A DNA stretch of 44,428 bases from Planctomycetota bacterium (lineage in GTDB: Bacteria; Planctomycetota; Phycisphaerae; SM23-33): NCBI GenBank assembly GCA_024275995.1, contig JAJRYB010000034.1, positions 1-44,428 on the forward strand, given 5' to 3'. Shown one piece after another: positions 1 through 44,428 of the stretch (the stretch's first letter is position 1; every line of letters starts with the position of its first letter). Position numbers and translations under genes: made by a program. The notes below the pieces were generated by a model. That model ran no database searches. It saw only the letters and a program-made list of their open reading frames with translations, and was not told where the DNA came from.

Positions 1-333
1 CCTTACCCCGATCCGGACCCGAAGGTCCTCCAGGCGCTGGGGTTCAAGCCGGACGAGCTGTCGGAGTTAACTCTCTGGAGGGGCAAAGGTTGCTCAGCGT
101 GCGGGGGTAGCGGATATCGAGGCAGGCAGGGTATTTTCGAGATGCTGGAGATGGACAATACCATTCGGGAGCTTGCCTTCAATCGTGCGCCGCTGAGCGA
201 AATACGTGCAGCCGCTCGCGCATCGGGCATGCACTCGCTTTTGCAGGATGGACGGACCAAGATTCGAAACGGCATTACCACCCCGGACGAGCTGGTAAGA
301 ATTACCCAGGCGGAGGATTTGATTATCGGGTAG
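1..333 (+). CDS. GspE/PilB-type secretion ATPase, C-terminal fragment (5' cut by window edge)
   Basis: The frame is open from base 1 to a TAG at 331-333 and gives the last 110 residues of a type II secretion/type IV pilus assembly ATPase. The diagnostic part is the zinc-finger region GCSACGGSGYRGRQGIFE (about residues 34-51 of the fragment), followed by the usual C-terminal helices (NTIRELAF, SEIRAAARASGMHSLLQDG). Only one CxxC pair (C35, C38) is visible; in this family the other pair lies further upstream, here off the window. The same C-terminal layout recurs in the complete ATPase at 1790-3556, so the locus has two assembly ATPases of this family. A short hairpin-capable stretch (TTACGG...CCGTAA) follows at about 333-356, before pilT. 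Family assignment is firm; whether it serves a pilus or a type II secretion system cannot be told from the fragment. Confidence 0.9.
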   Translation, partial: PYPDPDPKVLQALGFKPDELSELTLWRGKGCSACGGSGYRGRQGIFEMLEMDNTIRELAFNRAPLSEIRAAARASGMHSLLQDGRTKIRNGITTPDELVRITQAEDLIIG

Positions 334-471
334 ATTACGGAATCCATACAGCCGTAACTCCCGCAATACCAGTATATTGAGTGGGTAAAGCGAGAAGGGC
401 CGATTCCGGCGTATTTGTCAGTTGACCGCCACAACGCCAATAATAACATTAGACAGCACGAGGAAACGAAG

Positions 472-1617
472 ATGGCGACGTTGCACATCGACAGACTGTT
501 GGAGACATGTATCAAGCGTGGTGCCAGTGACTTACACATCCACGTGGGATGCGCCCCCACCCTTCGCCTTCACGGGAGGTTGCGTGCGCTCGAAACGAAG
601 GTGCTCGAGCCGGAGGACACCGTCGCCCTGATGAAGGCGGTCACTCCCGAGCGTGCACAGCAGGAATTGCAGGAGCAGGGAGGCACGGACTTCGGATTCG
701 AGTTCGGAAAGGCCGGGCGCTTCCGAACCAGTGTATTCCAGCAGCGCGGGCATATTTCGATGGCGATGCGCCTGATCCCCTCCAAGCTGCTTTCGTTCGA
801 CGAGATCGGCCTTCCGGAGATCACCAAGGCGCTATGCCGCCGTCCCCGCGGAATGTTCCTGGTGACCGGTCCGACCGGTTCAGGAAAGACCACGACCCTT
901 GCGACGATGATCAACTACGTCAACGAGAACTTCGACAAGCACATCATCACGATCGAAGATCCGGTGGAATATTACCACCCGCACAAGAAGTCGATGGTGA
1001 CTCAGCGCGAGGTCGGCATCGACGTGCCGAGTTTTGCCGAAGCTCTCAAGCGCGTTCTGCGCATGGACCCCGACGTAATCCTGGTCGGCGAGCTGCGCGA
1101 CCTGGAGACGATCGAATCGGCCCTTCGGGCCGCGGAGACCGGGCACCTCGTTTTCGGCACGCTGCACACGACCAACGCGCAGGGCACGGTCACCCGTATC
1201 GTGGACCAGTTCCCGGTAAACCAGCAGGAACAGATCCGCGTACAGTTGGCCTCCTCTCTTATCGCGGTTCTCTGCCAGAATCTTATCCCCCGCAAGGACG
1301 TTCGCGGGATGGTTGCCTCCTTCGAGTTCATGGTGGTCACGAACGCCATTTCGAATCTCATCCGCGAGAACAAGGTGTTCCGGATCCCATCGTCCATCCA
1401 GACGGGTAAGAAATACGGCATGCAGTTGATGGATGACCACATGTTCAAGCTGTTCACGGAAGATAAGATCTCGCGGGAGGACGCCATCGATCGCAGCCAG
1501 AATCCGGGCGACATGATGGACAAAATTGAAGCCTACAAGGCCGGGCGCGTAGCGGCCCCGACAATGAGCGGACCAAGCGACAGTGACGACGAACTCGGGC
1601 CGCAGTTGAGGAAATAA
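472..1617 (+). CDS. pilT: PilT-type twitching/retraction ATPase
   Basis: 381-residue hexameric ATPase of the PilT branch, which normally powers disassembly of a type IV pilus at the inner membrane. Visible motifs: Walker A GPTGSGKT (133-140), Asp box (about 158-170, IEDPVEY), Walker B with DPDVILVGE (200-208) and the His box ETGHLVFGTLHTTNA (222-236). The C-terminal AISNLIRE...KYGMQLMDDH segment is typical of PilT and absent from assembly ATPases. The ATG at 472 is chosen because the protein then starts like known PilT (MATLHIDRLL) and has a GAGGA ribosome site at 459-464; an in-frame TTG at 415 would add 19 atypical residues. It sits between two GspE/PilB-type ATPase genes. Classical type II secretion loci lack PilT, so its presence here is notable. 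Its last codons have been tandemly duplicated downstream (see repeat at 1541-1790). Confidence 0.95.
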   Translation: MATLHIDRLLETCIKRGASDLHIHVGCAPTLRLHGRLRALETKVLEPEDTVALMKAVTPERAQQELQEQGGTDFGFEFGKAGRFRTSVFQQRGHISMAMRLIPSKLLSFDEIGLPEITKALCRRPRGMFLVTGPTGSGKTTTLATMINYVNENFDKHIITIEDPVEYYHPHKKSMVTQREVGIDVPSFAEALKRVLRMDPDVILVGELRDLETIESALRAAETGHLVFGTLHTTNAQGTVTRIVDQFPVNQQEQIRVQLASSLIAVLCQNLIPRKDVRGMVASFEFMVVTNAISNLIRENKVFRIPSSIQTGKKYGMQLMDDHMFKLFTEDKISREDAIDRSQNPGDMMDKIEAYKAGRVAAPTMSGPSDSDDELGPQLRK

Positions 1618-1790
1618 AAAAACCGGCGCACAGCGGCGCCCGTAGCGAGCGGATCGAGCAGCGGCGACGATGACGAACTCGATCTCAGGATGAGGAAACA
1701 AAAAAAACCGGCGCACAGCGGCGCCCGTAGCGAGCGGATCGAGCGGCGGCGACGATGACGAACTCGATCTCAGGATGAGGAAACAAAAAA
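1541..1790 (+). repeat. 85-bp tandem duplication of the pilT 3' tail, with a degenerate third copy inside pilT
   Basis: Bases 1621-1705 and 1706-1790 are direct repeats of 85 bp that differ only at position 40 of the unit (A at 1660, G at 1745). Read in the pilT frame, each copy encodes an acidic tail ending DDDELDLRMRKQ, closely resembling the true pilT ending SDSDDELGPQLRK. The segment from about 1541 to 1620, the end of pilT itself, is thus a diverged third copy. Each unit ends in the same TGAGGAAAC purine-rich stretch; the last one serves as ribosome binding site for the next gene. Likely origin is unequal recombination between related gene ends or slippage (inference). Confidence 0.9.
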
Positions 1791-3556
1791 TGCCTCCAAC
1801 GGAGACACAAGACGTAACCACGCACAACGTCAACGAGCTTCGCGGCCGACCCCTCGGTCGCGTCCTGGTCAAGATGGGTCAGGTAACTCGTGAGAAGGTT
1901 CACGAGGCGTTGGACATTCAGAAGGAGCGCGGTGGTCCGATCGGGCAGATACTGGTCGATCTGGGATACATCGACGAAAAGACGCTCATGCTGTCGCTGG
2001 CGTACCAGGTGGGCATGGAGTTCGTCGACATAGAGAAGATCGACATTCCCGAAGACGTTCTCCACCTGATTCCCGTCCAGATGGCCAAGGCCTACAAGAT
2101 AATTCCCATCTCTTACGACGAGCCTGCCAACCACCTGACGGTGGCGATGGGTTCGGCGGACAACTTCCGCGCGACCGACGACCTCCACACGCTGATGGGC
2201 TTTTCGGTGACGGGAAAGATCGCCGAAATGGCGTCGATCGACGCGGCGTTGATGAAGTACTACAACGTCGAGGACGAATCGATCGGCGAGTTGATTAACG
2301 AGATCGCCGGCGACGAGCAGCTTTCCATGCTCGAGAACCGCGGCGAGAGCATCGACCTCGAGACGATCAAGGAGATGGCCGAGTCCAGCCCGGTCAAGCG
2401 CCTGGTGAACATGGTGCTTCTGGAGGCCATTCGCAACCGCGCGTCGGACATTCACTTCGAACCGTTCGAAGACGAGTTCAAGATGCGCTACCGCATCGAC
2501 GGGTTGCTCTACGAAATGCTTCCTCCCCCCATGTCGATATCTCTTGCGATCGCCTCCCGCATCAAGGTTATGGCCAACCTCGACATCGCCGAGCGTCGCA
2601 AGCCGCAGGACGGGCGTATCGAGCTTCTGGTCAACGGTAACCCGGTGGACCTGCGCGTTTCGGTGCTTCCGACGATGTTCGGCGAGAGCGTCGTCATGCG
2701 TGTCCTGGACCGGTCGAACATTTCGCTGGACCTGGAGAAGCTGGGGTTCCGCGACGACGACCTGCGGATATTCCGCCAGCTCATCAAGCGTCCCAACGGA
2801 ATCGTGATCGTTACCGGCCCGACCGGTTCGGGAAAGACCACGACGCTGTACTCAGCCCTGAACGAGCTGAACGACGTGGACACGAAGATACTGACCAGCG
2901 AGGACCCCGTCGAATACGACATCGACGGGCTGGTGCAGGTGCAGATCAACGAGGATATCGGCCTGACTTTCGCCCGGTGCCTGCGGAGTTTCCTGCGTCA
3001 GGATCCGGATATTATCCTGGTCGGCGAAATCCGCGACCTGGAAACCGCGCAGATCGCCGTCCAGTCGTCCCTGACCGGTCACCTTGTATTCACGACGCTT
3101 CACACGAACGACGCCCCGTCGTCGATCGCTCGTGTGCTGGACCTGGGCCTGGAACCGTTCCTCGTTACCGCGACGCTGGAAGCCATCTGCGCCCAGCGTC
3201 TGGTGCGATTGATCTGCCCGCGCTGCAAGGAGGAGTTCTCGCCTACCGAAGCGAACCTGCTGGAGTTGGACATGACGCCGGACGACATCGCCGGCAAGAC
3301 GTTTTTCCGCGGCACCGGTTGCGATTACTGCCGGGGCACCGGCTACAGCGGGCGAATCGCGATTTACGAGATAATGATTCTGGACGACACGATTCGCGAA
3401 TTGATCATGAATCGCGCTAGTACGAACAAGATACGCGAGGCCGCCCGAAAACGCGGAATGCGCACGCTGCGCGAGAGCGGCCTGCTCGCGATTTTCGACG
3501 GATTGACGACGATCGAAGAAATAGTCTCGCAGACAATCTACGAGCAGATGAGCTGA
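1790..3556 (+). CDS. GspE/PilB-family assembly ATPase with MshEN N-domain
   Basis: 588-residue ATPase that drives pseudopilus or pilus assembly at the inner membrane. The N-domain (about 18-160) has the paired MshEN pattern, RPLGRVLVKMG (20-30) then IGQILVDLGYIDEKTL (51-66), a fold known to bind cyclic di-GMP in MshE-type ATPases. The catalytic half has Walker A GPTGSGKT (343-350), the Asp box SEDPVEYDI, Walker B DPDIILVGEIRD and the His box TGHLVFTTLHTND. A four-cysteine zinc site follows: CPRC near 476 and CDYC near 511. Full length for the family. Start: ATG 1790 with GAGG at 1777-1780 rather than ATG 1775, which would lie inside the repeat. The gspF-like platform gene follows after 36 bp, so they are almost certainly one operon. 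PilB and GspE cannot be separated by eye. Confidence 0.95.
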   Translation: MPPTETQDVTTHNVNELRGRPLGRVLVKMGQVTREKVHEALDIQKERGGPIGQILVDLGYIDEKTLMLSLAYQVGMEFVDIEKIDIPEDVLHLIPVQMAKAYKIIPISYDEPANHLTVAMGSADNFRATDDLHTLMGFSVTGKIAEMASIDAALMKYYNVEDESIGELINEIAGDEQLSMLENRGESIDLETIKEMAESSPVKRLVNMVLLEAIRNRASDIHFEPFEDEFKMRYRIDGLLYEMLPPPMSISLAIASRIKVMANLDIAERRKPQDGRIELLVNGNPVDLRVSVLPTMFGESVVMRVLDRSNISLDLEKLGFRDDDLRIFRQLIKRPNGIVIVTGPTGSGKTTTLYSALNELNDVDTKILTSEDPVEYDIDGLVQVQINEDIGLTFARCLRSFLRQDPDIILVGEIRDLETAQIAVQSSLTGHLVFTTLHTNDAPSSIARVLDLGLEPFLVTATLEAICAQRLVRLICPRCKEEFSPTEANLLELDMTPDDIAGKTFFRGTGCDYCRGTGYSGRIAIYEIMILDDTIRELIMNRASTNKIREAARKRGMRTLRESGLLAIFDGLTTIEEIVSQTIYEQMS

Positions 3557-3592
3557 CGAGACGGAACGAAAAGAAGCTAGCAGGAGTCACCC

Positions 3593-4870
3593 ATGCCGAC
3601 TTATACGTACGAAGCGATGAACAGTGTGGGACAGCCCGTAAAGGGCGACGTCGAGGCGACCTCGAGCGACGACGCCATCGCCAAGGTTCGTGCGATGGGC
3701 AATTTTCCCACCAAGGTCAAGGAGCGCACGGCCAGGCGCGGCGGCGCCCGCAAGGGCAGCCAGGTCCAACGGTCCGGCGGCACGGGAGGCGGCGCTTCCA
3801 GGGGCGGCAGGAGAGTCGCCGGGTCGGTGCCCAAAAAGCTGCTGACGCAATTCACGCGGCAGCTTGCTACGCTGGTGGACGCCGGGTTGCCTATTCTGCG
3901 AAGCCTGCGCATTCTCGAGCAGCAGCAGAAGCCCGGAATGCTCCGCGTGGCGATACGACTTGTCGCCGAAGACGTCGAGGGCGGTTCCACGCTGTCCGAA
4001 GCGTTGGCGCGGCATCCCAAGGCGTTCGACCGGCTGTATATCAACATGGTCCGCGCCGGCGAGCTGGGCGGCGTGCTGGACGTCATTCTCCAGAGGCTGG
4101 CGGACTTCATGGAGAAGTCACAGGCACTCAAGCGGAAGATCACCGGGGCAATGATCTACCCTGTCGTCGTCATTACATTCGCCATGCTGATCGTCACGGG
4201 CATCATGATCTTCGTGATTCCGAGTTTTCAGGGCATCTTCGCGGACATGGGTTCAAAGATGCCGGGAATCACTCGGATGCTGCTGAGCGTCAGCGACTGG
4301 ATGACGAAACAGTATGGATTTTTGTACATAATAGGCTTTCCGGGCCTGATCTGGCTGACCCTGAAACTGATGAAGACCTCCCAGGGCGGCAGGATGATGA
4401 TAGACAAAATGAAGCTGTCCATTCCCGTAATGGGACAGATCATGAACAAGACTGCCGTCGCGCGGTTCACCCGAACGCTCGGAACGCTGCTCTCTGCCGG
4501 CGTACCCATTCTCGAAGCGCTTCAGATTACGCGGGACACTGCCGGCAACGAAGTATTTTCACTGGCGATGGGAAAGGTGCACGACGCCATCCGCGAGGGC
4601 GAAAGCTTCGCCTCCCCCCTGAGGCAGGCGAGAATCGTCGAACCCATGGTGGTTAACATGATCGACGTCGGAGAGGAAACCGGCGACCTGGACAAGATGC
4701 TCACGCGCGTCGCGGACAACTACGACGAAGAAGTTTCCACGCTCGTCGCGTCGATGGTCTCGCTGCTCGAGCCGATCATGGTCATCACGCTGGGCGGTAT
4801 CGTCGGGTTCATCGTTATCGCGTTGTTCATGCCGATGGTCGGACTGCTGAAAGCCGCCCAGGGACAGTAA
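3593..4870 (+). CDS. GspF/PilC-family inner-membrane platform protein
   Basis: 425-residue polytopic protein that couples the assembly ATPase to pseudopilin insertion. Two T2SSF domains are visible: the first from about 85 to 205 (LLTQFTRQLATLVDAGLPIL), the second from about 285 to 405 (ARFTRTLGTLLSAGVPILEAL). Each is followed by hydrophobic membrane segments (near 185-208, 243-260 and 395-415). The cytoplasmic N-terminus holds a Gly/Arg-rich linker (about 43-78, RRGGARKG...GGTGGGASRGG) that is longer and more repetitive than usual. ATG 3593 has a good AGGAG at 3581-3585. Located directly after the assembly ATPase and before the pilin genes, the standard E-F-G order of type II secretion loci. 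Confidence 0.95.
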   Translation: MPTYTYEAMNSVGQPVKGDVEATSSDDAIAKVRAMGNFPTKVKERTARRGGARKGSQVQRSGGTGGGASRGGRRVAGSVPKKLLTQFTRQLATLVDAGLPILRSLRILEQQQKPGMLRVAIRLVAEDVEGGSTLSEALARHPKAFDRLYINMVRAGELGGVLDVILQRLADFMEKSQALKRKITGAMIYPVVVITFAMLIVTGIMIFVIPSFQGIFADMGSKMPGITRMLLSVSDWMTKQYGFLYIIGFPGLIWLTLKLMKTSQGGRMMIDKMKLSIPVMGQIMNKTAVARFTRTLGTLLSAGVPILEALQITRDTAGNEVFSLAMGKVHDAIREGESFASPLRQARIVEPMVVNMIDVGEETGDLDKMLTRVADNYDEEVSTLVASMVSLLEPIMVITLGGIVGFIVIALFMPMVGLLKAAQGQ

Positions 4871-4889
4871 TAAAAACAGGAACAGACAA

Positions 4890-5537
4890 ATGCCTCCGAA
4901 AACCATAACAAACGCGCCAGGCCGGTACGGAAGCAAAGCGTTCACGCTTATCGAACTGCTCACGGTGATTGCGATTATCGCAATCCTTGCCGGAATGCTC
5001 ACTCCGACGGTTACGCGGATCATCAAGTCGGCAAGGTCCGCTACGACGCGGGCACGCATCGGCGCGCTGTCAAACGGCCTCCTCCAGTATTACCAGGACA
5101 ACAACAACATTTACCCGGGGCAAACCGACCTCGGCACTCTTACCGGAAGCCAACGGCTCGCCTACGCAATGTTTACCGTAAAAGGCGGGGCATACACAAA
5201 CGCCGACGACTTCCCAAAAAGTTCATACGTCAATTACGAGGATGGATTTCTGGATAACGGAAGTCCACTTCGCTACTCCGGCCAGCCAAACACAATCCTC
5301 GACGGATACAAGCCGCCAAGCGCGATCTGCTATTACCCGTCGAGAATTGGACAGACGGGTCTGGGTCAGTACGTTTACGGCGATAACAGCGTCTACACGG
5401 GCAGCGATCAAGGCACTTTCAACACCTTCATCACGCACGGCGCGTTGGGCGGCCCGGCGAAGGATCAATCTTTCCTCCTGATAGCGCCGGGGCCTGACGG
5501 TGATTACTTTACGCAGGACGACATCAAGAACTGGTGA
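4890..5537 (+). CDS. GspG-like pseudopilin (first of three)
   Basis: 215-residue prepilin. The leader KAFTLIELL (15-23) is the prepilin peptidase site with Glu at position +5 after the expected cleavage, followed by a hydrophobic helix (about 22-42). The C-terminus GPDGDYFTQDDIKNW resembles the calcium-binding loop of GspG major pseudopilins, which supports a G-type assignment; the middle (about 70-185) is much longer than in proteobacterial GspG and rich in Tyr, Gly and Asn. AGGA at 4876-4879 precedes ATG 4890. Followed at 16 bp by another prepilin gene. Whether this or one of the next two is the major subunit is not visible. Confidence 0.88.
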   Translation: MPPKTITNAPGRYGSKAFTLIELLTVIAIIAILAGMLTPTVTRIIKSARSATTRARIGALSNGLLQYYQDNNNIYPGQTDLGTLTGSQRLAYAMFTVKGGAYTNADDFPKSSYVNYEDGFLDNGSPLRYSGQPNTILDGYKPPSAICYYPSRIGQTGLGQYVYGDNSVYTGSDQGTFNTFITHGALGGPAKDQSFLLIAPGPDGDYFTQDDIKNW

Positions 5538-5553
5538 TCGGACGGAAAGAAAC

Positions 5554-6261
5554 ATGGTGAAAATCACGAACAACACGACCCGCCGGCAGGCATTCACGCT
5601 TATCGAGATGCTCACGATCGTCGTGATCATCGGCCTGCTGCTGGGAATCGCCATGCCCTCGCTGATAAAGGTCCGCCTGCAGTTCATGCGAAGCGCTTCC
5701 CTGGCGACGCTCCGCACGATCAGCGGCGCATGCGAAATGTACAAAATAGACTTCGACGAATTCCCGCCCAGCAATAATACCGGTTACCCCTACCTGCCCG
5801 CCTGGCAAGGGCGCGAACTGCTGCCCCTGCTGCTGATAGGGTACGGCAACGACACCGACACCAAGGGGCATCCGATGGAGGGCGGCGCCACAATGGACGC
5901 GGACGACGGAAAAGACGGGTTCGGCTATCGCATGTCGATCCGCGGGCAGGTGTTCGGGCCTTACAACGGCACGGAAGAGGCTGAACTGAAGGACAGCGAC
6001 AACGGGCGCCCGGTATTCGTCGATTCGTTCGATAACGAAATCTATTACTACCGCTTCAACGGGACGCAGTACGTGACCGCAGATAATGCCAACCCCTCTG
6101 CCGACGATCCGCCAAACATCAACAACTACACAAAGGACGACGGTGGAAACTATTTCACCAGGGATTTTGTCCTCTGCACGAAAGGACCGGACAGAGAGTG
6201 GATGACCACCATCCAGGCAAACCCGGACACCGACGATATAACGAACTTCCTGCGGGAGTAG
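5554..6261 (+). CDS. GspG-like pseudopilin (second)
   Basis: 235 residues from the ATG at 5554, preceded by GGAAAG; an in-frame upstream GTG at 5500 overlaps the previous gene and is unlikely. Prepilin motif QAFTLIEML (about 12-20) and a hydrophobic helix TIVVIIGLLLGIAMPSLI. The C-terminal part (CTKGPDREW...NPDTDDITNF) again resembles a GspG calcium loop, although the acidic residues are spread over a longer insertion. The body has long Asp/Asn/Gly-rich loops. Same operon as its neighbours (4 bases to the next start). Probably a pseudopilin paralogue diversified within the locus. Confidence 0.85.
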   Translation: MVKITNNTTRRQAFTLIEMLTIVVIIGLLLGIAMPSLIKVRLQFMRSASLATLRTISGACEMYKIDFDEFPPSNNTGYPYLPAWQGRELLPLLLIGYGNDTDTKGHPMEGGATMDADDGKDGFGYRMSIRGQVFGPYNGTEEAELKDSDNGRPVFVDSFDNEIYYYRFNGTQYVTADNANPSADDPPNINNYTKDDGGNYFTRDFVLCTKGPDREWMTTIQANPDTDDITNFLRE

Positions 6262-6264
6262 CGC

Positions 6265-6768
6265 ATGATGCATAAAACGACGAAAACACGACGATCGTCT
6301 CCCAGCCCGCGGCGGGGCTTTACGCTGATCGAAATGCTCGCGGTCCTGTTCATCATGGGGATCCTGGTCGCCCTGGTCGTTGGCGTCTCGCGGTACGTTC
6401 TGGAATCCGCTTCCCGCAAAGAGACTGCCGCCTCTCAGGTAATCGTCCTGGAGGCGGTTCGCGCATACTACGACGACACGGGCGAGTACCCGCCGGACAG
6501 CGTAGACGACCCGGTCACGACCGACATCAATGAAGACGGCGTTGACCTGCTGAATTTGCTCAAGGCGAACTCCGCCGCGACGGAAAAGCTTCGCAACCTC
6601 CCAGCCGCCGCCCTATCCGGAGGCGATCCCGCCGTCAAGGACGCCTTCGGAAGGCAGATGCGATACCTCAAGGCGGGCGGGCGCGGTGGAAAGCCGGTGG
6701 TGATATCCGCCGGCGCAGACGGCGACTTCGACAAGACCGGCGACAACATCCGTTCGGACGAGCGATAA
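6265..6768 (+). CDS. GspG-like pseudopilin (third, shortest)
   Basis: 167 residues. RRGFTLIEML (about 15-24) is the prepilin peptidase site, followed by the hydrophobic AVLFIMGILVALVVGVS helix. The ending ISAGADGDFDKTGDNIRSDE is a clear GspG-type Asp-rich loop. Of the three G-like products this is closest to the usual size of a GspG protein and may be the major subunit (inference). A GGGAG site at 6254-6258 overlaps the stop of the preceding gene. A second ATG at 6268 is equally possible. Confidence 0.87.
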   Translation: MMHKTTKTRRSSPSPRRGFTLIEMLAVLFIMGILVALVVGVSRYVLESASRKETAASQVIVLEAVRAYYDDTGEYPPDSVDDPVTTDINEDGVDLLNLLKANSAATEKLRNLPAAALSGGDPAVKDAFGRQMRYLKAGGRGGKPVVISAGADGDFDKTGDNIRSDER

Positions 6769-6769
6769 C

Positions 6770-7477
6770 ATGTTATCGAAACAATTGACAACTCGGCGAA
6801 GCGCTTTCACGCTGATAGAGATACTGATCGTCATCTCGCTGATCATCCTTCTTGCGGCGGTGTCCATACCGACGATCACGACGCTTTTCGGTTCCGGTTC
6901 GGCGGCCCAGGCGTACAACATGCTGGCTGCGCAGATCACCACCGCTCGCGCGATGGCGATTCGAAACTCGACCTACGCCGGCGTGCACGTGCAGATGGAC
7001 GTCACCGACCCGAACGTCTGCTGGGCGTCCATCGTCACCTACGACAGCGCCTCCGGCACGTTCAGCATTCCGGAGGACATCTTCCCGCACCAGATGCCGG
7101 GCAATATGGCGTTCGGCGAAATCGCAAGCCCGTTCGTCGCCGGCAGCGCCTACCAGGCAACGGCGATGGACGATAACTCGCTGGACGATTTCACGAGCTT
7201 CACTATCGTGTTCGACCCGTCCGGAAAGCTCGTCAGGCGGGTGAACGACAATCCCGTCAATTTCGATCTCCTCCATCCCGCCTTCGCAACCGGCGATACG
7301 CAGATATGGGACCCAGTCAACGTCAACGGCGAGAATGGCGTCGCCGCGGTGACGATATTCGAATACTCCGCTCTGAAGGCGCGGACCGATACGCAGAAAC
7401 GGGCGGATTTCCTCGATGAGTCCGGGCAGTTCCTCGCCGTCAACGTCTACTCCGGTCAACTGCTGAGCAGGAGATAA
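6770..7477 (+). CDS. GspH/FimT-like minor pseudopilin
   Basis: 235 residues. Prepilin site SAFTLIEIL (about 11-19) and hydrophobic helix IVISLIILLAAVSIPTI. After the helix, the pattern AYNMLAAQITTARAMAIRNSTYAGVHVQ resembles the GspH/FimT family, in which a long amphipathic helix leads to an Arg-Ala-Ile-rich stretch and a beta-sandwich. Starts one base after the previous stop, with only a weak ribosome site (GGACGAG), suggesting translational coupling. The position after the G-like genes matches the G-H order of type II secretion loci. Confidence 0.85.
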   Translation: MLSKQLTTRRSAFTLIEILIVISLIILLAAVSIPTITTLFGSGSAAQAYNMLAAQITTARAMAIRNSTYAGVHVQMDVTDPNVCWASIVTYDSASGTFSIPEDIFPHQMPGNMAFGEIASPFVAGSAYQATAMDDNSLDDFTSFTIVFDPSGKLVRRVNDNPVNFDLLHPAFATGDTQIWDPVNVNGENGVAAVTIFEYSALKARTDTQKRADFLDESGQFLAVNVYSGQLLSRR

Positions 7478-7479
7478 GC

Positions 7480-8232
7480 ATGAACGCAGCCGGTACAATT
7501 CGTCGCCGCGCGGCCCGCAGGGCGTTCACGCTTATCGAACCATTCGACGCCGCTCAGGGTAAGCTGCCTGTAGTGAGGAAGCGGAAACGCACAGCGTTTA
7601 CGCTTATCGAACTGATGATCGCGTTGGGTATTCTGGCGGTCGGGGTTTCCATGGCCGCTGCAATGTTCCCCCTGGCGACGAAAAATCGCGTCTCGACGAT
7701 TCAAGGCGCGCTGGGTGAGATCATCTGCCGAAACGCGCTCGGTATCGCGATGATCGGCGTGCCTGCCGAGAAGGTAACTTCCGCAACGCTCTCGGTAATC
7801 GCCGACGAGGCGCACACGTCCGTCCTGTCCGCCCAATCGCAGCGATACGATTCCGGCGACTCGCGCGAATGCGGATTCGTACTGCTGGGCAGGTCCATGG
7901 GCGCAGGTAAAGGCCGGCAACTTATCGTCGCGGCGTACCGCAAGCTCTCCGGCGGGCAGGTAACGGCCGAGGCGACCGCCTGCAACGTGCCCGCCGGGTC
8001 CACGAGCATCACCGGCGCCGCAGGCCTGAGGACAGGCTCGCCGCTGATCGACGAAAAAGGCAGGTACGCGATGATCGTTTCCACCAACGAAACGGGAACG
8101 GAAGGCAAACTCGACCACCCGCTGAGCGACAGCGAAGACGTAACCTCCGCCTTCGTGATCGTCGAGTCCACCGAGGCGCGCTTCAGCCCGGCGATAGGAA
8201 TACTGATGAACAGGACGGCATTGCGAAAATAA
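7480..8232 (+). CDS. GspI-like minor pseudopilin with duplicated prepilin leader
   Basis: 250 residues. Two prepilin peptidase-like sites lie in frame: RAFTLIEP (about 15-22) and TAFTLIELM (about 38-46). Only the second is followed by the hydrophobic helix (IALGILAVGVSMAAAMF) needed for membrane insertion, so it is the functional leader by inference. The 24 residues between the sites include a piece encoded by a TTCGAC...GCTCAGGG palindromic repeat. The body is small and Ala/Thr-rich, like minor pseudopilins of the I type, and its place between H- and J-like genes supports that. AGGAG at 7469-7473 and ATG 7480 are ideally spaced. Confidence 0.82.
   Translation: MNAAGTIRRRAARRAFTLIEPFDAAQGKLPVVRKRKRTAFTLIELMIALGILAVGVSMAAAMFPLATKNRVSTIQGALGEIICRNALGIAMIGVPAEKVTSATLSVIADEAHTSVLSAQSQRYDSGDSRECGFVLLGRSMGAGKGRQLIVAAYRKLSGGQVTAEATACNVPAGSTSITGAAGLRTGSPLIDEKGRYAMIVSTNETGTEGKLDHPLSDSEDVTSAFVIVESTEARFSPAIGILMNRTALRK
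7522..7612 (+). repeat. 72-bp in-frame duplication carrying a dispersed palindromic repeat
   Basis: GCGTTCACGCTTATCGAAC at 7522-7540 recurs as GCGTTTACGCTTATCGAAC at 7594-7612, a 72-base (24-codon) offset with one mismatch. The intervening segment starts with TTCGACGCCGCTCAGGGTA (7543-7561). That matches the general form TTCGAC-n-GCTCAGGG (reverse complement CCCTGAGC...GTCGAA) of a short palindromic repeat seen dispersed in many bacterial genomes; the family link is recalled knowledge, not searched. The frame is kept. Confidence 0.8.
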
Positions 8233-8270
8233 AATACCGTGCCATATCTGCCGGCATGAAAAGAACTTGC

Positions 8271-8376
8271 CGCAGATGAACACAGATGAACACAGATGAA
8301 CACAGATGAACACAGATATCATAAAACAATTCATTTTGGTTTTATTCGGACTGCGTTTATCTGTGTTTATCCCTGC
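8271..8376. repeat. Imperfect inverted repeat with CACAGATGAA tandem units
   Basis: Left arm: one CGCAGATGAA, three CACAGATGAA and one truncated 10-bp unit (8271-8317). Centre: a 7-bp stem ATAAAAC (8321-8327) / GTTTTAT (8339-8345). Right arm: GCGTTTATCTGTGTTTATC (about 8353-8371), which pairs with the left arm units. It lies between the I-like and J-like pseudopilin genes. Related CACAGA/TCTGTG palindromes occur at 12566-12632 and 16106-16186. Confidence 0.8.
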
Positions 8377-8423
8377 TATTCTTGAGACCTCAGCGCCAAG
8401 TGGCGTTGTAGTAGGAAACCGTG

Positions 8424-9311
8424 ATGAGACACAGACATGAAAAATTCACGATCGCACGTCCGGGCGTAACGCTTATCGAACTGCTCGTTTCCATCGTGAT
8501 CCTGGGGATAATGATCGGCTCGTTCAGCCTTATCCTCTCGCAGACACAGAAGCTCGTCTCCGGCTCCACGAAAGCCATGCGCGCCAACCAGTCCGCCTCC
8601 ACTATTTCCCAGGTCGTCAACGAGGATATCTCCCAAGCCTCAGCCGGCGGGTTCCTGTCCATCACGCAGACCAGCGCCGGAGGATCGCCCAGGCTGCTTA
8701 TGACCTCCGCGGGTATCAGCCATAGTATCACCAGCGGCGTCAGGGGAACCGGATCGTGCATACAGTACGGACTGGCCGGTAACGTACTGTTCCGGCAGGG
8801 ATGGATATTGAACGCATCGGGCGGTGGAAGCGACGTTTGGCCGATCGATCTTACGGACCTGCAATCGCTTTCGCGGGCGGGAATCAACACGCATGTAAAC
8901 AATATTTGTGCCGCCGCGCCAAGCCCTGCCGGCTCGGGCGCCGCCATTGTAATTCCACCCACCACGCTTGCGCAGGTGGACGCCCTCTGGCAGTGCCTTC
9001 CCGACGGCTGTCAAAGCATCAGCATCATGTGGACCGACGGGACGCTGACCGGCGGAAATCTGAACTGGTACGGGATCAACGCCGACGGAACGGTGACTCC
9101 CAAGGATGGAGGATGGGTCGGAAGGGATATCACTACCGTTCTGCCGGACCAGATCGAATTTTCCGAAGACGGCGGTTACCGCGCCCTCTGGACGCAGCAC
9201 AACAAGAACAACTGGCCCAAGGCGATAAAGATCCGCCTCACTCTTTCGAGCGATCTGGACCTGCCGGCGGGCATGAGGGACTATGAGATTATCTGCGCGC
9301 TTGGAGGGTGA
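8424..9311 (+). CDS. GspJ-like minor pseudopilin
   Basis: 295 residues. The N-terminus RPGVTLIELLVS (about 12-23) is a prepilin site with Val in place of the usual Phe, followed by the helix IVILGIMIGSFSLILSQTQKLV. Length and position between I- and K-like genes fit GspJ, whose globular domain is the largest of the I/J pair. AGGA at 8413-8416 is best spaced to ATG 8424 (GTG 8421 is an alternative). No enzymatic motif is visible in the body. Separated from the previous gene by the inverted repeat at 8271-8376, so it might be transcribed separately, but no promoter is evident. Confidence 0.8.
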   Translation: MRHRHEKFTIARPGVTLIELLVSIVILGIMIGSFSLILSQTQKLVSGSTKAMRANQSASTISQVVNEDISQASAGGFLSITQTSAGGSPRLLMTSAGISHSITSGVRGTGSCIQYGLAGNVLFRQGWILNASGGGSDVWPIDLTDLQSLSRAGINTHVNNICAAAPSPAGSGAAIVIPPTTLAQVDALWQCLPDGCQSISIMWTDGTLTGGNLNWYGINADGTVTPKDGGWVGRDITTVLPDQIEFSEDGGYRALWTQHNKNNWPKAIKIRLTLSSDLDLPAGMRDYEIICALGG

Positions 9312-9325
9312 GAGAAGCAAATACG

Positions 9326-9367
9326 AAAACTGAAAGCTGAAAACTGAAAGCTGAAAGCTGAAAGCTG
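9326..9367 (+). repeat. Short tandem CTGAAAG-type repeat
   Basis: Five to six imperfect copies of a 7-10 base unit (CTGAAAG / CTGAAAA) lie between the J-like and K-like genes, followed by TTTCGAATTTCGAATTTG. Both look like dispersed low-complexity intergenic repeats; no regulatory role can be shown. Confidence 0.75.
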
Positions 9368-9399
9368 TTTGTTTCGAATTTCGAATTTGTTTCTGATTC

Positions 9400-9416
9400 C
9401 CGTCCCTAAGGGACGG
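9400..9416 (+). repeat. Perfect hairpin CCGTCCC-TAA-GGGACGG
   Basis: A 7-bp perfect stem with a 3-base loop. It ends 3 bases before the AAGGAG ribosome site (about 9419-9424) of the K-like gene, so it could affect translation or mark an mRNA processing end. No T-run follows, so a classical terminator is unlikely. Confidence 0.7.
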
Positions 9417-9432
9417 TTAAGGAGTATGTATT

Positions 9433-12003
9433 ATGCGTATCCGGCATAAAAGACGCGGATCGGCGGTGCTGATGGCCGTCGGACTGGTCACTATCCTTGG
9501 GATGCTGGGCGGTATCTTTGTCCTTATCGCCCGGATGGACGCCCTCCAGCAGCGTGCCCTCGCCTCCAAGCGGCAGGTGGACCCCATCGCATCCGGCGTT
9601 CTGGCGAGGTTGCAGCAGGTTCTCAAGGAACGACTTTACATCGCCGACGGAAACGACACGGACGGGCCATTCAGCGGCGCTACGGGGGCTACGAGTTGGC
9701 GGAAGGTAGCCCAGTATCCACAGCGGCGACAGCACCCAATCTTTGGAAACATGGAAACCGACGACGACGCACTCTATCTCTACTACAACGACGCGACCCG
9801 AATCCAGCCGCATTACTCGAACATCTTCGGAACGTCCGGCACATACTACGACACGGACGGCGAGGGAACCAACGACGCGTATCTCGTGGAGGCGGGCGTT
9901 ACCGATTCCAAAGGCGAGATGTATTACGTAGCCGTGATGCTTCAGGACACCGGCGGGCTTATCTGCGTGAATACCGGCGGCGACCCGGACGCCGCGCAAC
10001 TGCCGGCAACCGTCCGGCCCGTAAGCGTGGACCTGAATGGGCTGCTGGGAAGCGGCGTTTACACGAACCTCCACACCGCGCGATGCCGCGGCGTCGCCGG
10101 AATCGACCTGCTGACATTCAGCCAGGAGGCAGCCGAGCACGCGCTCGATCCCCAGCCCGTGGGAAAATACGAGCTTTTCGCACCCGGCGACGAGATGTTC
10201 CTCCGCCGGCTCGTTTCCGGCGCGCCCACCGACACGGGGCGACTGTACGACGTGATCGGCGCGATCCCCACTGCTGCGCGAAAAATGCTGACCACCACGA
10301 GTATTTCCCGCGCGCTGGTGAGGCATCCGGCAGCAGCGGCCCCGGACAACTTCACCTCGCAGGTCGAACTGGACGTCTCGGACGCGCCGAAACGCACCAT
10401 CGTCTACAACCAGATGAAGTACATGCTCACGGAGATGGGCATCACCAGCCCGGACCCCAAGAAACTCGCAGCCCACTTCGTAGCCAACCTCTGGGCGTAT
10501 GGTTCCAGCGGCGCGACCGGAGCGCCGTGGGCATTTACCCCGCCCGACTTGCCGACCTTCACAGCATACGGCCTTGCTCAAGACCTCGTAATAACCGAAG
10601 CATACGCCAGCCATCGCGGCGAAGCGTCGCCGGGCGATAACACCTGGCGGTGGGGTTACGCTATCGAGATATTCAACCCGACAGGCAGTGCCGTGGCGAT
10701 CAACGGAAGCTACGCCATAGGCTCCGGAAGCATCATCGGCGGAAGCGTTCCCGTAGCCGCCGGTGGGAAGGTTGTCCTGTACGATTACCAGAACGGTTCG
10801 GCGGAGAATCAGACGGTGTTCGGCTGGAACGAGGGAAGCGCGCCGGCCGGTTGGCACAAGATTACCGGCGTGGATTTTTCCGGTACGAACACGGTCCAAT
10901 TGATGCATGTTTACAATCCAGGCCAGCCGACCGAAGTCCGCGTGCCGACCGACGGCGTCTCCAGCGGCGACCTGGGATACACACTCGCCAACAAAAACGC
11001 CATACCGCCGGGTGAAGTTAACGCGGATATCCGCCGAGACGACGACCTGTCGCGATGCCGGTACAACATAGCCGCGTACAAATCGTATACCGCCCACGCC
11101 CTGGGCGCCGCCAACGGGCTTGCGGCTACGGACCTTGCAGGCGACCAGTACCCTGTGTGGATCGTTCGTGCGGGGGCGCCCGCGGCGAGCCTGGGCGATA
11201 TCGGGCGGATATACATGACCGGACCGCAGAAAGACGGCACTGATTTGCGGTCCTTCCCGGAGGGCATATCCAGCGGCGCATTCAAGGGAATGTTCCCGGA
11301 CGCCCCCGGCAGGGGCAGGCTGGACCCCTGCCCACCCGCCGTTAATACCGGCGGATGGGGAACCGATCCCAAAACATATCCCGACGTGCCGCTGGCTGCG
11401 CTTATGAGCGAGTTCTTCACGCTCGTTCCTCCGGACGCCCCGCGAACGGACGACCAGCGGCGTGTGTACGGGCGGATCAACATAAACACCGCTACGCCGG
11501 AGGTGCTCAGGCAGCTCCCCTGGCCTGCTTTCATCGACCTGGACGGGAACGGCTCGCAGAACGGGCCCGATCCGACCGTCGACGTGAACACGCTGGTCGC
11601 GCAGATCATCGCGTATCGTGACATGACGGGCGTTTACGCCGATCGCGCAGCGGCGTCGGGAATCGCCAGCCTCCGCGCGGCCAGCACCTACGGCGGGTTC
11701 CTTACGCCGGGCGAAATCGCCATCCCGCTTGCGGATTACGTCGAGACGATTCTACCGGCGCAGGTTAACTTTCCGACGCCTACGGCGCAGGACCGCTATT
11801 ACACCGAATGGCGCGACGTGCTATACCGCGCGGTGGCGAACCTCGTTTCGGTGCACAGCGACGTTTTCACAGCCAACATCCACGTGCAGCTGGGCCTCGG
11901 CGCCAACCCGCTCAAGTGGAATTACGTCGCGATGATCGACCGCAGCGCGTGCAACAAGCCTGCGGACTCTCCGGCGGTTCTACTGTTCAGGCAAGTCAAG
12001 TAG
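9433..12003 (+). CDS. GspK-like giant minor pseudopilin with lamin-tail-like insertion
   Basis: 856 residues, more than twice the usual GspK length. The N-terminus RRGSAVLMAVGLVTILGMLGG (7-27) is a prepilin-like membrane helix without Glu5, which is normal for GspK, the tip subunit. Near residues 682-695, GRININTATPEVLRQLPW is the helix-hairpin-helix signature shared by GspK and ComEA, followed by further GspK-like sequence (VAQIIAYRDMTGVY). The extra mass lies mainly at about 100-650. Within it, about 380-510 (LVITEAYASH...WRWGYAIEIFNPTGSAVAINGSYAI...GGKVVLYDY) reads like a lamin-tail (LTD) beta-sandwich: 'IEIFNPTG' plus a glycine-bounded strand pattern. ATG 9433 with AAGGAG 8 bases upstream. 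Last gene of the pseudopilin run. The GspK assignment is good; the LTD call is motif-level. Confidence 0.85.
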   Translation: MRIRHKRRGSAVLMAVGLVTILGMLGGIFVLIARMDALQQRALASKRQVDPIASGVLARLQQVLKERLYIADGNDTDGPFSGATGATSWRKVAQYPQRRQHPIFGNMETDDDALYLYYNDATRIQPHYSNIFGTSGTYYDTDGEGTNDAYLVEAGVTDSKGEMYYVAVMLQDTGGLICVNTGGDPDAAQLPATVRPVSVDLNGLLGSGVYTNLHTARCRGVAGIDLLTFSQEAAEHALDPQPVGKYELFAPGDEMFLRRLVSGAPTDTGRLYDVIGAIPTAARKMLTTTSISRALVRHPAAAAPDNFTSQVELDVSDAPKRTIVYNQMKYMLTEMGITSPDPKKLAAHFVANLWAYGSSGATGAPWAFTPPDLPTFTAYGLAQDLVITEAYASHRGEASPGDNTWRWGYAIEIFNPTGSAVAINGSYAIGSGSIIGGSVPVAAGGKVVLYDYQNGSAENQTVFGWNEGSAPAGWHKITGVDFSGTNTVQLMHVYNPGQPTEVRVPTDGVSSGDLGYTLANKNAIPPGEVNADIRRDDDLSRCRYNIAAYKSYTAHALGAANGLAATDLAGDQYPVWIVRAGAPAASLGDIGRIYMTGPQKDGTDLRSFPEGISSGAFKGMFPDAPGRGRLDPCPPAVNTGGWGTDPKTYPDVPLAALMSEFFTLVPPDAPRTDDQRRVYGRININTATPEVLRQLPWPAFIDLDGNGSQNGPDPTVDVNTLVAQIIAYRDMTGVYADRAAASGIASLRAASTYGGFLTPGEIAIPLADYVETILPAQVNFPTPTAQDRYYTEWRDVLYRAVANLVSVHSDVFTANIHVQLGLGANPLKWNYVAMIDRSACNKPADSPAVLLFRQVK

Positions 12004-12013
12004 AACAAAAACC

Positions 12014-12109
12014 GGTTAATCGGTTGACTGGTTAATCAGTTAACCGGTCTAATCAGTAAAAGCTGAAGAAGCCCATCCGTCATCCAATTAACCAGTCAAC
12101 CGATTAACC
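12014..12109. repeat. Perfect 23-bp inverted repeat after the pseudopilin operon
   Basis: The 23 bases at 12014-12036 (starting GGTTAATCGG) are exactly reverse-complementary to 12087-12109, with a 50-base spacer. Further partial copies of the GGTTAAT/ATTAACC unit flank both arms (12036-12050, 12110-12124). It lies just behind the K-like stop codon and 25 bases before nikR, so the arms could form a large terminator-like structure. A shorter relative (CCGATTAAC...AATTAACCG) sits at about 16337-16363. Confidence 0.85.
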
Positions 12110-12133
12110 AATTAACCAGTCAACTTTAATGCT

Positions 12134-12553
12134 ATGTCCGACCTGATCCGATTGAGCATTTCACTGGAGAGTTCGCTCGCAAGGCGGCTCGAGCGTCTGG
12201 TGAAGGCCAGCCGTTATACGAACCGCTCGGAATTCGTGCGCGACATGATCCGCGAGCGTCTCGTCGAGCAGCAATGGGCGGACGATAACCAGGAAGTGCT
12301 GGGCACGATCACGCTCCTGTACGACCATCACGCAGGCGGGATGGCGAACAAGTCCGTCGACATTCAGCACCGCCACTACGAGCAGATCCTCGCCACCACG
12401 CACCTGCACCTCTCGCACGACCTTTGCGCGGAGATGATAATGGTTCGCGCCCCGGCTGCGATCATCCGCGAGATCGCCGACGATCTTCGCAGCCGAAAGG
12501 GAGTGCTGCACGGATCGCTGTCGATAAGCTCGACCGGAAAGTCGCTGCATTAA
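12134..12553 (+). CDS. nikR: NikR-family nickel-responsive transcription regulator
   Basis: 139 residues, normal length. The N-terminal ribbon-helix-helix (2-45, LIRLSISLESSLARRLERLV...RSEFVRDMIRERL) binds DNA; the C-terminal ACT-type domain (about 55-135) binds nickel. The four high-affinity ligands of E. coli NikR (H76, H87, H89, C95) correspond to H79, H90, H92 and C98 in QHRHYEQILATTHLHLSHDLC, so metal binding is probably intact. Known role: nickel-dependent repression of uptake or nickel-enzyme genes. No nickel transporter or nickel enzyme is adjacent, so its targets lie elsewhere or are not evident; the LarA-like protein at 37 kb belongs to a nickel-cofactor family but is 24 kb away. 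No strong ribosome site precedes ATG 12134. Confidence 0.93.
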   Translation: MSDLIRLSISLESSLARRLERLVKASRYTNRSEFVRDMIRERLVEQQWADDNQEVLGTITLLYDHHAGGMANKSVDIQHRHYEQILATTHLHLSHDLCAEMIMVRAPAAIIREIADDLRSRKGVLHGSLSISSTGKSLH

Positions 12554-12565
12554 ACCGAACATTTC

Positions 12566-12632
12566 ACCACAGAAACCACCGAGAGCACTGAGGCGCGAAA
12601 CAAATTTTGTCTCTCTCCGTGTGCTCTGTGGT
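12566..12632. repeat. CACAGA-type imperfect inverted repeat (second copy)
   Basis: Starts ACCACAGAAACCACCGAGAG and ends CGTGTGCTCTGTGGT, with the palindromic centre ACAAATTTTGT (12600-12610). The arms pair imperfectly. It lies 13 bases after nikR, so it may act as its 3' structure. Same architecture as the repeats at 8271-8376 and 16106-16186. Confidence 0.75.
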
Positions 12633-12708
12633 TATGAATCGGAGGTTAAACGACAGCGACCCGCAGGCCTGTTGCCCACGGGTCGCCGCGAAAACGAAAA
12701 ACAAAAAA

Positions 12709-12779
12709 CTGGGGATAAAGGATTCGAACCTTTACTAACTGATCCAGAGTCAGTCGTGCTACCGTTACACTAATCCCCA
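12709..12779 (-). tRNA. tRNA-Gln(CTG)
   Basis: The reverse complement folds as a cloverleaf. The acceptor stem TGGGGAT pairs with ATCCCCA and the discriminator is G, as expected for tRNA-Gln. Anticodon arm ACTGA-CTCTGGA-TCAGT gives anticodon CTG. The T arm contains GGTTCGAATCC. No CCA is encoded; the 3' end runs into a T-rich stretch (TTTTTTGTTTTT) that may help termination. Confidence 0.93.
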
Positions 12780-12787
12780 GTTTACAC

Positions 12788-12856
12788 GTAGGGCGTGCAA
12801 CTCGTTGCACGCGGGTAAATTTCGCACCCAATTTCGCGTCCGTACGGACGCCCTAC
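12788..12856. repeat. Small MITE-like inverted repeat with GTAGGGCGT termini
   Basis: Starts GTAGGGCGTGCAACTCGTTG and ends CGTCCGTACGGACGCCCTAC; the terminal nine bases are perfect inverted repeats. Each end also contains its own small palindrome (CGTGCAAC-TCGTTGCACG; CGTCCGTACGGACG). It lies just upstream of the 5' end of the minus-strand tRNA-Gln. No coding capacity. Confidence 0.75.
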
Positions 12857-12966
12857 ATCCGGATCAGGGGGAATTTCAGTCGCACGATATCGGGTCAGTT
12901 TACCCGCCGAAGCGAGCAAGTCAAGATTGAAAAACAGGGACCAGGGGCCAGGCGAAATACGGAAAG

Positions 12967-12985
12967 CCCCTCGCACTGCGAGGGG
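12967..12985 (-). terminator. Hairpin behind the PilZ gene
   Basis: An 8-bp perfect stem CCCCTCGC / GCGAGGGG with loop ACT, 28 bases past the PilZ stop on the minus strand. Only a short CTTTCC follows, so rho-independent termination would be weak. Confidence 0.5.
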
Positions 12986-13012
12986 ACATGTCCCAAGCAT
13001 CGTCGATTCGTT

Positions 13013-13366
13013 TTACGCCGCCGCTACCTGCGTTGCGTATCCGTAACCGCTCGACGCGCCCAGCGACGCCGTGTCGAACTCCAGTCCGACGCGATAGCCT
13101 TCCTCCGCCTGCCTGCAACGGACGATCGTGGCGTAGATGTTTCGCCGCCCGCTGTTATTGCTCAGCGGCAGGCAGAGCACGATGCGCTGTCCCGGGTAAA
13201 ACGCGCGATCGGAGTAGGCCCCGAGGCCCGATCGGGAAATGTCAACCATGTGCAACGTATCGACCGGATCGCCCCCGTCAGGGTCCAGACGGATGCCGCG
13301 CAAAGTCATCTGGAGGTTGGTACGTTGATGACGCCTTTTTTCAACGGTCTTCGCGTTCTCTGTCAT
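13013..13366 (-). CDS. PilZ-domain protein
   Basis: 117 residues, essentially a single PilZ domain, the cyclic di-GMP receptor fold. The two ligand motifs are present: RRHQR near residue 10 (RxxxR) and DISRSGLG near 45-52 (D/NxSxxG). The beta-barrel follows, with FYPGQRIVLCLPL and YRVGLEFDTAS near the end. The ATG at 13366 is chosen because AGGAG lies 8 bases upstream on the minus strand and because the residues before it look non-native, although the frame remains open to 13744. Transcribed divergently from the aconitase-family gene. Since the pseudopilus ATPase at 1.8-3.6 kb has an MshEN domain, both may answer to cyclic di-GMP (inference). Confidence 0.88.
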   Translation of the reverse strand: MTENAKTVEKRRHQRTNLQMTLRGIRLDPDGGDPVDTLHMVDISRSGLGAYSDRAFYPGQRIVLCLPLSNNSGRRNIYATIVRCRQAEEGYRVGLEFDTASLGASSGYGYATQVAAA

Positions 13367-13550
13367 ATCAGAGGCTCCTGAGGCTTCTGGAATGCCCGAC
13401 ATCAAGCGCATCGGCGTAGAGAAGGCCGTTCTTGAATAGTGAAGCAATTTTTCCGGGACCCATCTGGCGGTAATGAAGCCGTTGAATTGCGGACCTCCAG
13501 CATTTACGATGCCGTATTGTTCGGCAGACACACAAGCGCGGAGTTGACCG

Positions 13551-14930
13551 ATGGGTATGACGATAACGGAAAAGATTCTCGCAGCCCACGCCGGCGAGAC
13601 GAAAGTCACGCCGGGCGAAAGCGTGTGGGTAAACGCCGACGTGCTCATGACGCACGACGTATGCGGGCCCGGTACGATAGGCATATTCGACCAGCAGTTC
13701 GGCTGTGACGCGAAAGTGTTCGACCCGGAAAAGATCGTCATCATTCCGGATCACTATATCTTCACCTCAGACGCCAAGGCGCATCGCAATATAGATATCC
13801 TGCGCGACTTCGCAAAGCGGCAGGGAATCGTCAACTACTACGATCCGGATTTTATGGATACGACTGATCCCGGCGTGCCTGCGCCATACGCCGATCCGGC
13901 CAAGACTTCCTACCGGGGCGTCTGCCACGTCGCGCTCCCACAGAACGGGTTCACCCGGCCGGGCGAAGTGCTCCTGGGAACCGACAGCCATACCTGCACG
14001 CACGGCGCGCTGGGGCTTTTCGCCACGGGTATCGGAAACACCGACGCGGCGTTCGTGATGGGAACGGGCAAGCTCTGGCTGAAGGTCCCGCCGTCCATGA
14101 AGTTTGTCTTCAACGGGCCGATGCCGCCCTGGCTGATGGGAAAGGACCTCATCCTGCACGTCATCGGCGAGATCACCACCGACGGGGCGACCTACCGGGC
14201 GATGGAGTTCGCCGGCGAGGCGATCGACGCCCTGGGCATCGAGGAGCGGATGACTATCTGCAACATGGCCATCGAGGCGGGCGGAAAGAACGGAGTGATC
14301 AACCCCGACGACGTGACGATGGATTACGTGCGCGCGAGGACGTCCAAGCCGTTCCGACCGGTCTGCTCCGACACCGATGCGAAGTACCTCTCCGTAACGG
14401 AGTTCGACGCGGCGAAAATCGAGCCGACGATCGCCCAGCCCCACTCGCCGGACAACCGCGCCACGGCGAGGGAACTTTCCGATGTAAAACTCGACCGGGC
14501 GTATATCGGATCGTGCACGGGAGGAAAGACGACGGATTTCATCGCAGCGGCGACGCTGCTCGACGGGAAGCGGGTCGCTATCGAGACGTTCATAGTGCCC
14601 GCGACGACGCAGGTGGACGCGGACCTCGACCGATGCAAGGTGAACGGAAAGACGCTGCGGGAAATATTCACCTCGGCTGGGTGCGAGATAGGCCCGGCCG
14701 GCTGCGCCGCATGCCTGGGAGGACCCGCCGACACATTCGGCCGGGCGAACGAACCAATGCGAATTATCTCGACCACGAACCGCAACTTCCCCGGACGAAT
14801 GGGACACAAGGAGGCAGGGGTGTTCCTGGCTTCCCCGCTGACCGCAGCCGCCGGGGCACTTACCGGACACATAACCGATCCGCGCGACGTTATGGACTTC
14901 GATACGCCGATCGGGCGAACGACGAACTGA
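13551..14930 (+). CDS. Aconitase-family large subunit, 3-isopropylmalate dehydratase-like
   Basis: 459 residues. [4Fe-4S] ligands are visible as C322 (GSCTGG) and the pair C385/C388 (GCAACLGG). Substrate-site stretches HDVCGPGTIG, LLGTDSHTCTHGALG and NRNFPGRMG are conserved. It belongs to the LeuC/homoaconitase large-subunit group, which needs a separate small subunit (LeuD) to form the active enzyme. No small subunit follows: the next gene is a methyltransferase, so the partner must lie elsewhere. Known relatives act on isopropylmalate (leucine synthesis), homocitrate or 2,3-dimethylmalate; the substrate cannot be decided here. GGAG lies 7 bases before ATG 13551; ATG 13557 is an alternative start. 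Confidence 0.88.
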   Translation: MGMTITEKILAAHAGETKVTPGESVWVNADVLMTHDVCGPGTIGIFDQQFGCDAKVFDPEKIVIIPDHYIFTSDAKAHRNIDILRDFAKRQGIVNYYDPDFMDTTDPGVPAPYADPAKTSYRGVCHVALPQNGFTRPGEVLLGTDSHTCTHGALGLFATGIGNTDAAFVMGTGKLWLKVPPSMKFVFNGPMPPWLMGKDLILHVIGEITTDGATYRAMEFAGEAIDALGIEERMTICNMAIEAGGKNGVINPDDVTMDYVRARTSKPFRPVCSDTDAKYLSVTEFDAAKIEPTIAQPHSPDNRATARELSDVKLDRAYIGSCTGGKTTDFIAAATLLDGKRVAIETFIVPATTQVDADLDRCKVNGKTLREIFTSAGCEIGPAGCAACLGGPADTFGRANEPMRIISTTNRNFPGRMGHKEAGVFLASPLTAAAGALTGHITDPRDVMDFDTPIGRTTN

Positions 14931-14967
14931 TACGAGTACGAATCACGGAATTTTACGGGATAACAAC

Positions 14968-15642
14968 ATGGGCCTGCTCGATTTTCGATCCAAGCGCGAC
15001 GTAAAACGGCTGCAGGACGATCTTCCAGCCCTCGGCGATTATGACGCACAGGCCTCGCGCGCGGAGAAAATACTGCGCGACAAGCACGCCCAGTACGTCG
15101 CGAGCGTATCGACGGACCTTGCCGCCGCCTCGCTGAACCTGTGCAAGTTCCTGTGGGTCCTGTGCGATGCGATCCAGCCGAGGCGAATCGTGGATCTCGG
15201 CAGCGGGTTCAGTTCGTACCTTCTCCGTTCGTGGGCGGCGCAATCGGAGCTGGACCCAGCCCCGGAAGTCTGGAGCGTTGACGACGCGCCGCAATGGCTC
15301 GATAAGACGCGCGAGTTCCTCGCCGCGGAGGGGCTTACCACGGAGAACGTCCTGTCGTGGGATGAGTTCGACGGCGCCGATCGCGGACAGTTCGACCTGG
15401 TGTTCCACGATATGGGCTCGATGCCGACCCGTGTCAGGACGTTTGATAAGGCGATTTCGCTCGCCCGTCCCGGCGGAGCAATAGTCCTGGACGACGTACA
15501 TAAACGCAAGAAATACCGACTCTTCGTCGCAGAGACGCTGAAAAAAGCGAACCTGGACTACTACGACCTCAAGAACCTCCTGCTGGACGAGTTCGGGCGC
15601 TACGCCTGGCTTGTAATACGCCCAGCCGATGGCGACAAATAA
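14968..15642 (+). CDS. Class I SAM-dependent methyltransferase
   Basis: 224 residues. Motif I RIVDLGSGFSSYLL (about 73-86) is the SAM-binding glycine loop. VWSVDDAPQWLDKTREFL is the acidic post-I region, FDLVFHDMGS motif IV, and GGAIVLDDVHKRKKY a later strand. The overall plan resembles O-methyltransferase/macrocin-type enzymes that act on small molecules, but no substrate can be named. It lies 37 bases after the aconitase-family gene on the same strand and may be cotranscribed; a functional link is not evident. Start ATG 14968; no strong ribosome site. Confidence 0.8.
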   Translation: MGLLDFRSKRDVKRLQDDLPALGDYDAQASRAEKILRDKHAQYVASVSTDLAAASLNLCKFLWVLCDAIQPRRIVDLGSGFSSYLLRSWAAQSELDPAPEVWSVDDAPQWLDKTREFLAAEGLTTENVLSWDEFDGADRGQFDLVFHDMGSMPTRVRTFDKAISLARPGGAIVLDDVHKRKKYRLFVAETLKKANLDYYDLKNLLLDEFGRYAWLVIRPADGDK

Positions 15643-16105
15643 GAGCTGCGCGTAGCGTGGGTACCTGGGCGAGCGAACATCGAACACCGCCGAACGGCAA
15701 GCCAGGATCGGACCGTGGGCGAGAGTTGCGATGCGGCTTACCGCCTGCCTCGCCGAAGCCACGACGTCGCCGAAGCGGCTATATCGCATCGGCGACCGGG
15801 AGAAGGCGGGTTCGGAGGTGTGCCGTTTCCTGATGCCTGTTATTTGTTCGCGGCGAATGTAATTTCTTGTGAGTGAAACGGATGCATGCCGGAAATGCCC
15901 CTTTTGTGCGCCCGGATGGACCAGCGACCATCCGATTCGTCCGAAAAAAATACAAAAAAATATTCCACGCCTGAATAAAGACTTGCGCACATCACTTTTC
16001 CAAAAGTTACCTGTTCGGGTGGTCAAAACAGGGGTATTGGCCCAAGTATGGAGGCGCGTGCTACGCGCGCTGAAGTTGCTTGACAATTAAAGAACGAAAA
16101 ACCGA

Positions 16106-16186
16106 CACAGAGGAACAGAGGAAAATGAGGTTTAAAAACAAAGCAAAGCGTTTTTAAATTTCTCTGCATCTCTGTATCTCTGTGTG
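16106..16186. repeat. CACAGA-type imperfect inverted repeat (third copy)
   Basis: Starts CACAGAGGAACAGAGGAAAA and ends with CTCTGTATCTCTGTGTG. An inner stem TTAAAAAC (16132-16139) pairs perfectly with GTTTTTAA (16150-16157). Same plan as the elements at 8271-8376 and 12566-12632: purine-rich CACAGA arm, A/T-rich centre, CTGTG arm. Confidence 0.8.
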
Positions 16187-16273
16187 TAATAAGACGTTAC
16201 GTATTTTCGCCCCTCGAAAAACCCTTTCCAGCCTGTCCCCGGTTGTCCCAGGATTTGCGGGGCTGTGCGGAGT

Positions 16274-16309
16274 GGTACGAAACGGTACGCTTTGGTACGC
16301 AACGGTACG
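16274..16309. repeat. Four GGTACG motifs spaced exactly 10 bp
   Basis: GGTACG occurs at 16274, 16284, 16294 and 16304, separated alternately by AAAC/CTTT/CAAC. A 10-bp period puts every copy on the same face of the helix, as in arrayed protein-binding sites. It lies about 80 bp upstream of the -35 of the PEP-CTERM promoter candidate. Confidence 0.7.
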
Positions 16310-16381
16310 CGTCGTTTCGCTTTGTTTTGTTTTTACCGATTAACGAGTTAACGAATTAACCGTTTTTTCCCCTCCGCCGAT

Positions 16382-16410
16382 TTGCCTGCCCCCGATTCGA
16401 ATCCTATCTT
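16382..16410 (+). promoter_or_regulatory. Candidate sigma-70 promoter of the first PEP-CTERM gene
   Basis: TTGCCT (16382-16387), a 17-base spacer, then TATCTT (16405-16410). The predicted start near 16417 leaves a leader of about 140 nt before ATG 16560. Confidence 0.5.
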
Positions 16411-16559
16411 GCTGTTGAGTCGCATCCCAGGCTGGAGAGGGATGCAAGGAGGAGGCCGCAGGACTATGCGAAAGCCGGTTCTGCGGGAGGAGTCTCGTCG
16501 AACGGCGGCGCGGTCCTCGCAACGTCCTTTGCCAAACTGAGGCGAATGGAGGAAAAAAC

Positions 16560-17138
16560 ATGAAACACATCACGCTCATCGCCCTGCTGTCGGTTGTATG
16601 TCTGCCCGCGGTCTCCGTAATGGCGGACACGTTCGTACTCGAGCCCACCCCGAAGGATCTCTACGATCTCGATCATTACAGGTATTACACGTGGGGTATC
16701 GACACGCCGTGGGATTCAAGTCAGATGGCCATTACCGCCACGCTGAAGCTCAAGAACATCCGCAACTGGAACAACAAGCCCAACGACCTGTACATCCACC
16801 TGCTGGACAACGCCCCGCTCGGCGTTACGGTTGGATATGACGGTCAGGGCGGTGGCGACCAGTTCGCCGGCCAGGGTCCCCTGCTGGTCCACTACGAAGA
16901 CCTGACCACGACGCCCCAGACACTGATCTACGAATTCTCGTTCGCCGATCTTGCCGCACTGAACCTGTTCGCCGAGGACGGTCGGTTCGCACTGGGCTTC
17001 GACCCGGACTGCCACTACTACAACTGCGGCATCGAGTTGACGATTACCACCGGCGAGATTCCCGAACCGGCGACCATGAGCCTGTTGGCGCTGGGCGGAC
17101 TTCCCCTGCTCAGCAGAATCCGTCGTCGAAGACGGTAG
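16560..17138 (+). CDS. PEP-CTERM sorting-domain secreted protein
   Basis: 192 residues. N-terminal Sec signal peptide (MKHITLIALLSVVCLPAVSVMA, cleavage near 22). C-terminal PEP-CTERM tail at 166-192: the PEP triplet (168-170), a hydrophobic helix MSLLALGGLPLL and an Arg-rich end. Such proteins are normally cut and sorted by an exosortase (EpsH/XrtA type), often towards the cell surface or an exopolysaccharide matrix; no exosortase gene lies in this window. The middle domain (Asp/Tyr-rich, LKLKNIRNWNNKPNDLYIHLLDN) is not recognised. GGAGG at 16547-16551 fixes the start. It has its own promoter candidate and a strong downstream terminator, so it is probably monocistronic. Confidence 0.9.
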   Translation: MKHITLIALLSVVCLPAVSVMADTFVLEPTPKDLYDLDHYRYYTWGIDTPWDSSQMAITATLKLKNIRNWNNKPNDLYIHLLDNAPLGVTVGYDGQGGGDQFAGQGPLLVHYEDLTTTPQTLIYEFSFADLAALNLFAEDGRFALGFDPDCHYYNCGIELTITTGEIPEPATMSLLALGGLPLLSRIRRRRR

Positions 17139-17220
17139 GCACGACGACAAAAAAAACGCCGAAGAGGCGAGATTGAATAGAAGATTGAAAAGCCTTTGAT
17201 TTCGACATCCTTGTCCGTAA

Positions 17221-17256
17221 CCGCCTCCGGAATCCGACCCCGGAGGCGGCTTTATT
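17221..17256 (+). terminator. Rho-independent terminator after the PEP-CTERM gene
   Basis: A perfect 10-bp stem CCGCCTCCGG (17221-17230) / CCGGAGGCGG (17240-17249), 9-base loop, followed by CTTTATT. Confidence 0.8.
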
Positions 17257-17285
17257 GCGTGCTACTGCGTCCTGTCCCGATCCGG

Positions 17286-17291
17286 TATAGT
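17286..17291 (+). promoter_or_regulatory. -10-like TATAGT just upstream of the glycosyltransferase start
   Basis: TATAGT ends 8 bases before ATG 17300 and there is no ribosome site between them, so a transcript would begin at or next to the start codon (leaderless). No good -35 is seen at 17 bp. Confidence 0.4.
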
Positions 17292-17299
17292 ATTGCCCC

Positions 17300-18238
17300 A
17301 TGAGCGAGCCTCTCTCACATCCGCCGGCGTTCAGCGTGATAATGCCGGTTTACAACCACGCCGATTACGTCGCCGAGGCGATCCGTTCCGTGATCGGCCA
17401 GACGCTGACCGACTGGGAACTGATCGTGGTGGACGACGGTTCCACGGACGGAAGCGCCGAGCTGGTCGACCGACTGGGGGCGAAGGATGATCGCATAACC
17501 GTTCTGCACCAATCCAACGCCGGACCCGCCGCAGCAAGAAACGCCGCGCTGAATGTGGCGCGATCCGACTGGCTTGCCTACATCGACAGCGACGACGTGT
17601 GGTATCCTTCCGCGCTGGCGGACTACCACGCCTATATCCAAGGGCATCCGGAGGCGAGGTTCATTTATGGTTATCGCCACCGCCTCGGCGAAGACGGAGC
17701 GATCACGAAGCTCGCCGGGCAATTCCAGGACGCTCCGACCTCGACGCGCCATCTGTGGGGGCGAATGTTTCTATCCCACCTGTGCGTCTGCTACCGTCGG
17801 GAATTGCTGGCCGAGGCCGGTCCTTACGACGCCAACCTCCGCAGCTGCGAAGACTACGAACTGTACCTGCGGATCAGCCTGTACACACGGTTCGAACCGC
17901 TGGGCAAGGCGACAGGTCTGCGCCGACGGCACGGGACGAACCTCTCGCGTCAGACGGGTTTCAGCCGAATGCTCGAAGCCGGTGTGCTTCGGCGTTTCGT
18001 CGAGCGATACGGCGGCGAGAAGGTGCTGGACCGGCAGGCGGTGAACCATCGGCTAGGACGATTGTATTACTCAGCCGCCCGGCAATACTTCCGTGCGCGG
18101 TGTTACCGCCAGGCGATAGACGCAGCCGCTCTTGCCCATAAGTATCGACGAACGCTGAAGAGCACGATGGTCTCGCTGCTCGCCCGATGCCTGCTGCCGC
18201 TCGGCAGGGTGGATGGGCGAGAGCTTCCTGCTTTATGA
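17300..18238 (+). CDS. Family 2 glycosyltransferase
   Basis: 312 residues with a GT-A fold. FSVIMPVYNHADYVAEAIRS (11-30) is the first strand-loop-helix, VVDDGSTDGS (43-52) binds the nucleotide sugar, and DSDD (96-99) is the metal-binding DxD region. The C-terminal part (about 215-312) is basic and helical without membrane segments, so the enzyme is cytosolic or peripheral. It probably adds sugars to a surface polysaccharide or glycan; donor and acceptor cannot be named. Its end overlaps that of the convergent membrane-protein gene by 6 bases. No Shine-Dalgarno site, but a -10-like hexamer immediately upstream. Confidence 0.9.
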   Translation: MSEPLSHPPAFSVIMPVYNHADYVAEAIRSVIGQTLTDWELIVVDDGSTDGSAELVDRLGAKDDRITVLHQSNAGPAAARNAALNVARSDWLAYIDSDDVWYPSALADYHAYIQGHPEARFIYGYRHRLGEDGAITKLAGQFQDAPTSTRHLWGRMFLSHLCVCYRRELLAEAGPYDANLRSCEDYELYLRISLYTRFEPLGKATGLRRRHGTNLSRQTGFSRMLEAGVLRRFVERYGGEKVLDRQAVNHRLGRLYYSAARQYFRARCYRQAIDAAALAHKYRRTLKSTMVSLLARCLLPLGRVDGRELPAL

Positions 18239-20413
18239 CCCGTCGTCCTGGGCTCTCTGGCGTCGCTGGATATCCTGAAGGGTCAGGAGCAGCGCCCACG
18301 GGCGGATCGACCTTCGCGAGAATCCCGCCGGTTGGAGTATGCGAATAGCCCGGCAGTCCAGCTCGCCCGACCAGAGGTTTTTCAGACGTATCACCAGCGT
18401 TCCGGGGCGAATCGGCGGCCTGGAAACGTTCTCGACGGGACCCGCCAGCAGCAGGTCAATCCGATCGCGATTGAACTGGGCGATGAACCATCCAGACCCG
18501 ACCGCACTATGGAATGTCCTGGCGACGCGAATCGCCTCGAACAACCTTCTCCCCGACGCCTGCGTTCGCAGCAGCATTGCGCCTCCCGGATGAACGTGCC
18601 TGAAACACCGTCGCAGCGTGGTGAGGTTATACACTCGCCACGCCTGGAGATGGTCCGCCTCCATCGGGGCCAGGAGCACTCCGTCGAACCGCTCGGGAGC
18701 GATCTGTGCGGTCAGCAGAAAGCCGAACTTATCCGGGCGCGTCTGCCGAACGCCCCATGCGCTCGGCGACAAATGCAGCGCCGACGGGTCCGGACTGGAC
18801 AGCGCGACGCGCACGGACCGGTGCAGTCCCTGCGGGACGTCCTGCGGCGAGGAAGCGACGACCCACCACAGCCCCGGATGCGAGGCGATGATCGCATCCT
18901 GCCGGCGTCGCACCCAATCGCTGCGCCAGGGGTCTCTGAGCGGCAGGTATCGCATCGGCGCGGAGGAATCGCTTCCGGTTCGCATCGCGCTCAACCAGAC
19001 TCCCGGCGATATCGCGCGCCCCCCGTCCCGGATCGCCACCAGCGAGGCGAGAACCGTCACCGTCAACGAACAGAGCAGGACCGCTCCCCACAACGCCCAG
19101 AGCACCTGCCGTTTGGTGAGGCGGGTAATGGCGATCCCGTAAATGGGCGCCGCAGCAAGGACGGCGATGGCGCTTAGCAGCATCACCGCCCTTCCCTCCG
19201 GCAGCAGGCCCGCCGCGAGGCACGCAAGGAACCCCAGACCCAGCCCGAGGCAGATTTGCGAAACGTAGGTTCTCGCCCCGGCGCCCATTCTCGCAAAGTT
19301 GCGGCGCTGTCGCGACAGCAGCACAGCCGCCATCGCCATCAGCGGAATTTGCGCGAGCACCGCCAGCACCGCCGAAACTGCGGCGATGTTCGGCGACAGG
19401 AGGCATGATATTACCAGGGCGACCTGCAGCCCAAGACCCGCCGTTATGCCGATGATCGCGCCAAGCCCCTGTGCGCGTCCCGGCGCGGAGGACTTGTGAT
19501 CGACGATTCCCAGAAAGCCCGCCAGCAGGCTTACCGACAGTCCCGCCCAGCACATGCGTCCTTCCAGGCCCACGCCGGCGACGTCGCTCAGCAGGCGCAT
19601 CTGGATCACGAACGAAACCGCCATCGCCGCGAAAACGCCGCGTATCGACCAGGCGAGCGAACGTTGCGATCCCGCCTGCTCCGGACGCGCCGTCGGCGGC
19701 GGTGGACGAAGCGAAACCTTCTTCCGCTGGAGAAGCGCGACGCTCGATATGATCAGCAGCGCGCCCACCAGGACCGGCAGTCCCAGCAGGCTCAATCCCA
19801 GCCACCATGCAACTCCCAGTGCGGTCAAACCCAGCGCTATTGCCCACGTCCAGTCGCGGCAGATAGTGGCGTAGATATCCCTTCCACTGCCCCTCCGGAC
19901 AAGCGCCCCCGCGAAAAAGACCACGCAGATGCCAAGAGACATCGGAAGCATCGCCAGCAGCTGCACGCAGAACCGCGCCACCAGCCAGCCCCACCTTCCG
20001 AGCACGAACCACCGTGCGAGCCAGTCGATCAGGCCGCCGATCCAGTACGCCACCGCCGTGCTCACAAGGGCTCCCGCCACGGCGAGTATCGTCATCGCTC
20101 CGAGCAGACGCAGCAGGGCGCGCGCCTCGCGGGTTCCGACGCGCGGCATGGAAGCCGCTGCCAGTTCCACCGCGAGCGTTTCATGCACCTTCAACCACGA
20201 TAGCAGGCGCTGCATGAATCTTGCCGCCTTGCCCGGAAGGCGCACGGCGAACCACAGCGATAACATCGTAGCCGAGAGCGTCAGCAGGATCGCTCCACCG
20301 GAGGCGTCCATCGCTCGGGCCCATACCAGCGTTATGCATCCCATCCACGCCACCAGGGCGGCGGCGGAACCTATCACGAACGCCCTGTCGAGATGCTTGG
20401 GCTTCAGGGGCAA
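18233..20413 (-). CDS. Polytopic membrane protein with C-terminal spermidine-synthase-like domain
   Basis: About 726 residues from the TTG at 20413, which lies one base past the birA stop and has GGTGG upstream. The frame also extends to a TTG at 20482 (ATG at 20467), overlapping birA. Roughly the first 500 residues are about twelve hydrophobic segments. The last 230 residues are soluble, and RFDGVLLAPMEADHLQAWRVYNLTTLRRCFRHVHPGGAMLLRTQ recalls the end of spermidine-synthase Rossmann domains fused to transporter-like membrane parts. The SAM-binding glycine loop is not evident, so the domain may be inactive. Third gene of a minus-strand run nadC-birA-this. Function unknown. Confidence 0.75.
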   Translation of the reverse strand: MPLKPKHLDRAFVIGSAAALVAWMGCITLVWARAMDASGGAILLTLSATMLSLWFAVRLPGKAARFMQRLLSWLKVHETLAVELAAASMPRVGTREARALLRLLGAMTILAVAGALVSTAVAYWIGGLIDWLARWFVLGRWGWLVARFCVQLLAMLPMSLGICVVFFAGALVRRGSGRDIYATICRDWTWAIALGLTALGVAWWLGLSLLGLPVLVGALLIISSVALLQRKKVSLRPPPPTARPEQAGSQRSLAWSIRGVFAAMAVSFVIQMRLLSDVAGVGLEGRMCWAGLSVSLLAGFLGIVDHKSSAPGRAQGLGAIIGITAGLGLQVALVISCLLSPNIAAVSAVLAVLAQIPLMAMAAVLLSRQRRNFARMGAGARTYVSQICLGLGLGFLACLAAGLLPEGRAVMLLSAIAVLAAAPIYGIAITRLTKRQVLWALWGAVLLCSLTVTVLASLVAIRDGGRAISPGVWLSAMRTGSDSSAPMRYLPLRDPWRSDWVRRRQDAIIASHPGLWWVVASSPQDVPQGLHRSVRVALSSPDPSALHLSPSAWGVRQTRPDKFGFLLTAQIAPERFDGVLLAPMEADHLQAWRVYNLTTLRRCFRHVHPGGAMLLRTQASGRRLFEAIRVARTFHSAVGSGWFIAQFNRDRIDLLLAGPVENVSRPPIRPGTLVIRLKNLWSGELDCRAIRILQPAGFSRRSIRPWALLLTLQDIQRRQRAQDDGS

Positions 20414-20414
20414 C

Positions 20415-21380
20415 TCAGAGAACCACCGTTGAGCTTTCCGCAGGCAGGTGAACGTGCCTGCCGTCATCGCAGGAAAGGACAAGCCCCTCCAGCGGGCTGA
20501 CGTCCAGCACGGTTCCGACGTACGTTAGCCCTTTGCATTGCACCCGGAGGCGCTGGTGGACCATCCCGCAGCGCGACATCCAGGCGTCGTGTATCTCATC
20601 GAGCCGGCAGGAAGCGATACGCTCGATCGCGTCGTCCAGCCGACGGAGAATCGCCCTCGCCAGTTCGACGCGCTCGATCGGATCGTCGGTATGGAGCGCG
20701 AGATTCGTCGCCGGAGCGTCAACGGCGTCTCTCGGCGGCGATGCGCCGAGGTTGACCCCGATTCCTACCACCGTGGTGCTTGCCCCCCCCAACAGGCGCC
20801 GTTCCACGAGCACGCCGGCGAGCTTCTCGCCGTCCAGCGTCACGTCGTTCGGCCACTTGATCCGGCAGGCGACGCCGCAGGCAGCTTCCAGGCCCTGGGC
20901 GACACTCAGATCGGCCGCTATCGTCAGCGCTTCGTAAGGAAGGACGCGATCGGACTCCACCAGCAGCACGCTCATCAGCAGGTTTTTCCCCGGCGGGGAA
21001 AGCCAGCGACGACCCATTCGCCCGCGACCTTTCCGCTGATACTCCGCCAGCACGACCAACCCGTCGGCGTCCGCCTGGCGTGCGGAATCGAACGCGACGT
21101 CACTGGTCGATGCGACCTGCCCGAAGCATATCGCGTGCCTTCCGACGCGGCGCGTGCCCAGTTGCCGCTCGATAAGGTGGGCGTTGAGCGGCGCCGGGCG
21201 AACAAGACGCACGCCATGAGCGGGCGAAGCGTCGATGGAAAAACCTTCGCCGCAGAGAGAAGCGAGAATATCGTTCAACCGCTCGCGCGTAACGGAGACA
21301 GCCGCCGCCAACTCGTCGGGCCGCACGAACGCCCCTTCACGTTCGTATAGAATGTCCAGGACACTGTCGGCGCCGTTCAT
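20415..21380 (-). CDS. birA: Biotin-protein ligase, bifunctional type with HTH domain
   Basis: 321 residues. An N-terminal winged-helix (about 1-60, LAAAVSVTRERLNDILASL) indicates the BirA class that can also repress biotin genes. Ligase motifs: STSD (91-94), GRGRMGR (118-124, biotinyl-AMP loop), KWPND (175-179) and GIGVN (206-210). The C-terminal SH3-like cap is present (about 270-321). It attaches biotin to carboxyl-carrier subunits such as AccB. Its start overlaps the stop of nadC by 4 bases (ATGA), so the two are translationally coupled. No biotin synthesis genes are nearby. Confidence 0.95.
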   Translation of the reverse strand: MNGADSVLDILYEREGAFVRPDELAAAVSVTRERLNDILASLCGEGFSIDASPAHGVRLVRPAPLNAHLIERQLGTRRVGRHAICFGQVASTSDVAFDSARQADADGLVVLAEYQRKGRGRMGRRWLSPPGKNLLMSVLLVESDRVLPYEALTIAADLSVAQGLEAACGVACRIKWPNDVTLDGEKLAGVLVERRLLGGASTTVVGIGVNLGASPPRDAVDAPATNLALHTDDPIERVELARAILRRLDDAIERIASCRLDEIHDAWMSRCGMVHQRLRVQCKGLTYVGTVLDVSPLEGLVLSCDDGRHVHLPAESSTVVL

Positions 21381-22279
21381 TGCGTCACGATCTCGATGTC
21401 CAGGCCGATATCGACCGCCGCGGCGGAATGCGTCAACGCGCCGATAGCGATTCTCTCGACTCCGGTGAGGGCCACCTCGCGAACGTTATCCAGCGTGATT
21501 GAGCCGGAAGCTTCCAGTTCAACCCTTCCGGCGGCGGACGATTCATCGCGCATTTTCACAGCCCGGCGCAGGTCGCGGGGCGACATGTTGTCCAGCAGAA
21601 CAATATCCACCGGTAGCGACAGTGCCCGGCGGAGTTGATCGAGCGTGTCCACCTCCAGCTCGACAAACGCATTATCGCACAGGGTGGGAACTATCCTTTG
21701 CAGCTCGCGCCGAACCGCGTCGAGAGGCTCCTCGCCGTCTGCGGCGAGCACGGCAAGGTGGTTGTCCTTCACGAGAATGGCGTCGTACAGTCCCATTCGA
21801 TGATTCCTTCCTCCACCCGCGCGCACGGCGTATTTCTCCAGTGATCGCCATCCGGGCGTCGTCTTCCGCGTGTCGTAAATCGCCGAGGAGGTGCCCTCGA
21901 CGGCATCGACGTATTGTCGCGTCGCCGTCGCCACGCCGCAGAGCTTCTGGAGGAAGTTAAGCGCGACGCGCTCGGCGGAGAGAATCGCACGCGCCTCTCC
22001 GCTCCATTCAGCCAGCACTTCGCCGGTATCGACTTGCGCGCCTTCACCGACAAGAACCGCGGTGCGGATGTCCGGGTCGTACCGCCCGGCGATTATCTCC
22101 AGCATCTCTGCGCCGCAGACCACCACAGGCCCGCGCGCCGCGAACCGCCCCGTCACCCTCACGTCGGGGGGCAGCAGCGAACCGGTTACGTCGCCGCCGT
22201 CGCCGAGGTCTTCCTGCCGGGCTATTTCCAACAGCCGGGCAAGGTCCTCCCGCTCACGCTTTGAAGGGTGAATCGTCAT
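21377..22279 (-). CDS. nadC: Quinolinate phosphoribosyltransferase (decarboxylating)
   Basis: 300 residues, usual length. NadC converts quinolinate and PRPP to nicotinate mononucleotide in de novo NAD synthesis. Motifs: ERVALNFLQ (103-111), DTRKTTPGWR (136-145), GGGRNHRMGL (155-164) and KDNH (171-174), all part of the active site. A C-terminal barrel with VDIVLLDNMSP follows. First gene of the nadC-birA-membrane protein operon, transcribed divergently from the lipoprotein gene at 22436. ATG 22279 is the only sensible start. Confidence 0.95.
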   Translation of the reverse strand: MTIHPSKREREDLARLLEIARQEDLGDGGDVTGSLLPPDVRVTGRFAARGPVVVCGAEMLEIIAGRYDPDIRTAVLVGEGAQVDTGEVLAEWSGEARAILSAERVALNFLQKLCGVATATRQYVDAVEGTSSAIYDTRKTTPGWRSLEKYAVRAGGGRNHRMGLYDAILVKDNHLAVLAADGEEPLDAVRRELQRIVPTLCDNAFVELEVDTLDQLRRALSLPVDIVLLDNMSPRDLRRAVKMRDESSAAGRVELEASGSITLDNVREVALTGVERIAIGALTHSAAAVDIGLDIEIVTQ

Positions 22280-22435
22280 GTCTATCCGGAAGGATACGCA
22301 AAGGTGGACGAAAAAAAAAGTCCTCGTACTTTCCGCAATCGTACGATTATCGATTACCTTCGCGCTTTACACGAGCTTGTCGCAGCCGATAGCATGAACG
22401 CAGCGACGACGGTGATCGCGCAAACGGGACGAAAG

Positions 22436-22852
22436 ATGAAACTCATCGCACTTGTCATGCTCGCAGTTCTGCCCGCTGTCGGCGGCTGCGCCAAAACGGT
22501 CGGTCCGGTCGAGTTCCTGTCTCTCTATCGGCGAAGCAGCTCGATGATGAACACGAGCAGCGGCCACCGGGCGATCTACGAAGGGCGCGACGGGCAGTAT
22601 CACTACCTCACAATCCGTCGATCGACGCTTCAGGAAGGCGGAATGGCGATGCTGGTATGGGGAGCGTACCGGGACGAAAAACTGCGATGCCTCCTGGAGT
22701 ACCTGCCGCAGGAGTTTCCTGAAGGCTTCGACCTGTTGATAAGCGAACCGGGGGACGAGGCCCGAACCGAAACGCCACAGGAGACCGACCGATACGTCCG
22801 CCGGTATCTTTCCGAGCGCAATCGACCCGCCCCACCGTCGAAAGAGCGATAG
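22436..22852 (+). CDS. Small lipoprotein of unknown function
   Basis: 138 residues. MKLIALVMLAVLPAVGGC is a lipoprotein signal with lipobox VGGC, Cys at 18. The mature part has basic/aromatic stretches (RAIYEGRDGQYHYLTIRR, GGMAMLVWGAYRDEKLRCLLEYL) and a Pro/charged tail. I do not recognise a family. The frame continues upstream to 22268 but those residues lack a signal, so ATG 22436 is preferred (ATG 22394 is possible). It precedes the TIM-barrel protein by 61 bp, with a promoter candidate between. Confidence 0.75.
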   Translation: MKLIALVMLAVLPAVGGCAKTVGPVEFLSLYRRSSSMMNTSSGHRAIYEGRDGQYHYLTIRRSTLQEGGMAMLVWGAYRDEKLRCLLEYLPQEFPEGFDLLISEPGDEARTETPQETDRYVRRYLSERNRPAPPSKER

Positions 22853-22874
22853 CGACCGGTTTTTTCCCCCGCAC

Positions 22875-22904
22875 TTGTGCTGCAAACGTCAATGTGGGTA
22901 TTAT
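22875..22904 (+). promoter_or_regulatory. Candidate promoter of the TIM-barrel gene
   Basis: TTGTGC (22875-22880), an 18-base spacer and TATTAT (22899-22904). The -10 ends only 9 bases before ATG 22914, giving a leaderless or nearly leaderless mRNA. Confidence 0.5.
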
Positions 22905-22913
22905 CCGGAGCCA

Positions 22914-24086
22914 ATGAGTAACCTGCGCAAAGCAATCCCGAAAGACAAGCTGCTCGTGCTGGTGATATTCGTCGTTATCATCGGTGCGGTAGTGGGCCTG
23001 CAACTCGTCCGGGGCGGGGCGGATCGCGTGATCGAAAAAAACATCTCCCCCCCACCGCTTGAACCGGGAGAGATGTTCCGCGGCATAGCGCTTCAGTTGC
23101 GCAGCGGATATTCGAAACACCCGTACGAACGATACCTCCGCGAAATCGCAAAGACGGGGGCAAACACCGTCTGCCTCGTCATAGCCGCCTACCAGGAAAA
23201 CGGCGCGTCGACGAGCATTTTCATCGACCTCCGCAAGACCCCCAGCGACGACCGCCTTCGGCAGATAATCGCAGCCGCACGAAAGAACAACCTCAGCGTC
23301 GTGCTAATGCCGATCGTGCTCCTGGAGAACCCGCGCGAAGGCGAGTGGCGCGGGAAGATATCCCCGTCGAAATGGGACGACTGGTGGGAGGACTACACGA
23401 ACTACATCCTGCATTACGCCCGGATCGCCGAGGAATCCAAGGTCGAACTCTTCATGGTCGGCTCGGAACTGGTCTCTACGGAATCTCACACGAAACGATG
23501 GCGTGAACTCATCCGGCGGACGAAAAAGACGTTCTCCAAGCTCCTGTCGTACTCAGCCAACTGGGATCACTACCGGCCTGTCAAGTTCTGGGACGACCTG
23601 GACATTATAGGCATGACGACCTACTACGACCTGACGGGCGGTAAAAAACCGACGCTGCGGCGTCTGCTGGATAGCTGGAAGCCGATCAAGAAGGACATTC
23701 TCTCCTGGCAAGCCAAAATGCATCCGAACCGTCCCATCATGTTCACGGAGGTCGGCTGGCCTAACCAGGACACCGGCGCGCAATACCCGTGGAACTACTA
23801 CCAGTCGCAGAAAACGGCCCCCGTAGCACAGGCGAACTGTTTCCGGGCTTTCTTCGAGACGTGGATCGACGAGCCGTCCGTAGCGGGCTTTCTCGTCTGG
23901 GAGTGGCAGAACTATCCGCAGCAGGACACCGATCCCAAAACCGACAACTCCTACGTCCCCAAGAACAAGCCCGCGATGGACGTAATTCGCAGATATTTCC
24001 GCTATCGCACACCGTGGCAGAAACGCGCCACAAGCAGGCCGAGTGCGCCCGCTACCGCACCGGTACTGACGCGCAATACGCGATAG
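22914..24086 (+). CDS. Membrane-anchored TIM-barrel glycoside hydrolase-like protein
   Basis: 390 residues. One N-terminal transmembrane helix (about 12-32, LLVLVIFVVIIGAVVGLQLV) anchors an extracytoplasmic domain. The rest fits a clan GH-A (beta/alpha)8 barrel related to GH113-type enzymes: GSEL with E185 at the end of strand 4 and FTEVGW with E279 at strand 7 are the expected acid/base and nucleophile glutamates. FLVWEWQNYP near the end is another typical strand. Substrate unknown; related enzymes cut beta-mannans or other beta-glycans. The Pro/Thr-rich C-terminus has no domain. Overlaps nothing; the next gene has its own promoter. Confidence 0.8.
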   Translation: MSNLRKAIPKDKLLVLVIFVVIIGAVVGLQLVRGGADRVIEKNISPPPLEPGEMFRGIALQLRSGYSKHPYERYLREIAKTGANTVCLVIAAYQENGASTSIFIDLRKTPSDDRLRQIIAAARKNNLSVVLMPIVLLENPREGEWRGKISPSKWDDWWEDYTNYILHYARIAEESKVELFMVGSELVSTESHTKRWRELIRRTKKTFSKLLSYSANWDHYRPVKFWDDLDIIGMTTYYDLTGGKKPTLRRLLDSWKPIKKDILSWQAKMHPNRPIMFTEVGWPNQDTGAQYPWNYYQSQKTAPVAQANCFRAFFETWIDEPSVAGFLVWEWQNYPQQDTDPKTDNSYVPKNKPAMDVIRRYFRYRTPWQKRATSRPSAPATAPVLTRNTR

Positions 24087-24141
24087 CGAATGCTTTAAAC
24101 CTGCTGCAAGTAGTGATAAAATAATTTACTAAGGTTTTCCC

Positions 24142-24170
24142 TTGACTCGCCACACATCTGCCCGTATAAT
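24142..24170 (+). promoter_or_regulatory. Near-consensus sigma-70 promoter of the second PEP-CTERM gene
   Basis: TTGACT (24142-24147), a 17-base spacer and a perfect TATAAT (24165-24170). The best promoter in the window. Confidence 0.8.
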
Positions 24171-24412
24171 CCGCGTGAGAGCCTGAGGTATGAAGTTTGG
24201 TCTGGAGTTGTTCGGAGGCGGGTGCTTTCCCCCACTCCCATTTTCTCGCCGGTGGCTTGTTGTATGTAGCCGCCAGTGCAAGCGGTTGCTTGTAGAGCCT
24301 GCTGTGCAGTTAACGCTTCGGAGGATACATTATGACCAGTCGCATGATTAGGGCGCGCGAGGTTCGCGGGGCAGAGGGTTTTCGTCAAGGCTTGCAACTC
24401 GGAGGACTTACC
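24171..24412 (+). other. Long leader of the second PEP-CTERM gene, with a second start site
   Basis: From the predicted start near 24177 the leader is about 236 nt. Short pairing segments include GGCGGGTG...CACTCCC and CAAGCGGTTGCTTG. It contains a full ribosome site GGAGG (24320-24324) and ATG 24332, which opens a frame that joins the PEP-CTERM frame 27 codons later. No known riboswitch is recognised. Confidence 0.5.
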
Positions 24413-25252
24413 ATGCATAAATTCGTAATTTCCGCGCTGTGCGTGCTTCTCGCAGGCGCATCTTCGGCCGCTTTCGCCGCACCCCTGAGCGTTCGAATCG
24501 ACGATCACGATTTCAGCTTCGACGTGCCGTACTACCAGCCAAGTAACTGGGGTGCGATGTATGATTTCGCCGGTACCGGCGCCGATACGCTGTCCATCGC
24601 ATCCTCCAATCCGAACCATTACGTCGAGGGTTATTCCTACACAGGGAAGCTTCCGACCGTATCGGCGGTTCCTTACGGTGCTCCCCCGGCGCCGTATGCG
24701 TTCCCCTACCCGGTCGCGAATTCCACAACTTTCGGCGGCGACCTTCAGCTTAATATGCAGTTCGACGTTAACGACGGGCCCTACGTCGACGCCGGAACGG
24801 GCGACGTATTTGACATCAGCCTGGTCGGCAATGTCGGTTCGCTGAAGATAACGGGACAGATTTATGCCCCCGGTTTCACGCCGCTGTATCCAGCTGCGCC
24901 CTCGACGGACATCGTGCTGCTGGAAATCGACTTCAATGCAGTCACGCTCCTCTCACGTATCGGTGAAGACAGGATTTTCCTGATCGAGGGAAAAGGCGTG
25001 CTGAAGACCCTGCTGGGCCACGACGTCTCGCAGGAACCGGGACTGCCCGAAGTCGGCGTCACGTTCTTCAAGTTCTTCGCGGAGAACCCGCAGGTGCCGA
25101 TCTTCACCGATCCGAACTACCAGCCGAGTGATGATGTTCAAGGACAGATCCTCGGCCGTATTTCCGGCGAGGCCGGCGCCATCCCCGAACCGGTCAGCCT
25201 GACGCTTCTGGGACTGGGTAGCTTGGCGCTGCTTCGCAGGCGCCGCCGCTAG
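24413..25252 (+). CDS. PEP-CTERM sorting-domain secreted protein (second)
   Basis: 279 residues from ATG 24413, with GGAGG at 24401-24405. N-terminal signal peptide (MHKFVISALCVLLAGASSAAFA). C-terminal sorting tail at 256-279: PEP (258-260), a hydrophobic helix LTLLGLGSLALL and five arginines. The mature region is rich in Asp, Gly and Pro with alternating hydrophobic residues, as expected for beta-structure; no family is recognised. The same frame also has ATG 24332 with its own GGAGG, which would put 27 residues ahead of the signal peptide. Strong promoter upstream and terminator downstream make it monocistronic. Confidence 0.9.
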   Translation: MHKFVISALCVLLAGASSAAFAAPLSVRIDDHDFSFDVPYYQPSNWGAMYDFAGTGADTLSIASSNPNHYVEGYSYTGKLPTVSAVPYGAPPAPYAFPYPVANSTTFGGDLQLNMQFDVNDGPYVDAGTGDVFDISLVGNVGSLKITGQIYAPGFTPLYPAAPSTDIVLLEIDFNAVTLLSRIGEDRIFLIEGKGVLKTLLGHDVSQEPGLPEVGVTFFKFFAENPQVPIFTDPNYQPSDDVQGQILGRISGEAGAIPEPVSLTLLGLGSLALLRRRRR

Positions 25253-25280
25253 GCACAGAGAAACCATCAACGTTAATTGC

Positions 25281-25311
25281 GGGCGGGCCTGATCGACGGC
25301 TCGCCCGTTTT
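25281..25311 (+). terminator. Rho-independent terminator after the second PEP-CTERM gene
   Basis: Stem GGGCGGGCC (25281-25289) / GGCTCGCCC (25298-25306), with one G-T pair and an 8-base loop, followed by GTTTT. Confidence 0.8.
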
Positions 25312-25389
25312 GCTGCGCACCGGGAGTCGCCACGACAAATTCATGTTTGCGTGCTTGCCTCGGCGTCGGGGTGACGATACATTTCGCTT

Positions 25390-26196
25390 ATGCGACAGGC
25401 GAGATCTCTCATCGTTTTCGGCGTTTTCTGCACGGTGCTGCTGGCGGCGCCTCCGGAAGGTCTCTGCCAAGAGAACTCGTCATCGCCCATCAACCTGCCT
25501 CGAATCGGCGATCGTGACTTCATCCTCGACAAGGCCAACCTGATTTCGCCCGAGGACGAGAAGAAGATCCGCGCCGCCTGCGATAAACTCCTCACCGAAA
25601 AAGCCACGCCGATCATCGTGGTCACGATCAACTCGATGGCGGAACACGGCGGCCGGTCGATGCCGATCGAAACGTTCGCGCGGATACTGTTCGATACATG
25701 GGGAATCGGGCATCGCGAACTGAACGGGAAAGCCTGGAACACCGGTATTCTTCTGCTGGTGTCGCGAAATGATCGCAAGGCGCGTATCGAATTGGGCGCA
25801 GGGTGGAACCGCGATAAAGATAAAATGTGCAAGCGGATCATGGATGACCTCATAATCCCCGAGTTCAAGCAGGACAAGTACTCAGCCGGCATCGTTGCGG
25901 GCGTCGAGGCGCTGGACAAAATGGCGAGAGGTCTGAAGCTGCCGACCAGGCCGCGACCGTGGTGGCACTACGGACTTATCGTCGGATTTATCGGGATGGC
26001 GATCTTCACGATGGTCTCGCTGGCGCGTCGCGGATCGAGTGGATGGGCGTGGCTGTTCTGGGCGGCGATTTTCGCCCTCGCCGGATACCTGCTCTATTCG
26101 ATGCTGACCTCGTCGGGAGGTCGGGGCGGCGGGTTCGGCGGTGGATCGTTCGGCGGCGGGTTCAGCGGCGGCGGAGGAGCATCGGGTTCATGGTAG
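25390..26196 (+). CDS. TPM-domain (YgcG-type) membrane protein with Gly-rich tail
   Basis: 268 residues. Signal peptide (about 1-26), TPM domain (about 40-165: DFILDKANLISPEDEKKI, IIVVTINSMAE, NTGILLLVSRNDRKARIELG), two transmembrane helices (about 198-216 and 222-240), and a C-terminal Gly/Ser-rich tail (GGRGGGFGGGSFGGGFSGGG). This is the classic YgcG layout. TPM proteins are often linked to membrane or photosystem maintenance; the biochemical activity in bacteria is uncertain. Followed 13 bases later by a second TPM-like gene. A -10-like GATACA (25376-25381) ends 8 bases before the start codon, with no ribosome site. Confidence 0.88.
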   Translation: MRQARSLIVFGVFCTVLLAAPPEGLCQENSSSPINLPRIGDRDFILDKANLISPEDEKKIRAACDKLLTEKATPIIVVTINSMAEHGGRSMPIETFARILFDTWGIGHRELNGKAWNTGILLLVSRNDRKARIELGAGWNRDKDKMCKRIMDDLIIPEFKQDKYSAGIVAGVEALDKMARGLKLPTRPRPWWHYGLIVGFIGMAIFTMVSLARRGSSGWAWLFWAAIFALAGYLLYSMLTSSGGRGGGFGGGSFGGGFSGGGGASGSW

Positions 26197-26209
26197 GAAC
26201 AGTCGAGAC

Positions 26210-26899
26210 ATGAAACAGGCATCGCGACAGTTCACCGAGGACGATCTTAAAAGGATCAACGACGCCGTAGCCGACGCCGAGTCGCGCACGTCTGCGGAAA
26301 TTGTTCCCGTCGTTGCGACGGCGTCCGGGAGATATGATCGCGCGGAGGATATCGTGGGCCTTTGGCTGGGACTGCTCGCCATGCTCGTCGCGTGGATATT
26401 GCTGCCGAAAGGGGGACATGAAACCGGAAACTTCTCCGACGCCGGGTCGATCCACCCACTGGTCAAACCGATTGTCCTTGTCGCAGCCATGCTGGCGGGT
26501 TTCGTTTCCGGCGCTATCGTCGCATCGCGCACCGGCTGGCTCAGAAGGCTTTTTACGCCCCGGCGCGAAATGTCCGACGAGACCCTTAAACGGGCACGCC
26601 AGATATTTTTCGACAGCAGGGTGCACCACACCTCCGGCGCGACCGGCCTGCTTGTATACGTTTCGCTCTACGAACGCATGGCCGCAGTGCTCGCAGACGG
26701 CGCCATCCTGGACAAACTCGGGCAACCCGCACTGGACGAATTGTGCGGACAACTCCTACGCGACCTGTCCGGCGGCGATATCACGTCCGCAATCTGTTCC
26801 ACGATCACCGCGGCCGGCGAAAAACTCGCGCCCCTCCTGCCCCGTGCCGAGGACGACGTAAACGAGCTTCCCAACGGGCTTGTGACGCTGGAGGAGTAA
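26210..26899 (+). CDS. TPM-domain membrane protein (second)
   Basis: 229 residues. The start resembles a TPM N-terminus (TEDDLKRINDAVADAESRTSAEIVPVVA). Two hydrophobic segments follow (about 52-66 and 88-108), then a helical second half with ARQIFFDSRVHHTSGATGLLVYVSLYERMAAVLADGAI, which matches the C-terminal part of TPM proteins of the kind encoded next to YgcG/LemA. ATG 26210 has AGGAA at 26195-26199; the open frame upstream is only the overlap with the previous gene. The usual third partner, LemA, is not beside the pair. Confidence 0.83.
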   Translation: MKQASRQFTEDDLKRINDAVADAESRTSAEIVPVVATASGRYDRAEDIVGLWLGLLAMLVAWILLPKGGHETGNFSDAGSIHPLVKPIVLVAAMLAGFVSGAIVASRTGWLRRLFTPRREMSDETLKRARQIFFDSRVHHTSGATGLLVYVSLYERMAAVLADGAILDKLGQPALDELCGQLLRDLSGGDITSAICSTITAAGEKLAPLLPRAEDDVNELPNGLVTLEE

Positions 26900-27317
26900 C
26901 GCGCCGTCACCTCAGGGAATCCGAGGTTGTCATACTTCCGGTGTTTCTGCGCGCCTATAATGAAACATCGGTATCGCCAGGTGCCGGCGCAGCCCGCGAC
27001 CTGCGGTACAACCACATCTCTCTACTGCAAGGTCGGGCCAGGGATCTCTATGACATCGAGCGACTGGTGAACGTCCTGTCGGAATACCGACCCTGATTCT
27101 CATTAACGCAACAGCCCACGGAAAGCCTTCCGTGGGCTGTGATAATGCAGGTACTCACTTCGCCGGCCGTAACATCGCCGACTATCGACCTTTGAATCGT
27201 CAAAGTAACCCGCCATTGGCGGGTTACAGCGGAAAAACGAGGTGATACCGCCGCTGGCTGTTACATTCGCCATTCAATGTTCAATAAATCCTTACGTCAT
27301 CTTAAATTTTCGGTGCC
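26900..27317. other. Intergenic region with two strong hairpins
   Basis: No gene is supported. Bases 27111-27140 form an 11-bp perfect stem ACAGCCCACGG / CCGTGGGCTGT (loop region AAAGCCTT) without a T-run; it may end the TPM transcript. Bases 27205-27227 form GTAACCCGCC-ATT-GGCGGGTTAC, a 10-bp perfect palindrome of REP type. The rest is featureless. Confidence 0.7.
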
Positions 27318-28253
27318 CTAGTCGGCGGACTTGAGGTTGGCGGGTTTCTCTGCATCCGAATCGATGCCCAGCTTCTCGAACATGCCTTTCTCGCCGGCCT
27401 TGGCTTTCTCGACCTCCGCCTTGTAATCGAACAGCGGTTTGAGATTCCCGATAACGCCGGCCTGGAGCGTTTTGCTGCCGAACATCATCTCGCTCATCTT
27501 ATCGTTCCCGAATCCGCCCTTGTTGGGATTTTTCCCTGCCTTGACCACGAGGGCAAGGGCCTTATCGTCGGACATCAGCTTATCCATCACACCGAGCATC
27601 TTCTGCCCGGTAAAGGACATCTTAACCGCGCCGTCCCCGATCTTTTCGAAACCGCTGACCTTGTCGAGTTTGCCCGGCAGATGGTACGTCTGCTCGATTT
27701 TCATTTTGGCGAGCACTGCCTGCATCATCGGCTTCATCTGCTGATATTGCATCTTGGCCTGCTGGACCTTCTCGGCGACTTCCTCGTCGCTCAGCTTCGG
27801 TTTCTCCCCGGCCTGTTGAACCTTTCCCTCGTCTTTCATAATTATTTCGAGCGTCATGCCACCCTGGTCATTTTTCGCCCATTTGAGCTTGGTGTTCTGG
27901 GTCTTCACCTTGAATTTAGCCAGGTCACTGAAATACGCCGTACCCTTGACTTTTATACGTCCATCTTCCAGCACTTCGTAGGACACGTCGGACCATGCGT
28001 CTACGCCTTTGCTGTTCTTTATCAATTCGCGGACACTACTCTTTGCCTGTTCCGTCGTGTCCGGCGGCTTGGCGTCGGAGTTCGTTTTAGCTCCCATCAT
28101 GCCGCTTAACGCTTCCATCGACGGGGCTATCGACTCAATGGCGACCTTGCCCGACCCGTCGGGGTTGAGAGTGGTCACCAGCTTCAATTCGAAACAACCC
28201 GCCGTCGCCGCTACCATTGCAAACATCGTTATCATCGCAATTTTCATCTTCAT
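27318..28253 (-). CDS. Lipoprotein of unknown function
   Basis: 311 residues. MKMKIAMITMFAMVAATAGC is a lipoprotein signal with Cys at 20. The mature part is Lys-rich: a beta-like start (ELKLVTTLNPDGSGKVAIES), a middle with predicted strands (GRIKVKGTAYFSDLAKFKVK) and a helical Met/Gln/Lys-rich region (VQQAKMQYQQMKPMMQAVLAKMKIEQ). The opening resembles lipoproteins that carry an 'NPDGSG' beta-hairpin, but I cannot name a family. GGGAG lies 7 bases before ATG 28253. Monocistronic, immediately downstream of tRNA-Val on the same strand. Confidence 0.8.
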   Translation of the reverse strand: MKMKIAMITMFAMVAATAGCFELKLVTTLNPDGSGKVAIESIAPSMEALSGMMGAKTNSDAKPPDTTEQAKSSVRELIKNSKGVDAWSDVSYEVLEDGRIKVKGTAYFSDLAKFKVKTQNTKLKWAKNDQGGMTLEIIMKDEGKVQQAGEKPKLSDEEVAEKVQQAKMQYQQMKPMMQAVLAKMKIEQTYHLPGKLDKVSGFEKIGDGAVKMSFTGQKMLGVMDKLMSDDKALALVVKAGKNPNKGGFGNDKMSEMMFGSKTLQAGVIGNLKPLFDYKAEVEKAKAGEKGMFEKLGIDSDAEKPANLKSAD

Positions 28254-28324
28254 GATTTGTCTCCCTGTTAAAGAAAGATAGTATTCATATCGATTCCGCA
28301 CAGTCCCCCAAGGACGAAGTTAAA

Positions 28325-28398
28325 TGGGCCGTACTGGACTCGAACCAGTGACCTCGCGGGTGTGATCCGCGCGCTCTAGCCAACTGAGCTAACGGCCC
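28325..28398 (-). tRNA. tRNA-Val(CAC)
   Basis: The reverse complement gives acceptor GGGCCGT / ACGGCCC with discriminator A, D arm GCTC...GAGC, anticodon arm CGCGG-ATCACAC-CCGCG (anticodon CAC) and T arm with GGTTCGAGTCC. CCA is not encoded. Confidence 0.92.
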
Positions 28399-28456
28399 GA
28401 ACGCGAAGCATTATACAACGGCCCACCGACTTTGCAAGACACCTTGTGTGCGACGT

Positions 28457-29608
28457 TCAGGTCTGTCCGGCGTCATCTTGAGAAGCTCGAAGTGACCTTC
28501 GACGAAGCTCTTCCAGCGTCGTGGCGAAGTCTTCCGGCCAGGGGGCTTCGAGCTTCATTTCCTCTCCAGTGCGTGGATGATGGAACTCGATCGTGTGGGC
28601 GTGCAGCGCCTGCCGCGTGATAAGCGGGCCTTCTGCGCGATCTGCGCGTCCGTCGAGCTGGCTGCGGTAGATCGGGCCGCCGCCATACATGCGATCGCCC
28701 ACGATCGGGTGTCCAAGGTAGCTCATGTGCACGCGGAGCTGGTGCGTGCGTCCGGTTTTCGGGTACAGTTCCACGAACGTGAACTTCGCCTTGCCTGCGC
28801 CCACCTTTCCAAAACGCTCCAGCACCTTGTATCGCGTGACGGCATTCTTCGTGGTGGCAGGGTAAGGCCGACCCGTATTGCGATGCACGGCGTGCTTCTC
28901 GCGGAACTTCGGGTGCCGCCCGATGGGCATGTCGATCACGTCCTCGTCCAGCGATACTTTACCGTGCACAATGGCGCTGTAGGTCTTGTGAATCTTGCGA
29001 AGCTCGAACTGACGCCCCAGACGCCACAGTGCAAGTTCCGTCTTGGCGACGAGTATCACGCCGGTTGTGTCCCGGTCCAGGCGATGAACGATACCCGGCC
29101 GGAATACTTCCCCGCTGGTGGGCAATTGTCGGATATCGCGCCAGTTCTTCCTGAAGTAATACGCCAGACCGTTCACGAGCGTGCCCGTCCAGTTACCCCG
29201 CGCGGGATGAATAATCAGGTCGGCCTGCTTGTTGATGGCGATGATGTCATCGTCCTCGTAAACCACGTCGAGTGGGATCGGTTCGGGCGGGATCTCCCTC
29301 GGTTTGACCAGTGGCAGCATCATGTCGATCACATCGCCCGCGCGTATCGAGTAACTGGGCTTGACGACGTCGTCGTTGACGGTCACCGAACCTTCGCGAA
29401 TGTATCGCTGGAGCGCGGCGCGGGAAACGTCCCTTCCAAGCCGCCCGGAGAGGTACTTGTCCAGTCGCCTGGAGCGTCGGACGCGCCGGATCCGGATGCG
29501 CACGTGGCGCAGGCCGTCTTCCTCGGCCTCGATCGGCGTCTCGATAGCTTCGAGATCGTCCTGGCCGTCCGGCAGGTCGTCGAGATGGTCGTTATCGAAA
29601 TCGGGCAT
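28457..29608 (-). CDS. RluD-family 23S rRNA/tRNA pseudouridine synthase
   Basis: 383 residues. An acidic N-terminal extension (1-35) precedes an S4 RNA-binding domain (about 45-105, RRLDKYLSGRLGRDVSRAALQRYIREGSVTVN). The catalytic motif HRLDRDTTG lies at 175-183, with D178 the expected nucleophile. Later conserved blocks include KTYSAIVHG and PKTGRTHQLRVHM. This is the RluA/RluD family, which isomerises uridines in rRNA or tRNA; the target site cannot be read from sequence. Preceded on the minus strand by a terminator that separates it from the corrinoid gene. Confidence 0.93.
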   Translation of the reverse strand: MPDFDNDHLDDLPDGQDDLEAIETPIEAEEDGLRHVRIRIRRVRRSRRLDKYLSGRLGRDVSRAALQRYIREGSVTVNDDVVKPSYSIRAGDVIDMMLPLVKPREIPPEPIPLDVVYEDDDIIAINKQADLIIHPARGNWTGTLVNGLAYYFRKNWRDIRQLPTSGEVFRPGIVHRLDRDTTGVILVAKTELALWRLGRQFELRKIHKTYSAIVHGKVSLDEDVIDMPIGRHPKFREKHAVHRNTGRPYPATTKNAVTRYKVLERFGKVGAGKAKFTFVELYPKTGRTHQLRVHMSYLGHPIVGDRMYGGGPIYRSQLDGRADRAEGPLITRQALHAHTIEFHHPRTGEEMKLEAPWPEDFATTLEELRRRSLRASQDDAGQT

Positions 29609-29620
29609 TCGAGTGTAGAC

Positions 29621-29653
29621 AAAAAAAACAGGCGGCGGCCTGGAAGGACCGCC
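29621..29653 (-). terminator. Rho-independent terminator after the corrinoid gene
   Basis: On the minus strand GGCGG-TCC...GG-CCGCC (29634-29653, one bulge) leads into GCCTG and eight T (29628-29621). Confidence 0.7.
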
Positions 29654-29689
29654 ACCCGATCGACTCGCAATATCCGGCAGGTCGGCGTC

Positions 29690-30322
29690 TCAGGCAATGC
29701 CGATCAGTTCCCTGGCGACATCCACGGCGCTGGCGGCGTCCGCGGCGTAACCGTCGGCGCCGATTTCATCGGCATATCCCTGCGTTACGGGGGCGCCGCC
29801 GATAACCGTTTTGACCTCGACGCCGGCGTTCCGGAGCGCCTCGACGACGTCCTTCATCTGTGGCATCGTCGTGGTCAGTAGGGCGCTCATCGCGCATACT
29901 TTCGCGCCGGTTTCCTTGCAGGCATCGACAAACTTCTCCGCCGCTGCATCCGTGCCGATGTCCACCACCTCCAGACCGCCACCGGTGAGCATCATTCCGA
30001 CGAGGTTCTTTCCGATATCGTGCAGGTCGCCCTTGACCGTGCCGAGCACAACCGTTCCCGCCGGTTCTATGCCCGCTTCGACAAGTTTCGGCTGAAGGAC
30101 GTCCATCCCGCCATGCATCGCACGTGCGGCAATCAGCACTTCCGGAACGTATACCTCGTTGGCCTTGAAACGCCTGCCGATGACGTTCATCCCGGCGATC
30201 AGCCCGTTCTCGAGAACTTCCTTGGGAGGGAGTCCCTCATTCAAAGCCTGCTCCGTAAGCTCCACGACCTTGTTGCGATCGCCCTTGATCAGGGCTTCCG
30301 CCAATGCTTCCAAATCCGCCAT
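29690..30322 (-). CDS. Corrinoid (cobalamin-binding) methyl-carrier protein
   Basis: 210 residues. An N-terminal helical cap (about 1-88, EVYVPEVLIAARAM) is followed by a B12-binding Rossmann domain with D99-x-H101-xx-G104 in KGDLHDIGKNLVG; H101 would be the lower axial cobalt ligand. The closing GGAPVTQGYADEIGADGYAADA is typical. It belongs to the MtaC/MtbC/MttC group of small corrinoid proteins that accept a methyl group from a substrate-specific methyltransferase and pass it on. No MtaB/MttB-type methyltransferase, MtaA or reactivase is adjacent, so substrate and partner are unknown. AGGAG precedes ATG 30322. Has its own terminator. Confidence 0.93.
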   Translation of the reverse strand: MADLEALAEALIKGDRNKVVELTEQALNEGLPPKEVLENGLIAGMNVIGRRFKANEVYVPEVLIAARAMHGGMDVLQPKLVEAGIEPAGTVVLGTVKGDLHDIGKNLVGMMLTGGGLEVVDIGTDAAAEKFVDACKETGAKVCAMSALLTTTMPQMKDVVEALRNAGVEVKTVIGGAPVTQGYADEIGADGYAADAASAVDVARELIGIA

Positions 30323-30520
30323 GCCGATATTCTCCTAACGCTCAGAAATTTCATAGCATCTTCAAGGAAATACACAGAGATCCGTCCCGGTAACGAACCG
30401 TCTCATCCCATCTGATACAACTGAACCGCGTCGAATTATCCCACAAATACTCCGTCTGTAAACGGTGTTTTGAAGAAAACCATTCTTTTTTCGCGAATGG
30501 TCCGGATCGATGTGCGGGAA

Positions 30521-31225
30521 TTATTTTCCAGCCGGGAGGCTTGTGGATGCCGTCGCTGGTTGACTCGCCGGCTGGGTCTCCACCACCGGAGCGGTCGTCG
30601 CCATCGGTATCGGTTCGAGTATCTCCTCCAGACGGTCCAGAGACCCCTGCGCTTCTGCCATGACGGGCTGGGCCAGCAACTGCTGCGTCGCGACGATCTT
30701 CCGATAGTACGACCTGGCGGTCTCGATGTCCGGGGGCGTCTGGCTTTCGGCAAGCTTGGCCAGGCCGAACCTGCTCTTTGCGACGGCGAGCGTCTGGTCG
30801 GGAAACTGCGAAAGCACCCTCTCATAGTACGTCTTGGCCTGCGTGTGGAATGCAGCCCGCTCGGAATCGCTGCGCGGCCCGCCCGCGCGGAGTTTCGTGG
30901 CGTAAATATCGCCTATGCGAACGCTCGCCAGGGCGGCTATCCGCTCATCGTCCGTTTGCTCGGCGAGCGTCTGGAACCCTTCCAGCACCTTGTCCGTTCC
31001 ACCCTGGTTGCGGTACTCGATTGTCCACCTGTCGTAATTGGCCTGCAGCGTCTCGGCGACGCGCACGCCGCGACCGCGAACGTAGATGATCAGGAATACG
31101 ACCAGCGCCGCGACCAATATTCCCCACGCGATCAGGGAACCCCGCTTCTTGAAAAACTCTACGATTTTACCAAGTTCGGCGTCCAGGACGTTGTGCTGGA
31201 GTTCGTGACGGCGTTTCGCTTTCAT
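30521..31225 (-). CDS. Membrane-anchored TPR protein (YfgM-like)
   Basis: 234 residues. A basic N-terminus and one transmembrane helix (about 33-50, LIAWGILVAALVVFLIIYV) place the rest outside the cytoplasm. The external part is helical with tetratricopeptide-like repeats (VLEGFQTLAEQTDDERIAALASVRIGDIYATKL; AKTYYERVLSQFPDQTLAVAKSRFGLAKLAES), like YfgM and related chaperone-like proteins of the outer-membrane assembly network. A Thr/Pro/Ser-rich low-complexity tail (about 205-234) follows. It begins 10 bases after the upstream lipoprotein gene on the same strand, so the two form an operon. Confidence 0.78.
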   Translation of the reverse strand: MKAKRRHELQHNVLDAELGKIVEFFKKRGSLIAWGILVAALVVFLIIYVRGRGVRVAETLQANYDRWTIEYRNQGGTDKVLEGFQTLAEQTDDERIAALASVRIGDIYATKLRAGGPRSDSERAAFHTQAKTYYERVLSQFPDQTLAVAKSRFGLAKLAESQTPPDIETARSYYRKIVATQQLLAQPVMAEAQGSLDRLEEILEPIPMATTAPVVETQPASQPATASTSLPAGK

Positions 31226-31234
31226 CTGTGTCTG

Positions 31235-31720
31235 CTATTCTTTCCTCTGCGCGCTGGCGGTCTGGATCTGCCCGCTCGTCCACAACTGGACTTTCACGTC
31301 GGTGCGGTGGAATAGTCCGCCCTTGGTGATCACCACGCGGCAGCGCTCCGTTTCCTTCTCGAAGTCCAACATGACCTCGCCCTGCACGAACAGCGACGTA
31401 ACGAGCGTCCAGCGTGCTATCGGCATCTGACGCTTGTAGAACCGTGCTACGGCGAACCTGTCGTCACCACCGCGGTACACGTGGTCAACGTATCGCGCGC
31501 CGGCCGCGGCGAAGTCCCGACTCTTGCTTTCCTTCAGGCTGAAACCGATCGGAACGGGCAGGTCCGGAATCGGAGGCCTGGACTGCGCCACCAACTCGGG
31601 GATCGTCTGCACTTCCCGCGGCGCCCCGCCGCTGGCATCGACAGTCCTGCTCTGACTGCATCCGGCGGCGAGAAGCAACAAGGCAACAGCCGACACTGCA
31701 ATAATCCGTTCAACGTTCAT
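31235..31720 (-). CDS. Lipoprotein of unknown function
   Basis: 161 residues. The signal MNVERIIAVSAVALLLLAAGC has lipobox LAAGC with Cys at 21. The mature domain (about 45-150) starts PDLPVPIGFSLKESKSRDF and has an RxVDHVYRG...RFYKRQMP...WTLV...GEVMLDFEKETERCRVVI pattern of alternating strands. I recall similar small lipoproteins in planctomycete genomes but cannot name a family. GGGAGG precedes ATG 31720. First gene of a two-gene operon with the TPR membrane protein. Confidence 0.8.
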   Translation of the reverse strand: MNVERIIAVSAVALLLLAAGCSQSRTVDASGGAPREVQTIPELVAQSRPPIPDLPVPIGFSLKESKSRDFAAAGARYVDHVYRGGDDRFAVARFYKRQMPIARWTLVTSLFVQGEVMLDFEKETERCRVVITKGGLFHRTDVKVQLWTSGQIQTASAQRKE

Positions 31721-32001
31721 AACGACCTCCCTGCCGTCTGGGGCGTACTTCCGACCCGCTCGCGATCAGCGACTTCGCGAGCCGGGTACGTTCGTGTATC
31801 CTGCGCAGATTGTCAAGGGCAATCCGCGTGTCGGTATTTCCGGCTTTACCTGATATCGGCCGGTGTACCCCCGAAACCACAGACAATATGAGCATTTCCC
31901 GCATGCTCTGCGGTAACGGGCGAAAGCTGTTGAGAAACGCCTGTCGGGAACGTATCCTGTCCGGACCACTTATTTGTCCCGATCGAACTCGGAGAGCCGA
32001 A

Positions 32002-32346
32002 GTGATTGTCGTCCTGAATCTATTCGATATTATCCCCGGAAGGGAAAAGGACTACGCCGAATACCTGCGACGGGTCCAGCCGATCCTCGACCGCTACGGC
32101 GCCGACGTGCTGGTCTACGGGCTTACCAGAATGGTCTACATGGGCCCATGCACGCAGCAGTATTGCGGCGTAATCGCATATCCGGGACTAAAGAACCTGC
32201 GCGACCTGTCGCACGATCCGGAGTTCGAACAAATCCGGCCTTTGCGTGACAATTCAACGAAAAACTACGTGCTGACGGCGATCGAAGGATTCGAAACAAT
32301 GAACCATGCCGCGGAATACCTGGAAAACGGCGTCGGGATGCCTTGA
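32002..32346 (+). CDS. Small DUF1330-like protein
   Basis: 114 residues from the GTG at 32002, which has GGAGA 7 bases upstream; earlier ATGs in the open frame have no ribosome site and precede an unlikely sequence. The product begins [40 protein letters not shown], a ferredoxin-like alpha/beta fold as in DUF1330 and EthD-type proteins, which often act as small dimeric enzymes or chaperones. No catalytic residue can be asserted. It precedes ilvD by 50 bp on the same strand. Confidence 0.72.
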
Positions 32347-32396
32347 TCGAGCGGCAAGCACCAAGTGCCCAATCGGATAATTATCAGGAGTTAAAA

Positions 32397-34280
32397 ATGC
32401 GCAGCGATAATGTAAAGAAGGGGCTTGAGCGCGGGCCGCATCGAAGCCTGATGAAGGCGACGGGCCTCACCGACGGCGAGATTCGCAGGCCTTTCATCGC
32501 CGTGGTCAACAGTTAGACCGACGTCGTGCCCGGACACGTTCATCTGGACGCCGTCGGCGAGTTCGTCAAGCGCCAGGTCGCCGCCGCCGGTGGCACGCCC
32601 TTCCTGTTCAACACCATCGCGATCTGCGACGGTATCGCGATGGGACACGACGGTATGAAGTATTCGCTGGTGTCGCGAGAACTTATCGCCGACTGCGTCG
32701 AGAGCATGTGCGAGGCGCACCAGTTCGACGCGATGATCTGCATTCCCAACTGCGACAAGATCGTTCCTGGCATGCTCATGGGTGCGCTGCGATTGAACAT
32801 ACCGACGATCTTCGTCTCGGGCGGTCCGATGGAGGCCGGTCGGGTCGGAGGGTGCGACGTGGACCTGATCGACCAGTTCTACGCCGTCGCGCAGCAGGAG
32901 ATCGGAAAGATGTCTGCGCGGCAGGTCAAGCAGTTCGAAAACAACACCTGCCCGACCTGCGGATCGTGCAGCGGCATGTTCACCGCAAACAGCATGAACT
33001 GCCTTTGCGAAGCAATCGGAATCGCCCTTCCCGGCAACGGTACGTGCCTGGCGACAAGCCCTCAGAGGCTTGACCTGTGCAAACACGCCGCCGGGCGAAT
33101 CGTGAAGATGGCCACCCTGTGGAACCGCACGGGATGCGATGAGGCCTACCCCCTGCTACCGCGCAACATCATGAATAAAAAAGCCTTCGAAAACGCCTTC
33201 ACCGTCGATATGGCGATGGGCGGATCGAGCAACACGGTTCTCCACCTGCTGGCGATGGCGAGCGAAGCCGGCGTGAAGTTCAGCCTGAAGGACATCGACC
33301 GCGTCTCGAAGCGCACCCCGAACATCTGCCGCATCGCGCCGTCGGAAACTCCGGAAGGCAGGATTTACCACATGCAGGACTGCCACCGCGCCGGTGGAAT
33401 CGCAACGATAATGGACCAGCTCCGCAGCGATCGCAAAAGCCTTATCCACGGCGGATGCGCGTCCGTCACCGGCGAATCGGTGGACCGCAACCTCGCGAAA
33501 TGGTCGCTTCGCAGTGAAAAGCCATGCCCGGCTGCGAAAAAAATGTATCGCGAAGGGTGGAAGGCGACGGGCCGAAGTGTCGAAGAAGTCCGCGCAATGT
33601 ACCGCGGGACCAGGCCGAAAAAACTACCGACGAAAAATACGGGCCGATTGAACGCCATGGATGTCATTCGTCCGCTGGATCGCGCCTTCACGAAACGCGG
33701 CGCGCTGGTGGTGCTGTACGGCAACATCGCCAGGTCCGGGGCAATCGTGAAGCAATCCGGCCTGGACCCGTCGATGCTCCGCTTCACGGGGCGGGCTGTC
33801 ATCTGCGAACGTCAGGAAGACGCCTGTCGGATCATCCTTGACGGGAAGGTGCGCTCCGGCGACGTGGTGGTTATCCGCAACGAAGGGCCCAAGGGCGGGC
33901 CAGGAATGCAGGAAATGCTCGCGCCGACAAGCTACATCAAAAGCCTGGGCCTGTACGACAAGTGCTTCCTGATAACCGACGGACGATTCTCCGGCGGGAC
34001 GAGCGGACCGAGCATCGGGCACGTCGCACCCGAAGCCGCCGCGGGCGGGGAGATCGGCCTGCTGAAAAACGGCGACGTTATCGAGATAGACATCCCCGCC
34101 GGGAAATTGAACGCGAAGGTCTCCCAGGCGGAGTTCGCACGTCGGCGAAAGCGGTATCGCCCGCGCGTGGCGCCTATCCGTCACGGCGCGCTGGGTCGCT
34201 ACGCCGCCTGCGCAACCAGCGCCGACACCGGCGCCGTCCTGGACTGGCCTGGAAAAAATAAGGTAGCCGGGAGCCGGTAG
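32397..34280 (+). pseudogene. ilvD: Dihydroxy-acid dehydratase gene (ilvD) interrupted by in-frame TAG at codon 40
   Basis: The frame from ATG 32397 (AGGAG at 32386-32390) encodes a normal IlvD start, [32 protein letters not shown]..., then meets TAG at 32514-32516 within IAVVNS-stop-TDVVPGHVHL. E. coli IlvD has Phe here (NSFTQFVPGH). The frame then stays open for another 587 codons with all family hallmarks: DGIAMGHDGM, NCDKIVPGM, CPTCGSCSGMFTANSMNCL (Fe-S cluster and active site), GPKGGPGMQEM, ITDGRFSGGTSG and an E. coli-type C-terminus. IlvD makes 2-keto acids for valine, leucine and isoleucine. A truncated product could start at GTG 32526 but would lack the first 43 residues. Point mutation, sequence error or readthrough are all possible; see findings. 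The GC-rich end is followed by T5 (34285-34289). Confidence 0.9.
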
Positions 34281-34361
34281 CCCGTTTTTCGGGGACATGC
34301 GAGCGCGCGATGGCACTTTCTGTTCCCGGCGTGGAATCCCATCTTAAGAGGTAAGGAAATA

Positions 34362-35192
34362 ATGGAACTTACGGGGAAACTTGACGAAGGTGATAATTGT
34401 GTTTTTAGAAAATTGGGCGTGATCTGCGGCAAAATCGAAAGTGAAATGAGAACTCTTCGAAAGGGATTTGTAAAGGACAGCTTGACCCAACTCTATAATG
34501 ATCTGTCCGCTTTGGTCGGAACTGTGCTAAGCCTCTGCCAATTGGAAAAAACATCGTCGCAGGCGACATGCGTGCTCGCGAGAGCTGTGCTCGATAGCTG
34601 CATATCAATCTTCGCCTTTTGTAAAAATCCCAAGCAGCGAGCACTTCTCTATAAAAACTTCACAGCGATCCTCGATTGGAAATTCGTGTGTTTAGACGAT
34701 ATGTACGAACCAGTTCCCTCTGCTCCGAAAGACTACGAGCAACGCTTGCAAGCTCGCAAGAAATGCTCAAAGCGCAACGTAGAGAAACATGGTGAGCCGT
34801 ATCTCAATTCTGAGGGAAAAGGGAAAACACCTTCAAATATCTTGACAGAAGCTATTCGCAAGGAGAAAGAAGGACTGACACAGTTCCGGAACCAATGGTA
34901 TCCTGAAAGACGCAGGAAAATCCTCCAAGATGAGGGAATGGGTTGGGTATATGACACTTGGTACATACGGTTTTGCTCAGCGATTCATTCTGATTCCGCA
35001 GCTTCCAGGCTCTTTGCAGGAACACCACGCAGGAACATGATAACCTTGGTCTTCGAATTCTGGAGTGCGGCGATATGTAAGATCGTTGATACTTTCAAAA
35101 TAAGATTGTCGTCGAAAGATAAATATTTTCTTCGAATCTATTCTTCTGCCTGTACAGGTAAAAGCCTCAAAAAGGATATCCGCGAAAGTTAA
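34362..35192 (+). CDS. DUF5677-like protein of unknown function
   Basis: 276 residues. An N-terminal helical part (about 40-75, LTQLYNDLSALVGTVLSLCQL) leads to ATCVLARAVLDSCISIFAF. A distal segment has WVYDTWYIRFCSAIHSDSAA (about 205-225). Together these resemble the DUF5677 family, helical proteins often found near defence or mobile genes. The coding sequence is visibly richer in A/T than all its neighbours, suggesting recent transfer. AGG and ATG 34362 are acceptably spaced. It lies directly before an MntA-HepT toxin-antitoxin pair, which makes a small accessory islet. The family call is tentative. Confidence 0.6.
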   Translation: MELTGKLDEGDNCVFRKLGVICGKIESEMRTLRKGFVKDSLTQLYNDLSALVGTVLSLCQLEKTSSQATCVLARAVLDSCISIFAFCKNPKQRALLYKNFTAILDWKFVCLDDMYEPVPSAPKDYEQRLQARKKCSKRNVEKHGEPYLNSEGKGKTPSNILTEAIRKEKEGLTQFRNQWYPERRRKILQDEGMGWVYDTWYIRFCSAIHSDSAASRLFAGTPRRNMITLVFEFWSAAICKIVDTFKIRLSSKDKYFLRIYSSACTGKSLKKDIRES

Positions 35193-35250
35193 AGAACCAC
35201 TAACTGGATCGAATTATAGCCCCCTGCGTTTGCGTTTTCCGCCCAAGTTG

Positions 35251-35279
35251 TTGTCGAATAGGCCTAAGCGTGGGATAAT
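35251..35279 (+). promoter_or_regulatory. Promoter of the mntA-hepT pair
   Basis: TTGTCG (35251-35256), a 17-base spacer and GATAAT (35274-35279). The -10 ends 6 bases before ATG 35286, so the mRNA should start at the initiation codon. Confidence 0.6.
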
Positions 35280-35285
35280 ACGCCT

Positions 35286-35576
35286 ATGACCGTTTCGGAA
35301 CTACTGGACGACAAAAGGGAACAGATACTCCGCCTCGCTGAACAGCGCGGCGCGCGGAATGTACGAGTCTTCGGCTCTTTCGCACGCGGCGATGCCGACG
35401 AGAACAGCGACGTGGATTTCCTCGTGGACCTGGAAGAGGGACGAAGCCTGTTCGACCTGGGCGGCCTGCTCATGGATATTCAGGAACTCCTCCAGCGAGA
35501 GGTGGACGTGGTCACGGAAAACTCGCTTCACTGGTACATCCGCGATCGCGTGCTCGAAGAAGCGGTGGCATTATGA
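35286..35576 (+). CDS. mntA: MntA-family minimal nucleotidyltransferase antitoxin
   Basis: 96 residues. It has exactly the GSX10DXD signature of MntA: G30-S31, then D42 and D44 (GSFARGDADENSDVDFLV). In the characterised MntA-HepT system the antitoxin adds AMP groups to the toxin's Tyr and so blocks its RNase activity. It overlaps hepT by 4 bases (ATGA), giving translational coupling. A promoter is visible immediately upstream and there is no ribosome site. Confidence 0.92.
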   Translation: MTVSELLDDKREQILRLAEQRGARNVRVFGSFARGDADENSDVDFLVDLEEGRSLFDLGGLLMDIQELLQREVDVVTENSLHWYIRDRVLEEAVAL

Positions 35577-35896
35577 AAGACGATAAGCTGTATCTGATTC
35601 ACATTACCGAATGCATCGCTCGCATCGAAAAATATGTCACGGGAGGCCGCGAAGAGTTCATCAACTCGTCTCTTATCCAAGACGCTGTCGTGCGGAATCT
35701 TCAAGTGCTCGCAGAATCGACACAGAGACTTTCCGATAATCTGAAAAACAAAATTCCTGAAGTGGATTGGAAAAGCATCTCCGGGTTCAGGAACATTCTG
35801 GTCCACGACTATCTCGGAGTGGACGTAGACCGTATCTGGCAAATCATTCAGACCGATCTGCCCACCCTCAAGGCAGCAATCAACAAGTTCCAGTAA
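35573..35896 (+). CDS. hepT: HepT-family HEPN RNase toxin
   Basis: 107 residues, HEPN fold (DUF86). The catalytic RX4HXY motif is intact as R73-NILV-H78-D-Y80 (FRNILVHDYLG), Tyr80 being the residue AMPylated by MntA in characterised pairs. Helical throughout. Known HepT proteins are tRNA- or mRNA-cleaving toxins. Coupled to mntA by a 4-base overlap. It ends 10 bases before a convergent lipoprotein gene. The pair looks functional, since both motifs are complete. Confidence 0.92.
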   Translation: MKDDKLYLIHITECIARIEKYVTGGREEFINSSLIQDAVVRNLQVLAESTQRLSDNLKNKIPEVDWKSISGFRNILVHDYLGVDVDRIWQIIQTDLPTLKAAINKFQ

Positions 35897-35905
35897 TCCT
35901 CCGCC

Positions 35906-36265
35906 TCAGCGCCCATGGTACGGCGCGTGGCGCGTCGGGCCGATAATCCCGCGCGGCGTGATCTGCACGTACATCCTGCCGGGCGTGTGCTTGTTGACGG
36001 TAAAATCAGTCTCGTGCTTGCCCGCCTCCAGCTCGAAATCCGCCGGAAGGTCCTTTTCCTCGATCACCATCGTGTAATCGAACCTTCCACCCGCGGCGAC
36101 GTATCCTATGTCCTCCTCGCCGGTGTGCGGACCTTCAAGTTCAAGCTCAGCCGAGCGATCGGTGTGATTGATGAACGTCAGGCGGATCGTCTTGTCGCAG
36201 CCGGCCGTCGCCGACGCAACGATCAGCAGAAACGCCCCGGCCAACTTCGGAAATGTCCCGATCAT
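35906..36265 (-). CDS. Small lipoprotein of unknown function
   Basis: 119 residues. Signal MIGTFPKLAGAFLLIVASATAGC with Cys at 23. The mature part (TIRLTFINHTDRSAELELEGP...DIGYVAAGGRFDYTMVIEEKDLPADFELEAGKHETDFTV) reads as a single beta-sandwich, possibly a periplasmic binding or structural domain. No family recognised. AGGAG lies 6 bases before ATG 36265. Convergent with hepT, divergent from the GNAT gene. Confidence 0.82.
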   Translation of the reverse strand: MIGTFPKLAGAFLLIVASATAGCDKTIRLTFINHTDRSAELELEGPHTGEEDIGYVAAGGRFDYTMVIEEKDLPADFELEAGKHETDFTVNKHTPGRMYVQITPRGIIGPTRHAPYHGR

Positions 36266-36382
36266 GTCCGCTCCTTTTCCCGTGGGGCCGAAGTCCTGAT
36301 AGGGTTCTGAATCCGTAACTCTTACCCGTAATAATACATCCGACGAACCTCGCGAGGCAAGCTAATCGGGTCTCGCCATTCC

Positions 36383-36979
36383 ATGCTGCGTCGTGATAAT
36401 ATCGCAGCGAAAGTGAGCCTGTCATTGCACACGGAAGACCTGCAACTTGTCGAGCCGTCGCGGAAGTTCGAAGATAACTTCCTGGCGATGGCTGCGGAGT
36501 ATCTCCGCGAGGGCGACAAGTATGAGAAGGAACGATACCGCGCCGCGATCCGGGACTTTTCCGCCTACCTCCGCGGGCTGCACGATGCCGCCAAAGGCGT
36601 CGCCCTTCCGGAAGGACACGTCCCCGCGACGACGTACTGGCTTGTCCGCGACGGCGAAACCATCGTCGCCACCAGCAGCATTCGTCACTGGTTGACGCCT
36701 TCGCTGCTGCACGAGGGGGGACACGTCGGATATGGTACGCGACCTTCCGAGCGGCGTAAGGGTTACGGAAAGATCGTCTGTGCAAAAACGCTGGAAAAGG
36801 CCGGGGAGATGGGTCTCGATCGCGTGCTCATAACGTGCGACACAGATAACACAGCCTCGGCGAAGATCATCCAAGCCAACGGTGGCGCTCTGGAGAACCG
36901 GGTGATCGCGCACACGACGGGCAAGCAGAAGAACCGCTACTGGATAGACGTGCAGACCGCCCGGCCAGGTGTGTTATAA
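36383..36979 (+). CDS. GNAT-family N-acetyltransferase
   Basis: 198 residues from ATG 36383. The acetyl-CoA binding motif is GHVGYGTRPSERRKGYGKIVC (about 113-133), followed by AKTLEKAGEMGLDRVLITCDTDNTASAKIIQANGGAL, a very typical GNAT strand-helix-strand. The N-terminal part (SLSLHTEDLQLVEPSRKF...) suits a start nearer GTG 36413, which follows a GATAAT hexamer (36395-36400) by 12 bases; ATG and GTG are both possible. Related proteins acetylate small molecules, antibiotics or protein N-termini; the substrate is unknown. Confidence 0.85.
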   Translation: MLRRDNIAAKVSLSLHTEDLQLVEPSRKFEDNFLAMAAEYLREGDKYEKERYRAAIRDFSAYLRGLHDAAKGVALPEGHVPATTYWLVRDGETIVATSSIRHWLTPSLLHEGGHVGYGTRPSERRKGYGKIVCAKTLEKAGEMGLDRVLITCDTDNTASAKIIQANGGALENRVIAHTTGKQKNRYWIDVQTARPGVL

Positions 36980-37083
36980 CGGTGTGGAAGATACGTGCTG
37001 CGATATGTCCATCAAGGGCATGAAGGGGTATTTCGTCGCTTTCGACATGGCCCCGGTTGAAAATTGATTCCCATGGAGATGAC

Positions 37084-38382
37084 ATGAAGACCGTCAAACT
37101 GCTTTACGGAAAAGATGGAATGACCCTTGGCGTTCCGGACGGCGTTTTGGTGCTGGAAGGCGAACATGTGCCGGCGATCGAAAATATCGACCTCGCCGTC
37201 GCCGGCGCGCTGGAAAGCCCGATAGCTTCGCCGCCGCTGGCGGAGCTGGTCGCACGCAAGAAACCCAGGACCGTCGCGATTACCGTAAGCGATATCACCC
37301 GGCCGGTTCCGAACAGCGATTTTCTGCCCGCGATGCTGGAAGTGCTGAATGCCGCCGGCGTGGATGACTGCGATATCGTAATCGTAATCGGCACCGGCAT
37401 GCATCGGCCCAGCACGCCGGAGGAACGGAGGATCATTCTCGGCGAGGACGTCCTTGCCCGTATCGAGGTGATCGACCACCGCGCGGACGATTCCGAAACG
37501 CTCGTGAAGGTCTGCGACTACCCGCCGGTAAGCATCTGCCGGCGCTTCGCCGAGGCGGACTTCCGCATCGTCACCGGGTACATCGAGCCGCACTTCATGG
37601 CCGGCTTCTCCGGCGGTCGCAAAGGCGTCTGCCCGGCGCTGGTGGACCTGGCGACCGTCCAGCGTTTCCACGGCTTCGACACGCTTGCCAGCGACCAGGC
37701 GGACAGTGGAATTCTCGAAGGCAACCCCTGCCACGAGATAGCCTCGAAGGTCGCAACCGTCGTCGGGGTAGACTTCCTGTTCAACGTCGCGATAACGCGA
37801 GAGCACCGCACCGCAGGCATCTACTGCGGCGACCTGTTCGCCGCACACAAGGCCGGCTGCGAGCAGGTCGCACGCTGGACCACCGTCGAAATCGACGGTC
37901 CGTTCGATTTCGTTATAACCAACGGCGGCGGATTCCCGCTCGACCAGACGTTCTACCAGACGGTCAAGGGCATGTGCACCGCGCTTCCGGCGATGGGCGG
38001 GAAAACCACGATGCTCCAGGTGTCCCGCTGCAACGAGCGGCTCGGCAGCAAGGTATACACGGACCTGCTGCTGAAATGGGGACACGACTGGCGCGGATTC
38101 CTTGCGGATATCGAAGCGAACAGGAAGGAAACGAAGCTCGACCAGTGGGAGTTCCAGATGCAGTGCCGGGTGCTGGAATGCATCGGACGGGATAACCTGT
38201 GGTTCGTCTCGGACGGCATAGACGCCGACGTGCAGAAGCGAATCGCCGTCAACGCGATACTCGGCGACGGTTCCGCTCAGACCCGTGCCCAACGCGCGAT
38301 CGACCAATACGTCGCTGACAATCCAGACGCGCGAATAGCCGTGATTCCCGACGGACCCTACACGATGCTCAGCATCAAGTAG
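37084..38382 (+). CDS. LarA-like nickel-pincer-cofactor racemase/epimerase
   Basis: 432 residues, about the length of lactate racemase LarA. Key residues of Lactiplantibacillus LarA (D72, R75, H108, H174, K184, H200) correspond to D70, R73 (SDITRP), H107 (GTGMHRP), H170 (GYIEPHF), K180 (SGGRKGVCP) and H196. The Lys carries the nickel-pincer nucleotide in LarA, so this protein is probably active with that cofactor. Substrate range in the family is wide (lactate, malate, other 2-hydroxy acids). None of the cofactor genes larB, larC or larE is in the window. ATG 37084 has GGAGA 4-5 bases upstream. The rest of the protein matches the family without truncation. Confidence 0.85.
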   Translation: MKTVKLLYGKDGMTLGVPDGVLVLEGEHVPAIENIDLAVAGALESPIASPPLAELVARKKPRTVAITVSDITRPVPNSDFLPAMLEVLNAAGVDDCDIVIVIGTGMHRPSTPEERRIILGEDVLARIEVIDHRADDSETLVKVCDYPPVSICRRFAEADFRIVTGYIEPHFMAGFSGGRKGVCPALVDLATVQRFHGFDTLASDQADSGILEGNPCHEIASKVATVVGVDFLFNVAITREHRTAGIYCGDLFAAHKAGCEQVARWTTVEIDGPFDFVITNGGGFPLDQTFYQTVKGMCTALPAMGGKTTMLQVSRCNERLGSKVYTDLLLKWGHDWRGFLADIEANRKETKLDQWEFQMQCRVLECIGRDNLWFVSDGIDADVQKRIAVNAILGDGSAQTRAQRAIDQYVADNPDARIAVIPDGPYTMLSIK

Positions 38383-38391
38383 TCCGGGTTT

Positions 38392-38949
38392 TCAGGCGAC
38401 GCTCACCATGGCGCCGTTGCTCCACGCGCGTGCCATGCGTTTGGGCTGCCTGTGGGACCGGCACCACTCGGCGAGGACGGCCTGGATCTGCTGAAAGTGG
38501 TCCCCCGTCTCGATTACGCCCCAGGTATTATCGCTGCGCGTGCGAAATGTATCCATGTCCACCAGCACGGCGCCCAGCATCACGTTGACGTGCATTGAGC
38601 CCGCGTCGATAAGCGTTCCCTCGCGGCCCAACAGTCGCTCGCACATGTCCTCGCTCACAAGGAGCACAGCGAACGTTCCCATCTTCCTGGGCCAGGGGAA
38701 TCCGCCGGCGTATTCCTTCGCCAGCGACTTGCGCAATTTCCCGATAAATTCCCCGGCCCCGCGAACGTCCTGCACGCCGGTCGGAAGCTGCGCCACCGCA
38801 CACGCGAGTTTCGGCGATCTCTTGCCGTCGGTCGTGAACGCAGCCGCGATTTCCACATCGCCGATGCGTCCGGCGGTGCGCCCGGTGTACCCGAGCAGGC
38901 CAAGTCGTTCGCTCAATCCTTCGATAATTTCTTTCACGTGATCGGTCAT
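38392..38949 (-). CDS. Conserved-looking protein of unknown function
   Basis: 185 residues from ATG 38949; upstream codons in the same frame (to 39069) look like repeat sequence. The product has a regular alpha/beta pattern: a helix at the start (VKEIIEGLSERLGLLGYTG), strands IAAAFTT and TFAVLLVSEDM, and a C-terminal helix-basic tail. No catalytic motif or domain is recognised. Convergent with the LarA-like gene (9 bases between stops). The Arg/Lys-rich end may bind nucleic acid or be an assembly signal (inference). Confidence 0.65.
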   Translation of the reverse strand: MTDHVKEIIEGLSERLGLLGYTGRTAGRIGDVEIAAAFTTDGKRSPKLACAVAQLPTGVQDVRGAGEFIGKLRKSLAKEYAGGFPWPRKMGTFAVLLVSEDMCERLLGREGTLIDAGSMHVNVMLGAVLVDMDTFRTRSDNTWGVIETGDHFQQIQAVLAEWCRSHRQPKRMARAWSNGAMVSVA

Positions 38950-39271
38950 GGCATTTTCTCGCACTTGTTCACTTAAAAACGGATCGCCGGTTTTTCGTTT
39001 TTCGCATCGGACTGTTAGACGCTTGCGACCTTCCGACGGTTCCAGAAAATCCGGAATCCACGATCTCAAATTTCAAATCTGAAATCTCCATTCTCAAAGC
39101 ATAAAAACCGCTACGTCCGGAAAAACGTATTCTGAAAGTATTTATTGCCGAAATGCCTCCGATTCGCAAAAAAACGGTCCAGAAACAGCACGAATTGCAA
39201 AAAAGAAGATCGCCCGCGCTGAGGCTGTCGGGCCCGCGGCGCCGGCGATCGTTAAATCGGACGGGGCTGTT
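38950..39271. other. Intergenic region with dispersed repeat and serA terminator
   Basis: A 40-bp stretch at 39061-39099 (CTCAAATTTCAAATCTGAAATCTC) looks like a dispersed low-complexity repeat. Two short Phe/Lys-rich A/T segments flank it. The right part holds the serA terminator hairpin. No gene is supported. Confidence 0.6.
39199..39250 (-). terminator. Putative terminator after serA
   Basis: On the minus strand GATCGCC (39250-39244) pairs with GGCGATC (39214-39208), with inner GC-rich pairing, followed by TTCTTTTTT (39207-39199). Confidence 0.6.
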
Positions 39272-40873
39272 TCACGGCATCAGGCCGGGAAGCTCCATGG
39301 CGTGGACGCTTTCGATGTTTTCCATTGTGCGGATCGTGTCCAGAACGCTCTCGTTGGGCGCCTGGTCCAGGTTCACGCACAGGATGGTCTTTCCGGATTT
39401 CTTCCGCGAGAAGGTCATGTCCGCGATGTTAATCGAGTTATCGCCCAGGATCGTGCCGACCTTCCCGACCAGTCCCGGCATGTCGTGTTTGTGGAACATC
39501 ACAACAACGTGCCCTTCCGGCCTCATCTCAACCCGGAACCCGTCCAGCGCGATTACCCGCGGGAACTTGCTGCCGAAGATCGTTCCCACCGCCGTTCTGC
39601 AGGCCTGGTCCGTGTGGACGGAAACCTGGATCAGGTTCGAGAACTCCTTCACCTTCGCGGAGGTGATCTGTTCGACCTCCACCCCGCGCTGCTCGGCGAG
39701 CAGGGGCGCGTTGATCACGTTGACCAGCTGGTCCAGGTGGGGCTGCAACAGTCCCACGAGCAGATACGTTGTTATCGGCGAAACGTTCTGCTCGGAGATT
39801 CCACCGCGATAAACGATTTCGATCTTGCTCAGCGCGCCCGGCGTTATATGCGTCAGGATAGTTCCCATCCGCCGCGCAAGTTCCGTATACGACCTCATGG
39901 TTTCCGGTAGCGACTGCCCGAAACCAGGCGCGTTGACGGCGTTTCGCACCTCGCCGCCGCGAAGCGCCTCGACGAGCTGCATCGCCGCCTCGATCGCCAC
40001 CTGTTCCTGGGCTTCCTCGGTAGAAGCGCCCAGGTGCGGAACCGCCAGCACGTTGGGATGCTGGATCAGCTTCTTCTCCACTTCGCTTTCCGGCGGTTCG
40101 GAAGTGTAGACGTCCAGCGCCGCCCCGGCGATCCTGCCCTCGATCAGCGCCTCCAGCAGCGCCGCCGGATCGATAATCCCGCCGCGCGCCGCATTGATCA
40201 CGCGCGCGGTCGGCTTGGTGCAGGCGAACTGCTCCCGCCCGATCATGCCCTCGGTCTCCGGCGTTTTCGGCGTGTGCACGGTGATATAATCCGCACGTTT
40301 GCACAACTCGTTGAGGTCCTTGACCATCTCGATATCTTCGCTCACCTGCCCTGCGAAGAACGGGTCGAACCCCAGCACACGCATCTCCATCGCCCTGGCG
40401 CGCTTCGCAACCGCCCTTCCGACGCGACCCATCCCCACGATGCCCAGCGTCTTGGACGCCATCTGCGTTCCCTGGAACGCCTTGCGGTTCCACTCGCCAC
40501 TTCGCAGCGACTCGCTGGCGGGGGAAATTTTCCGCGACAGCGCCATCATCAGCGTCATTGCCAGTTCCGCCGTGGAAAGCGTGTTTCCGCCCGGCGTGTT
40601 CATGACGACGATGCCCTTTTCCGTCGCAAGCGGTACGTCCACGTTGTCCACACCCACCCCGGCGCGAGCGATGCCTCGCAATTTACCTGGGTTTTCCAGC
40701 ACGGTCGAGTTCACCTTGGCGCCGGAGCGGATGATCATTCCGTCGTAATCGCCAACGACTTTCGCCAGCTCGTCCGGCGCCAGGTCCGGCATGATCGCCA
40801 CTTCAACGTCGTCCTGCGATTGCAGCCAGTCGATACCGACCTGGCTGAGTTTGTCGGCTATCAGTATCTTCAC
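39272..40873 (-). CDS. serA: D-3-phosphoglycerate dehydrogenase (three-domain type)
   Basis: 533 residues, the long form with an intervening (ASB) domain and a C-terminal ACT domain (about 455-533), both expected for serine feedback. NAD-binding GMGRVG (147-152), substrate Arg in AARGG (230) and catalytic His in PHLGAST (280) are all present. It catalyses the first step of serine synthesis from 3-phosphoglycerate. It follows the class V aminotransferase by 16 bases, a pairing known in archaea and several bacteria where the aminotransferase is the candidate for the second step. Start ATG 40873; terminator downstream. Confidence 0.95.
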   Translation of the reverse strand: MKILIADKLSQVGIDWLQSQDDVEVAIMPDLAPDELAKVVGDYDGMIIRSGAKVNSTVLENPGKLRGIARAGVGVDNVDVPLATEKGIVVMNTPGGNTLSTAELAMTLMMALSRKISPASESLRSGEWNRKAFQGTQMASKTLGIVGMGRVGRAVAKRARAMEMRVLGFDPFFAGQVSEDIEMVKDLNELCKRADYITVHTPKTPETEGMIGREQFACTKPTARVINAARGGIIDPAALLEALIEGRIAGAALDVYTSEPPESEVEKKLIQHPNVLAVPHLGASTEEAQEQVAIEAAMQLVEALRGGEVRNAVNAPGFGQSLPETMRSYTELARRMGTILTHITPGALSKIEIVYRGGISEQNVSPITTYLLVGLLQPHLDQLVNVINAPLLAEQRGVEVEQITSAKVKEFSNLIQVSVHTDQACRTAVGTIFGSKFPRVIALDGFRVEMRPEGHVVVMFHKHDMPGLVGKVGTILGDNSINIADMTFSRKKSGKTILCVNLDQAPNESVLDTIRTMENIESVHAMELPGLMP

Positions 40874-40889
40874 TTTTCGCCCTCCTTTC

Positions 40890-42023
40890 CTAACGCCAGT
40901 CCCTGAGAATTTTCGTCGCCGTCGCGGTCGCTTTTCCGATCTCGACGCTCGCGCCGCAATCGGACAGTGCGTATTCCATCGCCGCGATCAGCCCGATCGT
41001 GTCCAGCGGGTCCACGTATCCCAGGTGCGAGATGCGGCAGAGTTTGCCCTTGAGCTTTTCCTGCCCGCCCGCGACGGACGCGCCGTACTTGTCCTGCAGA
41101 ACCTTGCGGAACCTGTCGTCCACGCCGGCAGGGTACAGCAGTCCCGTCACCGAATCGCTCGGTTGGCGGCTGAAGACCTTCATTCCCATTTCGACCGCCG
41201 CTTCGCGCATCGCCCCGGCGAGCAGGGAAACGCGCTCCCATAGCGTCTCGATACCGACGCCGTTAATCATGTCCACGGCAACCTTCAGCCCGCGGATAAG
41301 ACTCACCGGACCGGTATAGGGCGTGTCGTCTTTCGCGATCGATTTGCGATACGCGCGCAGGTCCAGGTAGAAACCGCGCGGTTTCTGTGCGTCGATGACC
41401 TTCCACGCCCTCTCGCTGACCGATAGAAACGCCAGTCCCGGAGGAAGCATGAACGCCTTCTGGCTGCCGGAGGCGACGATGTCCACGCCCCATTCGTCCG
41501 TCTTGAGCGGCAGCGCTCCGCACGCGGTAATCGCATCCACGATAAGGATCGCGTCCGTTTCCCGAACGACGCGGGCGATCGCTTCCATATCGCACGCCGT
41601 CGCAGTGGATGTCTCGCTGTAAACCGTAACGACCGCGCCGTAATCGCCGGTGGCGAGTTTTTCCTTCACCGTCTCGGCCGACAGGGCCGTGCCCCATTCG
41701 AGCTTCACTTCATCGGTGTCCAGGGCGTATCGCTTTGCGATTTTCACCCATCGCTCGCCGAACTTTCCACCGTCCGCCACCAGCACCTTCCTGTCGCGCG
41801 GAACCGCCTCGGCAATGGCTGCCTCCATTCCGGCAGTACCGCTGCCGGCTATCGTCAGCACGTCGTTGTCCGTCATGAAAATCTTCTTCATACCGGCGGA
41901 TACCTCCGCGAACATCTCGCGGAATCGCGGCGTGCGGTGATGGAACATCGGCCTGGCCATTTCCACCAGCACTTCCGGTGGAACGTCAGTGGGACCGGGG
42001 GTGAATAATCGCTGCTTGATCAT
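40890..42023 (-). CDS. Class V aminotransferase (serine pathway partner of SerA)
   Basis: 377 residues. The PLP lysine is K189 in SGSQKAFMLPPGLAF. SGTAGMEAA (61-69) and VDAITACGALPL are the cofactor-binding and substrate loops of the alanine-glyoxylate/serine-pyruvate aminotransferase group. In methanogens and others this protein sits beside serA and is proposed to transaminate phosphohydroxypyruvate; the exact amino donor cannot be read here. The ATG at 42023 with GGAGA 9 bases upstream is preferred; the frame is open upstream to 42230 but that part looks like leader. Confidence 0.88.
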   Translation of the reverse strand: MIKQRLFTPGPTDVPPEVLVEMARPMFHHRTPRFREMFAEVSAGMKKIFMTDNDVLTIAGSGTAGMEAAIAEAVPRDRKVLVADGGKFGERWVKIAKRYALDTDEVKLEWGTALSAETVKEKLATGDYGAVVTVYSETSTATACDMEAIARVVRETDAILIVDAITACGALPLKTDEWGVDIVASGSQKAFMLPPGLAFLSVSERAWKVIDAQKPRGFYLDLRAYRKSIAKDDTPYTGPVSLIRGLKVAVDMINGVGIETLWERVSLLAGAMREAAVEMGMKVFSRQPSDSVTGLLYPAGVDDRFRKVLQDKYGASVAGGQEKLKGKLCRISHLGYVDPLDTIGLIAAMEYALSDCGASVEIGKATATATKILRDWR

Positions 42024-42230
42024 GAGATGTTTCTCCGATAGCGGCTGGGCAACAGGAACAAGCCGGCAGCGCCGCAGCCCCTTGCTACGGTTGCCGCCTG
42101 TCGCAGGATTCTTTTTGTATCGCCCGACGCGCCGCACCTGCATCCGCTGGTAAAAACCCCCAGGCGCCCGGGTTTCAACGGGAAGATTATCCGTCCCCGA
42201 AACCCCTGTCAAGCGACAAAGGTCATCCAC
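42024..42230 (-). promoter_or_regulatory. Possible structured leader of the aminotransferase-serA operon
   Basis: About 200 nt before the aminotransferase contain a GGCAACC motif followed by a 7-bp stem CCGTAGC-AAGGG-GCTGCGG and further GC-rich pairing. The frame is open but the residues are unlike the family. No known riboswitch is identified. Confidence 0.35.
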
Positions 42231-42266
42231 TGGGGATCAAGCGTTCTACCTGTACGGAAAATCGGG

Positions 42267-42272
42267 TATACT
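42267..42272 (+). promoter_or_regulatory. -10-like TATACT before the terminal gene
   Basis: TATACT ends 9 bases before the GTG start at 42282, so transcription would begin next to the start codon. No clear -35. Confidence 0.4.
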
Positions 42273-42281
42273 GCGTGAACC

Positions 42282-44428
42282 GTGATACGGAAAAACGCCA
42301 TACAAAACGCCCTGATTGTAATGGGAATGCTCCTGGCAGCCGTTTCGGCGTCCGCCGGCGACGACGCGACAAAACCGGCTGCGGACGAAAAAGTGCTCTT
42401 CACTTTCGCCATATTCGGGGACAACAAGGGCGGAGGAAAGGTGCTGGAAGGCGTCTTCGAAAACTTCAAACGAATCAGGGTGTCATTCATGCTCGGCATG
42501 GGCGACCACTTCCAATCCAAGGCGCAGATCGATTCGTGGAACGGATCGATTCGGAAGGTCTACGGCAATACGAAAAGCTTCTACCGGCGGTTGTACCTGA
42601 CCGCCGGCGATAACGAAGCCCAGGCCTATTCCGGCAAGCAAACCAACGCCGGGGCAGAACGACCGTTTTTTTACATGGCCGGCCTTTTCGACGCGAAAAC
42701 GGACAAGCCCCTGCGTGACACGATCGTCGATTACGATCGGAAGTTCCTGGACTACTACGCGCAGCTCAACATAAACGGACTGCGTGTGCACCTGCTGAAC
42801 CTCTACGATCAGGACGCCGTTCCGATGGACCGCGTAACGTGGAACTTCGCCAGCCGAATTGCCGGGAAGGTCCGCAAGGAATACCGCGGCCAGCCGTGGA
42901 TTGTGATGGCGCACGACGGGCCGTGGTGGCGATCGTATTTCAGGAAGGGGCACGATATATACTTCTGCGACCTGCTGCTGGGCGCGAGCTGGCACAGGTA
43001 TCTCTGCTTCGGAGCCGAGGGCGGAGGGACCAACCTGGCGTTCAATACATCCGCCGTCGCGTACAACGACAGCAGTTGGTACGCCGTGATGGTTATGAAG
43101 GACAAGTTCGTACTGCTGAACATTTCGGACAAGAAGCTGGAGGTCAAGGGCAAACCCGGCTGCCACGTCAAACCGTTCGGAAAAAAAGGATACGCCGGCG
43201 ACGCATCGGCGTGGTTCGATCTGCTCAAAAAATACGGGCGCAGCGGAAAGGGCGATTGGGGGCCGCTTCCGGAAGGTCCGAAAAAGAGCGTCAAAACGCC
43301 CCGCGAGGTCAAGGTGTACGCGGCCGTGATCGACTTCAAGACAATCGCGGACCGCAAGGCTGCATCGCCCTACGGCGAGCAGTTGGCCGACAGCGTGCGC
43401 CTGGGACTTCGCCGCACCAGACAAATGGAGGTTATCGATCGCCTGACGACGCGCGACCTGTCCGGTCCGCTCGGGCTTGAAACACCGGCGGAGAAAGTCC
43501 GCCGTCTCATGGCCGAGAAGATCGGCGCTAACCTTGCGCTGTACGGCTCGGTGCAGAAGGCAGGCGACGTAGTGCGGGCGGAGGTCCGCTGCATCGACCT
43601 GAGAGACCCGAAAAAGCCCGTCATGTGGACGAAAGTCTTTTCCGATGAAACACAGCGAGCGCGGTCCGTGATAGCCCGCGGGATTGTCGAAGCGGCAATC
43701 GGAAAGCAGCTTTGGCGACCGCCCGAGTACGGCGATGAGCCGGAGCCGAAGAATTTCGCCAGGCCCCTGAACGCCAACGGAAGTTTCGACGAAGGTTCCG
43801 GCGGGTGGGATCGTCCCGATAACGTCAGCACGTTTATCGAAGACGGTCCTGCCGGTCGCGGCAGGATTCTTCGCGTACGCACCGACCTCGAGCGCGATCC
43901 CTGGCTGGCGTATCGCAGGGCGCTTCGGATGGGCAAGGCCGACCCCGGCAAGCCCCCGAAGATCAGGCGCGACGTGAGTTACGGATCCGTCGCGGGGCTG
44001 GAGGGCGTGCATTATCGCAGCGAGTGGATCAAGGCGACGCCCGGGCAGCGATACTGGCTCGTCGTGGACATGAAGGGCAAGATGTCAGGCATGTTCTTTC
44101 CGAAGGTCTTCGTGAAAGGCTTTCGCAGGACCGTCGCCGGCGAAGACGGGCTTTCGGAAAGCTCCCTTGCGGCGCTTGGGCTTACGCCGAAGCAATTCGC
44201 CGCCCTTCCCGAGGACAAACGTCGGAAGCTCATCAAAACCGACGCCAAAAAACATCCGATGCGCCATCTGCGCGAATCTTACCGGTGGTACCTCGCCTGC
44301 CGAAACGATCAGAACGCCTGGATGCACTTCGCCGCGCCGTTTCCTCCGCGCGGCGGTCTGCCGAAAGACGTCGAGTTCCTCCAGATACAGATTTACTCGT
44401 ACTGGCCGCCCGGCGAATACCTGTGGGA
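42282..44428 (+). CDS. Large secreted multidomain protein: phosphoesterase-like, CsgG/TolB-like, CBM-like (3' end cut)
   Basis: The frame is open from GTG 42282 to the last base (over 715 residues). A signal peptide covers about 1-25 (ALIVMGMLLAAVSASA). Residues about 38-240 follow the pattern of a divergent calcineurin-like phosphoesterase: GDN (46-48), GMGDHF (72-77), AGDNE (108-112, in place of GNHD/E), AHDG (210-213) and a late His (238); the usual first DxH is missing, so activity is uncertain. About 345-470 resembles CsgG/TolB-type domains (KVYAAVIDF...EQLADSVRLGLRRTRQMEVIDRL...GANLALYGSV). About 497-615 (NANGSFDEGSGGWDRPD...YRSEWIKATPGQRYWLVVDM) looks like a family 4/9 carbohydrate-binding module. 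All domain calls are by motif. Confidence 0.75.
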   Translation, partial: MIRKNAIQNALIVMGMLLAAVSASAGDDATKPAADEKVLFTFAIFGDNKGGGKVLEGVFENFKRIRVSFMLGMGDHFQSKAQIDSWNGSIRKVYGNTKSFYRRLYLTAGDNEAQAYSGKQTNAGAERPFFYMAGLFDAKTDKPLRDTIVDYDRKFLDYYAQLNINGLRVHLLNLYDQDAVPMDRVTWNFASRIAGKVRKEYRGQPWIVMAHDGPWWRSYFRKGHDIYFCDLLLGASWHRYLCFGAEGGGTNLAFNTSAVAYNDSSWYAVMVMKDKFVLLNISDKKLEVKGKPGCHVKPFGKKGYAGDASAWFDLLKKYGRSGKGDWGPLPEGPKKSVKTPREVKVYAAVIDFKTIADRKAASPYGEQLADSVRLGLRRTRQMEVIDRLTTRDLSGPLGLETPAEKVRRLMAEKIGANLALYGSVQKAGDVVRAEVRCIDLRDPKKPVMWTKVFSDETQRARSVIARGIVEAAIGKQLWRPPEYGDEPEPKNFARPLNANGSFDEGSGGWDRPDNVSTFIEDGPAGRGRILRVRTDLERDPWLAYRRALRMGKADPGKPPKIRRDVSYGSVAGLEGVHYRSEWIKATPGQRYWLVVDMKGKMSGMFFPKVFVKGFRRTVAGEDGLSESSLAALGLTPKQFAALPEDKRRKLIKTDAKKHPMRHLRESYRWYLACRNDQNAWMHFAAPFPPRGGLPKDVEFLQIQIYSYWPPGEYLW

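Follow-up and report, generated by a model that had tools for sequence, protein, structure and literature searches.

In metallophosphoesterases of the calcineurin-like superfamily, the motif residues have established roles in metal binding and catalysis; an active enzyme is expected to carry GNH(D/E), with the catalytic histidine, and GHxH, with two metal-binding histidines. The N-terminal domain of TolB shares its alpha-beta fold with PelC, CsgG, LpoB and FlgT; in TolB this domain is accompanied by a C-terminal beta-propeller, while CsgG is an outer-membrane lipoprotein with a lipobox. CBM16 and CBM4 have a beta-sandwich jelly-roll fold. Among the papers searched, none described an architecture in which these three folds are joined.

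The window analyzed here (the whole stretch of 44,428 bases) is an entire contig of a 2.64 Mb planctomycete draft genome in 134 contigs, and the last gene in it encodes all three folds in a single frame (Table 1). A first-pass annotation had proposed a secreted protein that combines a divergent phosphoesterase, a CsgG/TolB-like domain and a sugar-binding-like module, an arrangement not known to it as a standard architecture.

Table 1. Location of the fusion gene, its domains and motifs, and the conserved neighboring genes in the window.
Feature	Residues	Position	Strand	Evidence or remark
Whole fusion gene		42282..44426	+	GTG start, 715 codons visible, 3' end lost at contig end
Signal peptide	1-25 (ASA before GDD)	42282..42356	+	sequence, hydropathy
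Calcineurin-like metallophosphoesterase domain	35-318	42384..43235	+	held-out profile, phylum search, fold matches
Motif I, FGDN	Asp47	42414..42425	+	group consensus GDR, without His
Motif II, GDHF	Asp75	42501..42512	+	motif alignment
Motif III, GDNE	109-112	42606..42617	+	GNHD in the group; Asn in place of the catalytic His
Motif IV, MAHD	His211 (retained)	42906..42917	+	motif alignment
Motif V, ASWH	235-238	42984..42995	+	GHxH in the group; Ser in place of the first His, last His retained
Fusion linker	319-341	43236..43304	+	alignment; hydrophobic stretch absent
TolB-N/FlgT/CsgG-like alpha-beta domain	342-479	43305..43718	+	pLDDT mostly over 90; TolB 6pnv, Z 14.4
CBM16/CBM4-like jelly roll with family-specific helical insert	490-715 (incomplete)	43749..44426	+	2zey, 2y64 matches
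Class V aminotransferase, divergent neighbor		40890..42230	-	adjoins stand-alone gene in five relatives
serA (phosphoglycerate dehydrogenase), second conserved neighbor		39272..40873	-	neighborhood comparison

Gene structure and domain composition

The frame of the fusion gene contains no internal stops and runs off the end of the window, as had been noted in the first-pass annotation; since the window is the entire contig, the truncation is due to the assembly and not to the choice of window. The proteins of relatives end a median of 35 aa (range 10-52) beyond the truncation point, therefore little of the fusion protein is missing, and the missing 3' end was not found, the last 200 bases having no match of useful length in any other contig. 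Codon usage was that of the neighboring genes along the full frame and did not fall off at the domain junction (in-frame codon log-odds of about +0.2 to +0.4, negative in the other forward frames). A signal peptide of ordinary type (MIRKNAIQNALIVMGMLLAAVSASA, followed by GDD) is evident, and the protein is presumably exported, in agreement with the earlier call of a secreted protein.

From about residue 340 onward, the structure model of the full protein was confident (mostly over 90 pLDDT). The second domain matched TolB over 125 residues (rmsd 2.7), with further fold matches to FlgT (Z 13.0), PelC (11.2) and CsgG (9.4). Unlike TolB, the fusion protein has no beta-propeller, a confident jelly roll being found in its place; its signal peptide, unlike that of CsgG, lacks a lipobox, and flagellar, curli and Pel genes do not lie alongside. 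The third domain matched CBM16 (2zey, Z 12.2, rmsd 3.1 over 132 residues) and CBM4-2 (2y64, Z 10.9), with which it shares the jelly-roll fold, but differs from them in sequence (about 10-14% identity), in a large helical insert and in that no glycoside hydrolase is attached. Trp509 and Trp708 are conserved in this domain. The helical stretch (approximately residues 619-662) was absent from the class-level relatives L058-L063 and is therefore considered an insert of this lineage; a weak DUF6844 match located on it was dismissed as chance. Among Pfam profiles, CBM_4_9 matched only one of 34 family members (E 0.033) and not the fusion protein itself, and FlgO gave a marginal match (E 0.0025) in single members of the family.

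The N-terminal domain scored 17.7 bits (best of 300 shuffles, 2.6) against a profile of 16 relatives built without the window, a value that carries a mild circularity, because those relatives had been collected using a profile that included the window. Independent of that profile, single-sequence searches matched the domain to secreted planctomycete phosphoesterases (L066 at 3.9e-5 and L067 at 0.008 in the phylum search, L065 at 0.007), of which L066 is a clear Metallophos (3.1e-14) plus Laminin_G_3 (2.6e-18) protein. Identity to phosphoesterase relatives was only about 19-23%, and the Pfam profile PF00149 (Metallophos) gave no match to the N-terminal region at E values up to 1. The domain was unresolved in the first full-protein model; a second model of this domain showed a recognizable fold, yet with low confidence (mean pLDDT 57, pTM 0.62). 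The alignment used for the latter consisted of phosphoesterase relatives selected so that all five motifs align, while a larger alignment (A4) that misplaced motif III was left out of folding. The top Foldseek rows for the second model belonged to the calcineurin-like superfamily, VIA Z scores to this superfamily reached 16.7, and the leading fold matches included Mre11, Rv0805 and a purple acid phosphatase; the four-layer alpha-beta-beta-alpha sandwich of the PF00149 superfamily was observed, in this low-confidence model guided by phosphoesterase relatives. Searches of plasmids and viral contigs with the N-terminal domain returned nothing, a PDB sequence search gave no useful match for the phosphoesterase or the C-terminal part, and no convincing match was found to DUF-type or phage families. 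Homology and structure prediction thus back three separate domains of the folds that the first-pass annotation had named, with neither a merging of the regions into one known fold nor a loss of support for the three-domain division.

A stand-alone two-domain family

A whole-protein search of 150 related genomes matched only residues from about 340 to 715. This C-terminal part was present in 23 of the 34 other genomes of the taxonomic family, 45-65% identical and in frames of its own, and weaker matches were found in other genomes of the order and class; the best alignment to this stand-alone family had an E value of 1.6e-161. The stand-alone proteins (an unnamed family, e.g. L032, L033 and L049) are mostly about 390-500 aa long, have both domains immediately after an N-terminal signal peptide of their own, and end shortly past the truncation point of the fusion protein. 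Alignment with them runs end to end over both domains, including the linker PPEYGDEPEP and the helical insert. They have no phosphoesterase domain, whereas the fusion protein carries that domain with its signal peptide instead, and the signal peptide that precedes the TolB-N domain in the stand-alone family is missing from the fusion linker, according to alignment and hydropathy. The two-domain arrangement, with paralogues, was detected by profile across the class, and a remote member (L064) carries the second of the two domains only.

Judged from these sequences, domains two and three together make up a single secreted protein family that existed before the fusion, and the phosphoesterase alone is new. 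The earlier view of a novel joining of three parts has consequently to be narrowed to the N-terminal addition. Pieces of long frames (800-1200 aa; G099:C36, G164:C30, G015:C211 and G223:C26) were likewise matched by the TolB-N portion of the profile, so the class probably contains further architectures with TolB-N.

Altered motifs of the phosphoesterase domain

The first-pass annotation had described late metal ligands as kept and the first DxH as absent, which is inaccurate. The histidine of DxH was lacking in 29 of the 30 distinct relatives with a readable motif I (the exception being L093, with DAH), and since the group has GDR or similar at this position, its absence is normal and not distinctive of the fusion protein. 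Asp47, Asp75, His211 and His238 are retained; the statement on late ligands holds for the two histidines, while the first histidine of GHxH is lost. The distinctive departures from the 30 relatives are found in motif III, which reads GDNE instead of GNHD, and in motif V, with ASWH in place of GHxH, and in this sense the domain is indeed divergent. By motif alignment, the usual catalytic histidine and one metal-binding histidine are gone, leaving one histidine in motif V; Asp110 could bind metal in place of the asparagine, so that some catalysis may persist. Among the 30 distinct relatives, both histidine losses occurred elsewhere only in L101 and L105. Degenerate members therefore exist in the phosphoesterase group, these two having lost motifs in other ways: in both of these phosphoesterase-like planctomycete proteins motifs II, III and V are degenerate (GN, GRRD/GPRD, GGTQ/GDTC), and they are likely pseudo-phosphoesterases.

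Secreted Metallophos proteins of about 670-890 aa with a motif I (GDRTGG) devoid of histidine are recurrent in the phylum (L065, L066, L067, L077-L084). As in the fusion protein, these Metallophos plus LamG proteins (L066 tested, the others alike in the phosphoesterase part) are secreted and have GDR/GDN without histidine in motif I, and in L066 the domain is joined to a sugar-binding-like module. They retain GNHD and GHxH, however, which the fusion protein does not, and the C-terminal module of L066 is a LamG (concanavalin A-like) domain, whereas the fusion protein has the TolB-N and CBM16-like domains.

Genomic context and origin of the fusion

In four relatives (L041, L049, L050 and L055) the stand-alone gene is divergent to the same aminotransferase-serA pair that precedes the fusion gene; in L053, where the contig start cuts the stretch, the aminotransferase alone is visible beside it. 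The slot before the stand-alone gene is occupied by an acetolactate decarboxylase in L049 (Pfam 7e-82) and by similar frames in L041 and L050, by a radical SAM-like frame in L053 (judged from translation alone), and is empty in L055. In L049, 12 bases separate the end of the slot gene from the family gene, and the two share a reading frame. At the fusion locus, the phosphoesterase occupies the slot and reads in frame into the TolB-N domain, the second signal peptide is lost, and homology to the relatives begins directly past their signal peptide. In the tree, the C-terminal half of the fusion protein branched within the family with moderate support.

Residues 1-333 had no single-sequence match in any other of the 150 related genomes, and the loci fetched from the relatives contained no phosphoesterase in any frame. 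The search for the same architecture that had been suggested in the first-pass annotation found none among the 150 relatives or the loci fetched for either half, nor did single-sequence searches of the class and the phylum, with about 390 genomes each, return it, so that the fusion was found in one genome only among those searched. Apart from the aminotransferase-serA neighborhood in a subset of genomes, no conserved operon was detected.

Several other features were recorded around these loci. The acetolactate decarboxylase directly upstream of the family gene (5531-6298 in L049, same position in L041 and L050) has a secretion-like N-terminus; in L041 this stretch has runs of N. In the window, ilvD, larA, serA and the class V aminotransferase lie in a single stretch (32526-42230), and an ilvD-like gene near serA is also present in L041, L049 and L050. 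A 749-aa frame (18233-20482, minus strand) had no Pfam match at 0.001, and its coordinates overlap with the end of the frame that follows (20415-21380).

Sequence comparison shows that the ancestral protein was a stand-alone secreted protein composed of a signal peptide, a TolB-N-like and a CBM16/CBM4-like domain, which lost its own signal peptide and gained, in frame, an upstream secreted calcineurin-like phosphoesterase domain together with the signal peptide of the latter. The gene is a lineage-specific fusion, a reading that is well supported, as are the folds.

Two explanations based on error were weighed against this reading. That an assembly chimera or a missed stop codon joined two neighboring genes or unrelated pieces is favored by the single draft genome in many contigs, the position of the gene at a contig end and the single occurrence of the fusion, but is very unlikely: the aminotransferase-serA pair upstream also adjoins the stand-alone gene in five relatives, codon usage is uniform and native across the junction, the downstream protein has lost its signal peptide, which one miscalled stop cannot explain, and the locus looks like an ordinary fusion of tandem genes. 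It is harder still to credit that the N-terminal region is some other alpha-beta domain with motif matches arising by chance. The failure of the Pfam Metallophos profile and the low identity to relatives would fit that explanation, yet the held-out profile score lies far above the best shuffle, a single sequence matched a Metallophos protein (L066), the five motifs keep their order and spacing, and the leading fold matches are to the calcineurin-like superfamily.

Possible functions of the fusion protein

While the secretion signal, domains, folds, fusion and altered motifs are seen in the sequence and models, the function is in all respects inferred. The preferred reading, to which we assign a probability of roughly 0.55, is that of a glycan-binding envelope adaptor, arisen by lineage-specific fusion, with a catalytically weakened or dead phosphoesterase. 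The jelly roll would bind a cell-surface or matrix polysaccharide. The TolB-N-like domain may act as a protein-protein or oligomerization module, as does the same fold in TolB, PelC, LpoB and CsgG. With the GNH(D/E) histidine and one of the metal-binding histidines of GHxH replaced, the phosphoesterase domain would have weak or no catalysis. Its main role, kept in place at the glycan, may be structural or the binding of a ligand or metal.

A less probable alternative is that the phosphoesterase is active, in which case the fusion would target a working secreted phosphatase or phosphodiesterase to a polysaccharide. The four retained motif residues, the potential of Asp110 to replace the metal-binding asparagine, and the pairing of the same domain type with a C-terminal lectin-like LamG in a close relative (L066) are consistent with activity; the loss of both histidines, shared among the relatives only with the degenerate-looking L101 and L105, argues against it. 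More speculative, and rather doubtful, is that an envelope scaffold specific to planctomycetes, made of a ring- or complex-forming TolB-N module and a glycan-binding module, has recruited a secreted pseudo-phosphoesterase to sense or clamp a ligand; if true, the result would be a novel type of protein that recognizes surface glycans or phosphoglycans.

All parts of the protein are known folds, two of the three belonging to one existing family, and within the genomes searched the fusion seems to be unique; one lineage is seen adding a degenerate phosphoesterase to a two-domain family. The conserved, uncharacterized two-domain planctomycete family is a more useful lead than the single-case fusion, and its combination of TolB-N and glycan-binding domains suggests a role in the poorly understood planctomycete cell envelope.
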